Shown: one piece after another, positions 1 through 64,000 of the stretch
Position numbering within the stretch: position 1 is the stretch's first letter
How the letters are laid out: every line of letters starts with the position of its first letter
Assembly: GCA_009995595.1 (NCBI GenBank)
Contig: JAACPE010000001.1
Coordinates: 186,001 to 250,000, forward strand
Reading direction: 5' to 3'
Length of the DNA stretch: 64,000 nt
DNA from: Alphaproteobacteria bacterium
GTDB taxonomy: Bacteria > Pseudomonadota > Alphaproteobacteria > Micavibrionales > Micavibrionaceae
Position numbers and translations under genes: made by a program
Notes under the pieces: generated by a model
Databases searched by the model: none
The model's input: the letters and a program-made list of their open reading frames with translations, nothing else
Told to the model about the DNA's origin: nothing

Positions 1-1585
1 CATTGGCGGCCTTGATGACTTCCTCATCGCGGATTGAGCCACCCGGCTGAATAACGGCGGTCACGCCGGCTTCGGCGGCGGCGATTAAACCATCGGCAAA
101 GGGGAAAAACGCGTCAGAGGCCACAACAGAGCCTTTTGTCAGAGGCTCAGTCAGGCCAGCCGCTTCGGCGGCGTCCATGGATTTACGGGCGGCAATGCGT
201 GAGGAATCAAGGCGGTTCATTTGCCCCGCACCAATGCCCACTGTGGCGCCGTTTTTGGCGTAGACAATCGCGTTTGATTTCACGTGCTTGGCGACTTTAA
301 AGGCAAACAGCATATCGCGGAATTCTTCTTCGGTGGGCTCGCGCTCCGATACGACTTTGAGGTCGTCCATGGTGATTATACCGTTATCGCTGGTTTGTAC
401 CAACAATCCACCTGCCACGCGGGTTACCATACGGCGGCTTTCATGGATATCAGGCATGCCACCTGTTGTCAGAACGCGAATATTTTTCTTTTCTTTTAAA
501 AGATCGAGTGCGCCTGCTTCGGCGTCGGGGGCAATAATGACTTCGGAAAATGTGTTGATGATTTGCTCCGCCGCCGATTTGGTCAGTGTTCGGTTAAGGG
601 CAATGATACCGCCAAAGGCCGACACAGGGTCGCACATAAGCGCGCGTTCATAGGCCTGATTAATATTGTCACCAATTGCAACGCCGCATGGGTTGGCGTG
701 TTTGATGATTGCAACGGCGGGCTGATCGAACTCTGCCACTGTTTCAAAGGCGGCGTCAGTGTCATTTATGTTGTTATAGGAAAGCTCTTTTCCCTGCACC
801 TGCGTGGCGTGGGCGGCGCCTGGGCGCGTTGAACCATCAATCATATAAAGAGCGGCTTGTTGATGTGGGTTTTCGCCATAACGCAAAGGTTGTTTAAGCG
901 TGCCAGAAAAACTAATGCGGCGTGGCCAGTCTTGCTCGCCTTGCTGTTTTTTGAGCTGAGTTGAAAACCAACTCGCGATGTTTGAATCATAGGTCGCTGT
1001 CATTGCATAGGCGTTTGCCGCCAGTTTTTGGCGCGTGGCATAAGTTGTCGACCCTTCATGGTTTTCCATGTCTTTTAGTACGAGTTTGTAATCTTGGGGG
1101 TCGGTGATAATGGTTACAAATTCATGGTTTTTTGCCGCGGAGCGGATCATTGCAGGCCCGCCAATATCAATGTTTTCAATGCATTCGTCGTAATCGCCGC
1201 CCTTGGCAACGGTTTCAACAAAAGGGTAAAGATTGACAACAACAAGGTCGATATCGCCGATATTGTGGTCTTGTTGTGCTTTAACGTGCTCTGGCAGATC
1301 ACGGCGCGATAATATGCCGCCATGAACGGTTGGGTGTAATGTTTTAACACGACCATCCATCATTTCGGGAAAGCCGGTATGCTCTGATACATCTTTAACG
1401 GCAATCCCTGCGTCTTTGATTGCTTTGGCAGTGCCGCCTGTTGAAATAATTTCAACGCCATGCTCGCTGAGTTTTTTGGCAAACTCAACAAGGCCGCCTT
1501 TGTCAGAAACAGATAAAAGTGCGCGTTTGATTTTCACGGCCCTTGGATCACGGATTGTGTTTGTTTTTGAGGCGGGGTTGTTCAT
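1..1585 (-). CDS. purH: PurH, bifunctional AICAR formyltransferase / IMP cyclohydrolase (C-terminus cut by window edge)
   Basis: Catalyses the last two steps of IMP synthesis: formyl transfer to AICAR, then ring closure. Translating the minus strand from the ATG at 1585 gives 528 open codons. An N-terminal MGS-like cyclase domain ([25 protein letters not shown]) is followed by the AICAR transformylase domain ([38 protein letters not shown]). The reading ends at DEEVIKAAN, so only about 14 residues of the usual 525-545 are missing. It is probably the last gene of a galU-PMM/PGM-chpT-purH run, 63 bp after chpT. No frame break was seen. Confidence 0.95.
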
Positions 1586-1648
1586 GGTTTTACCTTATTG
1601 TTGTCGTCTATATCGTCTATATGCAGTTTTTTAGAGATTGACTGTGGT

Positions 1649-2308
1649 TTAAGCGTCTGGTGCGGGGCAGTCAAGGGTGAACTCGACACGCTCTGGTGTT
1701 TGCTTTGTGATGGATAGATTGTAACCATAGCCTTTTGCCAAGACGCCAATGGCAAAGGGGTGTACAAGGCGCGGGTCGAGGTCATCTGTATTAATATCAC
1801 CTTTTAGGGCGTTCTCCACTTGGTCACGTACGGTAACGCCTTCACCCATGGCGATGATAATTGTTTGCGCTCCATCCCCAGGTTTAACCATAATGTCGCC
1901 GCCTTTGTGCAAGGTTTCTTGCGCCATCATTAAGGAGCACATGAGCATTTTACAATAGCCTGAAGGCAAGGGGGCTTCGGGGCCTAAATGGCCGTATGGA
2001 TCCCACATTTGTGAGATTTTTTTATCACTGGCAATAAGCCCGCCAAAACATTTTTGCACATCTTCGGGTTTCATGTTGGGGTCATGACCCCCTGCGCCAT
2101 AGGCCATACGAAATGCCGCAAGCTTGGCGGTGGATTGTGATGCGCTGTGTTTAATAAGACCCATCGCATCTTCCATAGCGTCCGCGCCCATTTCTTCCAT
2201 GAATTCAATCCCGTTATGGATTGCCCCCACGGGGCTGATGAGGTCATGGCAGATACGTGAAGCAAGAAGCTCCATGACGGCGGCGAGGTCTTTATTGGTC
2301 AGTGACAT
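1649..2308 (-). CDS. chpT: ChpT-like histidine phosphotransferase
   Basis: A 219-residue protein of the ChpT family. In Caulobacter, ChpT relays phosphate from the hybrid kinase CckA to CtrA and CpdR. The N-terminal helix carries RICHDLISPVGAIHNG, where His21 is the expected phosphorylation site. The rest resembles the degenerate ATPase-like domain of ChpT (GDGAQTIIIAMGEG region), which lacks kinase activity. It lies 25 bp downstream of the PMM/PGM gene, in an operon with galU and purH. Its partner CtrA is encoded 23 kb away in this window. A TTAA-N7-TTAA motif lies at the head of the operon. Assignment rests on the H-box, length and overall similarity. Confidence 0.85.
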   Translation of the reverse strand: MSLTNKDLAAVMELLASRICHDLISPVGAIHNGIEFMEEMGADAMEDAMGLIKHSASQSTAKLAAFRMAYGAGGHDPNMKPEDVQKCFGGLIASDKKISQMWDPYGHLGPEAPLPSGYCKMLMCSLMMAQETLHKGGDIMVKPGDGAQTIIIAMGEGVTVRDQVENALKGDINTDDLDPRLVHPFAIGVLAKGYGYNLSITKQTPERVEFTLDCPAPDA

Positions 2309-2333
2309 GGTTGTTTATCCTTTAGTATTTTGA

Positions 2334-3752
2334 TTATTCAACATCAGAAAAGTTGAAAGAAAGCCCGACTTTGGCGACTTCGTCTTCGACCATTTTTTTG
2401 AGTTCAGCTAGGGCTGTTTCACTGTCTGCTTCTACGCGGGTCACGAGGACGTTTTGCGTGTTTGAAGGGCGAATAAGCCACCAGCCGCGCGGTGTCCTAA
2501 TACGCACGCCGTCAATGTCGTTAATCTCGAAATGTTCGCCAGCGTGGGATTTGAGGTTTTCGGCAATCTTGGGGACATAGCCAAATTTTTGCTCTTCATC
2601 AACATCAATGCGGACTTCGGGCGTGTTGAAAAGTTTTGGTAAATGCGCGGAGAGTGATGAAAACGGCGCGTCTGTCTCTGCGACGGCGTTCATGAGGCGG
2701 ATTGAACAATATAGCGCATCGTCAAAACCGTAATAGCCATCAGCAAAAAAGATGTGACCGCTGAGCTCGCCAGCCAACGGCGCGTTAACCTCTGCCATTT
2801 TGGCCTTCACGAGGGAGTGTCCCGTATTCCACATGATGGGCTGTCCGCCTAAACGGGCGATTTCATCGAACATCATTTGAGAGCATTTTACATCGCCGAT
2901 GATAGGTGCGCCCGGGTTACGGGATAGCACGTCCTTGGCGTAAATTGTCATTAGCGCGTCACAGCGTAAAATATTTCCCTGTTCATCGACTGTGCCGATA
3001 CGATCACCGTCACCATCAAAGGCGATGCCAAGGTCGGCGCCTGTTTCTTTAACCTTGGTGATAAGATCAATCAGGTTTTTATCAACGGTGGGGTCGGGGT
3101 GGTGGTTTGGAAAACCACCATCTATGTCATCATATAGGAGTGTATGTGTGCCGGGGAGTTTTGCCACAAGGCGGCGTAAAATTTCACCTGCCGCACCGTT
3201 GCCGTTATCCCAGACAATATTCAGGGGGCGCTGGTTTTTTAAATCTTTCAAAAGGCGCGCAACATAGTGGTCTTGGATATCAACGGTTGTGACAGTGCCA
3301 TTGCCTTTTTCAAAATCATTGTTTTCGGCGAGCTTGCCGAGTTTCAAGATTTCTTCGCCAAAAAATGGGGTTTTTAAAAGCGTCATTTTAAAGCCGTTAT
3401 ATTCGGCAGGGTTGTGTGAGCCAGTGATCATAATTCCGCCATCTGCACCGCGATCTTTGACAGCAAAATAAAGCATTGGGGTTGGCCCTAAGCCCATATT
3501 TTCAACATGTACGCCTGTGCTGGTGAGGCCTGCTATCAGTGCCTGTGACATTGCAACGGATGAATGACGCCCATCATAGGCAACACAAACGTGCGCGCCG
3601 CCCTTGCGGATGATTGTTGTGCCAAAAGCTTTTCCCAGGGTATAGGCATCAATCTCATTCAGGTTATCACCAACTATACCGCGCACGTCATATTCACGTA
3701 AAATTGTTTGGCTGAAAACGTGGTCATTTTCATATTTTAATTGGGCAGTCAT
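2334..3752 (-). CDS. manB: Phosphomannomutase/phosphoglucomutase (AlgC/ManB type)
   Basis: A 472-residue alpha-D-phosphohexomutase interconverting hexose 1- and 6-phosphates, feeding LPS, exopolysaccharide and sugar-nucleotide synthesis. All four family signatures are present: the phosphoserine loop TGSHNP (Ser112), the metal loop DGDGDR (residues 246-251), the sugar-binding GELSGH, and the phosphate-binding RPSNTQ near the C-terminus. The length matches bifunctional PMM/PGM enzymes of about 460 residues. It lies 14 bp downstream of galU, so glucose-1-phosphate could pass straight to UDP-glucose synthesis. The sequence alone does not fix mannose versus glucose preference. Confidence 0.93.
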   Translation of the reverse strand: MTAQLKYENDHVFSQTILREYDVRGIVGDNLNEIDAYTLGKAFGTTIIRKGGAHVCVAYDGRHSSVAMSQALIAGLTSTGVHVENMGLGPTPMLYFAVKDRGADGGIMITGSHNPAEYNGFKMTLLKTPFFGEEILKLGKLAENNDFEKGNGTVTTVDIQDHYVARLLKDLKNQRPLNIVWDNGNGAAGEILRRLVAKLPGTHTLLYDDIDGGFPNHHPDPTVDKNLIDLITKVKETGADLGIAFDGDGDRIGTVDEQGNILRCDALMTIYAKDVLSRNPGAPIIGDVKCSQMMFDEIARLGGQPIMWNTGHSLVKAKMAEVNAPLAGELSGHIFFADGYYGFDDALYCSIRLMNAVAETDAPFSSLSAHLPKLFNTPEVRIDVDEEQKFGYVPKIAENLKSHAGEHFEINDIDGVRIRTPRGWWLIRPSNTQNVLVTRVEADSETALAELKKMVEDEVAKVGLSFNFSDVE

Positions 3753-3766
3753 GTTGCGTTTTTTCC

Positions 3767-4642
3767 TTAGCTATAATTTTTTAAAATTGTTTTGACGTTA
3801 TTACCGATATCTTTGTCTGCTAGTCCGTAAGCGATATTAGCCTCAATAAAACCAAGGCGAGAGCCGCAATCAAAATGATCACCATCAAAGCGCAGGCCGT
3901 GGAAGGGCTGATAGCCGATAAGTTTTGCCATTGAATCCGTGAGCTGAATTTCATTGCCGGCACCTGTTTCAAAGGCGGCAAGGTGGTCAAGCACTTCGGG
4001 TTGAAGAATGTAACGCCCAACAATAGACAGCGTTGATGGCGCGTTCGCTGGGTCAGGTTTTTCAACGAGGCCTTTAATAGAAACAGTCTTATCCCCCTCG
4101 TTATCCGTATCGACGATACCATATTTTGAGGTGTCTTCTTTAGGCACGTTTTTAACCGCCACGACATTTCCGCCATTTTTGTTATAAACGTCAATCATCT
4201 GGGAGAGACACCCTTGTTTGTTTAAAACCAAATCATCGGGGAGTAAAATGGCAAAAGGCTCATCACCAATCAGTTTTTTTGCGCACCAAATGGCGTGACC
4301 TAAACCAAGGGGGCAGGGCTGGCGGGTGAGGAATAATTTACCCGCAGGCATTTCGCAATCGCGCACTTTTTTGACCATGTCTTCTTTGCCGCGTGCCTCC
4401 AATGTTTGCATCAGTTCGGGCTGGTAATCAAAATGCTCTTCGAGCATTTCTTTTTGGCGGCCTGTGACGAAGATAAATTCTTCGATGCCTGCATCGCGCG
4501 CTTCCTCATAAACATGTTGAATGAGGGGGCGATCATTTATCGGGAGCATTTCTTTTGGCATGGCTTTTGTTGCGGGAAGAAAGCGCGTGCCGAGCCCTGC
4601 AACGGGAAAGACGGCTTTGCGGACGGGTTTAAACTGTGCCAT
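3767..4642 (-). CDS. galU: UTP-glucose-1-phosphate uridylyltransferase
   Basis: A 291-residue GalU making UDP-glucose from UTP and glucose-1-phosphate. The N-terminal nucleotide-binding signature FPVAGLGTRFLPATKAMPKEMLP starts at about residue 12. VEKPDP and the later FDCGSRLGFIEANIA are typical of bacterial GalU. The length is normal. An AAAGG ribosome-binding sequence lies 5-6 nt before the ATG. It is the first gene of the galU-PMM/PGM-chpT-purH run. A TTAA-N7-TTAA motif sits only 9 bp upstream of the start, so CtrA binding there would overlap the leader or ribosome-binding site. Confidence 0.96.
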   Translation of the reverse strand: MAQFKPVRKAVFPVAGLGTRFLPATKAMPKEMLPINDRPLIQHVYEEARDAGIEEFIFVTGRQKEMLEEHFDYQPELMQTLEARGKEDMVKKVRDCEMPAGKLFLTRQPCPLGLGHAIWCAKKLIGDEPFAILLPDDLVLNKQGCLSQMIDVYNKNGGNVVAVKNVPKEDTSKYGIVDTDNEGDKTVSIKGLVEKPDPANAPSTLSIVGRYILQPEVLDHLAAFETGAGNEIQLTDSMAKLIGYQPFHGLRFDGDHFDCGSRLGFIEANIAYGLADKDIGNNVKTILKNYS

Positions 4643-4650
4643 GATTGCCT

Positions 4651-4665
4651 TTAAATACTGCTTAA
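4651..4665. promoter_or_regulatory. TTAA-N7-TTAA motif, candidate CtrA site upstream of galU-chpT
   Basis: The bases TTAA-ATACTGC-TTAAC match the CtrA consensus TTAA-N7-TTAA exactly. The site lies in the 126 bp divergent region between galU and the aminopeptidase gene. It is 9 bp from galU and about 100 bp from the aminopeptidase start. About two such motifs are expected by chance in 64 kb of this base composition, so binding is an inference. Confidence 0.45.
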
Positions 4666-4768
4666 CAGGTTGTTTTTCTTATTGAATGCCACCATAGAGC
4701 ATGACATTTTGAAATGGTAGCGTTTAGAGCATTGTTTTTAATATTTAACCCCGAAAATCAGGCGAAAA

Positions 4769-6514
4769 ATGAGTAAAATTGACGCGTTAAGGAAAATAAT
4801 GGTGACCGAAGGCGTGAATGGCTTTTTAGTGCCACGAACCGATGAATATCAGGGTGAATATGTTCCTGCCTGCGCGGAGCGTTTGCGCTGGCTCACTGGG
4901 TTTACGGGGTCTGCGGGGATGGCGATTATTTTGGATAAAAAGGCCGTCGTGATGAGCGATGGGCGCTATACGATTCAGCTTGATCAGCAAGTCGATAAGG
5001 CCTTGTTTGAGACCGAAAATTCTCAAATCGTGAAGCCAGAGGAATGGATTAAGGAGAATACCAAAGACCGCGATGTCATTGGATATGATGCAAAACTCCA
5101 TACGCGTGACCAAATTGAGACCTTGATTAAAGCGGGGATTAAGCTTCAGGCGCTTGATGATAATTTGATTGATGCAATCTGGACAGATCGTCCTGAACCG
5201 CCTTGTAGTGCGATCACACTCTTTCCCGGTGACAGAGCAGGGCGCAGCGCGCAAGATAAGATTGATTTGATCGTCAAAGATATGACAGAGCGCGATGTTG
5301 ATGCGCTCATTCTTACATTGTCAGATTCGATTGCGTGGCTTTTGAATATACGGGCCAATGATATCCCGCATATTCCTGTGGCGCTGTCTTATGCTATTAT
5401 CTTTGCTGATGGTAGTGTGCAGTGGTTTATAGATAAAGCGCGGCTTGGTGATAATGTGCGGGGGCATCTGCCGCAGAGCGTTCATATTATGCCTCCCAAG
5501 ATGTTAGAAGTTGTCCTTAAGAAATTTGCAGGTCTGCATATTTGGCTTGATCCAAAACGTTCTTCTGTTTGGTTTGATAAAAAACTATGTTTTGCGCAAG
5601 CCAAAATTTTATATGCCAAAGATCCGTGCATAGATATTCGCGCCCGTAAAACGACAGCAGAACAAAACGCCATGAAGACTGCGCATGTGCGTGATGGCGT
5701 GGCCATGGTTAAGTTCTTAAAATGGTTTGAACGAGAAGGGCATAATGAAACCCTCAATGAGATATCTGTTGAAGAAAAGCTGACCTTCTTTCGCGCCCAA
5801 GCGCCAGAGTTTCGCGATACAAGTTTTGATACAATTGCGGGGTATGCCAGTCATGGTGCAATCGTGCATTACCGCGCCACAAAAGACACCGCGCTCGATA
5901 TCAAGCAAGGGAATATCTTACTTCTTGATAGCGGTGGGCAATATGAGGATGGTACAACAGATATAACGCGCACGTTATCCGTTGGTGAAGCGGCGCAAGA
6001 AATAAAAGAGCACAATACGCTCGTGTTAAAAGCTCATATTATGTTGGCAACAGCGGTTTTTAAAAAAGACACACTCGGTAAAGAAATTGATGCGATTTGT
6101 CGCAAACCGCTTAAAGATGCGGGCCTTGATTATGCACACGGTACAGGGCATGGCGTTGGGTGTTATTTATCCGTTCACGAAGAAGCGGGTATGGGTATAA
6201 GCCCGCGTTCAGAAGAGCCGTTAGCAGCAGGGATGATTTTATCGAATGAACCGGGATATTATGTTGAAGGATCGCATGGTATTCGAATTGAAAATCTTGT
6301 TCTCGTTCAAGAAAACGACCAAGGGGATTTATATTTTGAAACTATCACACTTGCACCATTTGATAAAAATTTAATCTTACCGGACATGTTAAGCGTTGAG
6401 GAAATCAAATGGGTGAATGATTATCACGCACGGGTTTATGACACTTTATCGCCGTTATTGGATGACGATCATCAGGCATGGCTTAAAGCGGCCTGTTCAA
6501 AAATTACGCAATAA
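4769..6514 (+). CDS. Xaa-Pro aminopeptidase, M24B family (three-domain type)
   Basis: A 581-residue cytosolic metallopeptidase removing N-terminal residues before proline. The long form resembles eukaryotic-type aminopeptidase P, with two creatinase-like N-terminal domains and a C-terminal pita-bread domain. The metal ligands are visible in order: the two Asp of LLLDSGGQYEDGTTDITRT, the His of HGTGHGVG, the Glu of SNEPGYY and the Glu of IRIENL. The N-terminus LVPRTDEYQGEYVP with RLRWLTGFTGSAG is typical of the long family. It is transcribed alone, diverging from galU, and a terminator hairpin lies directly downstream. Confidence 0.92.
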   Translation: MSKIDALRKIMVTEGVNGFLVPRTDEYQGEYVPACAERLRWLTGFTGSAGMAIILDKKAVVMSDGRYTIQLDQQVDKALFETENSQIVKPEEWIKENTKDRDVIGYDAKLHTRDQIETLIKAGIKLQALDDNLIDAIWTDRPEPPCSAITLFPGDRAGRSAQDKIDLIVKDMTERDVDALILTLSDSIAWLLNIRANDIPHIPVALSYAIIFADGSVQWFIDKARLGDNVRGHLPQSVHIMPPKMLEVVLKKFAGLHIWLDPKRSSVWFDKKLCFAQAKILYAKDPCIDIRARKTTAEQNAMKTAHVRDGVAMVKFLKWFEREGHNETLNEISVEEKLTFFRAQAPEFRDTSFDTIAGYASHGAIVHYRATKDTALDIKQGNILLLDSGGQYEDGTTDITRTLSVGEAAQEIKEHNTLVLKAHIMLATAVFKKDTLGKEIDAICRKPLKDAGLDYAHGTGHGVGCYLSVHEEAGMGISPRSEEPLAAGMILSNEPGYYVEGSHGIRIENLVLVQENDQGDLYFETITLAPFDKNLILPDMLSVEEIKWVNDYHARVYDTLSPLLDDDHQAWLKAACSKITQ

Positions 6515-6541
6515 AAAACCGCCACATCGGATGATGGGCGG
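6513..6541 (-). terminator. Rho-independent terminator of rpsU (minus strand)
   Basis: Read on the minus strand, CCGCCCATC-ATCC-GATG-T-GGCGG folds into a hairpin of about 9 bp followed by TTTTTT. It lies about 50 bp beyond the rpsU stop codon and directly after the aminopeptidase stop. The plus-strand side is less U-rich (AAATTTGATTT), so it may serve both genes. Confidence 0.8.
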
Positions 6542-6592
6542 AAATTTGATTTAATAAATTGGCTTTTTTGAAAGTCCAAATGCGAAAAAAGT

Positions 6593-6793
6593 TTATTCGT
6601 CGCCGCGTTGTTTGCGGGTCAGTTTACGAGAGCGTCTTACTGCTTCTGCTTTTTCACGTTTTTTCTTTTCTGATGGTTTTTCAAAATCTTTACGCATTTT
6701 CATTTCGCGGAAGATACCTTCACGCTGCATTTTTTTCTTTAAAACACGTAGTGCCTGATCCACGTTATTATCTCTTACGGATACAGTTACCAA
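6593..6793 (-). CDS. rpsU: 30S ribosomal protein bS21
   Basis: A 66-residue basic protein with the bS21 signature [23 protein letters not shown] and a Lys/Arg-rich tail. bS21 sits near the anti-Shine-Dalgarno helix of the small subunit and aids initiation. The start is unusual. The family N-terminus MVTVSVRD requires a TTG codon at 6793. This is preceded, 7 nt upstream, by a strong ribosome-binding sequence, ATGAGGTG. A weak start with a strong SD could allow feedback by ribosome composition, but that is inference. A terminator lies downstream. Confidence 0.95.
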
Positions 6794-6931
6794 TTCAAAT
6801 CACCTCATTCCTTTTTAAAATTTGCTATTTTTGGTATACAGTCATTTGTATAAACACAAATAAAGCATGCTTTGAATAACCTTATGGGCTTTCAAAATCA
6901 AGCTATAATCATGGTAGATATAGTTAATTAT

Positions 6932-8695
6932 ATGATATTTCAGCGTTTTCTCCTAATTTTTGTCCTAAGTGCCCTGTTTTTACTGCCTTTTTCGACGGTT
7001 AAGGCATTGGAGGAGGGATTACGCCCTGCGCCTGAAATTGCAACCGGGGTTCAGGCTACGCAGGTGGCGACAGGCACGCAAATGATGGTGGTTACTGCCC
7101 ACCCCGAAGCCACCAAAGCGGCCTATGCGATGTTAGATAAAGGCGGCAATGCGATTGATGCAGCGATTGCCGCGCAATTGGTTTTGGGTTTGGTTGAGCC
7201 ACTAAGCTCTGGCCTTGGGGGCGGGGCGTTTGCGCTTTATTTTGACGTAAAGAGCAAAAAAATCATTAGTTTTGATGGACGGGAAACTGCGCCGCAAGAT
7301 GCGGGTGAATATTTATTTATTGATCAAGACGGCAAACCGATGAAATTTTTTGATGCGGCGCTTGGCGGGCGGGCTGTTGGTGTGCCCGGTGTGCCGAGAC
7401 TATTAGAAACAATGCACGCGCGTGATGGCGCATTGCCATGGGCGGTATTATTCGAGCCCGCGATTGAACTATCGCAAAAAGGATTTACGGTTACGCCGCG
7501 TTTGTCAAAAATGCTGAGTGAGGGGGCGGCCAAGTTCCGCCATGATGTTAAAACAAAGCTGTATTTTTTTCCTGATAGTGTGAACCCATTAGAGGCGGGG
7601 GATACGCGCAATAATTTATTTTACGCGCAAACGCTCAAAAATTTAGCAGATCATGGGGCAGATAGTTTTTATAAAGGGCAAATGGCCGAAGACATTGTGT
7701 CTAAAGTGCGCGGGGCAGTCCATAATCCGGGGTCTTTATCTGTTGAGGATATGGCGGCGTATCAGGTGAAAATTCGTAATCCAGTCTGTGGTTCATATCG
7801 CGGGTATCAAATTTGCTCTATGGCTGAGCCGTCATCAGGCGGCCTGACGCTGTTGCAGATATTAAAATTATTAGAGCGTTTTGATTTGGCGGCGCTTGGG
7901 GAGGATAACCCGAAAAGCTGGCATATCATAGCAGAGGCCTCACGCCTTGCTTTTGCTGATCGAAATAAATACATGGCTGATGGTGATTTTGTAAAAACAC
8001 CTGCGGAGGTGCTATTAGAGAATAGATATATTCAAGAGCGTACTTATCTTATAAGTGTTGATACGCCGTTTCAATCTGTCTATGCGGGCGTGCCGTCTGC
8101 TATGCTTGAACAAGTTGAGCAAGGTAGTGATATTGAGATTCGCCCACCCAGTACAACGCATATCAGCATTGTTGATGCAGCGGGTAATATCGTATCAATG
8201 ACCAGTTCAATTGAAAGCGCTTTTGGATCGCATTTAATGGTAAACGGGTTCTTGCTTAACAGTGAACTTACTGATTTTTCGTTTCAACCATTTGATAAGG
8301 AAGGCAACCCCATCGCCAATCGCGTCGAGGGGGGGAAACGTCCCCGTTCTTCTGTAACGCCAACAATAGTTTTCGACCCGGATGGTCAACCTTTTATGGT
8401 CATAGGATCAGCAGGAGGAAGCCGTATTATTGGATTTGTTTTACAGCGTATTATCGCCGCCATTGATTGGGGATTGCCAATTGATGAATCATTAGAAATG
8501 CCCAATATACTTCATCGCGGTGAAAAACTTGAAGTTGAAACTTCCGCTATGGATTTGGCAGAGCCGCTGATGGAGATAGGTCACGCCGTTTTGGTGGGTG
8601 ACATGAATAGCGGCCTTACAGCGATACAATTCGTCAATGGTCAAATAATTGGCGCTGCCGATCCCCGTCGTGAGGGGATGGCGATGGGTCGGTGA
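6932..8695 (+). CDS. ggt: Gamma-glutamyltransferase, secreted
   Basis: An N-terminal nucleophile hydrolase that cleaves gamma-glutamyl bonds of glutathione and similar peptides in the periplasm, after self-processing into two subunits. From the ATG at 6932 the protein begins with a signal peptide (MIFQRFLLIFVLSALFLLPF...VKA). GGNAIDAAIA, SGLGGGAF and DGRETAP mark the large subunit. The processing site is the first Thr of STTHISIVD, followed by SMTSSIESAFGS. The late GSAGGSRII motif forms the oxyanion region. Upstream in-frame starts (ATG 6884 or 6911, TTG 6872) are possible, and none has a clear ribosome-binding site. Full-length family size. Confidence 0.92.
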   Translation: MIFQRFLLIFVLSALFLLPFSTVKALEEGLRPAPEIATGVQATQVATGTQMMVVTAHPEATKAAYAMLDKGGNAIDAAIAAQLVLGLVEPLSSGLGGGAFALYFDVKSKKIISFDGRETAPQDAGEYLFIDQDGKPMKFFDAALGGRAVGVPGVPRLLETMHARDGALPWAVLFEPAIELSQKGFTVTPRLSKMLSEGAAKFRHDVKTKLYFFPDSVNPLEAGDTRNNLFYAQTLKNLADHGADSFYKGQMAEDIVSKVRGAVHNPGSLSVEDMAAYQVKIRNPVCGSYRGYQICSMAEPSSGGLTLLQILKLLERFDLAALGEDNPKSWHIIAEASRLAFADRNKYMADGDFVKTPAEVLLENRYIQERTYLISVDTPFQSVYAGVPSAMLEQVEQGSDIEIRPPSTTHISIVDAAGNIVSMTSSIESAFGSHLMVNGFLLNSELTDFSFQPFDKEGNPIANRVEGGKRPRSSVTPTIVFDPDGQPFMVIGSAGGSRIIGFVLQRIIAAIDWGLPIDESLEMPNILHRGEKLEVETSAMDLAEPLMEIGHAVLVGDMNSGLTAIQFVNGQIIGAADPRREGMAMGR

Positions 8696-8716
8696 TTTTG
8701 TTTAGGAGAGTTTAGA

Positions 8717-9190
8717 ATGGTAGAAAGTTTTATTGATAATATTTTGACCTTCTTGGAAGAAGAAAACCAAGTAGTGTTTTACTCACTATTATTAATATTT
8801 TTTGTAGGTTTGGGATACTATTTATCTAGTAGAGTTCATAAAGATACTATTGAAAGTCTTAAAACTCAAGTTCAGCTAAATATGACTGGAGAGAAAGTAG
8901 GAAAATTTAATGAAGAGCCTATAAAGATAAGGTTAAATACTTTGTACGAAGTTACAGAAATAATTTCTAAGCCTTGTTTTGAAATGAGCATGCCTGAAAA
9001 AATAAAGTTTAAGGGCTCTTTTCTGAAAGATTGTAAAAATAGTATAAATGAAATGCCTAATATAACTAAAAAACCTCTAGAATCTTTTACTATGTTTGAA
9101 CATAGAATTCCTAAGTTTATTTATCTAGAGTGTTCTGATAAAAGTGTTGAATATATTAATGTAATAGGAATTAAGGTCAATGAAGTTTAA
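8717..9190 (+). CDS. AT-rich orphan protein with N-terminal membrane segment
   Basis: A 157-residue protein of unknown function. One transmembrane helix spans about residues 19-36 (VVFYSLLLIFFVGLGYYL), followed by a polar Lys/Asn/Ile-rich domain. A good ribosome-binding sequence (TTAGGAGAG) precedes the ATG. Base composition is about 31% GC over the lines counted, far below neighbouring genes. It uses AT-rich codons including AGA and AGG, which points to recent acquisition. Its stop overlaps the yejF stop in a shared TTAA. I recognise no family. Confidence 0.75.
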   Translation: MVESFIDNILTFLEEENQVVFYSLLLIFFVGLGYYLSSRVHKDTIESLKTQVQLNMTGEKVGKFNEEPIKIRLNTLYEVTEIISKPCFEMSMPEKIKFKGSFLKDCKNSINEMPNITKKPLESFTMFEHRIPKFIYLECSDKSVEYINVIGIKVNEV

Positions 9191-10809
9191 GCGACTTTCT
9201 TCGCCTTTAAATTTAGTGCAGCTTCTAATAGGGTCTTTGTATAGGCTTCTTTAGGGTTGTTGAAGATATCCTCGGCTTTGCCGCTTTCAACAACTTTTCC
9301 GTTTTTCATGACAATCATATCATGCGCCATGGCGCGCACGACGCGCAGGTCGTGACTGATGAAAAGATAGGCAAGGTTATGTTTTTCTTGAAGCTCACGT
9401 AAGAGATCAATAATTTCGACCTGCACGGATACATCAAGGGCAGATGTCGGCTCATCGAGGACAACAAAATCAGGGCGGAGCACCATGGCGCGGGCTATTG
9501 CAACACGCTGGCGCTGGCCACCAGAAAATTCATGCGGATAACGATGGCGTGTTTGCGGGTCAAGATGCACTTGGTTGAGGACATCAATTACACGGGCGTC
9601 ACGTCCCGCCGCATCGAGTTCTGGGTTATGGACTTTTAAGCCTTCACCGATAATATCTGCGATGCTCATGCGGGGGGAGAGCGCACTAAAGGGGTCTTGG
9701 AAGACGACCTGCAGGTTTGAACGCAAGGGCGTCATGGCTTTGCGACCTAGGGCGGAGATATCAATACCGTTATAATCAATTTTTCCTTGGCCATTGATGA
9801 GACGTAGTAAGGCAAAACCAAGGGTTGATTTTCCTGATCCACTTTCGCCGACTACGCCGACAGTGTGGCCTGCTTTAATCTCAACATTAATGCCATCAAC
9901 AGCCTTAACCCAATCTGTTGTTTGACCCCAAAAGTTTTTGGCCTTTGGGAAATGCACTTTAATGTCTGTGCCTCGCATAATGCAGGAAGCGCCAGCTTGA
10001 GGCGTTTTGGCTAAGCCTTTTGGCATAGAGCCCAAGAGTTTTTTGGAATACGCATGCGCTGGATTTTTAAACACATTTTTTGCGTTGCCGCTTTCAACGA
10101 TTTCGCCGCTTTGCATGATGCACACATCATCAGCGAATTTTTCGACAATCGAGAGATCATGCGTAATCATAATCATCGCCATTTTTAAATCACGTTGAAG
10201 CTCTTCGAGCAGTTCTAAAATTTCGGCCTGCACGGTGACATCAAGAGCGGTTGTCGGTTCATCGGCAATAAGCAGCTCAGGGTTGTTCGCAAGCGCCATA
10301 GCGATCATCACGCGTTGGCGTTGTCCGCCCGATAATTCATGCGGGTAGGCCTTAAGGCGCTCTTTCATCATCGGCAATTGCACCATGTCGAGGAGCTCTT
10401 TAACGCGTTCCCGCGCTTTGCTCTCGCTCATGCGCTGATGCAGGCGAAGCGTTTCGCCAATTTGACGTTCAATCGAATGAAGGGGGTTCAGCGCCGTCAT
10501 GGGTTCTTGGAAGATCATACCAATTTGCGACCCGCGAATATGGCGCATAAAGCCATCTTTTTTCCCAACTAATTCCTCGCCGTTAAATTGAATGCTTGAG
10601 CCCTCGGGATGACGGGCGAGGGGATAGGGGAGAAGTTGCATGATCGACATGGCAGTCACAGATTTGCCCGAGCCACTCTCGCCGACTAACGCCATGGTTT
10701 GTCCCTCATGGACGTCAAAAGACACGTTTTTAACCGCGTGAAACAAGCGCTCTGGCGTTTTAAAATCAACGGAAAGATTTTTGACAGATAATAATGGCGC
10801 TTTGCTCAT
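9187..10809 (-). CDS. yejF: Peptide ABC transporter, duplicated ATPase YejF
   Basis: A 540-residue protein with two fused ABC ATPase domains, the arrangement of YejF in the YejABEF importer for oligopeptides and microcin C. Each half has Walker A ([23 protein letters not shown]), a Q-loop ([22 protein letters not shown]), the signature ([18 protein letters not shown]) and Walker B ([24 protein letters not shown]). In most genomes it follows yejE directly. Here argCBDF and an orphan on the other strand lie between them. The stop overlaps the convergent AT-rich gene by 4 bp. Confidence 0.93.
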
Positions 10810-10942
10810 GTTTTTATATTTAAGAGGTTTTTAAGTGATTGAGAAGATGTAACTCTTCAATCCATGGAATTAACCCCGAAATTAAGGTCTGTGTGATTAT
10901 TTGAGTATTATTTTATTTACATAATTTAAAAAAAGCCTTATG

Positions 10943-10957
10943 TTAATTCAAATTTAA
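10943..10957. promoter_or_regulatory. TTAA-N7-TTAA motif, candidate CtrA site upstream of the 11000 orphan
   Basis: TTAA-TTCAAAT-TTAA matches the CtrA consensus spacing exactly. It lies in the 190 bp divergent region between yejF and the orphan gene starting at 11000, 43 bp before that ATG. The position suits promoter control, but the region is AT-rich and a chance match is possible. Confidence 0.4.
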
Positions 10958-10999
10958 GCATTTTCTGGCTAAATGTGAGAGTAATTGCAAGAGGGTAAT

Positions 11000-11539
11000 A
11001 TGACCGATTATTTAAAACCGTCATTAACAGCATATTCGGATGTGCTGCGATCATTTGTTAAACTTGATAGTCTTGCCGCTCAAGCTTCGGGTTTATCGGT
11101 AGATACAGTCACAAAAATACAACATGTTGCTCATGCTATTAATCAAGCTGAGCGTACAGCCTTAAACCATCGTGAGCATATGCTTCGCAATAAAGATCAA
11201 TTTCAGGGGCAGGGGACTGATGCCTGGCAGAAGTCTAATTTTGAACCTTTTGTTGCGGCGGCCCGTCAGGCAAAAACGCTATTATCAGATGAGGGTTTTG
11301 TTCAGGAATTGGTCAATTCTTCAATTGTAGTGCCAGAGGGCGAACCACAATATTCTAGACTTAGACGAGATAGCGAAGATTATAGCTCTTTAACAAGTGC
11401 CTATGAATTAACTAGTAAGGCGAGAACTATTTCTGAAGTACTTCATAGAGAAGAGACAGCCAGAAGCCACACCATAAGAGATCGAGACGTTGGTCGGTAT
11501 GCCATTAGTTTTGACAGAAACCCTTTTCAACCAGTTTAA
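11000..11539 (+). CDS. Orphan helical protein
   Basis: A 179-residue polar, mainly helical protein of unknown function. The start at 11000 (MTDYLKPSL) is chosen because AGAGGG lies 5-6 nt upstream; an in-frame ATG at 10985 would include that sequence in the coding region. There is no signal peptide or membrane segment. The C-terminal third is rich in Arg, Ser and Glu (SRLRRDSEDYSS, HREETARSHTIRDRD). Its TAA stop shares a TTAA with the argF stop on the other strand. It lies between argF and yejF and may be under CtrA control given the upstream motif. Confidence 0.7.
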   Translation: MTDYLKPSLTAYSDVLRSFVKLDSLAAQASGLSVDTVTKIQHVAHAINQAERTALNHREHMLRNKDQFQGQGTDAWQKSNFEPFVAAARQAKTLLSDEGFVQELVNSSIVVPEGEPQYSRLRRDSEDYSSLTSAYELTSKARTISEVLHREETARSHTIRDRDVGRYAISFDRNPFQPV

Positions 11540-12429
11540 ACCACAACGCCTGTCTCTTCTAAGCACCATGCTAATATTGCTTTTTGGGCATGTAGACGGT
11601 TTTCGGCCTCGTCTAATATAACGCTGGCGGGGGATTTGGCGACGTCTTGGCTCACTTCTTCCCATTCATGGATGGGCATGCAGTGCATAAAGATGGCGTG
11701 TTCTTTGGCAAGTGCCATTAAGCCACTATTGACCTGATACGGCCAAAATTTATCAAGCGTTTTACCTTCTTGTCCCATGGATACCCATGTGTCTGTTACC
11801 AAAACATCAGCATCTTTTGCAGCGGCTTTGGCGTCGCTTGTTACGGTGCAGCGTTTATCGGCGGTCGGTATAATGTCTTCGGGGACGGCAGCAATAAATT
11901 CAAAATCAAATTTCTCGCTGGCATCAACGAAGCTTTGGGTGACGTTGTTATAATCACCAAACCATGCAATTTTTTTGCCTTGTATACCGCCCAGTTTCTC
12001 TTCGATTGTCATCACATCTGCCATGATTTGGCAGGGGTGGGAAATATCGGTCATGCCGTTAATGACGGGGATGGTGGCGTGTTTAGCAAGCTCTTCCATC
12101 ATCGCATGATCGCTGAGACGGAGCATAATACCATCAACAAAACGGGACATAACTTGCGCGGTGCTCTCCACGCTTTCTGACCCGCCCAGTTGAATGTCAC
12201 TTTTATTAAGCACAATCGAGTGACCGCCCAGTTGTTTCATTGCCACTTCAAAGCTCATGCGTGTGCGGGTCGAGCGTTTATCAAACATCATCGCGAGCGA
12301 AAGCCCTTTGAACAGTTGCGGAGGGTTAAATTTTTGTGCTTTTAATTGATGGGCGTTTTTGATGATATCTTTTAACAGATCCGCATCAAAATCGCGCAGG
12401 TTAATAAAATGTCTGGGTGTGTTTGGCAT
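11536..12429 (-). CDS. argF: Ornithine carbamoyltransferase
   Basis: Converts ornithine and carbamoyl phosphate to citrulline. The start at 12429 (MPNTPRHFINLRDF) is preferred to 12441 because GAGGG, inside the end of argD, sits about 6 nt upstream. It gives 297 residues, normal for the family. Visible motifs are the carbamoyl-phosphate loop STRTRMSFE, HPCQ, DTWVSMGQE and HCMP, plus DEAENRLHAQKA near the end. The stretch after HCMP reads IHEWEEV where many relatives have AHRGEEV, an unusual but non-catalytic change. Last gene of the argC-argB-argD-argF operon. Confidence 0.94.
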   Translation of the reverse strand: MPNTPRHFINLRDFDADLLKDIIKNAHQLKAQKFNPPQLFKGLSLAMMFDKRSTRTRMSFEVAMKQLGGHSIVLNKSDIQLGGSESVESTAQVMSRFVDGIMLRLSDHAMMEELAKHATIPVINGMTDISHPCQIMADVMTIEEKLGGIQGKKIAWFGDYNNVTQSFVDASEKFDFEFIAAVPEDIIPTADKRCTVTSDAKAAAKDADVLVTDTWVSMGQEGKTLDKFWPYQVNSGLMALAKEHAIFMHCMPIHEWEEVSQDVAKSPASVILDEAENRLHAQKAILAWCLEETGVVV

Positions 12430-12430
12430 G

Positions 12431-13654
12431 TTAGCCCTCATATTTAATTAGGTTTTTGTTGTTCTTAAGAACATCGCTGATAACGGCCACAGCTTTATCA
12501 ATTTCTTCGTTAGAAATAATAAGCGGTGGCGTTAGGCGGAGCGTGTTTTTACCAGCCTGCGTTGCCATTAATCCTGCCTCTAAAAGCTCATGAAGGAGTT
12601 CTTTGATTTGATATTTTGTATCAATACCAATCATCAAGCCTTCGCCCTTAACGGCCTTAATGGCATTGCCTGTTTCATTGTGCAACGCGCCCAGTCGTTC
12701 ACGGAAATAAAGACTGGCTTCGCGCACGCGTTTTAAGAATTCAGGTCTTACAATTTCGCTCACCACGTGATAGGCGACATTGGTGGCAAGCGGGTTGCCT
12801 GCATAGGTTGACCCATGGTCACCTGCATTAAAGGCATCAGCAATTTTCTCTTTGGCCATAAACGCGCCAACGGGAAAGCCGCCGCCAAGCCCTTTTGCAA
12901 GGCAGGTAATATCCGGCTCATAATCAAAATGGGCGTGTGCCATAAGTTTGCCCATACGCCCCATGCCAGATTGAATTTCATCAGAAATAAGAAGGATGTT
13001 ATTGTCATCGCAAAGGTCACGCAAGCCTTTGAAAAATTCTGGTGTGCCTGCGGTCAATCCGCCTTCACCTTGAACAGGCTCTACCATAATAGCGCAGATT
13101 TTATCAGTGATGAGCGCTTTGACGCTATCGAGATCATTATAGGTTGCAAAATGAAAGCCTGGAAGATAGGGCGCAAATTGGGGTTGATGGCGTGATTTTT
13201 CAGTTGCCGATACCGCGCCATAGGTGCGCCCGTGGAATGAGCTACCAAAAACAATAAACTCTTTTGCCTCCTCGCTCTTGTTTTGGTGTGCCCATGTACG
13301 GGCAAGTTTGAGAGAGCCCTCTACGGCTTCTGCGCCAGAGTTACAAAAGAATATTTTTTCCGCGCAGCAATGAGCAAGAAGGAGCTCTGCCGCTTTTACT
13401 TTTGGCTCTGTCGCGATAGAACCAATGCACATGGTGAAGCCCCGCTCAAGTTGTTCAGTGATGGCTTTATTAAAAGCAGGGTGATTATGCCCAAGCGCCG
13501 TGACCGCGATACCGCCCGCACAATCAAGATATTCTTTACCATCCATATCATAAAGATAAACGCCATTCCCGCGCCCAATCGCGATATGTTTGTGCGGATA
13601 AAGTTTCATATAGGCGTCATTGGCGCGGGTTTGTAGGTCGAGGTTTGTCGGCAT
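12431..13654 (-). CDS. argD: Acetylornithine aminotransferase
   Basis: A 407-residue class III PLP aminotransferase that makes N-acetylornithine. Features are GIAVTALGHNHP, CNSGAEAVEGSLKLAR, FHGRTYGAVSATEK, VEPVQGEGGL, ISDEIQSGMGR and the PLP lysine in CLAKGLGGGFPVGAF. HGSTYAGNPLA binds cofactor phosphate. The ATG overlaps the argB stop by one base (TAATG), and the stop lies 1 nt before argF. This spacing suggests translational coupling in the arg operon. Confidence 0.96.
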   Translation of the reverse strand: MPTNLDLQTRANDAYMKLYPHKHIAIGRGNGVYLYDMDGKEYLDCAGGIAVTALGHNHPAFNKAITEQLERGFTMCIGSIATEPKVKAAELLLAHCCAEKIFFCNSGAEAVEGSLKLARTWAHQNKSEEAKEFIVFGSSFHGRTYGAVSATEKSRHQPQFAPYLPGFHFATYNDLDSVKALITDKICAIMVEPVQGEGGLTAGTPEFFKGLRDLCDDNNILLISDEIQSGMGRMGKLMAHAHFDYEPDITCLAKGLGGGFPVGAFMAKEKIADAFNAGDHGSTYAGNPLATNVAYHVVSEIVRPEFLKRVREASLYFRERLGALHNETGNAIKAVKGEGLMIGIDTKYQIKELLHELLEAGLMATQAGKNTLRLTPPLIISNEEIDKAVAVISDVLKNNKNLIKYEG

Positions 13655-14520
13655 TATTTTGCTTCCTTTTCTTCTTCGTATATTTCTTTTTCATGCGAAC
13701 GCACAATCATCGTCCCTGTTCCGTCAGAGGTGTAAATTTCATTGCGTAAGCTGTCTTTTTTAAACCCATTGAGAATATGAATACGCTTTACGCCTGCTTT
13801 TAAGGCGGCAATACAGTTTTCTAATTTGACGCGCATGCCGCCTGTTGCTGTTTGATTGGCGATGAGGGCTTCTATTTCGCGTGTTGTCAAAACGGACTGC
13901 ACCGTCCCATCAACAAGAACGCCGTCTACATCCGTCATAAAGATGAGCTTGTTCGCTTTTGTTGCGCTCGCGATTTCAACGGCGACATTGTCGGCATTAA
14001 TATTGAGCGCTGTGCCTTCATCCGTAAAGGCCAAGCACGGCATCACGGCAAGATTTGTTGCGCCAAAGTGATCGCGAATATTTTTATCATTAATGTCAAT
14101 TAATGTTCCATCAAAACGCTGCATGCCTGCCTCATTGGGGCGGCGTAAAGAATGCGCCCAGTGTGGGGGGATGGCGTTAAAAACATTAGAAGGGAGTTTT
14201 GCTTTTACGAGGCTTTCAGAGATTTTAAACCCTAAATCACCCGCTAATACTTTTTTGATTATTTTAATATCGGTGCAGGAGGATATCCGCCGCCCATTGA
14301 TTTTTGTTGGCGTAATACCTGCCTCAAGCATTGCGGCATCTATTGCCTCACCGCCGCCATAAATCAAAAGAACGTTGATGTTATCATGGGTGAGTTCTTG
14401 AATATTCGCGATCAAGTTTTCACGGGCGTTGATATCGGTGATTATACGTCCACCAGCCTTGATAACAAAAAGCTGATCACGAAAAAGTTGACGATAGAAC
14501 TGTTGAAAAGATTTTATCAT
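13654..14520 (-). CDS. argB: Acetylglutamate kinase (divergent)
   Basis: A 288-residue amino-acid kinase fold protein phosphorylating N-acetylglutamate, the second step of arginine synthesis. Motifs are FVIKAGGRII (usually K-Y/L-GG), LLIYGGGEAID, KINGRRIS, ALNINADNVAVEIA, LIFMTDVDGVL and TGGMRVKLENCIAAL. The N-terminal lysine-GG loop and the spacing between the two glycine loops differ from common ArgB, so it is a divergent branch. Function follows from its position between argC and argD and from the paired NADN and TDVDGVL motifs. It starts 9 bp after the argC stop. Confidence 0.88.
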   Translation of the reverse strand: MIKSFQQFYRQLFRDQLFVIKAGGRIITDINARENLIANIQELTHDNINVLLIYGGGEAIDAAMLEAGITPTKINGRRISSCTDIKIIKKVLAGDLGFKISESLVKAKLPSNVFNAIPPHWAHSLRRPNEAGMQRFDGTLIDINDKNIRDHFGATNLAVMPCLAFTDEGTALNINADNVAVEIASATKANKLIFMTDVDGVLVDGTVQSVLTTREIEALIANQTATGGMRVKLENCIAALKAGVKRIHILNGFKKDSLRNEIYTSDGTGTMIVRSHEKEIYEEEKEAK

Positions 14521-14529
14521 GAGGGTGCT

Positions 14530-15525
14530 TTATGGATAAATGGGGCTATTAAAATTTAGGCCAAGTGTTTCATTAAGGCCAAACATTATGTTCATATTTT
14601 GAACAGCTGTACCCGATGCACCGCGTAAGAGATTATCAAGCGCCCCTTGGGCGATCCATTGGCCATTATGGCCTTGGGCGTAATGCACATCCACAAAGTT
14701 AGTGCTCACTACATTTGTCATTTCACACTTGTTCACGATACGTGTGAAGGGGTGATTGTATAGAACGCTTAAATCTGGTTCGCTATCACATGTCACAAAA
14801 CCATTGGCGAATATACCGCGCAGGAAAGGGCCGACAGTCGGGGCAAAGTTAAATTGGTCTTCTTTAAGGCCGCTCGTAGCTAAAATCTCGGGGGTGTGGC
14901 GGTGTTCATTAACCAGATAACTACGGATATTTTGGGCGCAGAAAGGATGATCCACGGGGTCACGGGCGGCACGTCCTCCGCCGCTTGTCCCTGAAATGGC
15001 GATAACATCTGCACCGCTCATTTTATTTTTAAAGGGCAGGAGGAGGATTTGAATTAAAAGTGCAAAACAGCCGGGATTGGCCACGGCGTTTGCTGTCTTG
15101 ATTTGCTCTCTATACACTTCAGGGAGGCCATAAACGAATGTGCCGTTCAACAGATCAGGGTGTTGATGGGGGATGTTATAATACCGCTCATAGGTTGCAT
15201 GATCATTCAGGCGAAAATCTGCAGAAAAATCTATAAGCTTTGTTTTACCTAAAAAGGCAGGGGCCACTTCCTGCGCGGCCTTATGGGGGAGGCATAAAAA
15301 GACGATATCGCTCTCCTGCGCGACTGTGTCATGGTCTGTATTTGTGATTGTGCAGCCCTCAATATGAGAGAGGCGCGGAAATAGATCTGAGAGCGGTGTA
15401 CCGTCATGTTGGCGCGATACGAGATATTTTAATTCTACCTGTGGGTGTTGCAAAAGACAGCGCAGCAGCTCTGTTCCTGTGTAGCCTGTCACACCGATAA
15501 TGGAGACTTTAATTTTATTACTCAT
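14530..15525 (-). CDS. argC: N-acetyl-gamma-glutamyl-phosphate reductase
   Basis: A 331-residue NADPH-dependent reductase, the third step of arginine synthesis. It has the Rossmann start VSIIGVTGYTGTELLRCLLQHP, the catalytic cysteine in ANPGCFALL, and SGTSGGGRAA. It is the first structural gene of the arg operon. A 138 nt transcribed leader separates it from a short arginine-rich ORF upstream. No strong Shine-Dalgarno precedes its ATG (GGUUGUAGAAU AUG), leaving room for translational control. Confidence 0.95.
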   Translation of the reverse strand: MSNKIKVSIIGVTGYTGTELLRCLLQHPQVELKYLVSRQHDGTPLSDLFPRLSHIEGCTITNTDHDTVAQESDIVFLCLPHKAAQEVAPAFLGKTKLIDFSADFRLNDHATYERYYNIPHQHPDLLNGTFVYGLPEVYREQIKTANAVANPGCFALLIQILLLPFKNKMSGADVIAISGTSGGGRAARDPVDHPFCAQNIRSYLVNEHRHTPEILATSGLKEDQFNFAPTVGPFLRGIFANGFVTCDSEPDLSVLYNHPFTRIVNKCEMTNVVSTNFVDVHYAQGHNGQWIAQGALDNLLRGASGTAVQNMNIMFGLNETLGLNFNSPIYP

Positions 15526-15663
15526 ATTCTACAACCACTTGTTTTATTTGCACATAATCATACGGACTTCAGCCAGTTGTTACCAGTCTTAAGGAGAACA
15601 TTTGTAGTGATTTGAGAAAGAACTAGGTCAGCACAAACAGCCATCCCCTAAAACGGGTAATGG
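15526..15663 (-). promoter_or_regulatory. arg operon leader RNA with alternative pairings (candidate attenuator)
   Basis: Untranslated RNA between the leader ORF and argC. Two nested stems are visible. The outer is CACAAAC (15688-15682, inside the leader ORF) with GUUUGUG (15638-15632). The inner is CCAUUACCC (15663-15655) with GGGGAUGG (15648-15641), with loop GUUUUA. A downstream UGGUAAC (15585-15579) can instead pair with the GUUAACCA/UUACC region. No GC-rich hairpin with a clear U run is seen. Termination, if any, could use the weak CUGUUUGU tract after the inner stem, Rho, or translational control. Confidence 0.5.
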
Positions 15664-15699
15664 TTAACGGCGGCGGCGTCGGTTTGTGTTGTTGTTCAT
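15664..15699 (-). CDS. Putative arginine leader peptide MNNNTNRRRRR upstream of argC
   Basis: An 11-codon ORF: ATG, AAC x3, ACA, AAC, then CGA CGC CGC CGC CGT and TAA. Five consecutive Arg codons directly before the stop, 138 nt upstream of an arginine biosynthetic operon on the same strand, is the hallmark of an attenuation leader peptide such as trpL or hisL. There is no Shine-Dalgarno. The predicted transcription start falls on the A of the ATG, so it would be translated as a leaderless mRNA, as reported for trpL of Sinorhizobium. Too short for ordinary gene finders. Function is inferred from the sequence. Confidence 0.75.
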   Translation of the reverse strand: MNNNTNRRRRR

Positions 15700-15705
15700 G
15701 ATGAT

Positions 15706-15734
15706 ACTAAAGCGTGTATTGATTAACGCGTCAA
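15706..15734 (-). promoter_or_regulatory. Sigma-70-type promoter of the arg operon
   Basis: On the minus strand, TTGACG (15734-15729), a 17 bp spacer and TTTAGT (15711-15706). The -35 box starts 7 nt after the yejE stop codon and is preceded by an AT-rich stretch. Six bases separate the -10 box from the ATG of the leader ORF, so the start of transcription would be the A at 15699 or very close to it. Confidence 0.65.
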
Positions 15735-15741
15735 CTATAAA

Positions 15742-16767
15742 TTATAAATTCGTCTTTCTAGGATCAAAAGCATCGCGCACGGCTTCGCCGATGAAGGTCA
15801 GGAGCGACAGCATGATTGCGAGGGAGAGAAAAGCGGTTATCCCGAGCCATGGGGCTTGAAGGTTGTTTTTACCCTGCGCCAGTAACTCCCCCAGTGAGGC
15901 AGAGCCGGGTGGAAGGCCAAGGCCAAGGAAATCAAGCGAGGTCAGCGCCGTAATTGACCCCGTTAAAATAAACGGCATGAGCGTTAATGTTGCCACCATC
16001 GCATTGGGCAGAACATGACGGCGCATTATGGTCAGGTTTGACACACCCAGTGCATTGGCGGCCTTGACGTAGTCAAAGTTACGCGTGCGCAAAAATTCGG
16101 CGCGGACAACATCAACAAGGCTCACCCATGAAAAGAGGAGGAGAATAAGGAGTAAAGTCCAAAATCCCGGCACAAACATGGCAGAGAAAATAATCAGGAT
16201 GTAAAGCGAGGGCAGGGACGACCAGACCTCAATAAAGCGCTGCATGATGAGGTCTAAACGCCCGCCATAATATCCCTGAAACGCGCCCGCCGTGATACCG
16301 ATAATGGAGCTGATAATCGTAAGCGCCAATCCAAAAAGAACGGATATGCGAAAGCCATAAATAACCCGCGCCGCAACATCGCGCCCCTGGTCATCTGTGC
16401 CAAATATGTTCTCAGCCGTGGGCGCAGAGGGGGCGGGGGTGGGCAGGTCATAATTGATGGTGTCGTATGAAAAACGAATTGGCGGCCAGATCATGTAGCC
16501 TTTGGCATTAATTAGGTCAGCAACAAAGGGGTCGCGGTAGTCGGCCTCGGTTTCGAAATCTCCCCCAAATTTGGTTTCGGGGTAGTTTTTAAAGACTGGG
16601 GCATAAAGTCCGCCATCATAACTAATCAAGAGGGGCTTGTCATTGGCCACAAATTCCGCCGATAAACAGAGCAAGAGCAAGCCAAGGAAAATCCAAAACG
16701 ACCAGAGCCCGCGCTTGTTTGCCTTAAACTGTGCCAGCCTGCGCTGTGTTATGGGTGAAAAAGTCAT
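15742..16767 (-). CDS. yejE: Peptide ABC transporter permease YejE
   Basis: A 341-residue inner-membrane permease. An N-terminal helix (WSFWIFLGLLLLCLSAEFVA) is followed by a periplasmic domain containing FGTDDQGRDVAARVIYGFRISVLFG, typical of the OppC/DppC branch and of YejE. Five further membrane helices follow, with the EAA-type loop AANALGVSNLTIMRRHVLPNA that contacts the ATPase. It is separated from yejB by three small orphan genes and from yejF by the arg operon. The arg promoter begins immediately after its stop. Confidence 0.92.
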   Translation of the reverse strand: MTFSPITQRRLAQFKANKRGLWSFWIFLGLLLLCLSAEFVANDKPLLISYDGGLYAPVFKNYPETKFGGDFETEADYRDPFVADLINAKGYMIWPPIRFSYDTINYDLPTPAPSAPTAENIFGTDDQGRDVAARVIYGFRISVLFGLALTIISSIIGITAGAFQGYYGGRLDLIMQRFIEVWSSLPSLYILIIFSAMFVPGFWTLLLILLLFSWVSLVDVVRAEFLRTRNFDYVKAANALGVSNLTIMRRHVLPNAMVATLTLMPFILTGSITALTSLDFLGLGLPPGSASLGELLAQGKNNLQAPWLGITAFLSLAIMLSLLTFIGEAVRDAFDPRKTNL

Positions 16768-16811
16768 GAAAAGACATTAACGAAAGGCAAGCCATGCGCA
16801 AAGTAAAATTA

Positions 16812-17246
16812 CTAATTCATCCGCGCATTTGGTCGTGGTACAGCAGAGCCTAAGGCAAATTCGCCCAGAGATTGAGTTAATTCTCTTGGCATATTTAGGC
16901 CTTTTAGCCCATTGAGGGCCTGCAAAGCTGCGTTTGCTATAGCTTCTTGATTATAACGATAAATTAGATTGTTACGTTGTGCGTTTATCAATTCATTTAG
17001 AACTTCTGCGCCGGCATCTTCTAAATCAACGGCATTAAATTTATGCATTTCTTCGATAGCCTCAACGCTCATTTGGCGCACTTCGGCACATAAACGCATA
17101 GCGTAGTCACATTGTTGTGAAACAGTCATTGATTTTTCAAGCATGAGCAATTGCGACAATTTTTTCAATCGAATTTCGTTGTCTGTTGCAATTGCAAAAG
17201 CCTTTATTAAGTCGAGTGCTTCATCAAATTTATCATCGTGTAACAT
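16812..17246 (-). CDS. Orphan helical protein (144 aa)
   Basis: A 144-residue, mainly helical, acidic protein with no signal peptide or membrane segment. I recognise no family. It begins 4 nt after the stop of the 90-residue gene upstream, so the two are probably co-transcribed. The C-terminal tail is ALGSAVPRPNARMN. Base composition resembles its neighbours. It lies between yejB and yejE, where most genomes have no gene. Confidence 0.65.
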   Translation of the reverse strand: MLHDDKFDEALDLIKAFAIATDNEIRLKKLSQLLMLEKSMTVSQQCDYAMRLCAEVRQMSVEAIEEMHKFNAVDLEDAGAEVLNELINAQRNNLIYRYNQEAIANAALQALNGLKGLNMPRELTQSLGEFALGSAVPRPNARMN

Positions 17247-17250
17247 GGTA

Positions 17251-17523
17251 TTAATGAATTTCGAAGCTACCAGTGCCCGTTTTTTCCATGAGGGAGAGGC
17301 GAAAGCGTTGTTCAGTCGTGAGGGGCAGGTTATCGTTATGAGGGATAGGCATTTGCGGCATATCCATGCCAGCGCGCAGGTTTTTTAGGTCGCGTTTAGC
17401 GATAGATATTGTCTCGTTTACAAGGTCTTTGAGAGCCTGTTCATCCTGAGCCGTCACTTCACCGTTATCGCGAATTGAATCGCGAACCGATGACAGTTTT
17501 TTTGTTACTTTTTTAATATTCAT
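17251..17523 (-). CDS. Orphan small protein (90 aa)
   Basis: A 90-residue protein of unknown function. The N-terminal half is basic and helical (MNIKKVTKKLSSVRDSIRD) and the middle is Pro/Met-rich (MDMPQMPIPHNDNLP). GGGAC about 4 nt upstream of the ATG may serve as ribosome-binding site. It is followed 4 nt later by the 144-residue orphan, so they form a pair inserted between yejB and yejE. No homology was recognised. Confidence 0.6.
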   Translation of the reverse strand: MNIKKVTKKLSSVRDSIRDNGEVTAQDEQALKDLVNETISIAKRDLKNLRAGMDMPQMPIPHNDNLPLTTEQRFRLSLMEKTGTGSFEIH

Positions 17524-17625
17524 CGCCGTCCCTGCGTCTATATTTTTTTGCTGTATTTGCTACAGGCGTTTTTGGAATGTGAAAACCTTACCCCTAAAAC
17601 ATTATTCTGTCAAATAGAATTAGCT

Positions 17626-17820
17626 TCATTTAGCTGTTAAAGCCGTTCTAATTCCTGCTCCTAAAACTTGCGGTACATTTGTACCAATCGGAGGATGATT
17701 TTCTAACATTTGTGCTACTTGAAATGCTCGCTCTCGAGCGAGATCTGGATCGAATGGCCCTGATGATTGACTGAATAACGGTCTCATAACTAATTCTGAT
17801 ATTTCAGGACGTCCACTCAT
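17626..17820 (-). CDS. Orphan small protein (64 aa)
   Basis: A 64-residue protein starting MSGRPEISELVMRPLF. The well-placed AAGAGGTG 5 nt upstream of the ATG supports translation. It has a helical core (DPDLARERAFQVAQMLENHPP) and no membrane segment. It lies 42 bp downstream of yejB and 102 bp upstream of the 90-residue orphan. No family recognised. Confidence 0.6.
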   Translation of the reverse strand: MSGRPEISELVMRPLFSQSSGPFDPDLARERAFQVAQMLENHPPIGTNVPQVLGAGIRTALTAK

Positions 17821-17862
17821 TATACACCTCTTTTTATTGTTGAGTTTTATATTTTATGGAAA

Positions 17863-18969
17863 TTACACTGTTCTGGCGGCAAAGTCAATCCTTGGATCCA
17901 CTAAAACATAAACAACATCCCGAATAAGGGTTGTAATCAGACCCATAAGGGCAAAAATATATAAAGTGCCGAGCACGACAGGGTAGTCCCTGTTAATCAC
18001 ACTCTCGTAGCCCAAAAGCCCCAGCCCATCAAGGGAGAAGATCACCTCTATCAAGAGAGAGCCTGTAAAGAAAATCGCCAAAAATGCACTCGGAAAACCT
18101 GCAATGACAATAAGCATCGCGTTACGAAACACATGACCATAAAGCACTTGGTTTTGCTCTAACCCCTTTGCGCGGGCGGTGACAACATATTGTTTGTTCA
18201 CTTCATCCAAAAATGAATTCTTGGTGAGCATTGTCAAACCTGCAAACCCACTAATCACCATTGCCGCAACGGGCAACACCATATGCCAAAGGTAATCGAG
18301 AACTTGCTGGATAAAGTTCATCTCATCAAACCCGTCAGATGTGAGGCCGCGCAGGGGAAAAATATCAAAATACCGCCCCCCTGCAAAAACAACGATGAGC
18401 AGAATTGCAAACATAAAAGACGGGATAGCATAGCCCGTAAACACCGCCGCCGATGTCCAGATATCAAATTTCTGCCCATCGGTCACGGCTTTTTTAATGC
18501 CAAGCGGGATCGATATAAGATAGATAATCAGCGTCGACCATAGGCCAAGGGATATTGACACAGGCATTTTTTCAAGCACGAGGGAAATAACAGATTTATC
18601 CTGATAATAACTCTCCCCCAGATCAAACTTGGCGTAATTCACCACCATTTGGAAAAAGCGTTCATGCGCGGGCTTATCAAAGCCATACATGGCCTCAAGC
18701 TCGGCTACGAATTGAGGGTCCAGACCTTGTGACCCGCGATATTTGCTTGATTGTCCAGTGGATTGCCCCGTTGATCCGACCGCCATATCGCCGCCCGCTG
18801 AGCCGCCGCCAAAACGCGCTGTGGCTTCAACGCCGTGACCTTGTAATTGGGCAATCATGCGCTCAACTGGCCCGCCCGGCACAAATTGGACAATAATAAA
18901 GCTGATCAACATAATCCCAAGCAAAGTCGGGATCATTAAGAGCAAGCGTTTGAGGAGATAATTAGCCAT
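17863..18969 (-). CDS. yejB: Peptide ABC transporter permease YejB
   Basis: A 368-residue inner-membrane permease of the DppB/OppB type. The first helix ([30 protein letters not shown]) is typical, followed by a long periplasmic segment (about residues 35-115) as in YejB. Five helices and the loop [21 protein letters not shown] follow. Its first eight bases (ATGGCTAA) overlap the end of the phosphatase gene, implying coupled translation with that gene rather than with yejA. Confidence 0.92.
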
Positions 18970-19588
18970 GGCGTTGCGGTTTCACATTCCAGTCTTTAAC
19001 GGTCCATTGATTATTGGCATATTGTAATATACCAACCGCGCCCGTGGACAGCTTGATTTTGTTGTTATTCGCGAATTCTTCAAAATTCCCGGCCAATGCA
19101 GGAGCAAAGCGGGCAATACCGTTTGATGTCACAACGAAGATGGTATCTTGTTCATCTTCAATAAGATGACTGGCAAAGTTTTGCCAGTTGGTTTTACAAA
19201 CCTCAGGGTCAAAATCCCAGCCTTTAGGCACAATGGCTTCCTCGTCCCAATCTCGGATAGCCGCCGCGCCAATACGGGCGACCACTTTATCTTCCGTCTG
19301 GTTTTCATCAACGCCATAATCAATCTCGTTAAAAATGGCAAGCGGGAAGATGGGCTGCACGTAGCCGATTTGTTGAAGGGCTATTTCCGCCGTTTGTTTG
19401 GTGCGCTTTAGTTCGGAACAATAAGTGATTTCGGGGATATAACCGTTTTCCTTCATCCATTTACCAAGGCGCTGCGCTTGCTCAATTCCGCTATCGACCA
19501 ACGGCAAATCTGTCCGCGCCCCAACCCGTGTTGGGGTTTGGCCGGCGGTGAATGTGTTGCCATGGCGGGCGATGATGAGCGTTGTCAT
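18962..19588 (-). CDS. Histidine phosphatase superfamily protein, second catalytic His replaced
   Basis: A 208-residue phosphoglycerate-mutase-like protein. The RHG motif is intact ([10 protein letters not shown]), as is the arginine of [14 protein letters not shown]. The usual second catalytic histidine motif (VSHGG) reads VTSNGIARF, with Asn in place of His. It may be a variant subfamily or weakly active. The start is placed at ATG 19588 ([10 protein letters not shown]). The GTG at 19603 would add five residues inside an inverted repeat. The stop overlaps the yejB start by 8 bp. kdsB lies upstream, across the repeat. Confidence 0.8.
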
Positions 19589-19598
19589 GGATTTTTTT

Positions 19599-19656
19599 AC
19601 CACTAAGACACCAAGTCACCAAGGGTTTTTCCTTCGTGTCTTTGTGTCTTGGTGGT
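19599..19656. repeat. Inverted repeat built of 8-bp CACNAAGA units
   Basis: The left arm (19601-19624) is CACTAAGA, CACCAAGT, CACCAAGG. The right arm (19631-19654) is the reverse complement of CACCAAGA, CACAAAGA, CACGAAGG. Six near-copies of an octamer thus form a hairpin of about 26 bp with a 6-nt loop. It lies exactly between the kdsB stop and the phosphatase start. It could act as a terminator or mRNA stabiliser, or be a mobile repeat. Similar CACNAAGA repeats occur in many environmental genomes. Confidence 0.8.
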
Positions 19657-20468
19657 TATAATTTTTTCAACATTTCTTCGGCGCGTTTGACGTCTTCTGG
19701 GCTGTCTATGCCCGCTTGGGCGAGGCCTAAGGGGACGTTGAGTTTTATGGTTTGAATGGTAATGCCGTTTTCAAGAAATCTTAATTGCTCTAACCCTTCC
19801 AACTTCTCGTAATATCCTTCATCAAGGCTTACGAACTGGCGTAGGATATCGGCGGCGTATCCATACAGGCCAATATGCTGATAAACGGGGGAGAACTCGC
19901 CCATGGTATAGAGCTTTTCTTCCTGACGGATGGCAGGAATGATGTTTTTTGAAAACCAGAGCGCTTGGCCGTTTTTATTGATGGTGCAGGTCGTGCCGCT
20001 AAACGGTGTGATTTGCTTTTGGGCGCGCAGGCGATCAAGCTCTGACCATCTGAGGTTAATGATCGGGGTGATAACTTCTATGTCTGTGTTGGCCTGAAAG
20101 GCTATGATCATTTTGCTTATGGCCTCAATCGGTGTAAAAGGTGCGTCCCCTTGTAGGCCAAGGACAAAATCAATTTTATTGCCGCTGTAATTTTCAAGGA
20201 TATTTAGTGCCTCAAGGACGCGGTCTGATCCTGTTTTACAGTTATCTGACGTCATAATACCTTGCACGCCTAGTTCTGCGGCGTGATCGGCGATGCGCTG
20301 ATCTTCGGTGGCGACAGCAAGTGTGATGTCGCCATCAATCTGCCCTATCGCAGATTGAGCGAGGGATACAACACGGCTAAGCATTGTTTGACCACCAATC
20401 ATAGTCAAAGGCTTGCCCGGAAAGCGGGTTGAGGCGTAACGGGCAGGGATGATAATTGCTATTTTCAT
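19656..20468 (-). CDS. kdsB: 3-deoxy-manno-octulosonate cytidylyltransferase
   Basis: Activates Kdo as CMP-Kdo for lipopolysaccharide inner-core synthesis. The start is set at ATG 20468 (MKIAIIIPARYASTRFPGKPL), where the conserved family N-terminus begins. The open frame continues 40 codons upstream without homology. GGQTMLSRV, ATEDQRIADHA, SDNCKTGSDRV, LQGDAPF and HIGLYGYAADIL are further KdsB motifs. 270 residues is close to the usual 245-260. The inverted repeat starts at its stop codon. Confidence 0.94.
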   Translation of the reverse strand: MKIAIIIPARYASTRFPGKPLTMIGGQTMLSRVVSLAQSAIGQIDGDITLAVATEDQRIADHAAELGVQGIMTSDNCKTGSDRVLEALNILENYSGNKIDFVLGLQGDAPFTPIEAISKMIIAFQANTDIEVITPIINLRWSELDRLRAQKQITPFSGTTCTINKNGQALWFSKNIIPAIRQEEKLYTMGEFSPVYQHIGLYGYAADILRQFVSLDEGYYEKLEGLEQLRFLENGITIQTIKLNVPLGLAQAGIDSPEDVKRAEEMLKKL

Positions 20469-20527
20469 AATAATTGACTTTATGTGTTTTCTATGGTTAT
20501 ATACGCACGGTAACAGAGGAGAATCAA

Positions 20528-20680
20528 ATGTCCAATATAGATCGTCCAACCTTTGAAAAAGTTGAAGGACTCGCGGATAGACTTGCAAAAGTTGCAGAAG
20601 TCAAAACTCAAGAGAGTGGGGCTGCTGCTAAAACAGGTGTTTTATCATTATTAAGAGCCAATCGACCTACTCGCTCTTAA
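20528..20680 (+). CDS. Orphan 50-residue protein
   Basis: A 50-residue ORF (MSNIDRPTFEKVEGLADRL...) with an excellent ribosome-binding sequence, GAGGAGAATCAA, ending next to the ATG. It diverges from kdsB across 59 bp and converges on yejA, overlapping its end by 14 bp. The predicted helix is amphipathic, and the tail is LLRANRPTRS. No family recognised. The strong ribosome-binding site is the main evidence. Confidence 0.55.
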   Translation: MSNIDRPTFEKVEGLADRLAKVAEVKTQESGAAAKTGVLSLLRANRPTRS

Positions 20681-22484
20681 CCCACCATGTATCGGTTACC
20701 GCTGGCGTTAGGCCAGACAATTCCGCTGGGCGGCCTAGCTTTTTCCAGTAGGCCACGCGGAAATGGTCAATATGCCATTGCGGAATCACGTAATATCCAG
20801 AGAGCAAAACGCGATCAAGGGCTTGGGTGAGGGCAACAAGTTCTGCACGGCTTGGGGCCTGAATTAGTTTTTCAATTAAATCATCAACAACGGGATCTTT
20901 CACGCCGATGGTATTGCGTGATCCCGGCGTGTCTGCTTTTACGCTTGACCAATAATCGCGCTGTTCATTGCCGGGGGAGCTGGATTGTCCCATGGATCCA
21001 ATGGTCATGTCATAATCAAAATCATTCATGCGGTTTTGATATTGCGCGGGATCAAGCACACGGAAATTTGCCTCAACACCGATCTTTTTTAAATTACCAA
21101 TAAAGGGAAGGACCCAACGCTCAAACAACGGATTTGAATCTATAATTTCAAATTGAAGGCGCTGGCCTGTTGTTTCATGCACGCGGATTCCATCTTCACC
21201 CAGTTTATAGCCAGCGGCATCCAAGATATCAGTGGCTTTTTTCATGTTGGCGCGGTTGCGCCCTGATCCATCTGTTTTAGGCGGCGTGTAGCGTGTAGTA
21301 AAAACGTCGGCGGGGAGTTGATCGCGATAGCTTTCTAATATTTCAAGAACGCGCCCTTCGGGTAAACCATCTGTAGAAGCCAGTTCAGAGTTTTCGAAAA
21401 AGCTATCGGTGCGGGTATAAGAATCATAAGCAAATTGCTTATTTGACCAATCAAAGTCAAAGGCATAGGCAAGGGCTTTGCGAACCTCAATATCTTGGAA
21501 AACAGGTTTACGGATATTGTATAAAAATCCCTGCATTCCTTGGGGACGCTCATGCGCAATTTCTTCTTTTATAATTTGTCCTGATTGAACAGCAGGAGCG
21601 TCATAGGCCGTTGCCCAGAGCTTGGCAGTGTTTTCTAATTGAAAATCAAACTCGTTTGCAAAAAATGCCTCGAGTGCGACGTTGCTGTCTTTGTAATAAT
21701 CATATGAGATTTTATCAAAGTTAAAACGGCCTTTATTGATGGGTAAATCTTTGCCCCAGTAATCAGCGCGGCGCGTATAATCAATCGTACGGCCTGCCTC
21801 GACTTTTGATACAGCATATGGGCCACTTCCAAGTGGTGCATCAAGGGAGGTTGCGCTAAAATTACGCCCTTGTGCAGTCCAGTAATGTTTGGGCAGGATA
21901 CTCATTTGTGCAATGATAAGGGGTAGCTCTGCATTATCACCATGTTTAAAGGTAAATTTGACGCGGCTGTCTGATGTGGCCTCAACTTTTGTAACATCGC
22001 CATAATATGCTTTAAAGAAAGGCTGGCCATTTTCTAAAACAGTATTAAATGTCCAGACAACGTCATGCGCTGTAACGGGAAGGCCATCTGCCCATTTTGC
22101 GAGTGGGTTAATATTGAACGCCACCCATTGACGCGATTCAGGAAGCTCAATCGTTTCTGCTAATAGACCATACATAGAAAATGGCTCATCAAGGCTTTGC
22201 TCCATTAGAGAGTCATAAACGAAACTCTGGCCCAAAAAAGTCATGCCCGCAGCGGGTGTTCCTTTAATGATAAAGGGGTTTAGGCTGTCGAATGTGCCAA
22301 TAGCCGATAGTTTTAATTCTCCACCTTTCGGTGCATCTGGATTGACGTAGTCTAGATGCGTGAAATTATCATCATATTTGGCTGTGCCATGCATGGTGAT
22401 GCTTTTGCTGATATTGACCATGGGCAGTTCTGCCATAGCGGGCGCTGAGAATGTGAGGAGAAGAAGCAGAGTTAAAAAACGCAT
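20667..22484 (-). CDS. yejA: Periplasmic peptide-binding protein YejA
   Basis: A 605-residue family 5 solute-binding protein. The signal peptide is MRFLTLLLLLTFSAPAMA. The mature protein has the SBP_bac_5 layout: YDDNFTHLDYVNPDAPKGGELKLSAIGTFDSLNPF, WVAFNINPLAKWADGLPVTAHDVVWTF and a C-terminal LSGYYVIPQWHIDHFRVAYW, characteristic of YejA. It delivers peptides to YejBEF. It lies 12 bp downstream of pyrD and is separated from yejB by kdsB and the phosphatase. Confidence 0.93.
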   Translation of the reverse strand: MRFLTLLLLLTFSAPAMAELPMVNISKSITMHGTAKYDDNFTHLDYVNPDAPKGGELKLSAIGTFDSLNPFIIKGTPAAGMTFLGQSFVYDSLMEQSLDEPFSMYGLLAETIELPESRQWVAFNINPLAKWADGLPVTAHDVVWTFNTVLENGQPFFKAYYGDVTKVEATSDSRVKFTFKHGDNAELPLIIAQMSILPKHYWTAQGRNFSATSLDAPLGSGPYAVSKVEAGRTIDYTRRADYWGKDLPINKGRFNFDKISYDYYKDSNVALEAFFANEFDFQLENTAKLWATAYDAPAVQSGQIIKEEIAHERPQGMQGFLYNIRKPVFQDIEVRKALAYAFDFDWSNKQFAYDSYTRTDSFFENSELASTDGLPEGRVLEILESYRDQLPADVFTTRYTPPKTDGSGRNRANMKKATDILDAAGYKLGEDGIRVHETTGQRLQFEIIDSNPLFERWVLPFIGNLKKIGVEANFRVLDPAQYQNRMNDFDYDMTIGSMGQSSSPGNEQRDYWSSVKADTPGSRNTIGVKDPVVDDLIEKLIQAPSRAELVALTQALDRVLLSGYYVIPQWHIDHFRVAYWKKLGRPAELSGLTPAVTDTWWVKSE

Positions 22485-22496
22485 TGTTTTTCCTTT

Positions 22497-23579
22497 TTAT
22501 AATTTATGAGCCGTACCCACGGCCTTTGATATATGGTCAAAACCGTCTTTTTCAAGAAGGTCTAATAAATCTTTACATATTTTTACTGCAAGCTCTGGCC
22601 CATGATAGACAAGGGCAGAGTAGAGTTGAATAAGGGAGGCGCCTGCTTTTATTTTCTCATAGGCATCCGCCCCATTTGAAATGCCGCCAATACCGATAAT
22701 AGGCATTCTACCATGTGTTAGTTTGTAAAAATTACCAATAATTTGCGTCGATTTATCCCGCACAGGCATGCCGGAAAGGCCGCCCATTTCGTCTTTAAAT
22801 CCTGTACTTAAATAGTCTGGACGCTCAAGGGTTGTGTTGGTCAGAACAAGGCCATCAACGCCAGCTTCAATTACTGTTTGCGCGATTTCATTTTGTTGAG
22901 TTTCATCTAAATCAGGGGCGAGTTTAATCAAAATAGGCGGCGGATCATCTTGATCACATGATTTTGCACGCTGCTCATGGATGCGCCCAATAAGCGCGAG
23001 TAAATTATCACGTTGTTGTAAATTACGAAGGCCGGGCGTGTTGGGGGATGAGATATTAATCGTAAAATAATCCGCCAATTGACCAAGCGATTCAATGAGC
23101 GCGCAGTAATCATTGGCAGGTTCAGTTTGATCTTTGTTCATCCCGATATTAAGTCCAACGATCCCATGCGGGCGGTTTGCCTTTTTGAAATAGGTCATGA
23201 CATTTGCTTTAAAAACATCAAGGCCTTTATTGGGAAATCCCATGCGGTTTATGACGGCCTCATTTATGGGATCACGAAAAACGCGGGGTCTGGGATTGCC
23301 GTCTTGGGATTTGGGTGTAACTGTTCCTACTTCAGTAAAGCCAAAACCCATTTTTAAAATGGCCTCAATGGCTTCGGCGTTTTTATCAAATCCTGCAGCA
23401 AGACCAACAGGATTTGGAAAGTTTCTGTTCCACAAGGTAACCTGAAGGCGCGGGTCATTGATTGCTTTAAATGTAGGATGCAATCCGTTTTTGAGCGCGC
23501 TCATGGTGACCATGTGCGCCTTTTCGGGGTCGAGCGCATGAAGCGCAGGTTTTATGACTTTAAACGGTAGATTAAGCAT
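22497..23579 (-). CDS. pyrD: Dihydroorotate dehydrogenase (quinone), class 2
   Basis: A 360-residue membrane-associated flavoprotein oxidising dihydroorotate for pyrimidine synthesis. It has the class 2 N-terminal helix region (LDPEKAHMVTMSALK), NPVGLAAGFDKNAEAI, FGFTEVGTVTPKSQDGNPRPRVFRD, the catalytic-serine stretch TINISSPNTPGLRNLQ, LIKLAPDL, VLTNTTLERP, and the FMN phosphate loop IIGIGGISNGADAYEKI. It begins 40 bp after the pgsA stop and is followed after 12 bp by yejA. Confidence 0.96.
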   Translation of the reverse strand: MLNLPFKVIKPALHALDPEKAHMVTMSALKNGLHPTFKAINDPRLQVTLWNRNFPNPVGLAAGFDKNAEAIEAILKMGFGFTEVGTVTPKSQDGNPRPRVFRDPINEAVINRMGFPNKGLDVFKANVMTYFKKANRPHGIVGLNIGMNKDQTEPANDYCALIESLGQLADYFTINISSPNTPGLRNLQQRDNLLALIGRIHEQRAKSCDQDDPPPILIKLAPDLDETQQNEIAQTVIEAGVDGLVLTNTTLERPDYLSTGFKDEMGGLSGMPVRDKSTQIIGNFYKLTHGRMPIIGIGGISNGADAYEKIKAGASLIQLYSALVYHGPELAVKICKDLLDLLEKDGFDHISKAVGTAHKL

Positions 23580-23619
23580 GCTTTAAAAAAGCGTAAAATA
23601 GGGGCGATTTCAAGGCAAA

Positions 23620-24153
23620 TCAGTCGTTTAAGTGCTTTAATCCCGCATTCAAATATTGCCAGCCTGTGATAACCGTGAGGATGGCGGCAACGCCGAGTAG
23701 GATTTGACCCGTTAAAAGCAACGGCCCGCCATAGATAAGAACGCCAAGGGCAATCATTTGAAATGTTGTTTTCCATTTGGCAAGGCTTGTGACAGGTAGT
23801 TTGACGTTTTTAGGCCCCAAAAATTCCCTCATGCCAGAGACAAGAAATTCTCGGGTAAAAATAACGATAACGGGGATCGTCCACAGCACCTCTAAACGCC
23901 CGATATCAACAAGGGCAATGAGAATAACAGCCACAAACACTTTATCGGCGATTGGGTCAAGGAAGGTGCCAAAGGGCGATACAATTTTTAATTTCCGCGC
24001 CAAATATCCATCTAAAAAATCGGTAAGCGCGGATAACACATAAAGCCCGAGCGCCGCATACAGCGCCCACAGATATGGCGTATATAAAAGCCAGATAAGC
24101 ACAGGCAATAACGCCATGCGCGATAAGGTTAGAATATTGGGTATTTGTTTCAT
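23620..24153 (-). CDS. pgsA: CDP-diacylglycerol-glycerol-3-phosphate 3-phosphatidyltransferase
   Basis: A 177-residue polytopic membrane enzyme for the first committed step of phosphatidylglycerol synthesis. It starts MKQIPNILTLSRMALLPVLIWLLY, the usual PgsA N-terminus. The CDP-alcohol phosphatidyltransferase motif is complete: DFLDGYLARKLKIVSPFGTFLDPIADK (D-G-x2-A-R-x8-G-x3-D-x3-D). The middle has the typical FTREFLVSGMREFL. It lies upstream of pyrD on the same strand. Confidence 0.95.
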   Translation of the reverse strand: MKQIPNILTLSRMALLPVLIWLLYTPYLWALYAALGLYVLSALTDFLDGYLARKLKIVSPFGTFLDPIADKVFVAVILIALVDIGRLEVLWTIPVIVIFTREFLVSGMREFLGPKNVKLPVTSLAKWKTTFQMIALGVLIYGGPLLLTGQILLGVAAILTVITGWQYLNAGLKHLND

Positions 24154-24198
24154 ATGGGGACGTTATCAAAAGCAAAGCTGAAGCGCTAGAGACAAAAA

Positions 24199-25140
24199 TT
24201 ATGGTCTTATCGCTGGGCTAGGGGCTTTTGAAATGGCACCATGTTGACGTAAGAAACTGATGGTAAATTTTAAAAGCCCTGCTGGCTCTATTCGTTCTTG
24301 TAGTCTTATCACACCGTTTTCTTGGGCATAACAGGCGTTCATCACTGGACCGATGGCCTGCCTGAAAGGGCATTCGATTGCTCTTTGTTCGTCAATATTA
24401 CCATTTTCGTCTGTCTCAAAATCCTGAGAAATCATTATTCCTGCTTTTGAGGCATGTTTAAAAATAGCAGTACTTAATGCCTTATCCATTGCACGATCAA
24501 TATCTGCTGAGTTTTGGTCTTGTTGTCTATCTAATTCATAAGCAACAACAGGGATGAATTCATTTATAAAAGGGTTAAATTCAATGCCGTCTTTTAGGCT
24601 CTCGATGACCTCGCTTATTTCTTTATGCTCTGGTTTTCCAGCATAGCGGGGTAAAAAACGATCCTTTAAACCCTGAGTGTATCCCAACATGGCGTCTTGA
24701 ATAAGAAAAGCACCACACTCATAGGCACCATTTTTGCTCAAAAATTCTTTGGCACGCCGATATTCTCCCTCAGTGAGAGGGTGCACTTCTCTAATTTTCT
24801 GACCGTTATGCTCTGGCTTACGGAAGGATGAAGTTGTTCCAAAAATGGCTTTGAAAGCATTAGCGTCATTTAGGTCTTCGGGTGTGTCAGGCGCTTGAGT
24901 TGTATTCCATGCATAGATCTCAAAGCGTTCCGTATCGAGGTTGTTGAAATAATATTCTATAAAATTCTTAATCGTGGTGCTATCTAACAAGGTTTGCATG
25001 ACAGCTATACGTCTTGCCATATCATCATCTATTGCGAGAGATTCAGTGAGAGGTGACTCTAAAGACGAAAATAGTGCTGCCGGAATGCTTTTTGCAATCG
25101 GTGTTGGTAAGAAAAAACTATGCGTCGAGCTTTCGGCCAT
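24199..25140 (-). CDS. Orphan protein (313 aa) between ctrA and pgsA
   Basis: A 313-residue acidic soluble protein of unknown function. No signal peptide or clear membrane segment is visible. The region FRQAIGPVMNACYAQENGVIRLQERI and the proline-rich tail AISKAPSPAIRP are its notable stretches. The ribosome-binding site is weak (GGCTACCTATATCT before ATG). It lies downstream of ctrA but behind the ctrA terminator, and 45 bp upstream of pgsA. Composition resembles its neighbours. I recognise no family. Confidence 0.7.
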   Translation of the reverse strand: MAESSTHSFFLPTPIAKSIPAALFSSLESPLTESLAIDDDMARRIAVMQTLLDSTTIKNFIEYYFNNLDTERFEIYAWNTTQAPDTPEDLNDANAFKAIFGTTSSFRKPEHNGQKIREVHPLTEGEYRRAKEFLSKNGAYECGAFLIQDAMLGYTQGLKDRFLPRYAGKPEHKEISEVIESLKDGIEFNPFINEFIPVVAYELDRQQDQNSADIDRAMDKALSTAIFKHASKAGIMISQDFETDENGNIDEQRAIECPFRQAIGPVMNACYAQENGVIRLQERIEPAGLLKFTISFLRQHGAISKAPSPAIRP

Positions 25141-25197
25141 AGATATAGGTAGCCGTTTTTATTAATTATGTCAATTAAATCAATTGGGGTTTTGATA

Positions 25198-25235
25198 GAA
25201 AAAACGCCAAAACCATTGCTGGATCGGCGTTTTGT
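25198..25235 (-). terminator. Rho-independent terminator of ctrA
   Basis: On the minus strand, AAAACGCC and GGCGTT enclose a second small stem (CCA-GCAA-TGG), followed by TTTTTTC. It begins 26 bp after the ctrA stop codon and separates ctrA from the 313-residue orphan. Confidence 0.75.
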
Positions 25236-25259
25236 GTATTTCTTGTCTATGATGCAGTA

Positions 25260-25967
25260 TTACCCTGCTTTCGTGGCCTTTTGTTGACCTTCCATAGGGT
25301 CGCGTAAAACATAGCCGCGTCCCCAGACTGTTTCGATATAGTTCGCACCATCGGTCATTTTTTCGATCTTCTTACGCAGTTTGCAGACAAACACGTCGAT
25401 GATCTTCACTTCTGGCTCGTCCATACCGTTATACAAATGGTTCAGGAACATTTCCTTGGTCAACGTCGTGCCTTTACGAAGGGATAAAAGCTCCATAATG
25501 CCGTATTCTTTACCTGTCAGGTGCAATGGCTCTCCATCAACATCAACGGTGCGGCTATCTAGGTTAACACTCACGCGGCCTGTGATAATCTTGCTTTGGG
25601 CGTGTCCTTGCGAACGGCGAACAATTGCTTGTAGGCGTGCCATTAACTCGCGCTTGTCAAAAGGTTTTGTAAGGTAATCATCCGCGCCAAAACCAAGACC
25701 TTTAATCTTATTATCCATTTCAGAAAGCCCTGAAAGAATAAGAATCGGCGTTTCTACTTTTGATTCACGCAATTGTTTCAAAACATCATAACCATCCATA
25801 TCAGGCAGCATGAGGTCTAAAATAATAATGTCGTAGTCGTAAATTTTACCAATCTCAAGGCCATCCTCGCCGAGATCTGTTGTGTCGACCACGTATCCTT
25901 CTGATTTGAGCATCAGTTCAATACTTTTAGCTGTTGAGCTATCATCTTCTACTAATAATACGCGCAT
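25260..25967 (-). CDS. ctrA: Cell-cycle response regulator CtrA
   Basis: A 235-residue OmpR-family response regulator. The receiver domain starts [25 protein letters not shown] and has the phospho-acceptor Asp51 in [17 protein letters not shown]. The DNA-binding domain carries [37 protein letters not shown], close to identical to CtrA from other alphaproteobacteria. CtrA is phosphorylated through CckA-ChpT and controls flagellar, chemotaxis and division genes. AAGGGG lies 7 nt before the ATG. It diverges from fliI across a region dense in TTAA motifs. Confidence 0.97.
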
Positions 25968-26000
25968 ATTTTGTCCCCTTAATTTATGTGCTAAATGGGG

Positions 26001-26075
26001 TTAATCAACATACTGTTGTTAACCATTGTTAATAAAGATTAACACAAAATCGTAAAAGTTAACAAAAAAAATTAA
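26001..26075. promoter_or_regulatory. Phased TTAA array in the divergent ctrA/fliI promoter
   Basis: Six TTAA tetramers start at 26001, 26019, 26029, 26039, 26059 and 26072. Those at 26019, 26029, 26039 and 26059 are spaced in multiples of 10 bp. One begins TTAACCAT, the CtrA half-site known in rhizobia. GGTTAA-T-CAACA and TGTTG-TTAACC (25999-26024) form an inverted repeat. No pair has the exact N7 spacing. CtrA autoregulation is the likely reading. Confidence 0.6.
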
Positions 26076-26160
26076 CGTTTTAGTCTTTTTCGCTCGTTTT
26101 TTAACCAGTTTAGATAAGTTTCGCTTTTTTATGATGCGCTTTGCGCGGTACAATCATTTT

Positions 26161-27504
26161 ATGGATAGACTAGCCGATAAAGCGCTTGCCGCACTTGCCC
26201 CGATCCCTGATTACGAAACCTATGGCCGCGTGACCAAGGTTTTGGGTCTGCTTGTTGAAATCGCAGGATTTGGGCAAGATTTGACCATTGGCTCGCGGGT
26301 TCATTTGCGGCCCAATCATAAGGATATTCCGTGCGAAGTTGTTGGATTTCGCGATAATCGTGCGCTTTTATTGCCGTTTGGCAATCTGGAAGGGGTAGGG
26401 CTGGATTGCCCTGCGTTTATTCAAAGAACGCCGCCAACAATTTGCCCTGATGATCGTTGGTTGGGGCGGGTGATCAATGCGCTGGGTGAGCCAATTGATG
26501 GCAAAGGCCCGATGATGCAAGGAGCAACGCCAATATTACTCAAAAACTCTGCCCCCGATCCGCATAAAAGAACCCGCATAGGAGCCCCGCTTGATTTGGG
26601 GGTGCGGGCGGTCAATAGCTTCCTGTCCACTTGTGTGGGGCAGCGAATGGGTATTTTCTCAGGATCTGGCGTGGGTAAATCAGTTTTGTTGTCCATGATG
26701 GCGCGATATACAGAGGCCGACGTGTCCGTTATTGGTCTTGTCGGGGAACGAGGCCGTGAGGTTCAGGAGTTTTTAGAAGATGATCTGGGCGATCTTGGCC
26801 TAAATCGCTCTGTCGTTATTGTGGCAACAGGTGATGAACCTGCGTTGATGCGCCGCCAGGCCGCTTATACCACGATGGCTACGGCTGAATATTTCAGAAA
26901 GCAGGGAAAAACGGTGTTGTGCCTGATTGACTCTGTCACTCGCTTTGCCATGGCGCAGCGTGAAATTGGATTATCTGCAGGGGAGCCGCCGACCTCAAAA
27001 GGTTATCCGCCGACAACCTTTGGCGAGCTTGCCCGTCTTTTAGAGCGCGCAGGACCAGGTGTGCAAGGTGAGGGGTCAATCACTGGTCTTTTCTCTGTCC
27101 TTGTAGAGGGCGATGACATGAACGAGCCGATATCAGACGCCGTGCGCGGTATTATTGATGGGCATATCGTGATGGAGCGTAAAATTGCGGAGCGTGGGCG
27201 TTATCCTGCGATTAATGTTCTTAAATCTGTATCGCGTTCCATGCCTGCCTGTTTAACGCAAGAGCAAAACGGCCTTGTGCGTGTTGCGAAACACCTTATC
27301 TCCTCTTATGAGGACATGGAGGAGCTGATTAAACTTGGTGCGTATCGCAAGGGCAGTGACCCAAAAGTGGATAACGCGATTGACCGTTATCCGCATATCG
27401 AGAAATTTTTGACCCAGCAAAAAGACGATAATACCTCTATCGAAGATAGTTTTTCTCAGCTTGCTGATGCTTTGGGTATGTCTTATGCAGGGCTGAAGGA
27501 TTAG
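26161..27504 (+). CDS. fliI: Flagellum-specific ATPase FliI
   Basis: The ATPase of the flagellar type III export apparatus, related to F1-beta. From ATG 26161 (MDRLADKALAALAPIPDYETYGRV) it has 447 residues. An alternative start at 26131 adds ten residues, and neither has a clear ribosome-binding site. Motifs are the P-loop GIFSGSGVGKSVL, the FliI-specific VVIVATGDEPALMRRQAA, Walker B TVLCLIDSVTRFAMAQREIGLSAGEPPTSKGYPP, and GSITGLFSVLVEGDDMNEPI. It is co-transcribed with fliJ, 7 bp downstream, and diverges from ctrA. Confidence 0.95.
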   Translation: MDRLADKALAALAPIPDYETYGRVTKVLGLLVEIAGFGQDLTIGSRVHLRPNHKDIPCEVVGFRDNRALLLPFGNLEGVGLDCPAFIQRTPPTICPDDRWLGRVINALGEPIDGKGPMMQGATPILLKNSAPDPHKRTRIGAPLDLGVRAVNSFLSTCVGQRMGIFSGSGVGKSVLLSMMARYTEADVSVIGLVGERGREVQEFLEDDLGDLGLNRSVVIVATGDEPALMRRQAAYTTMATAEYFRKQGKTVLCLIDSVTRFAMAQREIGLSAGEPPTSKGYPPTTFGELARLLERAGPGVQGEGSITGLFSVLVEGDDMNEPISDAVRGIIDGHIVMERKIAERGRYPAINVLKSVSRSMPACLTQEQNGLVRVAKHLISSYEDMEELIKLGAYRKGSDPKVDNAIDRYPHIEKFLTQQKDDNTSIEDSFSQLADALGMSYAGLKD

Positions 27505-27511
27505 GATGTAA

Positions 27512-27934
27512 ATGGCTGATCTTGAAGGGTTAATGCGTCTGCGCCGTAATACGGTTGAGGAAAAACAAAAGATTTTGGCTGACCTTTTTCGTAATGCCGA
27601 AAAATTGCAAAAGCGTAAAGATGGCCTTGTTCAAAAGTTAAAAAAAGAGCGCGAAGCCATTGATAATAATCCTGAATTAGAAACGCTTACTTATTTTGGT
27701 GCGTTTGAGCAAGTTGTTTTGCGTGATATTGACCGCCTTACGGAAGAACTTAAAAAATGGGAGCTGCGTATCCAAATCGCCCAAGATGCCGTGCGCGAGG
27801 CTTTTGCCGATTTAAAACGTGTCGAGATCGTTGACCGCCGCCGCAAGGAAGAAGATAGCGCCGAATTTAAAGCCAAGGAAACCAGAGAATTAGACGAAAT
27901 CGGTCTGGAAGTTTTCAGACGCAATGAAGATTAA
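27512..27934 (+). CDS. fliJ: Flagellar export protein FliJ
   Basis: A 140-residue, almost entirely coiled-coil protein rich in Lys, Glu and Arg, following fliI by 7 bp. FliJ is the stalk-like partner that couples FliI to FlhA in flagellar export. The family has low sequence identity, so the call rests on length, coiled coil and position. Its TAA shares a TTAA with the stop of the small convergent gene. Confidence 0.85.
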   Translation: MADLEGLMRLRRNTVEEKQKILADLFRNAEKLQKRKDGLVQKLKKEREAIDNNPELETLTYFGAFEQVVLRDIDRLTEELKKWELRIQIAQDAVREAFADLKRVEIVDRRRKEEDSAEFKAKETRELDEIGLEVFRRNED

Positions 27935-28140
27935 GCTATAAAAGCCTGTCTTGACCAAAGACGTGCATGAGTACTGCGAATTGCTATTGAATCTTGGAAA
28001 TGTCTTCTAAGGCTACCCGCAAAGTCTGTTACAATCCGTGATGCAATGTTGGGTTGGGCGAAATAATTCATAGAGGCTCTGATAGGAGCGGTTGCCCCTA
28101 CTTCGGTCCCATCTGCAGGCTTTGAAAAGCTTACATTCAT
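27931..28140 (-). CDS. Orphan small protein (69 aa)
   Basis: A 69-residue protein starting MNVSFSKPADGTEVGATAP, basic in its second half (GSLRRHFQDSIAIRSTHARLWSRQ). The ATG at 28140 has GGGTG about 7 nt upstream. A GTG at 28149 is also in frame. It converges on fliJ with a 4-bp TTAA stop overlap, the same arrangement as three other gene pairs here. This supports it being a real gene. No family recognised. Confidence 0.5.
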   Translation of the reverse strand: MNVSFSKPADGTEVGATAPIRASMNYFAQPNIASRIVTDFAGSLRRHFQDSIAIRSTHARLWSRQAFIA

Positions 28141-28258
28141 AATTAACACCCGTTTTGATTAATTGTGAATATATAACCATATATTGGAAAATAGAGTCAA
28201 ATAAATATCACTGTAGGGGATAAATTATTGTGAGTGGTTTTGTGGATAAGTTTAAGGT

Positions 28259-30379
28259 TTAAATGCTGACACCCAATTGCTCGTTTTCTTTTATAACGTG
28301 CACCCATTTATCTGTATTGCCCTGAAAGCTTAGTTCCCCGCCCATATTGGCCATATGAATAGCGTTGGCATAGGCGGCTCGCATGATTTGTTGCATGGGG
28401 GCGCTAAATCCATTTTGAGTGCGGACAACCAAATCAAGGCGTTTATCGCGCAGTAATCCATCAATTTGAACATCTCCCATGCGCGACATATCCAGATCAA
28501 AGACAAAACGGGTTGACCCTTCCTTGTCATTTTTTTGATTCTGGCTCTGGCTTTCTTGGCGCATAAAAAGAGTGATTTTGTGTATTTCTCCCTCCCAAAA
28601 CATGGGCAAGGGTACAGCGCGCCAATCAGCGTTGCTAGCGGCCTCGCTGCGCGGCGCGGCGCTATCTTGGACAAGGCGGCCTGACAAGCTGCCTTTAGTC
28701 ATTCGTTGCAGCATCTCAATCTTTTTATCACCAAGCCAATTGGACAAATCCCCGCCGCGTATGGCGGCCATAGCCATGACACCCGCCGCGCCTAATTGGG
28801 CAGGATTGCCTGCATTTGGCAGGCTTCGTATAAGGGAGCTGGCAGCTTGGGGGGATTGCTGGATAAAGGTTTGCACCATGTCGTCAAATGCGCCCCATTG
28901 AAACCCTTGCAACATCCCTGCGAGTGCAGGGCTGGGTTGCGCGGCGGTGTTTGCCAAGGAAATAATCCCAATATTTTGTATGGTGATCTTAATTTGCGAA
29001 CCGAGAGCAATATTATTAGGCGTATATTGCAAAACAAAGCTTTGTGGGAGCGGGGCGCCCGGCAGTTGCAGTGTAACAAGCGGCTGTCCTACCGCATTCA
29101 ATCCTGTTACTTGGGCGGTTAAAGTCACGGCGCTGTTTTGACTAAGGATAGGCGGTGCAAATTGCGTTAGCGCGGGAATAGCGTTTTGCGGCGGAGTGTT
29201 TGGAGCTGTCAATGTTACATTGGGCGGCGTGATTTGCAAAACTTGCACATCAATTTTACCAATCGTTTGGGACGGGGAAAATCCTGTTTGTGATGATGTG
29301 ATATTTACGCCTTGCGGGATGAGGTTCGCAGTCGCCGTAAAGCCATTTATCGGTGTGTTGAGAGCATTGGTCTTTACAATATTGATTGTGCCACTATTTA
29401 CACCATTGCTTAAAAGGGGAGGCCTATTCAAAAAAGATCCTTGAGCAGGGCTTTGTGAACCAAGTGGTAAGGCTTGTGATGTTTGTGGAGTGATGCTTAT
29501 GCTATTCAAAGACTGCGAGGGTATTGCTAGGCTTTTATTAAATTGTGTATTAACAAGACTTTGTTGCGAAGTGCTTACAGATCGGGTCAAAGTTTGGGGT
29601 GCAGATTGCGGGGCAAATGTTAGGGCTGCTTGAGTGAGGGCATTGACCGCATTATTCGCAATAATCGTTGACGTAAAAACTGTTTTTGCAATCACGGTAT
29701 TTTGTATGGTGACGGGGTTTTGTATTACTGTTTGTGATTGCGTGGCAATTTGATTGGCCTGCGAAGGGGGTACAGCCACAAGGCGAACTTGTGATCCCAC
29801 TGGTAAAGGCGCGGGCGGCGCAGCTCGCGGCGCTGGGGGGGTGGTGCCTTGTAAATTGGGAGGCAATGTTACTTGGGGTGCGTTTGGCACTTTGGAGTTT
29901 GCAGCGGGCACTTGTGGCGTTGAAGTTTGAGCGGTGTTTGGCGCAGGGGGCTGCATACCTCGTGTTGTTGCCGTTGGCACACCCTCGCGCGTGATTGTCT
30001 GGCTTGTATTTTGAGTTTGTGGCGCAGGGGAAGTGCGCTGTTCGCCTTGATTAACGGTTGTTGGTTCGGTGCGGATACTGGCTTGACGTGGCGGTTTACC
30101 CGCGGGGATATTAACTTCGAGGTGCTGGCCGACTTCTGGCCTATTGGCCGTATTATTGGCGAGTTGAACATCGACTGCGCCGCGCTCTGTTTGAATACGA
30201 GCCGATCCGTTACTATTTATTTGTGTGACTGTTCCCTCTATACGAAGCGCTTTGGCGTTGTTTTGTAGGGCATCGGGCAGGCGAATGATCTTAACCACTT
30301 CACCCCGATCAGAACGGCTATTGGCGCGTGGGCTGGTATTATTCGAAGCCGGTATTTGTCCAAAACCAGATGTGCTCAT
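28259..30379 (-). CDS. Large FliK-like protein (second hook-length-control-like protein)
   Basis: A 706-residue protein with a long low-complexity Pro/Gln/Thr/Asn-rich middle (about residues 110-480) and a folded C-terminus of about 220 residues. The end contains RFVFDLDMSRMGDVQIDGLLRDKRLDLVVRT, resembling the Flg_hook / FliK C-terminal domain pattern (L-G-x-V/I-x-hydrophobic). AAAGGATC precedes the ATG. It lies downstream of flhG on the minus strand, within flagellar genes. A canonical FliK is encoded at 51099-52778, so this is a second, divergent member or a related export substrate. Exact function unknown. Confidence 0.6.
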   Translation of the reverse strand: MSTSGFGQIPASNNTSPRANSRSDRGEVVKIIRLPDALQNNAKALRIEGTVTQINSNGSARIQTERGAVDVQLANNTANRPEVGQHLEVNIPAGKPPRQASIRTEPTTVNQGEQRTSPAPQTQNTSQTITREGVPTATTRGMQPPAPNTAQTSTPQVPAANSKVPNAPQVTLPPNLQGTTPPAPRAAPPAPLPVGSQVRLVAVPPSQANQIATQSQTVIQNPVTIQNTVIAKTVFTSTIIANNAVNALTQAALTFAPQSAPQTLTRSVSTSQQSLVNTQFNKSLAIPSQSLNSISITPQTSQALPLGSQSPAQGSFLNRPPLLSNGVNSGTINIVKTNALNTPINGFTATANLIPQGVNITSSQTGFSPSQTIGKIDVQVLQITPPNVTLTAPNTPPQNAIPALTQFAPPILSQNSAVTLTAQVTGLNAVGQPLVTLQLPGAPLPQSFVLQYTPNNIALGSQIKITIQNIGIISLANTAAQPSPALAGMLQGFQWGAFDDMVQTFIQQSPQAASSLIRSLPNAGNPAQLGAAGVMAMAAIRGGDLSNWLGDKKIEMLQRMTKGSLSGRLVQDSAAPRSEAASNADWRAVPLPMFWEGEIHKITLFMRQESQSQNQKNDKEGSTRFVFDLDMSRMGDVQIDGLLRDKRLDLVVRTQNGFSAPMQQIMRAAYANAIHMANMGGELSFQGNTDKWVHVIKENEQLGVSI

Positions 30380-30463
30380 AGTGATCCTTTACGCCCTTAT
30401 TATGGCATAAAAGATTAAAAAAAACGTGTGTTTTGATGGTCTTATGATGATATTTTTAAGACA

Positions 30464-31333
30464 TTAAGCAGAAGCGGCTGCTTTTGCATTTTTCTTGAGG
30501 GTCTCAATCTCAACGATCACTTTTTTTGCAATCGCACGGACATCTTCGGCGGCATCAGCATTGGGTGAGCGTTTTAAAATAGGGGTCTGACGGCGAATGG
30601 CATCTTTGACTTGGCTGTCATGACGGATCATACCAATCAGAGGGGGGCTAAGCCGTAGGAAGTTTTCGCATGCTTTGAGCAACGTTTTATATGTTTTTTG
30701 GCCTTCTGTTGTATTGGCAGCCTGATTGATAACAATTCCAACATTTTTTGACTGACCTGCGGCATTACCGAGCTTGATAAAAGCGTAGGCATCAGTCAGT
30801 GATGTAGGCTCATCCAAAGCCACAAGCAATGTTCGGGCGGCAGAAGCGGCAAGCATACGCACGTTGCGTTCAACACCCGCACCTAGATCAATGATGACAA
30901 TGTCATACTGGCTCGATACTTCAAACAACTGGTCACGCAGTAAAGCAAGGCGTTGTGAAGGGAGCGCAGCAAGCGAGGCCTGACCTGAACGTCCCGCAAT
31001 AATATCAAATCCACCTTCATCATAGCGTTGAATGACTTTATCAAGGGCAAGGCGGCCGCGAATCACATCATTCAAATCGCGTTTTGGCATAAGGCCAAGT
31101 TGCACATCAATATTGGCAAGACCCAGATCACCATCAAAAAGCAAAACACGCTTGCCTTCTTGGGCGAGCGCGTGGGATAGCGTGATTGAAAACCAAGTTT
31201 TTCCAACGCCACCTTTTCCGCTGGCAACGGCAAGAATGTTTTTGGCGCGGCGAATAGGGGCGCCAGTTTGGGTCGATTTGGGTGTTGGGGTCATATCATC
31301 CCGTGATTGAGTTACAGAAGAATTATCAGCCAT
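30464..31333 (-). CDS. flhG: Flagellar number regulator FlhG/FleN (MinD-like ATPase)
   Basis: A 289-residue ParA/MinD-family ATPase that works with FlhF to set flagellar number and position. The deviant Walker A is AVASGKGGVGKTWFS, followed by VLLFDGDLGLANIDVQLGL and DIVIIDLGAGVERNV. The start at 31333 (MADNSSV) is chosen because GCAGGATAA lies just upstream and only 4 bp separate it from the flhF stop. An in-frame start at 31372 would overlap flhF. The flhF-flhG order is conserved in many bacteria. Confidence 0.9.
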   Translation of the reverse strand: MADNSSVTQSRDDMTPTPKSTQTGAPIRRAKNILAVASGKGGVGKTWFSITLSHALAQEGKRVLLFDGDLGLANIDVQLGLMPKRDLNDVIRGRLALDKVIQRYDEGGFDIIAGRSGQASLAALPSQRLALLRDQLFEVSSQYDIVIIDLGAGVERNVRMLAASAARTLLVALDEPTSLTDAYAFIKLGNAAGQSKNVGIVINQAANTTEGQKTYKTLLKACENFLRLSPPLIGMIRHDSQVKDAIRRQTPILKRSPNADAAEDVRAIAKKVIVEIETLKKNAKAAASA

Positions 31334-31337
31334 GAAT

Positions 31338-32369
31338 TTATCCTGCCTTCCGTAAATTTCGGTCAGCATCACGCATTGTGCCGTGTTCTGCCTTTGGCAT
31401 CAAGAGTTGTGTTAGCTTTGATGGGGTTAATGGTGATAAACCATCGGCAACCTTGGCTGTTGAGCTTACCTCAGCAAATGTTAAACCGCCTTGATGCGCG
31501 GCAGAGAGCAAAGCACCGAGGCGCCGCGCCACATCAACGCGTGTTGGAATAAGGTAGCGTGCGCCAACGCTTGCAAAGATACGCGCCATTTCGCCGGCCT
31601 CATCCGACTGCACGCCAGCAGGAAGGATAAGCAAAGTATACATATCTGCTGCGTTAATCATTTTTGATAGATCGCTTAACTGATGTCTATCAAATGGATT
31701 GGTCGCCGCGGTATCAATAATAATTTGATCAGCCTGTTTTGATTTCATCAGGGCTTCTTTAAGTGCCTTGGGGTTGTCTGCGCTAAGAAGCTCGATATTC
31801 ATAAGGTTGGTGAAGGCCTCTAATTGCCCGCGCCCACCTGCCCGAACGGTATCGGTGGTAATTACGGCAACTTTTAACCCCGCCATAGTCGCCCGCGCCG
31901 CGATTTTAGCGGTAATAAGTGTTTTTCCTGCGCCCGGCGGCCCCACCATCATAAACGGTTTCTTTGCCCGCTTCATCGGCAAAGGGGCAAAGTTATACAG
32001 CTCATCTAGTGCGCTAATAAGTGTTAGGCGTGGCTCGCTGATGCCAATAATACTGGCGCAGGACACGACTTGGTCAAGAACATCTTCGGATACGGCATGA
32101 CGCAACATGGTTTCGGTGATTTCTTCAAGGACAGCAGCCTCGTTATCATCATCGGCATAGAGCCATTCATCGTTATGATTGAGGGCGGCGGCGCGCTCTT
32201 CTGCGGCTTCCTCGGCGTCCATTTCTTTTTCAACAGCGGCTGTCACGCGGACAGAACTGCCCCCGTTTTCCTCTCGCGTTGCGACGATGATGGCATCTTC
32301 GCCAAGCGCCTCGCGGACCATTTGCATTGCATCTCTCATGCTTTTCGCTGTAAACGACTTTAGCCGCAT
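31338..32369 (-). CDS. flhF: Flagellar biosynthesis GTPase FlhF
   Basis: A 343-residue SRP-type GTPase that recruits early flagellar components to the pole. The N-terminus MRLKSFTAKSMRDAMQMVREALGEDAIIVATRE is the FlhF B-domain signature. The G domain has the P-loop MMVGPPGAGKTLITAKIAARA, AVITTDTVRAGGRGQLEAF, IIDTAATNPFD and PTRVDVARRLG (NKxD-like, degenerate). It heads the minus-strand flhF-flhG run and diverges from the aminomutase gene. Confidence 0.92.
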   Translation of the reverse strand: MRLKSFTAKSMRDAMQMVREALGEDAIIVATREENGGSSVRVTAAVEKEMDAEEAAEERAAALNHNDEWLYADDDNEAAVLEEITETMLRHAVSEDVLDQVVSCASIIGISEPRLTLISALDELYNFAPLPMKRAKKPFMMVGPPGAGKTLITAKIAARATMAGLKVAVITTDTVRAGGRGQLEAFTNLMNIELLSADNPKALKEALMKSKQADQIIIDTAATNPFDRHQLSDLSKMINAADMYTLLILPAGVQSDEAGEMARIFASVGARYLIPTRVDVARRLGALLSAAHQGGLTFAEVSSTAKVADGLSPLTPSKLTQLLMPKAEHGTMRDADRNLRKAG

Positions 32370-32518
32370 AGAAGTTCTACCGATTCATTTGAATTCATTA
32401 TAGATAAGAGCGAATCAATCACCTAATTCATTATGACGTATGACCCCGTTATATGTCTAGTTTCTGGGGATAAGTTTTTGTCTTTTCCCGTTGATATATA
32501 AAGTATATTGTCCCGCCC

Positions 32519-33565
32519 ATGATCAAAACGCCGCCTAAAACACTCAAATCCGTTCAAGACTTTTTGAAGCATGGCCTTATTGAACAAGATGAAGCGCAGA
32601 CATTAGAGCGTGGCGCAGGATTATTTCAAATGGCAATGACAAGCGCGGTTCTTGATACGGTGCGTGGCGCTGCCGCGCATGATCCTATCCATAAGCAATA
32701 TGTCCCAAGTGCTGCCGAGTTTAATTTTAAAGAGGATGAGTTAAATGACCCCATCGGGGATGGGGCGCACCGCGTTTGCCGCGGCCTTGTTCATCGTTAT
32801 CCTGACCGTGTTTTGTTTAAGGTTACGCAATCTTGCGCGGTTTATTGCCGTTTTTGTTTTCGTCGTGAACTTCTTGGAGATGACGACCGCACTCTGACGC
32901 AAGAAGATATTGACGCAGCGCTTGATTATATCGCCGCACATAAGGGTATCCATGAAGTGATCTTAAGCGGCGGTGATCCGTTTGTTATGTCAGCAAGGCG
33001 TTTGAAAAACCTTATGGAGCGTTTCAATCAAATGGAGCATATCCAGTTTATCCGTTTTCACACGCGCGTTCCTGTTGTGAACCCAAAAGCAATTACCAGC
33101 CAATTTTGTGAAAGCCTGAAAAGTCATAAGCGCATAATTGTGTCCATACACACAAACCACGTGCAGGAGTTATCACCCGCAGCCAAAAGCGCCATTGATA
33201 ATTTAGATAAAGCGGGTATCACTTTGATTTCACAAACAGTTTTACTGCGCGGTGTTAATAATAATCCTGAAACTTTAATGGATTTGTTTAAAGGATTGAT
33301 GCAAGTAAACGTTAAGCCTGCCTATCTTCATCACCCAGATAAAGCGAAAGGCACATCGCATTTTCGTGTGTCGATTGAAGAGGGTAAGGAGATTTTTACG
33401 CGCCTTCGTGGCCAAGTGTCTGGTCACTGCCTGCCAGACTATGTTTTGGATATCCCTGGTGGTTTTGGGAAGGTGCCCGTAACAGCAGATTGGGTGAAAT
33501 TGCAGAGCGATGGCTCATATATCGTGACGGATATTCACGGCGGTACCCATCAATATAAGGATTAA
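32519..33565 (+). CDS. epmB: KamA/EpmB-family radical SAM lysine 2,3-aminomutase
   Basis: A 348-residue radical SAM protein. The cluster motif is CAVYCRFCFRRELLG (CxxxCxxC), followed by HEVILSGGDPFVMSARRL. PLP-binding regions typical of lysine 2,3-aminomutases are present (HTRVPVVNP, YLHHPDKAKGTSHFRVSIEEG). The short length without the long C-terminal zinc region favours EpmB, which makes beta-lysine to modify elongation factor P. No efp or epmA is in the window. Its stop shares a TTAA with flhA. Confidence 0.82.
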   Translation: MIKTPPKTLKSVQDFLKHGLIEQDEAQTLERGAGLFQMAMTSAVLDTVRGAAAHDPIHKQYVPSAAEFNFKEDELNDPIGDGAHRVCRGLVHRYPDRVLFKVTQSCAVYCRFCFRRELLGDDDRTLTQEDIDAALDYIAAHKGIHEVILSGGDPFVMSARRLKNLMERFNQMEHIQFIRFHTRVPVVNPKAITSQFCESLKSHKRIIVSIHTNHVQELSPAAKSAIDNLDKAGITLISQTVLLRGVNNNPETLMDLFKGLMQVNVKPAYLHHPDKAKGTSHFRVSIEEGKEIFTRLRGQVSGHCLPDYVLDIPGGFGKVPVTADWVKLQSDGSYIVTDIHGGTHQYKD

Positions 33566-35673
33566 ACCTGCCCGAGTGTCTTAATTTTTGCTTTAGGGTG
33601 AATTTCGTTTTGTGACATCACCATAGTTTGTGGGCGAAAGCGTTCAATGACAGAGCGCACGTAAGGGCGTAAATTCGGAGAGGTAAGCAAAACAGGTGTT
33701 TCGCCCTCTAGCCCAAATTCTTCATATATTTTACGCACTTGGGTGATGAACTCTTGAAGCTGTGTAGGTGCCATGGCGAGTTGTTTTTCCTCCCCATCAC
33801 CCACAAGGGATTCAGCGAAAGCTTGCTCCCAATGAGGCGAAAGCGTGAGAAGCGGGACAAAGCCACTCATGTTTCTATTTTGGTCACAAATTTGGCGGGC
33901 AAGGCGGCTACGCACATGCTCTGTTATATAAGCAATATTTTTCGTATATGCGCTGGCTTCGGCAATGCCTTCTAATATTGTTGGGAGGTCACGCACGGAT
34001 ACGCGCTCTGATACAAGGTTTTGTAAAATACGTTGTAGGCCGCCCACGGAGATTTGCGACGGGAGAACGTCGGCGACCAGCTTTTGATATTCGCGTGGTA
34101 ACTCATCAAGAAGTTTTTGTGTTTCAGCATAAGACAGCAGGTCGGCCATATTGTCTTTAACCACTTCGGTAATATGCGTCGTGATCACTGTTGGGGCGTC
34201 AACAACGGTGTAGCCTTTAAAATGCGCTTCTTCACGGTGCTGCTCGTCAATCCACATGGCGGGCAGGCCAAATGTTGGCTCAGTCGTGCTTTCACCGGGA
34301 AGGGTGATCGGAGCGCCAGTTGGGTCCATACACATGAGCATTCCGGGGCGTACTTCGCCGCGGCCTGCCTCAATCTCTTTGATCCGCAACACATAACTAT
34401 TGGCGGGGAGCTGCAAATTATCTTGAATACGCACAGCAGGAAGGACGTATCCCATATCCTCGGCCAATTGGCGGCGCAGGCCCTTGATTTGATCGGTAAG
34501 TTTATTATTGCCTTCGCCTTGTACTACGGGGAGCAAGCCATAGCCAAGTTCGAGCCTGATAATATCCATAGCAAGAGCCTTGGAAATGGGTTCTTCGGCA
34601 ACAGGGGCATTTTTACCGCCAGGGATGGAAGCTTGCTCCAGCTGAAGCAATTCTTCGGCGTCTTCATTTTGGCGCCACGCCACATAAGCAAGGCCGCCAA
34701 AGATTGTCCCTAAAAGGGCAAAAGGCGGGAAAGGAATAGCGGGAATAAGCGCAAGGATAAACATGATCACGGCGCTCATTGCCATGGCTTTGGGTTGTTT
34801 GCTAAATTGCCCTAACAGCGCTTTATCGGCTGTCCCATCAACGCCCGCTTTGGAAACGAGTAAACCTGCAGAGATAGAAATAATGAGCGCAGGGATCTGG
34901 CTGACGAGACCATCGCCAATAGTCAAAATAGTATAAGTGGCGGCGGCGTCCGCCATGCTCATATCTTTTTGCGCCGTCCCGATAACGATACCGCCAATGA
35001 TATTAATAAATACAATCAAAAGACCAGCAATGGCATCACCGCGCACAAATTTCGCCGCACCGTCCATCGCACCAAAGAAATTACTCTCTTGCTCTAACTC
35101 TTTTCGTTTTGCCTTGGCTTCATCTTCGGTGAGCAGACCTGCAGAGAGATCAGAATCGATGGCCATTTGTTTACCGGGCATCGCATCAAGGGTGAAACGC
35201 GCCGCAACTTCGGCAATACGCCCGGACCCTTTTGTCACAACAACAAAATTCACAATGACGAGAATCGCAAAGACAATTCCGCCAACAACATAGTTGTTCT
35301 GGATAATAAGCCCGCCAAAGGCTTCAATCACTTTTCCCGCGGCCGCTTCGCCCGTATGTCCTTCGCCCAAAATAAGGCGGGTCGAGGAAATATTGAGCCC
35401 TAATCGAAGCGCAGTACTAATAAGGAGAACAGTCGGGAATGTAGAAAATTCGAGCGGTTTTTGAATGGATAAAACCAGCATTAATATAAAGACAGAAAAT
35501 AAAATCGAAATCGATAATCCAATGTCAAGCAACCATGTGGGAATGGGGATTAACATAAAAGTCAAAATACAAACAAGGCCAATCGCAAGAACAACATCCC
35601 CACGCAAGACACCGCCAAGAACGCTTCGCGCTTGGCCTATGCCGATTGATGTTCTTGTTTGTGGATCTGCCAT
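33562..35673 (-). CDS. flhA: Flagellar export apparatus protein FlhA
   Basis: A 703-residue inner-membrane protein of the flagellar type III gate. The N-terminal half has about eight helices, including VLAIGLVCILTFMLIPIPTWLLDIGLSISILFSVFIL and the FHIPEP-type segment LVSTALRLGLNISSTRLIL. The cytoplasmic loop GMDGAAKFVRGDAIAG matches FlhA well. The cytosolic domain ends with LTSPNLRPYVRSVIERFRP. Full family length. Its partner flhB is not in this window. It is monocistronic as far as can be seen, with a TATAAT box about 25 bp before the start. Confidence 0.97.
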   Translation of the reverse strand: MADPQTRTSIGIGQARSVLGGVLRGDVVLAIGLVCILTFMLIPIPTWLLDIGLSISILFSVFILMLVLSIQKPLEFSTFPTVLLISTALRLGLNISSTRLILGEGHTGEAAAGKVIEAFGGLIIQNNYVVGGIVFAILVIVNFVVVTKGSGRIAEVAARFTLDAMPGKQMAIDSDLSAGLLTEDEAKAKRKELEQESNFFGAMDGAAKFVRGDAIAGLLIVFINIIGGIVIGTAQKDMSMADAAATYTILTIGDGLVSQIPALIISISAGLLVSKAGVDGTADKALLGQFSKQPKAMAMSAVIMFILALIPAIPFPPFALLGTIFGGLAYVAWRQNEDAEELLQLEQASIPGGKNAPVAEEPISKALAMDIIRLELGYGLLPVVQGEGNNKLTDQIKGLRRQLAEDMGYVLPAVRIQDNLQLPANSYVLRIKEIEAGRGEVRPGMLMCMDPTGAPITLPGESTTEPTFGLPAMWIDEQHREEAHFKGYTVVDAPTVITTHITEVVKDNMADLLSYAETQKLLDELPREYQKLVADVLPSQISVGGLQRILQNLVSERVSVRDLPTILEGIAEASAYTKNIAYITEHVRSRLARQICDQNRNMSGFVPLLTLSPHWEQAFAESLVGDGEEKQLAMAPTQLQEFITQVRKIYEEFGLEGETPVLLTSPNLRPYVRSVIERFRPQTMVMSQNEIHPKAKIKTLGQV

Positions 35674-35884
35674 AGGTGTTAGGTATTCTCGAAATTATAA
35701 GTCGAACATATTAAGCCGACATAGAGTGTAACCTATTCAAAAGCTTAAGCAAATGGCTATCGGGTGAGAAGAGGAGTTATAAAACGCTTTTATCTGTGGT
35801 TATCTAAGATGATATCTTGCTTGGTGCATCTAACCATTTTATTCTATCAATATTAATTTTTAGTCATTTTTTGGAGAAAATTTT

Positions 35885-36817
35885 ATGGAACCGTTTTTGA
35901 TCTTTGTCATAGTACTGCTTATTGGTGCGCTTATTTTTGTTAAAAAGGCGTTCGTTCTCGTCCGTCAGGGGTTTGAATATACCAAGGAGCGTTTTGGTCG
36001 TTATCAGGGCACACTCTCTCCAGGGCTTCATGTGATTACACCGTTTGTTGAAACAATCGGGGCAAAAATAAATATGATGGAATCTGTGTTGGATGTTCCA
36101 TCGCAAGAGGTTATTACAAAAGACAACGCGCTTGTTCAGGTGGATGGCGTTATTTTCTATCAAGTATTAGATGCCGCAAAGGCGGCCTATGAAGTGCGAG
36201 ATTTAGAACGGGCAACATTGAATTTGACAATGACCAATATTCGTACCGTTATGGGGTCAATGGATCTTGATGAGCTTTTGTCCGAACGTGATAAAATTAA
36301 TGCGCGTCTTTTGACGGTCGTTGATGATGCGACTGCGCCATGGGGTGTTAAAGTGACCCGTATTGAAATTAAAGACATTACCCCGCCGCGTGATCTTGTT
36401 GAATCAATGGCCCGTCAGATGAAGGCAGAGCGTGATAAGCGTGCGAACATCCTGGATGCAGAAGGTTTCCGTCAGGCCGAGATTTTGAAGGCGGAAGGGG
36501 AAAAGCAAGCCGCTATCCTTGAAGCAGAAGGGCGTAAAGAGGCTGCCTTCCGTGATGCTGAAGCGCGTGAGCGTGAAGCCGAAGCCGAAGCAAAAGCAAC
36601 AGAAATGGTCTCTAACGCTATTTCCAAAGGCGACATTCAGGCCGTGAATTACTTTGTGGCGCAAGACTATGTAAAGGCGCTTGGTAAATTTGCTAACTCA
36701 CCAAATGAGAAGATTTTGTTTATGCCTCTTGAAGCAAGTAGTGTTATCGGCGCGATTGGCGGCGTGGGGGAAATCGCCAAACAAGCTTTTGGTGCAGGCA
36801 ACACGGCTAAAAAATAA
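35885..36817 (+). CDS. SPFH/band 7 membrane protein (paraslipin, QmcA-like)
   Basis: A 310-residue stomatin-like protein: one N-terminal helix (FLIFVIVLLIGALIFVKKAFVLV), an SPFH domain (RYQGTLSPGLHVITPFVE, VPSQEVITKDNALVQVDGVIFYQV, WGVKVTRIEIKDITPP) and a C-terminal heptad-rich coiled coil (AEGEKQAAILEAEGRKEAA). Such proteins scaffold membrane microdomains and protease quality control. It is followed 24 bp later by nfeD, its usual partner. The pair interrupts the flagellar cluster without an evident motility role. Confidence 0.92.
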   Translation: MEPFLIFVIVLLIGALIFVKKAFVLVRQGFEYTKERFGRYQGTLSPGLHVITPFVETIGAKINMMESVLDVPSQEVITKDNALVQVDGVIFYQVLDAAKAAYEVRDLERATLNLTMTNIRTVMGSMDLDELLSERDKINARLLTVVDDATAPWGVKVTRIEIKDITPPRDLVESMARQMKAERDKRANILDAEGFRQAEILKAEGEKQAAILEAEGRKEAAFRDAEAREREAEAEAKATEMVSNAISKGDIQAVNYFVAQDYVKALGKFANSPNEKILFMPLEASSVIGAIGGVGEIAKQAFGAGNTAKK

Positions 36818-36841
36818 ACCATATAAAAGAGGGGATTTGTA

Positions 36842-37291
36842 ATGGAACTTTTTAACGATATGGTGTTTTGGCATTGGTTTGTGATTGCAATCGTTTTGAT
36901 TACGATTGAAATATTCACAGGCAGTATGTTTGTTTTCTTTGTGGCCGTTGCAGCAGCAATTGTTGGTGTGATGGCTTGGGTAGCCCCCGATATGCCATGG
37001 ACTGCGGAATTTATTATCTGGAGTGTTCTGTCTCTGGCCTCTGTCATCGGCTGGCATTATTACCGTAAAGCTCATCCACCGGAAGATACTGATCAACCCT
37101 CACTAAACCGCCGTGGATCACAATATGTGGGGCGTGTTTTTACACTTGATGAGCCAATCGTGAATGGCGTTGGTAAGATAAAAGTTGATGATTCAACATG
37201 GAAAGTGGTCAGTGAATCAGACATGAAAAAGGGTGATAAGGTTAAAGTCTCCGCTCTTGATGGTGTTGTTCTCAAGGTCGAAAAAGCATAA
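36842..37291 (+). CDS. NfeD family protein (SPFH partner)
   Basis: A 149-residue membrane protein with three hydrophobic segments (WHWFVIAIVLITIEIF; MFVFFVAVAAAIVGVMAWV; FIIWSVLSLASVIGW). An OB-fold soluble domain follows, with the typical YVGRVFTLDEPIVNGVGKIKVDDSTWKV and DKVKVSALDGVVLKVE. This is the short NfeD class that pairs with paraslipins in membrane quality control. AGAGGGG lies 6-7 nt before the ATG. Confidence 0.93.
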   Translation: MELFNDMVFWHWFVIAIVLITIEIFTGSMFVFFVAVAAAIVGVMAWVAPDMPWTAEFIIWSVLSLASVIGWHYYRKAHPPEDTDQPSLNRRGSQYVGRVFTLDEPIVNGVGKIKVDDSTWKVVSESDMKKGDKVKVSALDGVVLKVEKA

Positions 37292-37344
37292 ATTCAGATT
37301 TAAGTTATTGATATAAATAGACTTTCAAAGATTTAGCTTAAGGT

Positions 37345-37373
37345 TTGACGTTTCGTCCTGATTTATGTATTAT
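37345..37373 (+). promoter_or_regulatory. Sigma-70-type promoter of the OmpA-like lipoprotein gene
   Basis: TTGACG (37345-37350), a 17 bp spacer and TATTAT (37368-37373), 23 bp before the ATG at 37397. Both boxes are close to consensus. This suggests separate expression from the SPFH-nfeD pair. Confidence 0.75.
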
Positions 37374-37396
37374 GAAAAAATAAATGTGAGGCATTC

Positions 37397-38407
37397 ATGG
37401 TTTTCAAGACAGCATTCAGTGATAAATTTTATACAAAAATGACGGCAATAGTTTTAATGTCTGTGAGCGGCGTCTGTTTAAATGCCTGTGACCACTATTC
37501 TGATAAATACGCCCAGATGAAAAATACGCCCGCTCTCACTGACCAAGCGCAAATGGTGTCTGCTTCTAGTGCTTATGTGCCTCAGTCCGATATCACACAA
37601 ATTGAACCTGCTGCTGGAACTGAATTTGGTATGCAGGCAGCGCCGTATCAATCGTCGCAAAAAACATTCAGCCAGTACCTTAAAGAAGGTTATATGGAAC
37701 AAGCGCGCTATGAGCAAGATGTTGCTTATGATTATAAAGCGGCGAAATTTTTCACAGATCGTGCTTATCCGCTGTCAAATGGCCAAATGGTTGCGCCCGC
37801 TTCATTACAACGCCTCCCACTTGATCCTGATGCAAAAGAGCAATTAACGAGCGCCCGCGCGGCCCTAGTAGATGCAATTAAGAATAAAGATATCCCGCAA
37901 AACCGTTACACTCTTGCCAAGGCGCAAGTGAATTTTGATTGTTGGGTGGATCACAAAACAGAAAATAAAAAGAAAAGTGCATGCAAAGCAGCTTATTTAG
38001 AAGCCATGGACGCTGTTCAAGACCCAGAGCTAACCGAGATGCGTTTTCCTATCGCCTTTAACGGCATGGGTACAACAATGAGTGAGGATGACCGTGCCAG
38101 TTTGCAAAGTTTCTTTGAGTATTATCAGTTAAATGAGAATGATGTTTATAAGGTGCAAATTATTGGCAATAACACGGCAGATGCTGCCCAGCAGCTCAAA
38201 GCGTTACAGAGCATATTAGAGTATAATGGTGTTGCCCCGCATAAAATTTCAAAAGAGTCGTTTGCTCCTGCGAGCTATAATCCAAATCAACTGACAGAAA
38301 TTGTTGTGCAAAAACGTTTGCCTGTCATGAACGCTCCTATAGAGGCGCGTGTATACACAAACGAAGAGTCGATGACTATTTTTAAAGAGCAAGGCGTATT
38401 TAATTAA
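37397..38407 (+). CDS. Lipoprotein with degenerate OmpA-like C-terminus
   Basis: A 336-residue predicted lipoprotein. The N-terminus has a hydrophobic stretch (MTAIVLMSVSGVCLNAC) with the lipobox LNAC. The middle segment AQVNFDCWVDHKTENKKKSACKAAYLEAM matches a pattern seen in alphaproteobacterial OmpA-family lipoproteins (AQ..FDCW.E...AC...F). The C-terminal 110 residues have the OmpA-like layout, but the peptidoglycan-binding NxxLSxxRA-type motif is not recognisable. It may be an envelope protein that lost peptidoglycan binding. GTGAGG precedes the ATG. Confidence 0.65.
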   Translation: MVFKTAFSDKFYTKMTAIVLMSVSGVCLNACDHYSDKYAQMKNTPALTDQAQMVSASSAYVPQSDITQIEPAAGTEFGMQAAPYQSSQKTFSQYLKEGYMEQARYEQDVAYDYKAAKFFTDRAYPLSNGQMVAPASLQRLPLDPDAKEQLTSARAALVDAIKNKDIPQNRYTLAKAQVNFDCWVDHKTENKKKSACKAAYLEAMDAVQDPELTEMRFPIAFNGMGTTMSEDDRASLQSFFEYYQLNENDVYKVQIIGNNTADAAQQLKALQSILEYNGVAPHKISKESFAPASYNPNQLTEIVVQKRLPVMNAPIEARVYTNEESMTIFKEQGVFN

Positions 38408-38410
38408 GGC

Positions 38411-39805
38411 TTAGCCAAATTTTGAAATGTCTTGGCCTTCTTCTTTATATTGATTGAGCTTATTGCGTAAGGTTCGTATAGAAATCCCAAGGATCTTTGC
38501 AGCGTGTGTTCTATTGCCAAGGCAATGATCGAGTGTGTTCAAAATCATATTTTGTTCAACTTCAGAAATTGTTTTCCCAATCAGTGTTTCAACAGCTGCG
38601 CTGTTTGTAACGGTATGAACTATAGGCTCTAACGATGATACGCCAGATGGGTCGCGCGCATTCGCTGCTGAATCACCTGCTGATGATCCTTGTGAGAAGG
38701 CCGTTGATTCAATATGAATGGCATCAGGCTCAATCTCATTTTCAAGGGATATTAAAATCGCGCGGTGCATTGTGTTTTCAAGCTCTCGTATATTACCGCG
38801 CCAGCCATAGGCCTTTAGTTTAGCAATAGAGGGCGCAGATATTTTCTTGGCGGCAACGCCGTTTGCTTCGGCATATTTGTCGGCAAAAAACTGCGCCAGC
38901 TCTGCTATATCAGCGGGGCGCTCACGAAGCGCAGGAAGACGTAAGTTAACGACATTGAGGCGGAAATACAAATCTTCGCGAAATTCCTTTTTCTGGACCG
39001 ATTGTTCCAAATTACGGTTTGATGTGGCTATAATCCGCACATCGACTTTGATGGATTCATTACTGCCAATACGTGTGACTTCCCTTTCTTGTAAGGCACG
39101 GAGAAGTTTTGCCTGCAATGAGGGATGCATTTCGGAGATTTCATCAAGCAAGAGCGTGCCGCCATGCGCTTCTTCAAATTTTCCAATACGGCGATGAGTG
39201 GCACCAGTGAACGCGCCTTTTTCATGACCAAACAACTCAGACTCCAAAAGATTTTCTGGAATAGCAGCGCAGTTAAGAGCGATGAACGGTGCATCTTTGC
39301 GCTTTGATTTACGGTGAATGAACGAGGACATAACCTCTTTCCCCGTCCCAGATTCGCCGGTGATTAGAACGGTTGCTTCGGAGGGGGCAATTTTTTCTGC
39401 CAAGGCCATAACGGTCTTCATCGATGGATCATTGGCGATCATCGTATTGCTCTCTTGCGTGACTGCTTCTAAAATCGCGGCAATCAAATCGGCATCGGGG
39501 GGGAGAGGAATGTATTCTTTTGCGCCTTCTTCAATCGCTTTAACGGCAGAGCGCGCATCTGTTCCAATACCACATGCGACGACTGGCACGTGAATACGCT
39601 CTGCTTCAAGGTCGGCGATGAATTTTCCTATTTTTTGTTTAATGTCGCACATGACAACATCTGCGCCTTTACCATTACGAAGCGCCCCAATGGCTTCTTC
39701 GATATCTTCGCAATGAATAACTTTTGCACCGCGTTGCAGGGCAATTTTACCTGCGGCGCTGATATAGCCTTCAAGTTGTCCAATAATCATTAAACGCATA
39801 CTCAT
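38411..39805 (-). CDS. flbD: Sigma-54-dependent flagellar regulator FlbD
   Basis: A 464-residue NtrC-family activator. A degenerate receiver-like domain (to about residue 115) is followed by an AAA+ domain with Walker A GESGTGKEVMSS, the sigma-54 contact loop ELFGHEKGAFTGA, and GGTLLLDEISEM. A Fis-type HTH ends the protein (NRTHAAKILGISIRTLRNKLNQY). In Caulobacter, FlbD activates middle and late flagellar genes and is controlled by FliX, which is encoded at 55144. It ends the fliF-fliG-fliH-fliN-motA-flbD run. Confidence 0.92.
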   Translation of the reverse strand: MSMRLMIIGQLEGYISAAGKIALQRGAKVIHCEDIEEAIGALRNGKGADVVMCDIKQKIGKFIADLEAERIHVPVVACGIGTDARSAVKAIEEGAKEYIPLPPDADLIAAILEAVTQESNTMIANDPSMKTVMALAEKIAPSEATVLITGESGTGKEVMSSFIHRKSKRKDAPFIALNCAAIPENLLESELFGHEKGAFTGATHRRIGKFEEAHGGTLLLDEISEMHPSLQAKLLRALQEREVTRIGSNESIKVDVRIIATSNRNLEQSVQKKEFREDLYFRLNVVNLRLPALRERPADIAELAQFFADKYAEANGVAAKKISAPSIAKLKAYGWRGNIRELENTMHRAILISLENEIEPDAIHIESTAFSQGSSAGDSAANARDPSGVSSLEPIVHTVTNSAAVETLIGKTISEVEQNMILNTLDHCLGNRTHAAKILGISIRTLRNKLNQYKEEGQDISKFG

Positions 39806-39833
39806 TACTCTCTTTTATATTTATTAAATGTGT

Positions 39834-40673
39834 CTAATCAAAATAACGGATACGCTCTTGTGGAGGAAGCTCACTATTGAGCATCATTTCAAGGCGGCGC
39901 GGATTATCTTGGCGGGATATAGAGGACATAGCGATAAGGACAAGTGTTCTTATCATCGCTTCGTCATTCGAATTACGTTCTAATTTTGCAGCCATCGGCG
40001 CAAGAACAGCTGTTCCTAAAATTGCACCATAAAATGTTGTTAAAAGCGCAACAGCCATAGATGGGCCAATTGTCTCAGGGTTTTGTAAATCAGCAAGCAT
40101 TTGCACAAGGCCAATTAATGTCCCAATCAAGCCCATAGCAGGGGCAACTTCTGAGCCACGGCGTAATATACTGGCAGAGCGGCGGTGGCGTTGCACAAGG
40201 GCGTCTAATTCTTGGGCAAGAACGTTTTCAACATCAGAGGCGCTATAACCATCCGTTACAATTTGCGCGGCTTGTTGAAGGTGTTTGTCTTTACGCAGTT
40301 CACCATCAACGCCAGAAAGCGCAAGGAGGCCTTTTGTCTTAGATAACACGGCCAGATCTAAAAGTTGGCGCGCCATAACTTTAGGACTTTGGATTTTTCT
40401 AAAAACAGATTGCCCAATAATTTTCCCCGCGCTTGTCACTTCTTCCCACGTGTAGGAAATACTGGTGACTGTGATTGTGCCGACAATAACAATAAGGAAG
40501 GAGGGAAGGTTAAAGAAATTGGCATCGCTTTTACCAATCATAATCCCGCCGCTAATAACAAGAAAGGTCAGAATCAAGCCAAAGACTGTATTGAAATCAA
40601 CGCTCACACGCGGTTTTGTAATGCGAATATTCACATCAGAGGAGGAGTCAAAGGGTGGATCTTGGTCTGCCAT
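39834..40673 (-). CDS. motA: Flagellar motor stator protein MotA (PomA type)
   Basis: A 279-residue MotA/TolQ/ExbB family protein. Two N-terminal helices (VFGLILTFLVISGGIMIG; FLIVIVGTITVTSISYTW), a cytoplasmic domain (ASILRRGSEVAPAMGLIGTLIGLVQML) and a paired C-terminal helix region (IGPSMAVALLTTFYGAILGTAVLAPMAAKLE) match the short MotA/PomA type. It conducts ions with a MotB partner to drive the rotor. It lies between fliN and flbD. A MotB-like gene is found only at the far end of the window. Confidence 0.87.
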   Translation of the reverse strand: MADQDPPFDSSSDVNIRITKPRVSVDFNTVFGLILTFLVISGGIMIGKSDANFFNLPSFLIVIVGTITVTSISYTWEEVTSAGKIIGQSVFRKIQSPKVMARQLLDLAVLSKTKGLLALSGVDGELRKDKHLQQAAQIVTDGYSASDVENVLAQELDALVQRHRRSASILRRGSEVAPAMGLIGTLIGLVQMLADLQNPETIGPSMAVALLTTFYGAILGTAVLAPMAAKLERNSNDEAMIRTLVLIAMSSISRQDNPRRLEMMLNSELPPQERIRYFD

Positions 40674-40696
40674 ATTACTGAGTCTTTATGCCTGTA

Positions 40697-41062
40697 CTAG
40701 CTTTTGTCAGATTTAACGATTTCTGTCATGGTCACACCAAGCTTGTCTTCAACGACAACAACTTCGCCGCGTGCCACAAGACGGTTATTCACGTAAATAT
40801 CAATTGCTTCACCCACTTTGCGATCAAGTTCAACAACCGCGCCACGACCAAGTTTTAAAAGCTGGCTGACTTGCATACTAGAGCGCCCAAGGACAGCGGA
40901 GATTTGAACAGGGATATCATAAATCGCCGTAACGTCGTTGGCCATGGCTTCTCCTGCTGGCCATTCTTGTTCTTCTGGGATGGCGGCGGCATCTGGGGCA
41001 ATTTCATTTAGTTTCATGCCGTTTTTGTCACGCGCGTCGTTATTATCCATCTGATCTGTCAT
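40697..41062 (-). CDS. fliN: Flagellar motor switch protein FliN
   Basis: A 121-residue switch-complex protein. The SpoA domain is clear: YDIPVQISAVLGRSSMQVSQLLKLGRGAVVELDRKVGEAIDIYVNNRLVARGEVVVVEDKLGVTMTEI. The start at 41062 (MTDQMDNND) is chosen because GGAGAAGAAA lies just upstream. The open frame runs further into fliH. It overlaps the fliH end by 20 bp, suggesting coupled translation. Confidence 0.94.
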   Translation of the reverse strand: MTDQMDNNDARDKNGMKLNEIAPDAAAIPEEQEWPAGEAMANDVTAIYDIPVQISAVLGRSSMQVSQLLKLGRGAVVELDRKVGEAIDIYVNNRLVARGEVVVVEDKLGVTMTEIVKSDKS

Positions 41063-41810
41063 TTTCTTCTCCAGTTCTTGCGTCAGTCTGCGGCTCTGTG
41101 ATGGGCGTATCGTCACTAACGTCTTGATTCTTTATATCATTATTTAGGGGGGTAGGTACAGAAGCATCCGTTTGTGCGAGGAGTTCTTCCAGTTCTAATT
41201 TCATCTTTTCAACGGTTTGTGCGTGGTTTCGAACCATTCCACCGTCTTTCCATGATAGTTTACACTCACCTTCGGGGAGCGTATCAGATTCCAAAATACG
41301 ATATTTTGGTGAATGATCAGGATCCGGCCAAATCTTTTGGATGGCGTCATCAATTTCAACGGCTGTTCCCTTTGGGATTTCGAGCAGTATTTCTGATTGC
41401 TTGGATTGCAGTGCAATGGTCTCTTTTATTGTTTTGATCACCGCCTCATTGCCAAGGCGTGCCTGTAAAGTTGGGGCCATCACATCAATAACTTTAAGAG
41501 CCAGTTTTAAGGCTTCTTGCTCGTAAGTTTTTTCACGGTAAATTTCATTGGCGAATAAGGTCATAAAACTATTATTGATTTGATCAAGCACACCAGCAAT
41601 AAACTGATTGCGGCTTGCCCGCTCCTCGCTCAGGCCTTCTTGTTTACCTTTTGAAAAGGATACCGCTTGTGCGGCTTCTAATTCGCTCTCAGAAAATGTA
41701 GGTGGCGGAGGAGGGAGGTCTTCAATTATATCTTCAGTAATTTCTTCAGGCTCTTCAGGCGCATCAAAATTATGAATATCAAATAAGAATTTTTTACTGT
41801 GTTCGTTCAT
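41043..41810 (-). CDS. fliH: Flagellar assembly protein FliH
   Basis: A 255-residue acidic protein between fliG and fliN. The FliH family is poorly conserved. The N-terminal third is acidic and proline-rich (EEITEDIIEDLPPPPPTF), the middle is helical (EAAQAVSFSKGKQEGLSEE), and the C-terminal part has the expected pattern (ALKLALKVIDVMAPTLQ, LEIPKGTAVEI, CKLSWKDGGMVRN). FliH holds FliI at the export gate. It starts 3 bp after the fliG stop. Confidence 0.87.
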   Translation of the reverse strand: MNEHSKKFLFDIHNFDAPEEPEEITEDIIEDLPPPPPTFSESELEAAQAVSFSKGKQEGLSEERASRNQFIAGVLDQINNSFMTLFANEIYREKTYEQEALKLALKVIDVMAPTLQARLGNEAVIKTIKETIALQSKQSEILLEIPKGTAVEIDDAIQKIWPDPDHSPKYRILESDTLPEGECKLSWKDGGMVRNHAQTVEKMKLELEELLAQTDASVPTPLNNDIKNQDVSDDTPITEPQTDARTGEENDRSDG

Positions 41811-41813
41811 CGT

Positions 41814-42833
41814 TTAATAGATTAACTCGTCTTCTTCTGCGCCTGTTGAAATTGTGATTTCGCCGCGTGCCTCTAAGTCTTTGGCAATGCCAACAATGTA
41901 TTGCTGAGAATCTTCAACATCTTTCAGGCGCACTGGGCCCATGGCCGCCATGTCTTCTTTCATAATTTTGGCTGCGCGCTCTGACATATTAGAGAAGAAG
42001 AGATCACGCAATGTTTCTGTCGCCCCTTTAAGAGCCGTCGGCATTTTATCTTTATCGCAGGCACGAATAACGGTTTGTATTGAAGCAGGGTCGAGCTTTT
42101 GTAAATCTTCAAAGGTAAACATAAGGCTGCGAATTTTCTCGGCTGATTCAGGCACGCTTTTTTCAAGCAAGTCCATAAAGTTTGCTTCGGCTGTGCGGTC
42201 AAACTTGTTAAAGATATCGGCCATAACTTCGTGGCTATCTTGACGCGCTGTTCGGGCAAGGTTGGACATGAATTCAGTACGGAGTGTCTTTTCGACATCA
42301 TCCAAAACGTCGCGCTGCACAGCTTCCATGCGCAGCATACGGTGAATCACTTCAAGTGCAAAATTGTCTGGTAAAAGCGACAGCACTTTTGCGGCATGTT
42401 CTGTTGATATTTTTGACATCACGACAGCAACAGTTTGCGGGTATTCTTTTTGTAAAAAATTAGCAAGGATATCTTCATTCACATTGGTGAGCTTTTCCCA
42501 CATCGTGCGCCCTGCAGGGCCGCGAATTTCTTCCATGATGTGTTCAATTTTTTCTGCGCTCATGCCTGCGCGGGCAAGGAGGCGCTCTGTACTTTCTTGC
42601 GATCCTATGAGCGCATTAGCAGAGCTCATCTGCTCGGCAAAATCTACGAACAGGCGTTCAACAACTGTTGCATTAATGCGCCCTAGTGTTGCCATAGTCT
42701 GTGAGATTTCTAAAATTTCTTCATCATCCATGTGCTGGAAAATCTTGGCGGTATATTCTTCCCCAAGCGCAAGCATAAAAATCGCTGCCTTTTCTGGCCC
42801 TGTTAATGTTCTATAATCTTCACGTATACGCAT
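41814..42833 (-). CDS. fliG: Flagellar motor switch protein FliG
   Basis: A 339-residue rotor protein. Recognisable stretches are [25 protein letters not shown] near the N-terminus, the middle-domain [20 protein letters not shown], and the C-terminal motor domain with [31 protein letters not shown] and [21 protein letters not shown], which carries the charged torque helix. The length is normal. It lies 34 bp downstream of fliF. Confidence 0.97.
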
Positions 42834-42867
42834 TCTTTATTTCCCCAATTAACCTGTAACTCAACCT

Positions 42868-44505
42868 TTAGTCCTGCGTCATCCAGCTACGGATAACGGA
42901 CACGGCTTCGTCAGGATAATTTTCAACAATATCTTCAACTTTCTTAACAGAAGAGGCTTTTACTTTACCTTCAACGCTCTTCATATTAATCATGTCATCT
43001 TCTTCTTCGTTGAGGGGCGTGGGTTCAAATTCCCCGCTCGGCCCTTCAAGTGCCATTTTCGTACTACCAGTCAACAGACCTGTTTCAATATCCATATCTT
43101 CATCGGCACCATCTTTTTCAACCGTGAGCAAACGCCCAACCATTGGCTGAATAACAAGGAGAATAATCAGGATAAACATGATCGCAACAGTAATGATTTC
43201 TGCGGCGTCAAGAAGTTTGTTTTTATCAAATCCAAAAAGCGTGTTATCAAAAGGCGTGTCAGAGACTTCGATTTCTGCAAATTGTAAATTAACAACTTCA
43301 AGTGTGTCGCCGCGATTGGCATCAAACCCAATAGCAGAGCGCACAAGAGCTGATATCTGATCAAGCTCTGCTTCGCTGCGCGGCTCATACGTGCTTTCGC
43401 CTTCTGGGCCTTGCACATATTTACCATCAACCAAAACAGCCACAGAAATACGGCGCACTTCACCAGTTTCGCGGATCATGTTGCGTGTTACTTTACTGAT
43501 TTCAAAATTTGTTGTTTCTTCGATGCGGTTGCTTTCAAGGGACGGAGCATTATCAAAGAAAAGATCATTGCCCGCGGCAGGAAGGTTACGCTCGACCGAG
43601 ACGTTATCTTCAGAGGCGTTACGCTCCACATTATTTTCTTCAACTGTTTGTGACGAACGTACAACTTGTGTTTCTGGATCAAAGACTTCTTCGTTTGTAC
43701 TAACGCGGTCAAAATTGAGATCAGCCGTTACACTGGCGCGCACTTTACCATATCCAACAATACGCCCAACCAGATCTTCGACGGAGCGTGTCATGCGTTG
43801 TTCATAGTTCAGACGCATTTCTTCAGCTTTTAAATTTGCTTGCTCAACGCCTTCTTCATCACCGCGTGCCAGTAATTTGCCGTTTTGGTCGATTAGCGCA
43901 ACGCTGGACGCTTTTAACTGCGGGACGGCAGCGGCAACCAAAGATTGAATAGCGGCAATTTGGTCGGCATCAAGCGCCGCACCATTTTGAAGCCCCAGAG
44001 CGACACTGCCGCTTGCAGGGCGGTTTTCACGGCTAAAAAGCTCGCGCTGCGGAAGGACCAAATGCACACGCGCTGTTTTAACAGGCTCTAATGATGTGAT
44101 TGTGCGGGCTAGTTCTCCTTCCAAGGCGCGGACTTTGTTTAAATTAACGATATCATTCGTTGTGCCAAACCCCGATTGCTTGTCAAACAGCTCATATCCA
44201 ATAGATCCACCATTAGGCAATCCAGCCTCAGCAAGTAACATGCGGGATCTCCCCACATCATTGGCAGGAACTAAAATGCTAGAGCTATCATCAGAAACTT
44301 GATAGGGAATTTGTGCTTGCTCCAATTGGCTTGCCATTGCCGCAGCGTCACCAGTGGACAGGTCGCTGTATAAAAGACTAAAATCTGGTGATGAAACGCG
44401 CATCGATATAAAAATAAGAAACGTCACAAGCGCCAACAAAATACCGCCCATAATACTAAGGCGTGTTGGGCCAAGTTGTTTTAATGTTTCTAAAAAACTA
44501 TTCAC
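42868..44505 (-). CDS. fliF: Flagellar MS-ring protein FliF
   Basis: A 545-residue membrane protein with two helices, near residue 20 (LSIMGGILLALVTFLIFISM) and near residue 440 (IITVAIMFILIILLVIQPMVGRLL). Ring-building motifs lie between: SLLYSDLSTGDAAAMASQLEQAQIPYQ, ALEGELARTITSLEPVKTARVHLVLPQRELF and NRPASGSVAL. The C-terminal tail VEDIVENYPDEAVSVIRSWM binds FliG. The start codon is GTG at 44505, with AGGTAAC upstream. First gene of the fliF-to-flbD run. Confidence 0.96.
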   Translation of the reverse strand: MNSFLETLKQLGPTRLSIMGGILLALVTFLIFISMRVSSPDFSLLYSDLSTGDAAAMASQLEQAQIPYQVSDDSSSILVPANDVGRSRMLLAEAGLPNGGSIGYELFDKQSGFGTTNDIVNLNKVRALEGELARTITSLEPVKTARVHLVLPQRELFSRENRPASGSVALGLQNGAALDADQIAAIQSLVAAAVPQLKASSVALIDQNGKLLARGDEEGVEQANLKAEEMRLNYEQRMTRSVEDLVGRIVGYGKVRASVTADLNFDRVSTNEEVFDPETQVVRSSQTVEENNVERNASEDNVSVERNLPAAGNDLFFDNAPSLESNRIEETTNFEISKVTRNMIRETGEVRRISVAVLVDGKYVQGPEGESTYEPRSEAELDQISALVRSAIGFDANRGDTLEVVNLQFAEIEVSDTPFDNTLFGFDKNKLLDAAEIITVAIMFILIILLVIQPMVGRLLTVEKDGADEDMDIETGLLTGSTKMALEGPSGEFEPTPLNEEEDDMINMKSVEGKVKASSVKKVEDIVENYPDEAVSVIRSWMTQD

Positions 44506-44799
44506 GGGCGTTACCTATTTTGTCATTCTTGATAAAGGCCGATGCCTTAGGAGGGAAAAGGCGGCCTCATGCGTTAAAAATAGTATGTATGCCTTTGCAA
44601 TCAAACAACATTACAAAAACGAATACTCTTACTAGTATATCGCGTTTTTATGGATATGGCTATTCTTCTTGTATACAATTTAAGATGTGTTTTAGATCGG
44701 TGCAGGGGCGCATCACATAATACATAAAGGACTCGGGCTTTTGTTATATTATGATGTTGCCCGTTACAATAAAACAGCTTGTACTACAGCGCCAAGCTA

Positions 44800-44814
44800 T
44801 TAATATTTTGTTAA
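44800..44814. promoter_or_regulatory. TTAA-N7-TTAA motif, candidate CtrA site upstream of the flaG-like gene
   Basis: TTAA-TATTTTG-TTAA matches the CtrA consensus exactly. It lies 54 bp upstream of the -35 box of the candidate promoter for the flaG-like gene and about 295 bp from the fliF start. This position fits an activator, but chance cannot be excluded. Confidence 0.45.
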
Positions 44815-44867
44815 TAAAATCAGTGCGTTAGTTATATTTTTAAGTTGTTTGTTTTATGCGAAATAAC

Positions 44868-44896
44868 TTGACTACGATCGCATGTTAGGGTAATAT
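44868..44896 (+). promoter_or_regulatory. Sigma-70-type promoter of the flaG-like gene
   Basis: TTGACT (44868-44873), a 17 bp spacer and TAATAT (44891-44896), 64 bp before the ATG. A TATAAT three bases further on gives poorer spacing. Confidence 0.6.
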
Positions 44897-44960
44897 AATA
44901 GTAGGGAAATGCGTCTGCTTACATTTTGTATAAAGACACATTTAATTTAGGGAGTTAAAA

Positions 44961-45359
44961 ATGATTGAAGCTGTGAATTCAGTTTTATCCAATGCTTCCC
45001 TTATACGGGGAGTTGCCGCGCAGCAAAGCACGGAAAAATCCTACGCCGTTAATCCTGAGAAAGTTCAGGAAGTAGCGCAGGCTCCTTATGTAAGTCCTTA
45101 TATTTCCGTTGACCAAGCTTCTAACCGCGCTGTTTTACAAATTCGTGATTCAGACACTGGGGATGTCGTACGTCAGTTCCCAACAGAAGGTCAACTAAAG
45201 GCGTACCGTACAGCCCAGAGCTTTGTCGATAAGGCCGAAACGTCTAATGCGCGTGTTGTTATTGATTCATCAACACCGCCCCCAGCACCAGCAGAGGCGA
45301 GCGGAGCACAAGCGCAACCTGCTGCACCGACAACTGCTAGTGTTTCAACTGAAGCTTAA
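44961..45359 (+). CDS. FlaG-like flagellar protein
   Basis: A 132-residue protein. The core VDQASNRAVLQIRDSDTGDVVRQFPTEGQLKAYR resembles the FlaG family motif (conserved I/V-x-D-x-x-T-G-x-V-I/V-R-Q-x-P). An Ala/Pro-rich low-complexity tail follows (about residues 106-132). FlaG proteins affect filament length in some bacteria. GGGAG lies 8 nt upstream of the ATG. It sits alone on the plus strand between fliF and flaF, with a terminator directly downstream. Confidence 0.7.
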   Translation: MIEAVNSVLSNASLIRGVAAQQSTEKSYAVNPEKVQEVAQAPYVSPYISVDQASNRAVLQIRDSDTGDVVRQFPTEGQLKAYRTAQSFVDKAETSNARVVIDSSTPPPAPAEASGAQAQPAAPTTASVSTEA

Positions 45360-45369
45360 TAAAAATTAT

Positions 45370-45867
45370 TTATGCTGTTTGTGATGTGCCACCTTCGGGT
45401 GGTTTTTTTGTGTCTTGAGGGGAGGCGGGCGCTGGGGCTGAATTTTTCTTTTGTTTTTCCATCAAGCCAGCTGCAATTTCACGGTTAATGTTGATGATAA
45501 CGCTCAATTTTTCTTTTTCAGGTTTAGACATGATTTCAAGCTCACGTTTAAAAATGAAGTTGGCGAGGTTAATAATATTAGAGCGCAAATCATTGGGGCG
45601 ATCCCCTTCAGGATTTTCAAGTGCTGTGTCATAAAACAGCATCCAGATTTGGCGGTTATATTTCAAGGTTTCTTCTAAAATATCTGGTGTAACATTATCC
45701 CAATCGTTTTGAAGGTCTTGCAGGAATTTTGCAGACTTTAAAAGTACATGGGCTTCTAATTCACGTTGATCGGGCGTATGTTTTTGCGCGCTTGCGCCAT
45801 ACGCTCCTGCGGCGGCAGCGTGAGGATTTGTAGTTGCGGCTTTATCTTTATTATTTGGCGGTGGCAT
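45370..45867 (-). CDS. flaF: Flagellin synthesis regulator FlaF
   Basis: A 165-residue protein matching FlaF, which promotes flagellin synthesis opposite FlbT. The family core is QRELEAHVLLKSAKFLQDLQNDWDN, ETLKYNRQIWMLFYDTALE, LRSNIINLANFIFKRELEIM and EKLSVIININREIAAGLM. A proline-rich tail of about 25 residues extends the family's usual length of about 120. Its last codons also encode the terminator hairpin of the convergent flaG-like gene. It overlaps the flbT end by 17 bp. Confidence 0.9.
   Translation of the reverse strand: MPPPNNKDKAATTNPHAAAAGAYGASAQKHTPDQRELEAHVLLKSAKFLQDLQNDWDNVTPDILEETLKYNRQIWMLFYDTALENPEGDRPNDLRSNIINLANFIFKRELEIMSKPEKEKLSVIININREIAAGLMEKQKKNSAPAPASPQDTKKPPEGGTSQTA
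45389..45409 (+). terminator. Rho-independent terminator of the flaG-like gene, inside flaF
   Basis: CCACC-TTCG-GGTGG followed by TTTTTTT. The UUCG tetraloop makes the short stem stable. It lies 30 bp after the flaG-like stop and inside the 3' coding end of flaF on the other strand. Confidence 0.85.
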
Positions 45868-46243
45868 CTTTTAAAAGCTCCTCCTCAAGCCGTATCAGTT
45901 CTTTTGCCTCTTTCATGGCCTTATAGTAATTGCCCTCAATGATATTTTCATTAATTAAAAGAAAGAGTACGGATGTACTGGGCGCGGCGTGCTGAACATC
46001 TTTAACAAGATCAAAATATTTCTTGTGATATTCGGTTGGGTTACGCGCTAAATACATGCATTGAATAAGAAAATAAATTTTTTGACAGGCGGTCAGGGCG
46101 TCTTCTTCTTTGAGGACATCTTTTTCTCGCAAAATCGCCGCATCGCCAGCAATATGCAAGCGGGTACGCTGCTTATCATTTGTGATAACAGCCGTCCCGA
46201 CGAGAACTTTTTCACCTGGTTTGAGATCAATTACGAGCGCCAT
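45851..46243 (-). CDS. flbT: Flagellin mRNA regulator FlbT
   Basis: A 130-residue FlbT, which in Caulobacter binds flagellin mRNA and represses it until the hook is complete. Matching stretches are LVIDLKPGEKVLVGTAVITNDKQRTRLHIAGDAAILREKDVL, CQKIYFLIQCMYL and INENIIEGNYYKAMKEAKELIRLEEELL. It lies between flagellin and flaF on the minus strand, the usual alphaproteobacterial grouping. The leader has AAAGGAAGAAATCC before the ATG. Confidence 0.92.
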   Translation of the reverse strand: MALVIDLKPGEKVLVGTAVITNDKQRTRLHIAGDAAILREKDVLKEEDALTACQKIYFLIQCMYLARNPTEYHKKYFDLVKDVQHAAPSTSVLFLLINENIIEGNYYKAMKEAKELIRLEEELLKDATAK

Positions 46244-46374
46244 GGATTTCTTCCTTTTCTTTTATTGCTGAGCGTATCAGCATAAAGTGATATTCTTCAC
46301 TTATCATCATAGTATACAACGAATATATGGACAAAACATTAATAATTTTTACGGTTTCAATTCATTTTAAGCAT

Positions 46375-46404
46375 AAAAAAACCGGTGAGAGTATCACCGG
46401 TTTT
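46375..46404. terminator. Bidirectional-looking terminator downstream of flagellin
   Basis: AAAACCGGTGA-GAGTA-TCACCGGTTTT forms an 11-bp stem. On the minus strand (flagellin) the hairpin is followed by TTTTTTT. It lies about 60 bp beyond the flagellin stop and separates it from flbT. Confidence 0.85.
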
Positions 46405-46461
46405 AATTTCTTTGATAAGGCCTGCCGCCCTAAGGATATTGTCCTAACCGTGAACCGATTA

Positions 46462-48063
46462 TTAGAACAATCTTAGGATAGACTGCTGTGACTGCGCTGC
46501 TAAGGAGAGCGATGTCACGCCGAGCTGCTGTCTTGTCTGAAGCGATAGGAGGTTTGCACCTTCTTCGTTCTGATCCGCAACAGTAAGGTCGTCTGCACCA
46601 GACTTTAATGTGTTGATTGTTTGTTCAGTGAACTGCTGGCGAACCTGTACAATAGCAAGATCGTTGGCAATTGAAGATCCAAACCGACGAACATCTTCCA
46701 AGGCTGATTTTGCCTGGTTGATAGAGTCTCTAATGTTTGAAAGGTTTGTGAAATCACCTTCCTCAAGACCAAGACCAAGCGCTGTAAAGTCAACACCGTC
46801 TGTTCTGAGTGTGTTTGTACGATCTTCGTTGAAGAAAGTCGTTAAATCATCACCATTAAGAAGGTTTACACCACGATAGCCAGCATCTTCAACCAACTGG
46901 TTGATTTGCTCACGTACGTTATTGTAGTCGTCTTCGAGTTGGTCAACGTTTACTGTGACGCCATCAAATGTGAACTGCTCAGTTAGAGCAGCACCATCAG
47001 CTTGTGTAGAGTTACCAAAACCAAACGCAACAGTACCACCAAAGGCAAAGGCGACTTGGCCGACATCACCACCGAAATCAAGATCAATCTGACCTGTGTC
47101 TTCGTTGAATGAGGCTTCCACGTCAATACCAGAGTTGTTGAAAGCATCAATAACATCTTGAACCGAGCTTGTTGAGGCAAAAGATCCGAGTGATGTTGTT
47201 GTGCCGTCAATTGTCACGTCTAATGTAGACGCACCAGCAGGAATGTAACCAGCGTTTGCAAGTGTTTCACTCGCTTCAAACTTACCGTTTGCGCCTGTTG
47301 GTGCGGAAAGGTAAGCCCGTGAGGATAAAGTGTCACCAGCAACAGAAGTACCGCCAATTGTTGCACCTTCAGCGCCAACAACTGTCCCTAAACCAAGACG
47401 TTGGAAACCAGCAAGTGACAATCCGTTGGCTGCTGATGCTTCAATACGAATAGATGTGTTTTCACCATTCGCCTGAATTTCAAGCTGACCGCCCGCTGTT
47501 ACACGTGCTGAAATACCTTCACCTGATGTTGTTCCATTAAGCGCTGCGCTGTTGTTAATAGAGGCAACAACACTGTCAATGGTCTCGTTAGCCGCAACAG
47601 TGATTGTCGCAGTACCAGTAGAGCCATCAGCTTCGGCATATGTAATGTCAAATGAGTTTGCTGTTGCGCTGATGATTGTGCCATCACGAAGGTTGGTCCC
47701 TAGCTGTGCAACATCTTCATTACCACGAACACGCGTAAAGCCTTGGCCTGAACGCAGTTCAGTTTGTGCCTCAAGCGCGATTGATTCCGCTTGGTTAATC
47801 AATGTTGAAAGTGCTTCTGTCCCTGTGTTAGCAGCTTCGATTGTTCTAATAGATTGTGAAATACCATCCAAAAGACGAGAAAAATCGTTTGCACGGTTAT
47901 TCAGTGACTGCGCTGTGAAGAAAGCCTGTGGGCCGTCCAAAGCAGAGTTCACTTTAAGCCCAGTTGCTAAACGCAATTGAGTTGTGTCGATTCCACGTTG
48001 TGTATTTTGAAGGGATAATAGGTTACTGCGCAATGCAGCGTTAAGTACGATGTCTCCTGACAT
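46462..48063 (-). CDS. Flagellin
   Basis: A 533-residue filament protein. The conserved N-terminal D0/D1 (SGDIVLNAALRSNLLSLQNTQRGIDTTQLRLATGLKVNSALDGPQAFFTAQSLNNRA) and C-terminal D1/D0 (NLSNIRDSINQAKSALEDVRRFGSSIANDLAIVQVRQQFTEQTINTLKSGADDLTVADQNEEGANLLSLQTRQQLGVTSLSLAAQSQQSILRLF, in outline) frame a variable Gly/Thr/Ala-rich middle of about 250 residues. It is larger than minimal alphaproteobacterial flagellins of about 280 residues. AAAGGAG precedes the ATG by 6-7 nt. Only one flagellin gene is in the window. Confidence 0.95.
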   Translation of the reverse strand: MSGDIVLNAALRSNLLSLQNTQRGIDTTQLRLATGLKVNSALDGPQAFFTAQSLNNRANDFSRLLDGISQSIRTIEAANTGTEALSTLINQAESIALEAQTELRSGQGFTRVRGNEDVAQLGTNLRDGTIISATANSFDITYAEADGSTGTATITVAANETIDSVVASINNSAALNGTTSGEGISARVTAGGQLEIQANGENTSIRIEASAANGLSLAGFQRLGLGTVVGAEGATIGGTSVAGDTLSSRAYLSAPTGANGKFEASETLANAGYIPAGASTLDVTIDGTTTSLGSFASTSSVQDVIDAFNNSGIDVEASFNEDTGQIDLDFGGDVGQVAFAFGGTVAFGFGNSTQADGAALTEQFTFDGVTVNVDQLEDDYNNVREQINQLVEDAGYRGVNLLNGDDLTTFFNEDRTNTLRTDGVDFTALGLGLEEGDFTNLSNIRDSINQAKSALEDVRRFGSSIANDLAIVQVRQQFTEQTINTLKSGADDLTVADQNEEGANLLSLQTRQQLGVTSLSLAAQSQQSILRLF

Positions 48064-48487
48064 AAGTCTTCTCCTTTACTAGGTTAAGTTTTGCTTACTG
48101 CAAATCCGTCCATACTGAACGGTTAATATTTAGAATATAACAAAAATCCTAAGAAAATGTTAACACGAACACTGGTGTATGACAAAAGATACTTATAATT
48201 GCACACAAGAATTCGTGTAGGTAAATCAAGGGTTTATGTTTTTTACACGATAGAAATTTAGAAGCTCGCGATTGCGAACCTGCAAACTATACCCATTTTT
48301 TTTATTAAGGTTAAGCTTTTCTGTAAAAAAAATAGCATGATTCTTAAGTTTTCTTGGTTCAACCACAGGGCGTGGTCAAAAATTTCTTATATAAGAGTAC
48401 CAAAGCCCGCATAAAACACGCCCCGAAGTCCTTTAAAGGAATACTCCGGGGCGGTTTATTACCGAGAGGTCTAGTTAAAGCGATATC
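48064..48487. other. Intergenic region flagellin / flgE (424 bp)
   Basis: Contains the flagellin promoter region and the flgE terminator, listed separately. TTAACC and TTAACA half-motifs occur near 48121 and 48159. I searched for a sigma-54 box (GG-N10-GC) on the flagellin strand and found only near-misses with wrong spacing (near 48090-48110 and 48280-48296). No gene is credible here. Confidence 0.6.
48415..48456 (-). terminator. Rho-independent terminator of flgE
   Basis: On the minus strand, CCGCCCCGGAGTATTCC and GGACTTCGGGGCGTG pair as a long imperfect GC-rich stem closed around TTTAAA, followed by TTTTATG. It begins about 30 bp after the flgE stop codon. Confidence 0.8.
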
Positions 48488-50233
48488 CTATCGCAATCTC
48501 AGTAAATCTTCGGTCATCTGGTCAACGGTTGTAATGACCCGTGTGTTGGCTGAATAAGCGCGCTGCGTTACGATAAGCTTCGAAAACTCTTCGGCAAGGT
48601 CAACGTTTGACAACTCCAATGTAGAGGCCACAACATTTCCTGCATTCGATACGCCTGCTTCTTGAAGGAGAACAGTGCCTGAGTCAGCTGATTCAGCGTA
48701 GGCAGTGCCCGAAATCTCCTGCAAGTTAGGGGGGCTCGAGAATGTTGCAATCGGGAGTTTATAAAGCCTTGCAAGCTTACCGTTAGAGAAACGGGCATTC
48801 ACATATCCATCACTATCAATTTCAACAGAGCTTTTTAGTCCAAGTTCTGATCCGTTTTGTGAGGCAAAGGCCACGTTGTAGAAATCAGCAAACTGGCTGA
48901 AGGCTGTGATATCGATTTCGATATTCTGAAGGTCTGAGAAGTTACCCCAGTTAACACCAGTCAGTTCAATATCACGTTTACCATCAGCATCCACTTGCGC
49001 GTTTAATGACCCATCACTATTAAAGTTAATTAAGCCTTGTGTTATTGGTATCGCGGGGTTTGGCCCCACAATGTTCATCTGCCACCAACCACCTGGGTTA
49101 AACTGCGCGCTTCCTGGAACGTTCACAAGATCTGGGAATGTGCCATCAAAGTTTGCGGCAGGGGATGTTCCCGCACCAAACCCTGCGGCGGGGCTAAATA
49201 CACCTGTGGCTATACCAAGTCCAGCCAAAATTGGCGTACCACCATCAGTGAGGGTGAATGTATCCGTGGCTTGGAAATCAATACCTGTGATTGCAATTTC
49301 CCCATCAGTATTCAATGTTGCTGTGGCAAAACCGCCGGTTCCACCGCCGACACCATCGTAATTATTGATGAACTCCAAAATGTCATTGATTGTTGATGTT
49401 GCTGTGATAGGGCCAAAAGTTTCTGTCCCGTTACCACCAAAGTCAAAGTCAAAAGTTCCCCCTAAAGGCAAACCCACCTCGCTGACGAGCAAGTCCGTTG
49501 GTCCAAGCCCATCTGATCCTGATACAGTTGCTGCTTGTGGGCCGTACACTTTAATAAACTCAAACGTTACATCCTGCGCTGAACCCAAAGAGTCATATGT
49601 TCTGAGTGTTCTTGAAAAATCAATTGTGCTTGGGTAATCAACAAGGCCAGTGGCTTGGTTGATTTCACGGTCGATCTGATCAGCGTTCAAGTTAATCCCA
49701 AGCTGCGCTTCGGTTGTTACCTGACTTTGACCTGTGGCTAATCCAACATCAATTGTCGTAAGGGCGCTTAAGTCTGGATTAAAGACAGTGTTACGAATGG
49801 GCTGCGTTGGATCTGCATCAAGCGGACTAACGGGCCAGCCGTATAGATATTTTCCAGCAGAGTTAATCAACTTACCGTCTTGATCTTCGAAGAACTGACC
49901 ATTTCGTGTGTAAAGAAACTGACCATCTTGTGATGTTTCATTTTCATCACGCACAACAAAGAAACCATCACCAGAAAGCGCGATATCTGTAGTTGATGAA
50001 GACTGCGAAATCTGACCTTGCTCGTCAATTCTCTGCAGTCTGTTCATTTTAACGGCGCCTGGTGAATATTTTGCCGCCGCTGATTCTGTTGTAACCAAGG
50101 CTGCAAATGTCGCATCAGAACGCTTAAAGCCGACTGTGTTTACGTTGGCGATGTTGTTTGAAATAATCGCCGTTGCTTGTGACTGGGCATTAAGGCCCGA
50201 TACACTTGTATATAAAGATCCGAATAAACTCAT
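48488..50233 (-). CDS. flgE: Flagellar hook protein FlgE
   Basis: A 581-residue hook subunit. The N-terminus MSLFGSLYTSVSGLNAQSQATAIISNNIANVNTVGFKRSDA and the C-terminus (ELSNVDLAEEFSKLIVTQRAYSANTRVITTVDQMTEDLLRL) are the rod/hook D0 helices. The middle has the FlgE domain regions, including LYGWP and SFSRTLRTYDSLGSAQDVTFEFIK-like stretches. AGGAGGTAATT gives an ideal ribosome-binding site. It is the last gene of the flgI-to-flgE series, 120 bp after flgD. Confidence 0.95.
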   Translation of the reverse strand: MSLFGSLYTSVSGLNAQSQATAIISNNIANVNTVGFKRSDATFAALVTTESAAAKYSPGAVKMNRLQRIDEQGQISQSSSTTDIALSGDGFFVVRDENETSQDGQFLYTRNGQFFEDQDGKLINSAGKYLYGWPVSPLDADPTQPIRNTVFNPDLSALTTIDVGLATGQSQVTTEAQLGINLNADQIDREINQATGLVDYPSTIDFSRTLRTYDSLGSAQDVTFEFIKVYGPQAATVSGSDGLGPTDLLVSEVGLPLGGTFDFDFGGNGTETFGPITATSTINDILEFINNYDGVGGGTGGFATATLNTDGEIAITGIDFQATDTFTLTDGGTPILAGLGIATGVFSPAAGFGAGTSPAANFDGTFPDLVNVPGSAQFNPGGWWQMNIVGPNPAIPITQGLINFNSDGSLNAQVDADGKRDIELTGVNWGNFSDLQNIEIDITAFSQFADFYNVAFASQNGSELGLKSSVEIDSDGYVNARFSNGKLARLYKLPIATFSSPPNLQEISGTAYAESADSGTVLLQEAGVSNAGNVVASTLELSNVDLAEEFSKLIVTQRAYSANTRVITTVDQMTEDLLRLR

Positions 50234-50353
50234 AATTACCTCCTAAGGCTAAATCTTAAATTCTGTTTGTTAAATAATATTGTTTTTTAAAGTTATTGTT
50301 TTCGTTCTCGTCTAAGCCATCGATCAAGGGACAGCATGAAAAGAAGTAATCGT

Positions 50354-51061
50354 TTATCCATTCGTCCCTCCCTGATTATCTGTTGCCGATGTCACTGTCG
50401 GTAGAGAAGCGTTTAAAATATTGGGAATAGGGACGGCACGCTCACCAACGAGGGCGAATACAACGCCATCTTGCGCTTCAATTCCCTTCACACGACCGCG
50501 CACAACTGTTTCTGTGGGCACTTTTTTGTCTTCTGCATCGAAGGCATCAACTGTAATGACATACGTTCCTTCAGGTAAAGATTGTCCGATTTGGTTACGG
50601 CCATCCCATCTAAAATCATGGACACCATCAGTGATTTCGGCGTCTTGAGTAAAGACAAGCGTGTTGTTCTCATCAAAAATATTGATCCGTGATTGAAACG
50701 CATTTCCATCAAGAGAGTAACGTATATCAATCGGGTCTGTTCCATTAAAGGGAAGCTCGGCACTTATGTAAGAAACATCAAGGCCAACATAACCAAGCGC
50801 AGATGACGCCGCGCCGCCTACTTGAAGCGCGAGTAAGCTATCGAGCTTTTGGTTTGTATTAATGGATTGTTCGACCTGCGAGAATTGCACAATCTGGTTT
50901 GTAAACTCCGTTGAATCCATCGGGCTTAAAGGGTCTTGGTTTTGAAGCTGAGTGGTCAAAAGTTGCAAGAACTGGTCAAAATCTTCCGCCAGCTGTTGTT
51001 GCTGAACGCCAGTATTTTGTCTGTCGCTGTTGATCCCGGATAATGTTACATCTGATACCAT
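50354..51061 (-). CDS. flgD: Hook capping protein FlgD
   Basis: A 235-residue scaffolding protein for hook assembly. The N-terminal motif is DFDQFLQLLTTQLQNQDPLSPMDSTEFTNQIVQFSQVEQSINTNQKLDSL, a strong FlgD match. The C-terminal part has the FlgD Ig/Tudor-like segments (FRWDGRNQIGQSLPEGTYVITVDAFD). It lies between fliK and flgE, the usual order. Confidence 0.96.
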   Translation of the reverse strand: MVSDVTLSGINSDRQNTGVQQQQLAEDFDQFLQLLTTQLQNQDPLSPMDSTEFTNQIVQFSQVEQSINTNQKLDSLLALQVGGAASSALGYVGLDVSYISAELPFNGTDPIDIRYSLDGNAFQSRINIFDENNTLVFTQDAEITDGVHDFRWDGRNQIGQSLPEGTYVITVDAFDAEDKKVPTETVVRGRVKGIEAQDGVVFALVGERAVPIPNILNASLPTVTSATDNQGGTNG

Positions 51062-51098
51062 TTTACTTGCTCCTGTTTGTCAAAATACCTTGCAATAA

Positions 51099-52778
51099 TT
51101 ATGCCAAAATACTGTAATGCGTGTGCCCAGTGGCAGGATCAAAATTCCACGTCATTGTTGTTTCAATAATCTCTTGTTTATCTGATTGATCTGATGATCC
51201 GTTTGCGCCATTTTGTGCCTGATTATTTTCGCGTCCATCATCACCAAAATTATAGCTGTCTTGAGCTAATTCAAAACTGAGTGAGCTTCCATCGGTATCA
51301 ATGCCCACATCTTGCAGCGCCCTCTCAAGCGCACCTGCATCACGTTGCAGTAATAAAAATGTCTCTGGCTTTTCAACCATAAGGCTGGCTTTTAATGTTT
51401 TTTCTGGACCAAATTCTAACTTGATTTCAACACGGCCTAGCTCTGGCGGGTCAAGCTGAATGGTCATTTCATTAGCTATTCCTCTTTCGGCGGATTTTGC
51501 TATTTGCGTTGCAACCATCTGCGTGGCGGCATGTGTTTGCCCCGCTTGCTGAATAGTAGTTGCGCCATGAACGGCCTGCATCGTTGTGGTCAGCGGAATA
51601 CCCGCATCAATATCAAGTCCAAGAGCCTCAAAACTATCCGCAACGAAACGCGCCCAATTTTCGGGTAGTAAAATATCACCTGAAAACCCACCTGTTATAG
51701 GGGATGTATTATCCGATAATGTCTCTAAATTTGCTTTTACCATACCGCCATTCTTGATGTTCTTAATGGCATTACGCAGTTCTTGAAGCTCTGTATTACT
51801 GCGTAATGTTTGTACATTTATTTCTTCGGGTAAGGCAGTGGGCGCTTCAGATGCGCTTGCTACTGCATCTTGACTATTTTGGCTTTTACCAAGCATTGTA
51901 TTGATAAGATCGGCAATTTTTTGAAGTCCTTGTGCATTCTCAGCTGAATTTGCAATATTATTTTGTCCACTCACCTCTAGGGCATTGAGTTTTTCTGCTA
52001 ATGCATCTGTCAGGACAGTATGCTCAGCCATGGCAAGAAGCTCTTCTGCTTCGGTTTTGCTGCTATACTGACTAACAAGATCAAGCGCATCGCCGGCAGT
52101 AAATGTTTTATCGTTGTCGTTTCCCGATAATGGAATAATATTACCAACGCCTGTGATTAAATCTTCAATAGTTAACTCACGCCCTAATTTGCTCTCAACT
52201 TCATCAATACGTTTTGTAATACCTGTCATTTGATTGGGGTTTAATCCTGTTGCGATCAAAAGAGGGAAGGCCTCACTAGGATCAACGTTACCGTTTGTAC
52301 CGCGCAATAAATCAATTTTTGTTTCCAGGGTTTCTAAGCGCTCTTGAAGCCGCGCCACAAGCGCCTCAATCGATCCGCCGCTATTCACATCTGATGGTAA
52401 ACCGTTCGTGAGGTGGTCAATTAATTTTGTAAGGTGTTGAACGCGGTTTTCAAATTTTTCAATTTTAAGCTCTGCTAGTTTTTGTTCAATATTACCATTG
52501 GCTTCTTGCCCCATGAGGGCCAGCTTTAAAAGATTTAAATCCCCTTTTTCTTTGATAAGAGCACGTGCTTCTGGCGTCGTGACCTTATCGCCGTCAACAT
52601 TTGTTTTTAAGGATATAGCCTTACCTTTCGCGGCCTGATTTTCTTCGACTTCGATTTGTCCCAATAACATGTCAAGGAATTGCACCGCCGCATTATTGAG
52701 CGGTTTACCTGCAATAATTCCATTTGTACCTTTAAGGCCGGTTTGTGTAATTTGGGTCGAAAAATCTAAATTATTCAT
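51099..52778 (-). CDS. fliK: Flagellar hook-length control protein FliK
   Basis: A 559-residue protein with a long variable region and a C-terminal Flg_hook domain (ANEMTIQLDPPELGRVEIKLEFGPEKTLKASLMVEKPETFLLLQRDAGALERALQDVGI in outline). The motif L-x-P-x-x-L-G-x-V is the hallmark of FliK. The secreted ruler switches export specificity from hook to filament. It lies between the FlgN-like gene and flgD. A second FliK-like gene is at 28259-30379. Confidence 0.92.
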   Translation of the reverse strand: MNNLDFSTQITQTGLKGTNGIIAGKPLNNAAVQFLDMLLGQIEVEENQAAKGKAISLKTNVDGDKVTTPEARALIKEKGDLNLLKLALMGQEANGNIEQKLAELKIEKFENRVQHLTKLIDHLTNGLPSDVNSGGSIEALVARLQERLETLETKIDLLRGTNGNVDPSEAFPLLIATGLNPNQMTGITKRIDEVESKLGRELTIEDLITGVGNIIPLSGNDNDKTFTAGDALDLVSQYSSKTEAEELLAMAEHTVLTDALAEKLNALEVSGQNNIANSAENAQGLQKIADLINTMLGKSQNSQDAVASASEAPTALPEEINVQTLRSNTELQELRNAIKNIKNGGMVKANLETLSDNTSPITGGFSGDILLPENWARFVADSFEALGLDIDAGIPLTTTMQAVHGATTIQQAGQTHAATQMVATQIAKSAERGIANEMTIQLDPPELGRVEIKLEFGPEKTLKASLMVEKPETFLLLQRDAGALERALQDVGIDTDGSSLSFELAQDSYNFGDDGRENNQAQNGANGSSDQSDKQEIIETTMTWNFDPATGHTHYSILA

Positions 52779-52826
52779 ACTTATTATTCCTTTATTTTCT
52801 ATAAAGAGTTTTTGTTACGTGTTCGT

Positions 52827-53327
52827 TTATACTGCCTCGTTAATGCCGATAGTCGTTGTCAAACCATCCTTCAATTTACCCGTTGCACCATAAGCAAATT
52901 GATTGCCCTTTTGTGCCTCTTTACGGGCGGCTTCCATGATGCGTGTTTCAAGGCTCTTCATGCCTTTGCTCATTTTTTGAATCTCAGTAATATTTTCTTG
53001 AGTGATCGTCGCAAAGTCGGCGCGCATAGCTTTTAATTTTTCAATCAGCGCAGGCGTTGCCTGACGCATTTCTTCCTTGCGCTCAATCATTTCTTCCATT
53101 GATCGGGCATAGCGCTGAGAGATGGTAATTTTATCATCTTGAAGTCGCATGAATTCTTGTGTATTTGTTTCTTTCAACGCTTGGGTTTCTGCAACCATTT
53201 GCTTACGCAAGACATCTATCGTATCCATCATTTGCTGCATCGCTTTGTTTGGATTACGAGGAAGAATAGGGCTGCGTCTGTCTGTTGCCTTGTCTTCCGT
53301 CACCATCTCTGTGTGATTATTCTGCAT
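52827..53327 (-). CDS. FlgN-like putative export chaperone
   Basis: A 166-residue, largely coiled-coil protein (about residues 30-135; KAMQQMMDTIDVLRKQMVAETQALKE). It ends AYGATGKLKDGLTTTIGINEAV, a C-terminal style seen in alphaproteobacterial FlgN-like proteins. It overlaps the flgJ end by 11 bp and precedes fliK. FlgN chaperones the hook-filament junction proteins FlgK and FlgL, whose genes are not in the window. The call is from size, coiled coil and position. Confidence 0.6.
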   Translation of the reverse strand: MQNNHTEMVTEDKATDRRSPILPRNPNKAMQQMMDTIDVLRKQMVAETQALKETNTQEFMRLQDDKITISQRYARSMEEMIERKEEMRQATPALIEKLKAMRADFATITQENITEIQKMSKGMKSLETRIMEAARKEAQKGNQFAYGATGKLKDGLTTTIGINEAV

Positions 53328-53691
53328 CTGTTATGCCTCCATTATTGTCTATTTCTAATGTGTTGCTTTGCATTCTAATAAGCTCTGCTTTGACGGATTC
53401 TGCTATACCAAGCGTGCCCGTTTCGGCCATCAACTTCCCGTATTCTTGTAAAAGAACACCTTTAAAAACTTCTTCTGTTTTACCGCCGCCAAAACGCTCA
53501 TCGGGTTTGATCCCCTCAAACATCGGTTTCATCATTTCGGACACAAACATCGCTTCAAAATCCTTGGCAGTTTCATCAATACGCGCGAGCTCTTTATCAC
53601 TAAGTGCCTTTTTCATGGCATTGATCTTATCTGTCGCCATCCCTTGGGAGGCTTGCGTAACGGCTAATGATGTGTCAGGGGCCAAGTTCAT
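53317..53691 (-). CDS. flgJ: Rod-binding protein, FlgJ N-terminal type
   Basis: A 124-residue protein containing only the rod-binding domain: AKDFEAMFVSEMMKPMFEGIKPDERFGGGKTEEVFKGVLLQEYGKLMAETGTLGIAESV in outline. The muramidase half of enterobacterial FlgJ is absent, as is normal in alphaproteobacteria. A separate lytic enzyme is therefore expected elsewhere. It follows flgI by 25 bp. Confidence 0.92.
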   Translation of the reverse strand: MNLAPDTSLAVTQASQGMATDKINAMKKALSDKELARIDETAKDFEAMFVSEMMKPMFEGIKPDERFGGGKTEEVFKGVLLQEYGKLMAETGTLGIAESVKAELIRMQSNTLEIDNNGGITDAE

Positions 53692-53716
53692 TTTTATCCT
53701 AAAGCCTTCTTCTTCC

Positions 53717-54877
53717 TTAAAGTGTTTCTATCTCTGCCTGTAAAGCGCCGGCGGCTTTGATGGCTTGCAAGATTGTAATAATATCGCCAGGAGCCACGCC
53801 TAATCTGTTCAGCCCAGTGACAAGGTCTTGAAGCGTCACGCCTGTTTCAATAAGGGCGAGATTGGCTTCGCCGCTATTGATTTCAATATCTGTACGCGGC
53901 ACGACAACGGTTTCGCCTTGCTCTGCAAAGGGGTTAGGCTGTGACACTTGCGGTGTTTCTGTGATGCTTACTGTCAGGTTGGCTTGGGCAATTGCCACGG
54001 TGCTGATACGCACATCAGACCCCATCACAATCACGCCAGAGCGCTCATCAATAACTACACGCGCCACTTGGTCGGGTTGAACGGGCAATTGCTCAATATC
54101 TGTAATCAGATCAACGATTGATCCATCAAAATTTTGTGGACGGCGGAGAACAACGCTCGCAGAATTTTCAGCGCTTGAGACATTGGTCGACATAAATCCA
54201 TTAATAGCCTGCGAAATACGGCGAGCCGTCGTAAAATCTGGATTACGAAGGGACAGACGCACTTCTTGTAAGTCCTCAAGTTTAAAATCAATTTCACGCT
54301 CTACAATACCGCCATTGGGGACGCGGCCTGTTGTCGGAATATTTTGTGTTACATTTCCTGCTTGTCCTTCCACGGTAAAGCCAGAAATCGCAACAGGGCC
54401 TTGCGCCACCGCATATACTTCCCCATCAGCAGCCATTAAAGGGGTGACTAATAAAGTACCGCCACGAAGTGATTCTGCATCACCAAAGGCTGATACGGTA
54501 ATATCAATTTGCGCGCCTTGGTTGGTAAAGGGAGGCAAGGTGGCGGTCACCATCACGGCGGCAACGTTACCTGTGTTTAAATTCTGTCCACGTGTGCTAA
54601 CGCCTAAACGCTCGAGCATGGATACCAAGCTTTGCTCTGTAAACGGGGCGTTATTGAGCGAATCGCCGGTGCCATTTAAGCCAACAACCAAACCATACCC
54701 AACCAATTGGTTGTCACGCACACCCTCAAAATCGACGATATCTTTAATACGTGTTGTTTTGGCGTTTGCTTCATGAGGAAGGCTCGCCATAAAAAAAGCG
54801 GCAATAACGGCGAATCCAAGAATCATTAAAATGGTGTCTTGTATTGCTTTCTTGGTTCTTCTTTTTAAAATAGGCAT
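53717..54877 (-). CDS. flgI: Flagellar P-ring protein FlgI
   Basis: A 386-residue periplasmic ring protein. An N-terminal signal region (DTILMILGFAVIAAFFMASLPHEANA) is followed by RIKDIVDFEGVRDNQLVGYGLVVGLNGTGDSLNN, the family signature, and later VVIDERSGVIVMGSDVRI. The end, LVTGLNRLGVAPGDIITILQAIKAAGALQAEIE, is typical. First gene of the flgI-flgJ-flgN-like-fliK-flgD-flgE series, with a sigma-54 box upstream. Confidence 0.96.
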   Translation of the reverse strand: MPILKRRTKKAIQDTILMILGFAVIAAFFMASLPHEANAKTTRIKDIVDFEGVRDNQLVGYGLVVGLNGTGDSLNNAPFTEQSLVSMLERLGVSTRGQNLNTGNVAAVMVTATLPPFTNQGAQIDITVSAFGDAESLRGGTLLVTPLMAADGEVYAVAQGPVAISGFTVEGQAGNVTQNIPTTGRVPNGGIVEREIDFKLEDLQEVRLSLRNPDFTTARRISQAINGFMSTNVSSAENSASVVLRRPQNFDGSIVDLITDIEQLPVQPDQVARVVIDERSGVIVMGSDVRISTVAIAQANLTVSITETPQVSQPNPFAEQGETVVVPRTDIEINSGEANLALIETGVTLQDLVTGLNRLGVAPGDIITILQAIKAAGALQAEIETL

Positions 54878-54929
54878 TGCTGCTTTCCCTTTTTAAATGG
54901 CTCAAGATAAAATTACTCCCTATGACCTA

Positions 54930-54945
54930 TGCGAAGGGCGTGCCA
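54930..54945 (-). promoter_or_regulatory. Sigma-54 promoter of flgI
   Basis: Read on the minus strand, TGGCACGCCCTTCGCA matches the sigma-54 consensus TGGCACG-N4-TTGCA in 11 of 12 positions, with GG-N10-GC spacing. It lies 53-68 bp upstream of the flgI start. FlbD, encoded in this window, is the likely activator. Confidence 0.85.
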
Positions 54946-55011
54946 GTTTTGATATGGTGAAAAAATATTATTTTTCAATGTGTTATGAATTATTATCAGG
55001 AAGCGAGCGCC

Positions 55012-55032
55012 TTATTCACAGGCAGAATTAGC
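55012..55032. promoter_or_regulatory. Conserved element CACAGGCAGAATT upstream of fliX (copy A)
   Basis: TTAT-n-CACAGGCAGAATT-n-GC, identical at 19 of 21 positions to a copy at 59864-59884. Both lie in divergent flagellar intergenic regions, 50-70 bp from a minus-strand sigma-54 promoter. It is a candidate binding site for FlbD or another flagellar regulator. No function is proven. Confidence 0.55.
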
Positions 55033-55143
55033 CCCCTTTCATGTTTTGAATTTAAAGGCGGCAAATATTGCCTTTCAGATTTTTCACGCAAAAACGTCAA
55101 AAAGCGCTATACTATAAAAAGGTTCAAACACGGAAATAATATC

Positions 55144-55572
55144 ATGAAAATTCAAGGTCCATCAGAAAGCCAAAAAACAGGAAAAGCCAAAAGCGCTTCT
55201 CCAACAGGCAAATCCAATGGCGCCTTTGGGGCAATGGTCACAGGCGCCGCAAAAGAAGCGAGCGGTCTTGTAGCACCTGGATCAGTAGCCTCTGTAGATG
55301 CTTTGCTGGCTGTTCAAGCTGCCGAAGACCCGACAGAGCGCGCGGCAAAGCGCCGTATGCGCGAGCGCGGGGTTACATTGCTTGAAAAGCTCGATGAGAT
55401 ACGCTTGGGACTGCTCACAGGCAATATGACCGTGGGGCAAGTTATCGGTATTGCTGATGTTGTGGCGTCGCACCGGGAAAAGGTGAGTGATCCAAAAATG
55501 TCGGCTTTGCTTGATGAAATTGATTTACGGGCGCAAATCGAAATTGCCAAAATGCGTAAAGCGATACATTAA
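55144..55572 (+). CDS. fliX: Flagellar assembly regulator FliX
   Basis: A 142-residue protein of the class II flagellar regulator family, which binds FlbD and couples its activity to early flagellum assembly. The start at 55144 (MKIQGPSESQKTG) is chosen because GGAAAT lies upstream and family proteins begin MKI. The open frame extends upstream without homology. The conserved C-terminal region is RRMRERGVTLLEKLDEIRLGLLTGNMTVGQVIGIADVV plus LDEIDLRAQIEIAKM. It diverges from flgI. Confidence 0.88.
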   Translation: MKIQGPSESQKTGKAKSASPTGKSNGAFGAMVTGAAKEASGLVAPGSVASVDALLAVQAAEDPTERAAKRRMRERGVTLLEKLDEIRLGLLTGNMTVGQVIGIADVVASHREKVSDPKMSALLDEIDLRAQIEIAKMRKAIH

Positions 55573-55718
55573 ACAAGTTATTTCAAAGGGTTAAGGTTGT
55601 ATTAGGGCATATCGTAAGTATAAGTTCAGTTCTTTCTTGCGTCTTACCATGGCTCTCATTATATTCTCATATCTCTTTGGGGACAGATAACAAAAATTAA
55701 TTTAGAGAGTACAAAAAT

Positions 55719-56162
55719 ATGGCGAAAGCAAAACAAACAAAAGAAGTCGTGCTAACTGCTGATTACGATCCGCTTAAAGACAAAGACGGTTACATGAACC
55801 CCGTTATGTTGGAGTTCTTTCGTCAAAAATTGACAGAATGGCGTAGAGACCTTATTCGTGAATCTTCTGAAACGGTTGCCAACACACTCCAAGAAACAGA
55901 ATTGCAAAAACCTGATCTTGCAGATCGTGCATCCGCTGAAACTGATCACGCGCTTGAGCTTCGTACACGTGACCGTGAACGTAAACTGGTAAAAAAGATT
56001 AACTCTGCCCTACGCCGTATAGACGAAGGCGAATATGGCTATTGCGAAGAAACAGGTGATGAAATCGGTATATCCCGTCTTATAGCGCGTCCCGTTGCGA
56101 CCTTAAGCCTCGAAGCCCAAGAAATGCATGAGCGCCGCGAAAAAGTTCACCGCGAAGATTAA
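55719..56162 (+). CDS. dksA: DksA-family transcription regulator (cysteine-poor zinc finger)
   Basis: A 147-residue DksA/TraR protein that enters the RNA polymerase secondary channel and works with ppGpp. The coiled-coil tip lies in the ETDHALELRTRDRERKLVKKINSALRRIDEGEYGYCEETGDEIGISRL stretch. Of the four zinc-finger cysteines only the first (GYC) remains, and ATLSLEAQEMHERRE lacks the second pair. This cysteine-poor form is common in alphaproteobacteria. It is transcribed alone after fliX, with its own terminator. Confidence 0.93.
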   Translation: MAKAKQTKEVVLTADYDPLKDKDGYMNPVMLEFFRQKLTEWRRDLIRESSETVANTLQETELQKPDLADRASAETDHALELRTRDRERKLVKKINSALRRIDEGEYGYCEETGDEIGISRLIARPVATLSLEAQEMHERREKVHRED

Positions 56163-56186
56163 TCTTAAAGATTTAAAGAATTTAGT

Positions 56187-56214
56187 AAAAAGCGGCTTGT
56201 AAGGTCGCTTTTTT
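56187..56214 (+). terminator. Rho-independent terminator of dksA
   Basis: AAAAAGCG and CGCTTTTTT flank a short loop (GCTTGTAAGGT) and end in a T run, 24 bp after the dksA stop codon. Confidence 0.8.
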
Positions 56215-56236
56215 GCTGCTTGTGATTTTTAATTAT

Positions 56237-56272
56237 AAAAAAGCCAGTCTCTATCCTAAGACTGGCTTTTAT
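56237..56272 (-). terminator. Rho-independent terminator of the flgF-flgG-flgA-flgH operon
   Basis: AAGCCAGTCT and AGACTGGCTT form a perfect 10-bp stem with an 8-nt loop, flanked by A and T runs on both sides, so it can end transcription in either direction. It lies about 117 bp beyond flgH. Confidence 0.85.
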
Positions 56273-56303
56273 AATTCGTTGGCATCCTGCCTTTTTAATA
56301 TGA

Positions 56304-56351
56304 TTACCCAATCCGTGGAGGAGGGGGAGAGAGCCGTTTCGCGCTGGTCAA
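56304..56351 (-). CDS. Possible 15-codon ORF after flgH (MTSAKRLSPPPPRIG)
   Basis: A TTG-started ORF, with a perfect AAGGAGG 5 nt upstream, encodes 15 residues with four consecutive prolines and ends in TAA. It lies between flgH and the operon terminator. The SD (GGAGGG) can also pair with the CCCTCC of the proline codons, so this may be an RNA hairpin rather than a gene. Weakly supported. Confidence 0.25.
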   Translation of the reverse strand: MTSAKRLSPPPPRIG

Positions 56352-56388
56352 AGTTCCCTCCTTAACCACGCGATAGGCGCATTCCTCT

Positions 56389-57141
56389 CTAGAATGGGAA
56401 GATCACATCAAAAACTTGTTGGCCATAACGGGGCTGTTGCACGTCGCTTATCTGACCTTTGCCACCGTATGAGATACGCGCTTCGGCAATTTTCTCATGT
56501 GATATCGTGTTATCTATTGTGATATCTTCAGGGCGGATAACGCCAGCAAGCTCCAAGATTCTCTTTTCAAAATTTACGCGCACTTCCTGACGCCCTTGGA
56601 TGACAAGGTTACCGTTAGGAAGTACCTGCGTGACAATAGCGGCTAGTTGCACATTTACTTCTTCTTCGCGGTCAATACTGCCATCGCCGCTAAAGTTTGA
56701 ATCAGCCTGCGCTGCGGCGAGGTTTGTGTTGTCAACGGCTTCAGGTAAAATTTGATTGAGTGCCTGCTCCAACCCAACGAGCGCGCCAAGCGAAGCATCT
56801 TCATTGCTTGTGCGTGAACGATCTGTTGCATTATCTAATTGCGCCTCATCGTTAATATCAATCACAACAGTTAATATATCGCCGATATTATTGGCGCGTT
56901 GATCTTTAAAGAAGGTCTGGCGATCACCACTCCAAAGGGAATTTCTTTGCGGGGCAATCTCATTTTCAATCGGCATTGGCATGGATACTTTTTGAAACTG
57001 TCCTGTTTCGGCAGGGTTACGTATAGGGTCTAATTCAGGAGCTTTACCAACATTTGCAAGGCGTTCAGATGCGCCGCATGCGGATAATGTTATAAGGCTA
57101 ACTAACCCTAAAACCGAAATCATGTTTTTCTTATAAGTCAT
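56389..57141 (-). CDS. flgH: Flagellar L-ring protein FlgH
   Basis: A 250-residue outer-membrane lipoprotein forming the L ring. The start at 57141 (MTYKKNMISVLGLV) is chosen because AAAGGAG lies 8 nt upstream and the lipobox LSAC (Cys22) then ends a proper signal peptide. The open frame continues upstream without homology. Motifs are SLWSGDRQTFFKDQRANNIGDILTVVIDINDEAQLDN and NGNLVIQGRQEVRVNFEKRILELAGVIRPEDI. Last main gene of the flgF-flgG-flgA-flgH operon. Confidence 0.94.
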   Translation of the reverse strand: MTYKKNMISVLGLVSLITLSACGASERLANVGKAPELDPIRNPAETGQFQKVSMPMPIENEIAPQRNSLWSGDRQTFFKDQRANNIGDILTVVIDINDEAQLDNATDRSRTSNEDASLGALVGLEQALNQILPEAVDNTNLAAAQADSNFSGDGSIDREEEVNVQLAAIVTQVLPNGNLVIQGRQEVRVNFEKRILELAGVIRPEDITIDNTISHEKIAEARISYGGKGQISDVQQPRYGQQVFDVIFPF

Positions 57142-57190
57142 TATAAATACTCCTTTATTCATTCTTTTTATATCAATACGCAACGATTTG

Positions 57191-58156
57191 TTACTGCACA
57201 ATAACTTCGTTTTCACCAGACACGACACCGTCAACAGAGCGGCTACTTCCTAAATTGGTGACGCGGATAAGATCACCCTTTGCTCCGCTTTGTAGGGCTT
57301 TTCCTTTCGCGCTTAGCATAAGCGGACCTTCTCTGAAAAAGATTGTGATGGTCTCTCCACGATCAACGATTTGTGGGCGCTCTAATTCACCTTCCATCAT
57401 CGGCTTACCTGCATGAGCAATACGGCGCGGCGTAAGGCCAATAACATCCTCAGCATTAAATAAGGTGCTGTGCTGTAACTCGTGGGCGGGTAGGCTGATC
57501 ATCTCGATATCATTTTTGCCAATAATCATACCGTTACGCATGGGTGATCTGAGAACGGGAACGCTAACAAGGCGCTCAACTTTGCCGCTTACTGAGATCT
57601 TTTTTATTGGATTATCGCGCGATGGGGCCACTAATACCGCATTAAAACTGTCACGTGCGGGGTCAAATTCCATCGAGGAAATTTCAACGCTTTGCGGTAA
57701 ATCTCTTGAGAGCACAAGGCTCGGCTTCCCGCTGTTAAGCGCAATATCGTAACGCCCACTCAACCCATTTTGGCCAAGCTCCTCTTTCAGCGCCCGCTCA
57801 ATAGAAGAATAGGGGACAATCGTTGCCTCGCGGCGCACGGTGATACTATCGGCGGCGGTTTTTGGGCGCCACTGTAAATCAAGGGCAATGGCGATACGAT
57901 ATAGTGTACGGGCATTTAAGACCATATCTTCTCCGGGGTTGGGTGCATTGCCAATCACATAATCGGCATTGCGCGTGACCCCGTCGAATAAATCTTTCAG
58001 CAAAATATGATCGCCGGTCACAACACTTACATTTTTAAGGGTGGTGGCCATGGCGATGCTTGCGCCCGCTGTGGCTGCTACAACGCTTACTACTATTGAT
58101 AATAAAATCAAGGTGATACGGCGTGTCATTGTTGTGTTGTTTGAACGGTTTATCAT
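57191..58156 (-). CDS. flgA: Flagellar P-ring assembly chaperone FlgA
   Basis: A 321-residue periplasmic protein with an N-terminal signal segment (RRITLILLSIVVSVVAATAGASIAMA). SAF-like motifs typical of FlgA follow (VPVLRSPMRNGMIIGKNDIEMISLPA, GLTPRRIAHAGKPMMEGELERPQIVDRGETITIFFREGPLMLSAKGKALQSGAKGD in outline). FlgA chaperones P-ring assembly by FlgI. AAGGGAGAG precedes the ATG. It lies between flgG and flgH. Confidence 0.93.
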   Translation of the reverse strand: MINRSNNTTMTRRITLILLSIVVSVVAATAGASIAMATTLKNVSVVTGDHILLKDLFDGVTRNADYVIGNAPNPGEDMVLNARTLYRIAIALDLQWRPKTAADSITVRREATIVPYSSIERALKEELGQNGLSGRYDIALNSGKPSLVLSRDLPQSVEISSMEFDPARDSFNAVLVAPSRDNPIKKISVSGKVERLVSVPVLRSPMRNGMIIGKNDIEMISLPAHELQHSTLFNAEDVIGLTPRRIAHAGKPMMEGELERPQIVDRGETITIFFREGPLMLSAKGKALQSGAKGDLIRVTNLGSSRSVDGVVSGENEVIVQ

Positions 58157-58183
58157 AATTTACTCTCCCTTATTTTCTATACT

Positions 58184-58975
58184 CTATCGCAACTGCGTTA
58201 CGGTTTGCAGCATCTCATCACTAGTAGAAATGACGTTTGAGTTCATTTCATAAGCACGCTGCGCGGCGATCAAATTGGTGATTTCTTCCACCACGTTCAC
58301 ATTCGAATTTTCTAATGTTCCCTGACGGATAGACCCAAAATGATCTTCGGCAGGATTACCTGTTTGCGGATCACCAGAGGCATCTGTTTCAACAAACATC
58401 GTGTCACCAATCGCCTCAAGACCTGCGGGGTTAACAAAAGTTGCCAATTCAATTTGCCCTAAATTCTGCAAGGCAGATTGTTGTGGCAATTTGGCCAGTA
58501 CCTCCCCAGAGACGTTAATAATGATATCGACGGCATCCTCGGGAACGGTAAAGCCAGGCTCTAATCGATATCCTTGTGCGGTTACAATCTCACCGTTTTC
58601 ATTGGTTTGAAAAACACCAGCGCGGGTATAGGCTGTTTCGCCATTGGGGCGTTCAATCTGGAAATACCCCTCACCAAGGATAGCCAAATCAAGACTGTTT
58701 TCAGTGAGCTGAATAGTCCCTTGTTCATGAAGGCGGTAAACCGATCCAATGCCAACACCCAAGCCAAATTGCATCCCCGCAGGAACAGTTGTATTCGCGT
58801 CGGTTGAAGTTGCACCTGGACGAAGCTTGTTTTGGTAAATCAAATCGTGAAATTCAGGCCGCTGGCGTTTATAGCCAGAGGTCGTCATGTTCGCGATGTT
58901 GTTTGAAATGACGTCAACATTAAGCTGCTGCGCGAGCATCCCTGTTGCACCGATATCGAGTGATCTTGTTACCAT
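58184..58975 (-). CDS. flgG: Flagellar distal rod protein FlgG
   Basis: A 263-residue rod protein. It has MVTRSLDIGATGMLAQQLNVDVISNNIANMTTSGYKRQRPEFHDLIYQ at the N-terminus and NSNVNVVEEITNLIAAQRAYEMNSNVISTSDEMLQTVTQLR at the C-terminus, both near-canonical for FlgG. The length of about 260 is standard. It lies between flgF and flgA. Confidence 0.97.
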   Translation of the reverse strand: MVTRSLDIGATGMLAQQLNVDVISNNIANMTTSGYKRQRPEFHDLIYQNKLRPGATSTDANTTVPAGMQFGLGVGIGSVYRLHEQGTIQLTENSLDLAILGEGYFQIERPNGETAYTRAGVFQTNENGEIVTAQGYRLEPGFTVPEDAVDIIINVSGEVLAKLPQQSALQNLGQIELATFVNPAGLEAIGDTMFVETDASGDPQTGNPAEDHFGSIRQGTLENSNVNVVEEITNLIAAQRAYEMNSNVISTSDEMLQTVTQLR

Positions 58976-59028
58976 GTTTTGCTCCTTACCTAAGCTTAAA
59001 AGTCTTAATTTCTTAATTTCTTATTGCG

Positions 59029-59754
59029 TTAACCTTGCGTTGAAGACAGCTTTCGAATGGCTGTTCTCAGGCGTTCATTTTCAGAATTCATCATATTTTG
59101 TACCGCTTGATATTCGCGGCTAACCTCAATCATGCGCGTCATTTCGACAACGGCCTGCACGTTCGACCCCTCAAGCTTGCCTTGCAATACTTGTGTGTTT
59201 CGGGGCTCCTGCGGCGCGGCTGTTGTTGTATAAAGGCCATTTCCTGCGGGGTTAAGGTCTTGATCGCTTGCAAATTCGCGGATCATAATCTGACCAATCT
59301 GGCCCTGCTCGGTTGAGACCACCCCGGTGCGGTCAATCAAAATTTCTTTGGAGTCTGCTGGGATTGTAATATCCCCGCCGCCAACATCGGCAATACGCAT
59401 ACCAAGTGAATTTACAAGCACACCTTCTTGCGTCATGCCCATATTCCCTGCGCGGCTATATTGAATGCCTGCGGGCGTCTGAACGCCGATAAAACCAGAG
59501 CCAATAAGTGCAATGTCAAGCGAATTCCCTGTTGTCTTAACAGGGCCAGCATCCGTTTTCTGGTATTGCCCATAATCAAGCACCATGGAGATATCTTCCT
59601 TCATGTAACGCGGGTTTTCGATATACTCTGTAAACACCATATTCTGGCCGCGATAACCCGGCGTGCTCATATTGGCCACGTTATTGGCGATAATATTCAT
59701 ATTTTCGCGCATTACGATTTGCTTTGAGAGGCCGACATAGATGGAATTTTCCAT
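59029..59754 (-). CDS. flgF: Flagellar proximal rod protein FlgF
   Basis: A 241-residue rod protein beginning MENSIYVGLSKQIVMRENMNIIANNVANMSTPGYRGQNMVFTEYI and ending EGSNVQAVVEMTRMIEVSREYQAVQNMMNSENERLRTAIRKL, both typical of FlgF. It starts the flgF-flgG-flgA-flgH operon and has a sigma-54 box 47 bp upstream. Confidence 0.96.
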   Translation of the reverse strand: MENSIYVGLSKQIVMRENMNIIANNVANMSTPGYRGQNMVFTEYIENPRYMKEDISMVLDYGQYQKTDAGPVKTTGNSLDIALIGSGFIGVQTPAGIQYSRAGNMGMTQEGVLVNSLGMRIADVGGGDITIPADSKEILIDRTGVVSTEQGQIGQIMIREFASDQDLNPAGNGLYTTTAAPQEPRNTQVLQGKLEGSNVQAVVEMTRMIEVSREYQAVQNMMNSENERLRTAIRKLSSTQG

Positions 59755-59800
59755 TACAAAATACCTTTTTGTTCAAATTACTTTTACTCGAAATAAACGT

Positions 59801-59816
59801 TGCATACGCCATGCCA
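59801..59816 (-). promoter_or_regulatory. Sigma-54 promoter of flgF
   Basis: Read on the minus strand, TGGCATGGCGTATGCA matches TGGCACG-N4-TTGCA in 10 of 12 positions, with GG-N10-GC spacing. The transcription start would be near 59790, about 36 bp before the flgF ATG. Confidence 0.82.
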
Positions 59817-59863
59817 GTTTATAATATTGTTTAATATCAATGTTTTATTGGTTTTTACGGCTG

Positions 59864-59884
59864 TTATACACAGGCAGAATTCGC
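59864..59884. promoter_or_regulatory. Conserved element CACAGGCAGAATT upstream of fliL (copy B)
   Basis: Second copy of the element found upstream of fliX, with 19 of 21 identical bases. It lies 48 bp from the flgF sigma-54 promoter on its outer side and 172 bp before fliL. It includes a GG-N10-GC pair itself, so a weak plus-strand sigma-54 promoter is also possible. Confidence 0.55.
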
Positions 59885-59998
59885 GCTTTTATGGAATGGG
59901 GTAGGGCGCTATTGGGTAAAAAATGCCTGATAGGGGCTTTGCGTTCTGGATGGAGCGGCGCCTGTGGGTATTCTTGTGGGCTTTTTGGTAAAACTTTC

Positions 59999-60014
59999 TG
60001 GTCAGAAGGCCGCA
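59999..60014 (+). promoter_or_regulatory. Possible sigma-54 promoter of fliL
   Basis: TGGTCAGAAGGCCGCA keeps TGG and GCA with GG-N10-GC spacing, 43 bp before the fliL ATG. The rest of the box is poor. Other GG-N10-GC pairs occur in this GC-richer stretch, so confidence is low. Confidence 0.35.
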
Positions 60015-60056
60015 GTTTTCTTTATACTATTATAAATTGAATAGGGATTCTTATAC

Positions 60057-60599
60057 ATGGCTGATGTTGGTAGACAGATAAACGCGTCTTTAGATGATGA
60101 CGATCTAAACGAAGATAGCAAAAGCGGCGGTTTCGGCGCTAAAAAAATATTGCTTTTTGTTGTCCTGCCTATCTTGTTATTGGGCGGTATTGGAGGCGGT
60201 CTGTATTTTAGCGGTATGCTTGGTGGCAGTGATAAAGAGCAAAGCAATGCATCCGATAAAACGAATCCGGCCAAAAAGGGTGGATCTGGCATGGGTGCGG
60301 CTTTCCTTGAAATCCCTGATATGACCGTCAACCTGAGCAGCACAGATGGGCAGCCCCGTTTCTTACGCTTAAGTGTGCAATTAGAGTTGTTATCCGAAGC
60401 TGATAAAGCGGCCGTTGAGCTTGTGATGCCGCGCGTGGTTGATCAGTTTCAAACCTATTTGCGCGAACTGCGCGTGCGCGATTTGCGCGGCTCTGCTGGG
60501 ATTTACAGGCTTCAAATGGAATTGCTCGCTCGTGTTAACGCGGCGGCCTATCCCGTTGAAGTGCAAGATGTATTATTTCAGGAAATATTAATTCAATAA
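60057..60599 (+). CDS. fliL: Flagellar basal body-associated protein FliL
   Basis: A 180-residue membrane protein: an acidic cytoplasmic N-terminus, one helix (KILLFVVLPILLLGGIGGGLYF) and a periplasmic stomatin-like domain (IPDMTVNLSSTDGQPRFLRLSVQLELLSEADKAAVE, VVDQFQTYLRELRVRDLRGSAGIYRLQMELL in outline). It ends with the usual DVLFQEILIQ. FliL surrounds the stator and supports torque. It heads the fliL-fliM-DUF6468-motE-motB-like group. Confidence 0.95.
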   Translation: MADVGRQINASLDDDDLNEDSKSGGFGAKKILLFVVLPILLLGGIGGGLYFSGMLGGSDKEQSNASDKTNPAKKGGSGMGAAFLEIPDMTVNLSSTDGQPRFLRLSVQLELLSEADKAAVELVMPRVVDQFQTYLRELRVRDLRGSAGIYRLQMELLARVNAAAYPVEVQDVLFQEILIQ

Positions 60600-60658
60600 T
60601 GTGGTATACTTTAGGATGTAAATAAATGTGAGCTTCTTTTTCTGCTGTTTTTCAAAAA

Positions 60659-60674
60659 CGGCATAGTGTTTGCA
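60659..60674 (+). promoter_or_regulatory. Sigma-54 promoter of fliM
   Basis: CGGCATAGTGTTTGCA matches TGGCACG-N4-TTGCA at GG, CA and TTGCA with exact GG-N10-GC spacing. The start of transcription would be near 60686, 60 bp before the fliM ATG. Confidence 0.75.
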
Positions 60675-60745
60675 AAGACTAATCCCAGAGTAATAATCAA
60701 CAGTATCACTGATTAGAAATATGTTTCTATAGACCAAGGATGACA

Positions 60746-61810
60746 ATGAGCGAGACAGATACAGACCAGCTCGAAAATACGAAAAATCAAGAGGACGAAG
60801 AGTTTGATCTTGATGCGTTTACGGACGACGATGATGAATCGTCGCGTATCCTTAATCAGGATGAAATTGACTCCTTATTAGGGTTTGACGACGAAGACAT
60901 TTCAGGCGGCGAAACATCGGGCGTCATGGCGCTGATTAATTCGGCGATGGTGAACTATGAACGTTTGCCGATGCTCGATATTGTCTTTGACCGCCTCGTC
61001 CGCTTGATGTCGACCTCACTCAGAAATCTGACGTCTGACAATGTTGAAGTGTCCCTAGACCAAGTCTCGACAGTACGCTTTGGCGATTACATGAATTCAA
61101 TCCCGCTTCCTGCCATGCTTTCTGTGTTTAAGGCCGAAGAATGGGATAACCACGGCTTGCTTGTCACTGACAGCGCCCTAATTTACTCCATCGTGGATGT
61201 GCTTTTGGGTGGTCGTAAAGGGACGCCCGCTATTCGTATTGAGGGACGCCCATACACAACCATCGAAACCAAACTCGTTGAACGCATGGTGCAGGTCGCC
61301 TTGAGTGATCTATCTTCTGCCTTTGATCCTTTATCCCCCGTCAGCTTTACGCTTGATCGTATGGAGACAAACCCGCGTTTTGCAACAATTTCCCAAGGGG
61401 GGAATGCTTGCGTACTTGCGCGCCTGCGTGTTGATATGGGGGATCGCGGCGGACGCATCGAAATCGTTATCCCTTATGCCACGCTCGAGCCTATACGTGA
61501 GCTTTTGCTTCAAATGTTTATGGGTGAAAAATTTGGTCGTGACTCCATTTGGGAAAATCACTTGACCCAAGAGCTTCACCAAACCGAAGTTTCCCTTCAG
61601 GCGATTTTGGGCGAAAAAATTCAAACTCTTAGTGATGTGTTGAAATGGAAGATTGGATCTCAAATCGTTTTTAATACATTTACCAATGATCAGTTGGAAC
61701 TGCGCTGTGGAAACGTGCCCATGTTTAGAGGGCCTGTTGGGCAAAAACAGGGCAATATCGCCGTGAAAATTGATAAATATATTCCGCCCGAAAGCGATGA
61801 GAAGTTATAA
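60746..61810 (+). CDS. fliM: Flagellar motor switch protein FliM
   Basis: A 354-residue switch protein that binds CheY-P. The start at 60746 (MSETDTDQLENT) is chosen because AAGGATG lies 5-6 nt upstream; the ATG at 60740 is part of that sequence. After an acidic N-terminus, LNQDEIDSLLGF begins the family core. NYERLPMLDIVFDRLVRLMSTSLRNLTSDNVEV, PLPAMLSVFKAEEWDNHGLLV, VDVLLGGRK and a C-terminal SpoA domain follow. Separated from fliL by 146 bp with its own promoter. Confidence 0.96.
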   Translation: MSETDTDQLENTKNQEDEEFDLDAFTDDDDESSRILNQDEIDSLLGFDDEDISGGETSGVMALINSAMVNYERLPMLDIVFDRLVRLMSTSLRNLTSDNVEVSLDQVSTVRFGDYMNSIPLPAMLSVFKAEEWDNHGLLVTDSALIYSIVDVLLGGRKGTPAIRIEGRPYTTIETKLVERMVQVALSDLSSAFDPLSPVSFTLDRMETNPRFATISQGGNACVLARLRVDMGDRGGRIEIVIPYATLEPIRELLLQMFMGEKFGRDSIWENHLTQELHQTEVSLQAILGEKIQTLSDVLKWKIGSQIVFNTFTNDQLELRCGNVPMFRGPVGQKQGNIAVKIDKYIPPESDEKL

Positions 61811-61825
61811 AGAAAGCGTATTATT

Positions 61826-62599
61826 ATGAGTAGTCTTGCCGTAGTCTTAGATGGAGTAATTTTGGTCTTTCTGGCCGTTACAATCTTTTATGCTGTGCGC
61901 CTGACAATTTTCTTTAAGGCCTTTCGCGAAAGCCGAGAGAGCGTCGAAGCACTCTTAACAAAACTCTCTTTCACAATAGATAAAGCGCAAAACGCCATTA
62001 TTAACATGCAAGAAATGTCGCAATCCTCCCGTGGTGATTTGCAAGATGTGATTAACGAAGCCAGCTTTCTCTCCGACGAGCTACGATTTATGAATGAAAC
62101 AGGTGATAACCTTGCCGAGCGCCTTGAAAAATTAGCTGAGCGTAACCGCGAATTGGTTGATCTCATTGAAGATCACGGCGGTATTGGCCGCCCAAAAATT
62201 AAAGTAGATGCCACTGGTTTTAATCAGATTGATGAAGATGTCTGGGGATTAAAAATAGATAATAATGACGAGGATATCTATGACGAGGAAGACGCCATAG
62301 CCCCTCGCCGTGTCCCGAAACAATCACGCGCCCAACCCAGTAAGACGCCTAAAATTGATTTGCCTTCATTCAAACAAGCCAATCCAAAAACAGGTTTTAT
62401 GATCAATGATCGTGACTATGATGAAGATGAAGAGGACATGATCGAAGAGGACACAGCATGGTCAACCGTCCTTCAAGCCGAAGTCAATGAAACTGGCAGC
62501 ACCAATTTCACATCCCAAGCTGAGCGTGATTTATACGAAGCGCTCCAACGGCAAAAACCACGATCCACGTCTTCCTCAAAAATTAGAGAGAGCGCATAA
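61826..62599 (+). CDS. DUF6468 flagellar-cluster membrane protein
   Basis: A 257-residue protein with one N-terminal helix (LAVVLDGVILVFLAVTIFYAVRLTIFF) and a coiled-coil region (residues about 40-115). A long acidic tail follows (NDEDIYDEEDAIAPRR, DYDEDEEDMIEEDT). The layout and its position between fliM and motE match the DUF6468 family common in Rhodospirillales-type flagellar clusters. Molecular function is unknown. It starts 15 bp after the fliM stop. Confidence 0.75.
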   Translation: MSSLAVVLDGVILVFLAVTIFYAVRLTIFFKAFRESRESVEALLTKLSFTIDKAQNAIINMQEMSQSSRGDLQDVINEASFLSDELRFMNETGDNLAERLEKLAERNRELVDLIEDHGGIGRPKIKVDATGFNQIDEDVWGLKIDNNDEDIYDEEDAIAPRRVPKQSRAQPSKTPKIDLPSFKQANPKTGFMINDRDYDEDEEDMIEEDTAWSTVLQAEVNETGSTNFTSQAERDLYEALQRQKPRSTSSSKIRESA

Positions 62600-62605
62600 C
62601 AGCTT

Positions 62606-63346
62606 ATGACATTTTTATCACGCATTCGTATTCTTCCTGTTTTGGCTGTCATTGCTGCGCTCGCGTTTGGCGTACGTTTTGGTGATTTTGTAAAGCAGGT
62701 GACAACTATGCCGCAGGCCTATGCCGAAGATGCCCCCGCACAAAGCAGTCTTGATGCTCCTGGCACTCAAGCAGGCGCGCTTGACCAAGAAGGATCTATG
62801 CAAGCAGAGCAAAAAACAGACGCACCAGCAGAAGATACGATGGCGGCAAAAACAACAGAAACGTCGATGTCTGATGAAAAAATAGAGTGGCGCGATTCCC
62901 AAGATACCGACTTTGAATATTCTGATGTACAAATGGAGCTGTTCGAAAACCTCGCTCAGCGCCGCAAAGACCTTGACACACGCGCGCGTGAATTGGCCAT
63001 GCGCGAAGCCCTGATGAAGGCCGCGCAGCAAGAAATGGAACAAAAGTTTAAAGAACTGACCTCCTTGCGCTCTGAGATAGAAGAGCTTCTGGTTGAGCAA
63101 TCCGAAGAAGAAAAGGCGCGGATCGCCAGCCTCGTCAAAATATACGAAGGGATGAAGGCCAAAGACGCCGCCCGCATTTTCAACACACTTGATCTTGATG
63201 TGTTGATTGAAGTCATCAAACAAATGTCAGAACGTAAATCCGCCCCCGTCATTGCCGCCATGAACCCAGAGCGCGCCCGAACGGTCACTGTTATGCTCTC
63301 TGAACAAAAACAATTGCCTGATCTATCGCGTGACTTTTTAAACTAA
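62606..63346 (+). CDS. motE: MotE family protein
   Basis: A 246-residue protein with an N-terminal hydrophobic segment (ILPVLAVIAALAFGVRFG), a low-complexity linker and a long coiled coil (about residues 110-170; RRKDLDTRARELAMREALMKAA). The C-terminal MgtE-N-like domain (KIYEGMKAKDAARIFNTLDLDVLIEVIKQMSERKSAPVIAAMNPERARTVTVML in outline) defines MotE. In Sinorhizobium, MotE is a periplasmic chaperone of the motor protein MotC. It follows the DUF6468 gene by 6 bp. Confidence 0.85.
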   Translation: MTFLSRIRILPVLAVIAALAFGVRFGDFVKQVTTMPQAYAEDAPAQSSLDAPGTQAGALDQEGSMQAEQKTDAPAEDTMAAKTTETSMSDEKIEWRDSQDTDFEYSDVQMELFENLAQRRKDLDTRARELAMREALMKAAQQEMEQKFKELTSLRSEIEELLVEQSEEEKARIASLVKIYEGMKAKDAARIFNTLDLDVLIEVIKQMSERKSAPVIAAMNPERARTVTVMLSEQKQLPDLSRDFLN

Positions 63347-63375
63347 CCTTATTCAAAAAGCGAGCCTGATTTAAA

Positions 63376-64000
63376 ATGCAAAAGCTGCGCCGCCGCCGCC
63401 GTAATGATGTCGAAAACAACACCATAAAAACGGGACAGCTCATGAACTTGTCTTTGTTCATTATGCTGCTTGCTTTTTTTATTGTGCTCAACGCGATGTC
63501 ATCTTATGAACCAAACTTGGCAGAGCCTATTATTAAAAGCCTTGATAACACTTTCTCAACCGATGCTGTTAAAAAAGACGCCGCGCCTTCGGTGAAAGAA
63601 GACCCCGTTCAATCTGTGAATGAGGGGGATATTTTTGATCGTATTGATGCTCTTTTTACCGCGCAAATTGTGTCTTATAAAAAAACAATCAGCAGTAATC
63701 GTGGTGAGATGATGCTTGAACTGCCTTTGGAAAAATTTTCACAAGGGGTTATGGCAGCGGGTCAAAAAGACCTTACAACAATGAGCACAGCGCGTAATGT
63801 GCGCGGCAATTTCCTTGTGCCAACGTTGGTCTCGATTATAAAATCAGAGCAGCGCGACATTACATACCGCATGGATATCATGATGCATGTGTCTGATAAT
63901 CCTGCGAATTTACAAAATCAAAACCCGACCAAGATTGCCGCCGTCATGCGCCGCGGCAGTGCGCTTGCCCAGAAATTAGAGCAAGGCGGCTTTTCTCAAA
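63376..64000 (+). CDS. MotB-like membrane protein (C-terminus beyond window)
   Basis: The first 208 codons of a protein starting MQKLRRRRRNDVENNTIKTG. A single N-terminal helix (NLSLFIMLLAFFIVLNAM) follows a basic segment, as in MotB. The periplasmic part is visible but any OmpA domain lies beyond the edge. The proton-binding Asp of MotB (ADFMTAMMAFF in E. coli) is not present in the helix, where this position falls on Ser or Asn. It may be a structural paralogue rather than an ion-conducting stator subunit. It follows motE by 29 bp. Confidence 0.7.
   Translation, partial: MQKLRRRRRNDVENNTIKTGQLMNLSLFIMLLAFFIVLNAMSSYEPNLAEPIIKSLDNTFSTDAVKKDAAPSVKEDPVQSVNEGDIFDRIDALFTAQIVSYKKTISSNRGEMMLELPLEKFSQGVMAAGQKDLTTMSTARNVRGNFLVPTLVSIIKSEQRDITYRMDIMMHVSDNPANLQNQNPTKIAAVMRRGSALAQKLEQGGFSQ

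Follow-up and report, generated by a model that had tools for sequence, protein, structure and literature searches.

The window analysed here, a 64-kb stretch of DNA, carries on its minus strand an operon for arginine biosynthesis, in which argC (N-acetyl-gamma-glutamyl-phosphate reductase, 14530-15525; TIGR01850) is the first gene and is followed by argB (acetylglutamate kinase, 13654-14520), argD (acetylornithine transaminase, 12431-13654; TIGR00707) and argF (ornithine carbamoyltransferase, 11536-12441; TIGR00658). The assignment of argB is based on PF00696 (AA_kinase), and its best NCBIfam match is TIGR00761 with 137 bits, below the cut-off of 151 bits. The argCBDF genes are enclosed by a yejBEF-like oligopeptide transporter locus (9187-18969), and in relatives M20-hydrolase and GNAT genes are found in their place within this locus.

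Ahead of argC, an ORF for the leader peptide MNNNTNRRRRR can be read directly from the minus strand at 15699-15664, TAA included (ATG AAC AAC AAC ACA AAC CGA CGC CGC CGC CGT TAA), and a gap of 138 nt lies between its stop codon and the ATG of argC at 15525. Its five Arg codons (15667-15681) are all expected to be readable by tRNA-Arg(ACG). On the same strand, a -35 element TTGACG (15729-15734), a 17-nt spacer, a -10 element TTTAGT (15706-15711) and the 6 nt atcatc precede the leader ATG, and this spacing would place the transcription start at the A of the ATG. These elements, from the promoter and the 11-codon ORF to the distance from argC, had been pointed out in a sequence-only reading of this DNA and are all present. 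A simple consensus promoter scan did not call the leader promoter, TTTAGT being without A at position 2, and the case for the promoter is therefore its conservation across relatives and not its consensus strength. A further possible promoter, CTGGTA-N18-TATGAT, is located at 15557-15586 of the minus strand, in the interval between the attenuator and the first gene, and in the same region of several other genera a palindrome CTTG(A/C)AAG is followed by TTGCAT; such a putative second promoter may allow arginine-independent expression.

In shuffled versions of the window, the pattern of promoter, ATG and four CGN codons was expected 0.02 times, and in the window itself a single site was found, with two overlapping matches. 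The leader is also the sole ATG mini-ORF of up to 30 aa with RRRR within the 64 kb. A looser pattern with three CGN codons gave no second Arg leader genome-wide in the own genome, the other matches not resembling short Arg leaders.

For the comparison across the family (Micavibrio relatives), searches with ArgC gave a match in 52 genomes, and 51 argC loci were counted because the match in G017 was weak and covered only a part of the query. Across the order, the pattern with four CGN codons gave mostly chance matches in coding regions, and the result became clean when the -10 element was added; the candidates in G028, G015, G078 (C169) and G061 were rejected since they lie inside genes or ahead of unrelated genes. 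In total, 41 leaders of homologous position and design, with 39 distinct peptides, were found in the family: 40 of them at the 51 argC loci (about 80%) and one before an acetyltransferase (GNAT) gene. Within the own genus, all seven argC-bearing genomes have the leader, with the peptides MNNNTNRRRRR, MNTNTNRRRPR, MNTVSTLGTLPRRRRT, MNIANVQNRRRRRN, MNTRNAQRRRRRLK and MDLDTTQLRRQRRK, and with MDKNCTYQSRRRIS in G004, where it stands 839 nt upstream and ahead of a gene inserted before argC. Three other genomes of this genus (G003, G008 and G009) gave no argC match and are possibly arginine auxotrophs. Other genera with argCBDF have leaders such as MLTQAYIPARRRRRTI, MNLVHITYPASRRRRGK, MKSTYALPQRRRPFRSSP and MTKGNTYVPATQSRRRTR, and the leader of G067 is degenerate. 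At 11 of the 51 argC loci no leader was found (G058, G013, G034, G015, G036, G066, G068, G101, G069, G064 and G022).

The position of the leader follows the start of the operon. In 27 further genomes it precedes a gene for a protein of about 350 aa and argC, about 1.2-1.4 kb upstream of argC, and in G122, which gave no argC match, MNMNTHIMAFHCRRRRRLNAVQCAILMCC is kept ahead of a GNAT gene at the same transporter locus. Because the leader relocates with the operon start in these genomes and in G004, we count this in favor of an attenuator. The protein of about 350 aa (for example L029:1941-2993) has a P-loop-like motif, GTSMDSGKTT, and has no match in Pfam, NCBIfam or PDB sequences; an assignment to DUF1611 was dropped after Pfam and NCBIfam gave no match, and its structure was predicted with a mean pLDDT of 50. 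The fact that GNAT-like genes take its place in G004 and G122 suggests that it has a role in the initial step of arginine synthesis.

While the leaders range from 10 to 29 aa and their N-termini are unrelated, the non-Arg part varying freely, the Arg run is kept. The distance from TTGAC to the ATG is 35-37 nt in 40 of the 41 leaders, although for most loci with the gene for the protein of about 350 aa the search itself required TTGAC, within a wider range; one of the 40, G100, reads TTGCA. Of the first 14 leaders, which were mostly found without a promoter condition, 13 have TTGAC as well, and a -10-like element stands at the same place in relatives; G005 has retained the leader and not the promoter. 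A Shine-Dalgarno-like stretch is absent 5' of the ATG in the window and in all 41 leaders, as the sequence-only reading had stated for the window. Judged from sequence, the leader would be of the leaderless type described for Sinorhizobium meliloti trpL, with a predicted transcription start at the AUG and no Shine-Dalgarno sequence, which agrees with that reading. Its proposal that ATG, Arg run and promoter be checked in related genomes was thus answered positively, the Arg run not being lost, and we regard it as almost certain that this ORF is real, conserved and selected as an arginine leader peptide.

Codon choice in the leaders differs from that in ordinary genes. The 166 Arg codons of the leaders are 83 CGA, 54 CGC, 22 CGU, 6 AGA, 1 AGG and no CGG, whereas the 138 Arg codons of eight long genes in the window are 46 CGU, 67 CGC, 3 CGA, 11 CGG, 7 AGA and 4 AGG. 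CGA therefore accounts for half of the leader Arg codons as against 2% in the neighboring genes (p = 1e-23; for CGG, p = 1e-4), with the comparison genes coming from a single genome and shared ancestry ignored in the p-values. Thirty tRNA loci were read in the own genome, and they include one tRNA-Arg(ACG), one tRNA-Arg(CCG) and one tRNA-Arg(TCT). By wobble, the ACG tRNA decodes CGU, CGC and CGA. Nearly all leader Arg codons thus rely on one isoacceptor, which fits the selective-charging theory, in which synonymous codon choice sets the sensitivity of an attenuator (PMC1183508).

Directly after the stop codon, a hairpin S is formed by CCAUUACCC-GUUUUA-GGGGAUGG and is followed by a weak U-tract UGUUUGUG (15641-15663, minus strand); in an alternative fold at S, the Arg codons are paired with GGGGAUGGC. 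Terminator-like hairpins in relatives were searched against dinucleotide shuffles, with at least four U in the 7 nt behind the hairpin and a start no more than 15 nt ahead of the stop, and were found at p<=0.05 in 22 of 41 leaders, with a combined p of about 7e-15 when shared ancestry is ignored. In the 29 best, the median start is at -5 relative to the stop, corresponding to the last Arg or the stop codon. If the footprint edge of a ribosome is assumed to be 12 nt past the A-site, 25 of these 29 hairpins would have 4 nt or more of their 5' arm covered by a ribosome positioned on the last Arg codon. In relatives, compensatory changes have preserved the counterpart hairpin: across an alignment of 14 leaders, 78% of the cells pair as against 21-37% when the alignment is slid, two-sided changes occur at six of ten pairs, and RNAalifold predicts a shorter version of S with 5 pairs. 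When the post-stop region was scored by itself with RNAfold, the z-scores lacked significance in the majority of genomes. In the own genus, the stability of S is ordinary in comparison with shuffles and only UGUUUGUG stands behind it; a simple terminator scan of the window called none on the transcribed strand. An intrinsic terminator between the leader and the first gene is thus well supported in many relatives and weak in the window itself, so that for the genus of the window termination, the off-step, is a prediction. The leader region gave no match to any Rfam model, whether of a T-box, a riboswitch or a leader, even with E up to 5 included.

A segment further downstream, UUCUCCUUAAGACUGGUAA (15580-15598, minus strand), shows complementarity to S over its loop and 3' arm, with a duplex of -19.7 kcal/mol that is equaled in 0.4% of shuffles. 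Such a segment, complementary to S over the same two parts, occurs throughout the genus and ends in CUGG about 80 nt past the stop. The native duplexes average -19.3 kcal/mol as against -14.5 kcal/mol for species-swapped ones, and the native value is reached by 0.2-3.6% of shuffles (combined p 5e-4, ancestry ignored). The corresponding pairing in other genera was found at p<=0.05 in 12 of 35 (combined p 3e-11, ancestry again ignored); examples are ACCCGAUUAGGCG with CGCUUAAUCGGU in G016 and CCUUCAGAGCGG with CCGUUCUGAAGG in G118. On this statistical evidence, the segment behind the Arg codons appears to have a choice of two partners that exclude each other, which is also the case in known attenuators. 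Since the downstream segment is transcribed after the U-tract of S, it cannot alone prevent termination there, and it would act as a stabilizer of read-through or a second layer of control and not as the primary antiterminator.

We consider it likely that the locus is an arginine-responsive, ribosome-mediated transcription attenuator, which would sense charged tRNA-Arg through the stop-proximal hairpin. The RNA would begin at the AUG, and the ribosome would load straight onto this leaderless 5' end. A shortage of charged tRNA-Arg(ICG) would make the ribosome pause on the run of CGA, CGC and CGU and cover the region of Arg and stop codons that makes up the 5' arm of S or adjoins it; with S blocked, its 3' half could instead join the downstream segment, and the polymerase would continue into argCBDF. 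With ample arginine, the ribosome would clear the run and depart at the stop, and S would fold, leading to termination at the adjoining U-tract. Features expected of an attenuator are found here, namely a short leader ORF before the operon and a run of end-product codons that is conserved where the rest has diverged; pausing, the direction of regulation, the arginine response and termination at S are what this model predicts. Of the arginine attenuation that had been proposed from the sequence, the leader and the Arg run have stood, while the arginine response, the transcription start and termination keep the status of predictions, the terminator of the genus being weak.

Three other explanations have to be weighed. 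An arginine leader peptide could act on Rho-dependent termination, RNA decay or translation and not on an intrinsic terminator, such that stalled and finished ribosomes would select either S or the long-range helix, and a site for Rho or an RNase in the C/U-rich stretch between the two would be hidden or exposed. The weak U-tract of S in the genus and the strong, co-varying long-range helix speak for this, as does Salmonella speF orf34, which has two Arg codons and depends on Rho and RNase G (PMC6386406), but in most relatives a U-tract stands directly behind S, and the downstream segment lies some 55-75 nt upstream of the start of argC, leaving the ribosome-binding site uncovered, so that we hold this explanation, although it is the main rival, to be rather unlikely.

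Considerably less probable in our judgment is an arrest by the nascent peptide in response to free arginine or ornithine, of the kind seen with the arginine attenuator peptide of fungi or the enterobacterial speFL. Poly-basic peptides can generally slow ribosomes, and the Arg run is close to the C-terminus; nevertheless no residue other than Arg is conserved among the 39 peptides, many of which have 10-15 aa and are insufficient to fill the exit tunnel, and the CGA bias indicates decoding rather than peptide sequence. The conserved arrest sequence that defines an arginine attenuator peptide is therefore not seen, the Arg run alone being conserved. It is equally hard to believe, and if anything harder, that the CGACGACG block is a binding site of a protein on DNA or RNA with an accidental Arg translation. 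The core CGACGNCG is indeed conserved as nucleotides, but the promoter-set ATG and the block always share one reading frame: under a search pattern that left the frame free, the CGN run is in frame at 18 of 18 arg loci as against 10 of 33 other matches (Fisher p = 5e-7, ancestry ignored). Codon positions 1 and 2 of the run are moreover fixed while position 3 varies, and the distance to the promoter varies also.

The attenuator preferred here can be compared with known systems. With the trp, his, leu and thr attenuators of E. coli and Salmonella (PMC1183508) it shares the run of product codons, exclusive folds and codon bias, and it differs from them in that the amino acid is arginine and the ORF is leaderless. 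Its stop-proximal hairpin, unlike theirs, begins on the regulatory or stop codons, and a paused ribosome would therefore block it directly. The S. meliloti trpL/rnTrpL (PMC10117765) is similar in being an alphaproteobacterial leaderless ORF, of 14 aa, at the 5' end of an attenuator transcript; arginine here replaces tryptophan, and for rnTrpL and peTrpL trans roles have been described. Candidate cysS leaders in Rhodobacterales (PMC8632094) are also among the closest described. Consecutive Arg codons are shared with Salmonella speF orf34, in which scarce arginine makes the ribosome pause and expression rise (PMC6386406), although it controls ornithine decarboxylase through a conserved 34-aa peptide with a Shine-Dalgarno sequence, and by means of Rho and RNase G rather than an intrinsic terminator. 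Leaders of 10-29 aa with unrelated N-termini, without a Shine-Dalgarno sequence and standing before arg genes rather than speF-potE do not belong to that class. In Staphylococcus aureus, the leader peptide rbfL likewise senses arginine shortage through Arg codons (PMC13009471), but it concerns translation of a biofilm regulator, pausing represses, and the codons are the rare AGA and AGG. The view of the sequence-only reading that no bacterial arginine leader of this kind is well described has thus to be narrowed, since speF orf34 and rbfL exist; it holds insofar as neither controls arginine synthesis. A comparative study of Actinobacteria reported no arginine RNA element there, T-boxes for arginine being mentioned elsewhere (PMC1262725). 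In the open-access papers searched, no leader peptide for arginine was encountered ahead of an operon for arginine synthesis, and an earlier description may exist in subscription journals.

Leaders of related build were observed elsewhere. In the own genome, a leaderless Leu leader MNKRAHTLLALLLLIAL stands before leuA with an ATG-to-ATG distance of 145 nt (L220:1530-1590; G000:C3:55348), and a long hairpin with a U-rich loop follows; being equally built, it represents a second leaderless leader of this kind in the organism. Leaderless leaders with Thr runs were seen before putative threonyl-tRNA synthetase (thrS) genes in L262 (G403; MNAMRQNPSTTTTTT...) and L257 (G474; MKHVGRTPLTTTTT...). Among the 385 sampled genomes of the class, there are two further Arg leaders, both before type-2 argC and in two other alphaproteobacterial families: MKSGRNIIRRRRPAPTARGR in G263 (L285) and, in G499 (L284), MINAATILFARRRRRISAVWAVDRV, followed by an FMN-binding-like gene and by a type-2 argC that was recognized by sequence similarity only. 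A match at G263:C84 is the start of a TetR-like gene and not a leader, and the order of G263 provided one more genome only, which has no argC match. Among 72 argC upstream regions of other bacteria, such an ORF was found in two only, both Gastranaerophilales-like. In these (L080 and L099), leaders with a Shine-Dalgarno sequence and ending in IRRRLIRQESY lie about 150 nt before argC, and a hairpin GCTTAATAAGAC-AGGA-GTCTTATTAAGC and a terminator AAGCCTCCC...GGGAGGCTTTTG stand ahead of argC, which looks like an independent arginine attenuator. Whether arginine attenuators are widespread and have evolved repeatedly, as the class found throughout the family, the examples of G263 and G499 and the version of L080 and L099 might indicate, is in our estimation an evenly balanced question.

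Leader-peptide attenuation is textbook knowledge for trp, his, leu, ilv, thr and phe, and control of arginine synthesis is usually credited to ArgR. ArgR, a DNA-binding protein through which many bacteria adjust their arg operons to arginine, was not detected in the family: a search with PF01316 gave none above the cut-off in 104 family genomes, and a control search was positive in 9 of 14 named genomes, E. coli and B. subtilis among them. This supports the earlier suggestion that the leader replaces ArgR. The kind of mechanism is already known, and only its arginine version on an arginine biosynthetic operon would be new with regard to the open-access papers searched. The leader is probably a switch that runs the operon only when arginine is short. 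For a family without detectable ArgR, it offers a testable answer to how arginine synthesis is controlled, and 41 natural variants of the leader are available for its study.
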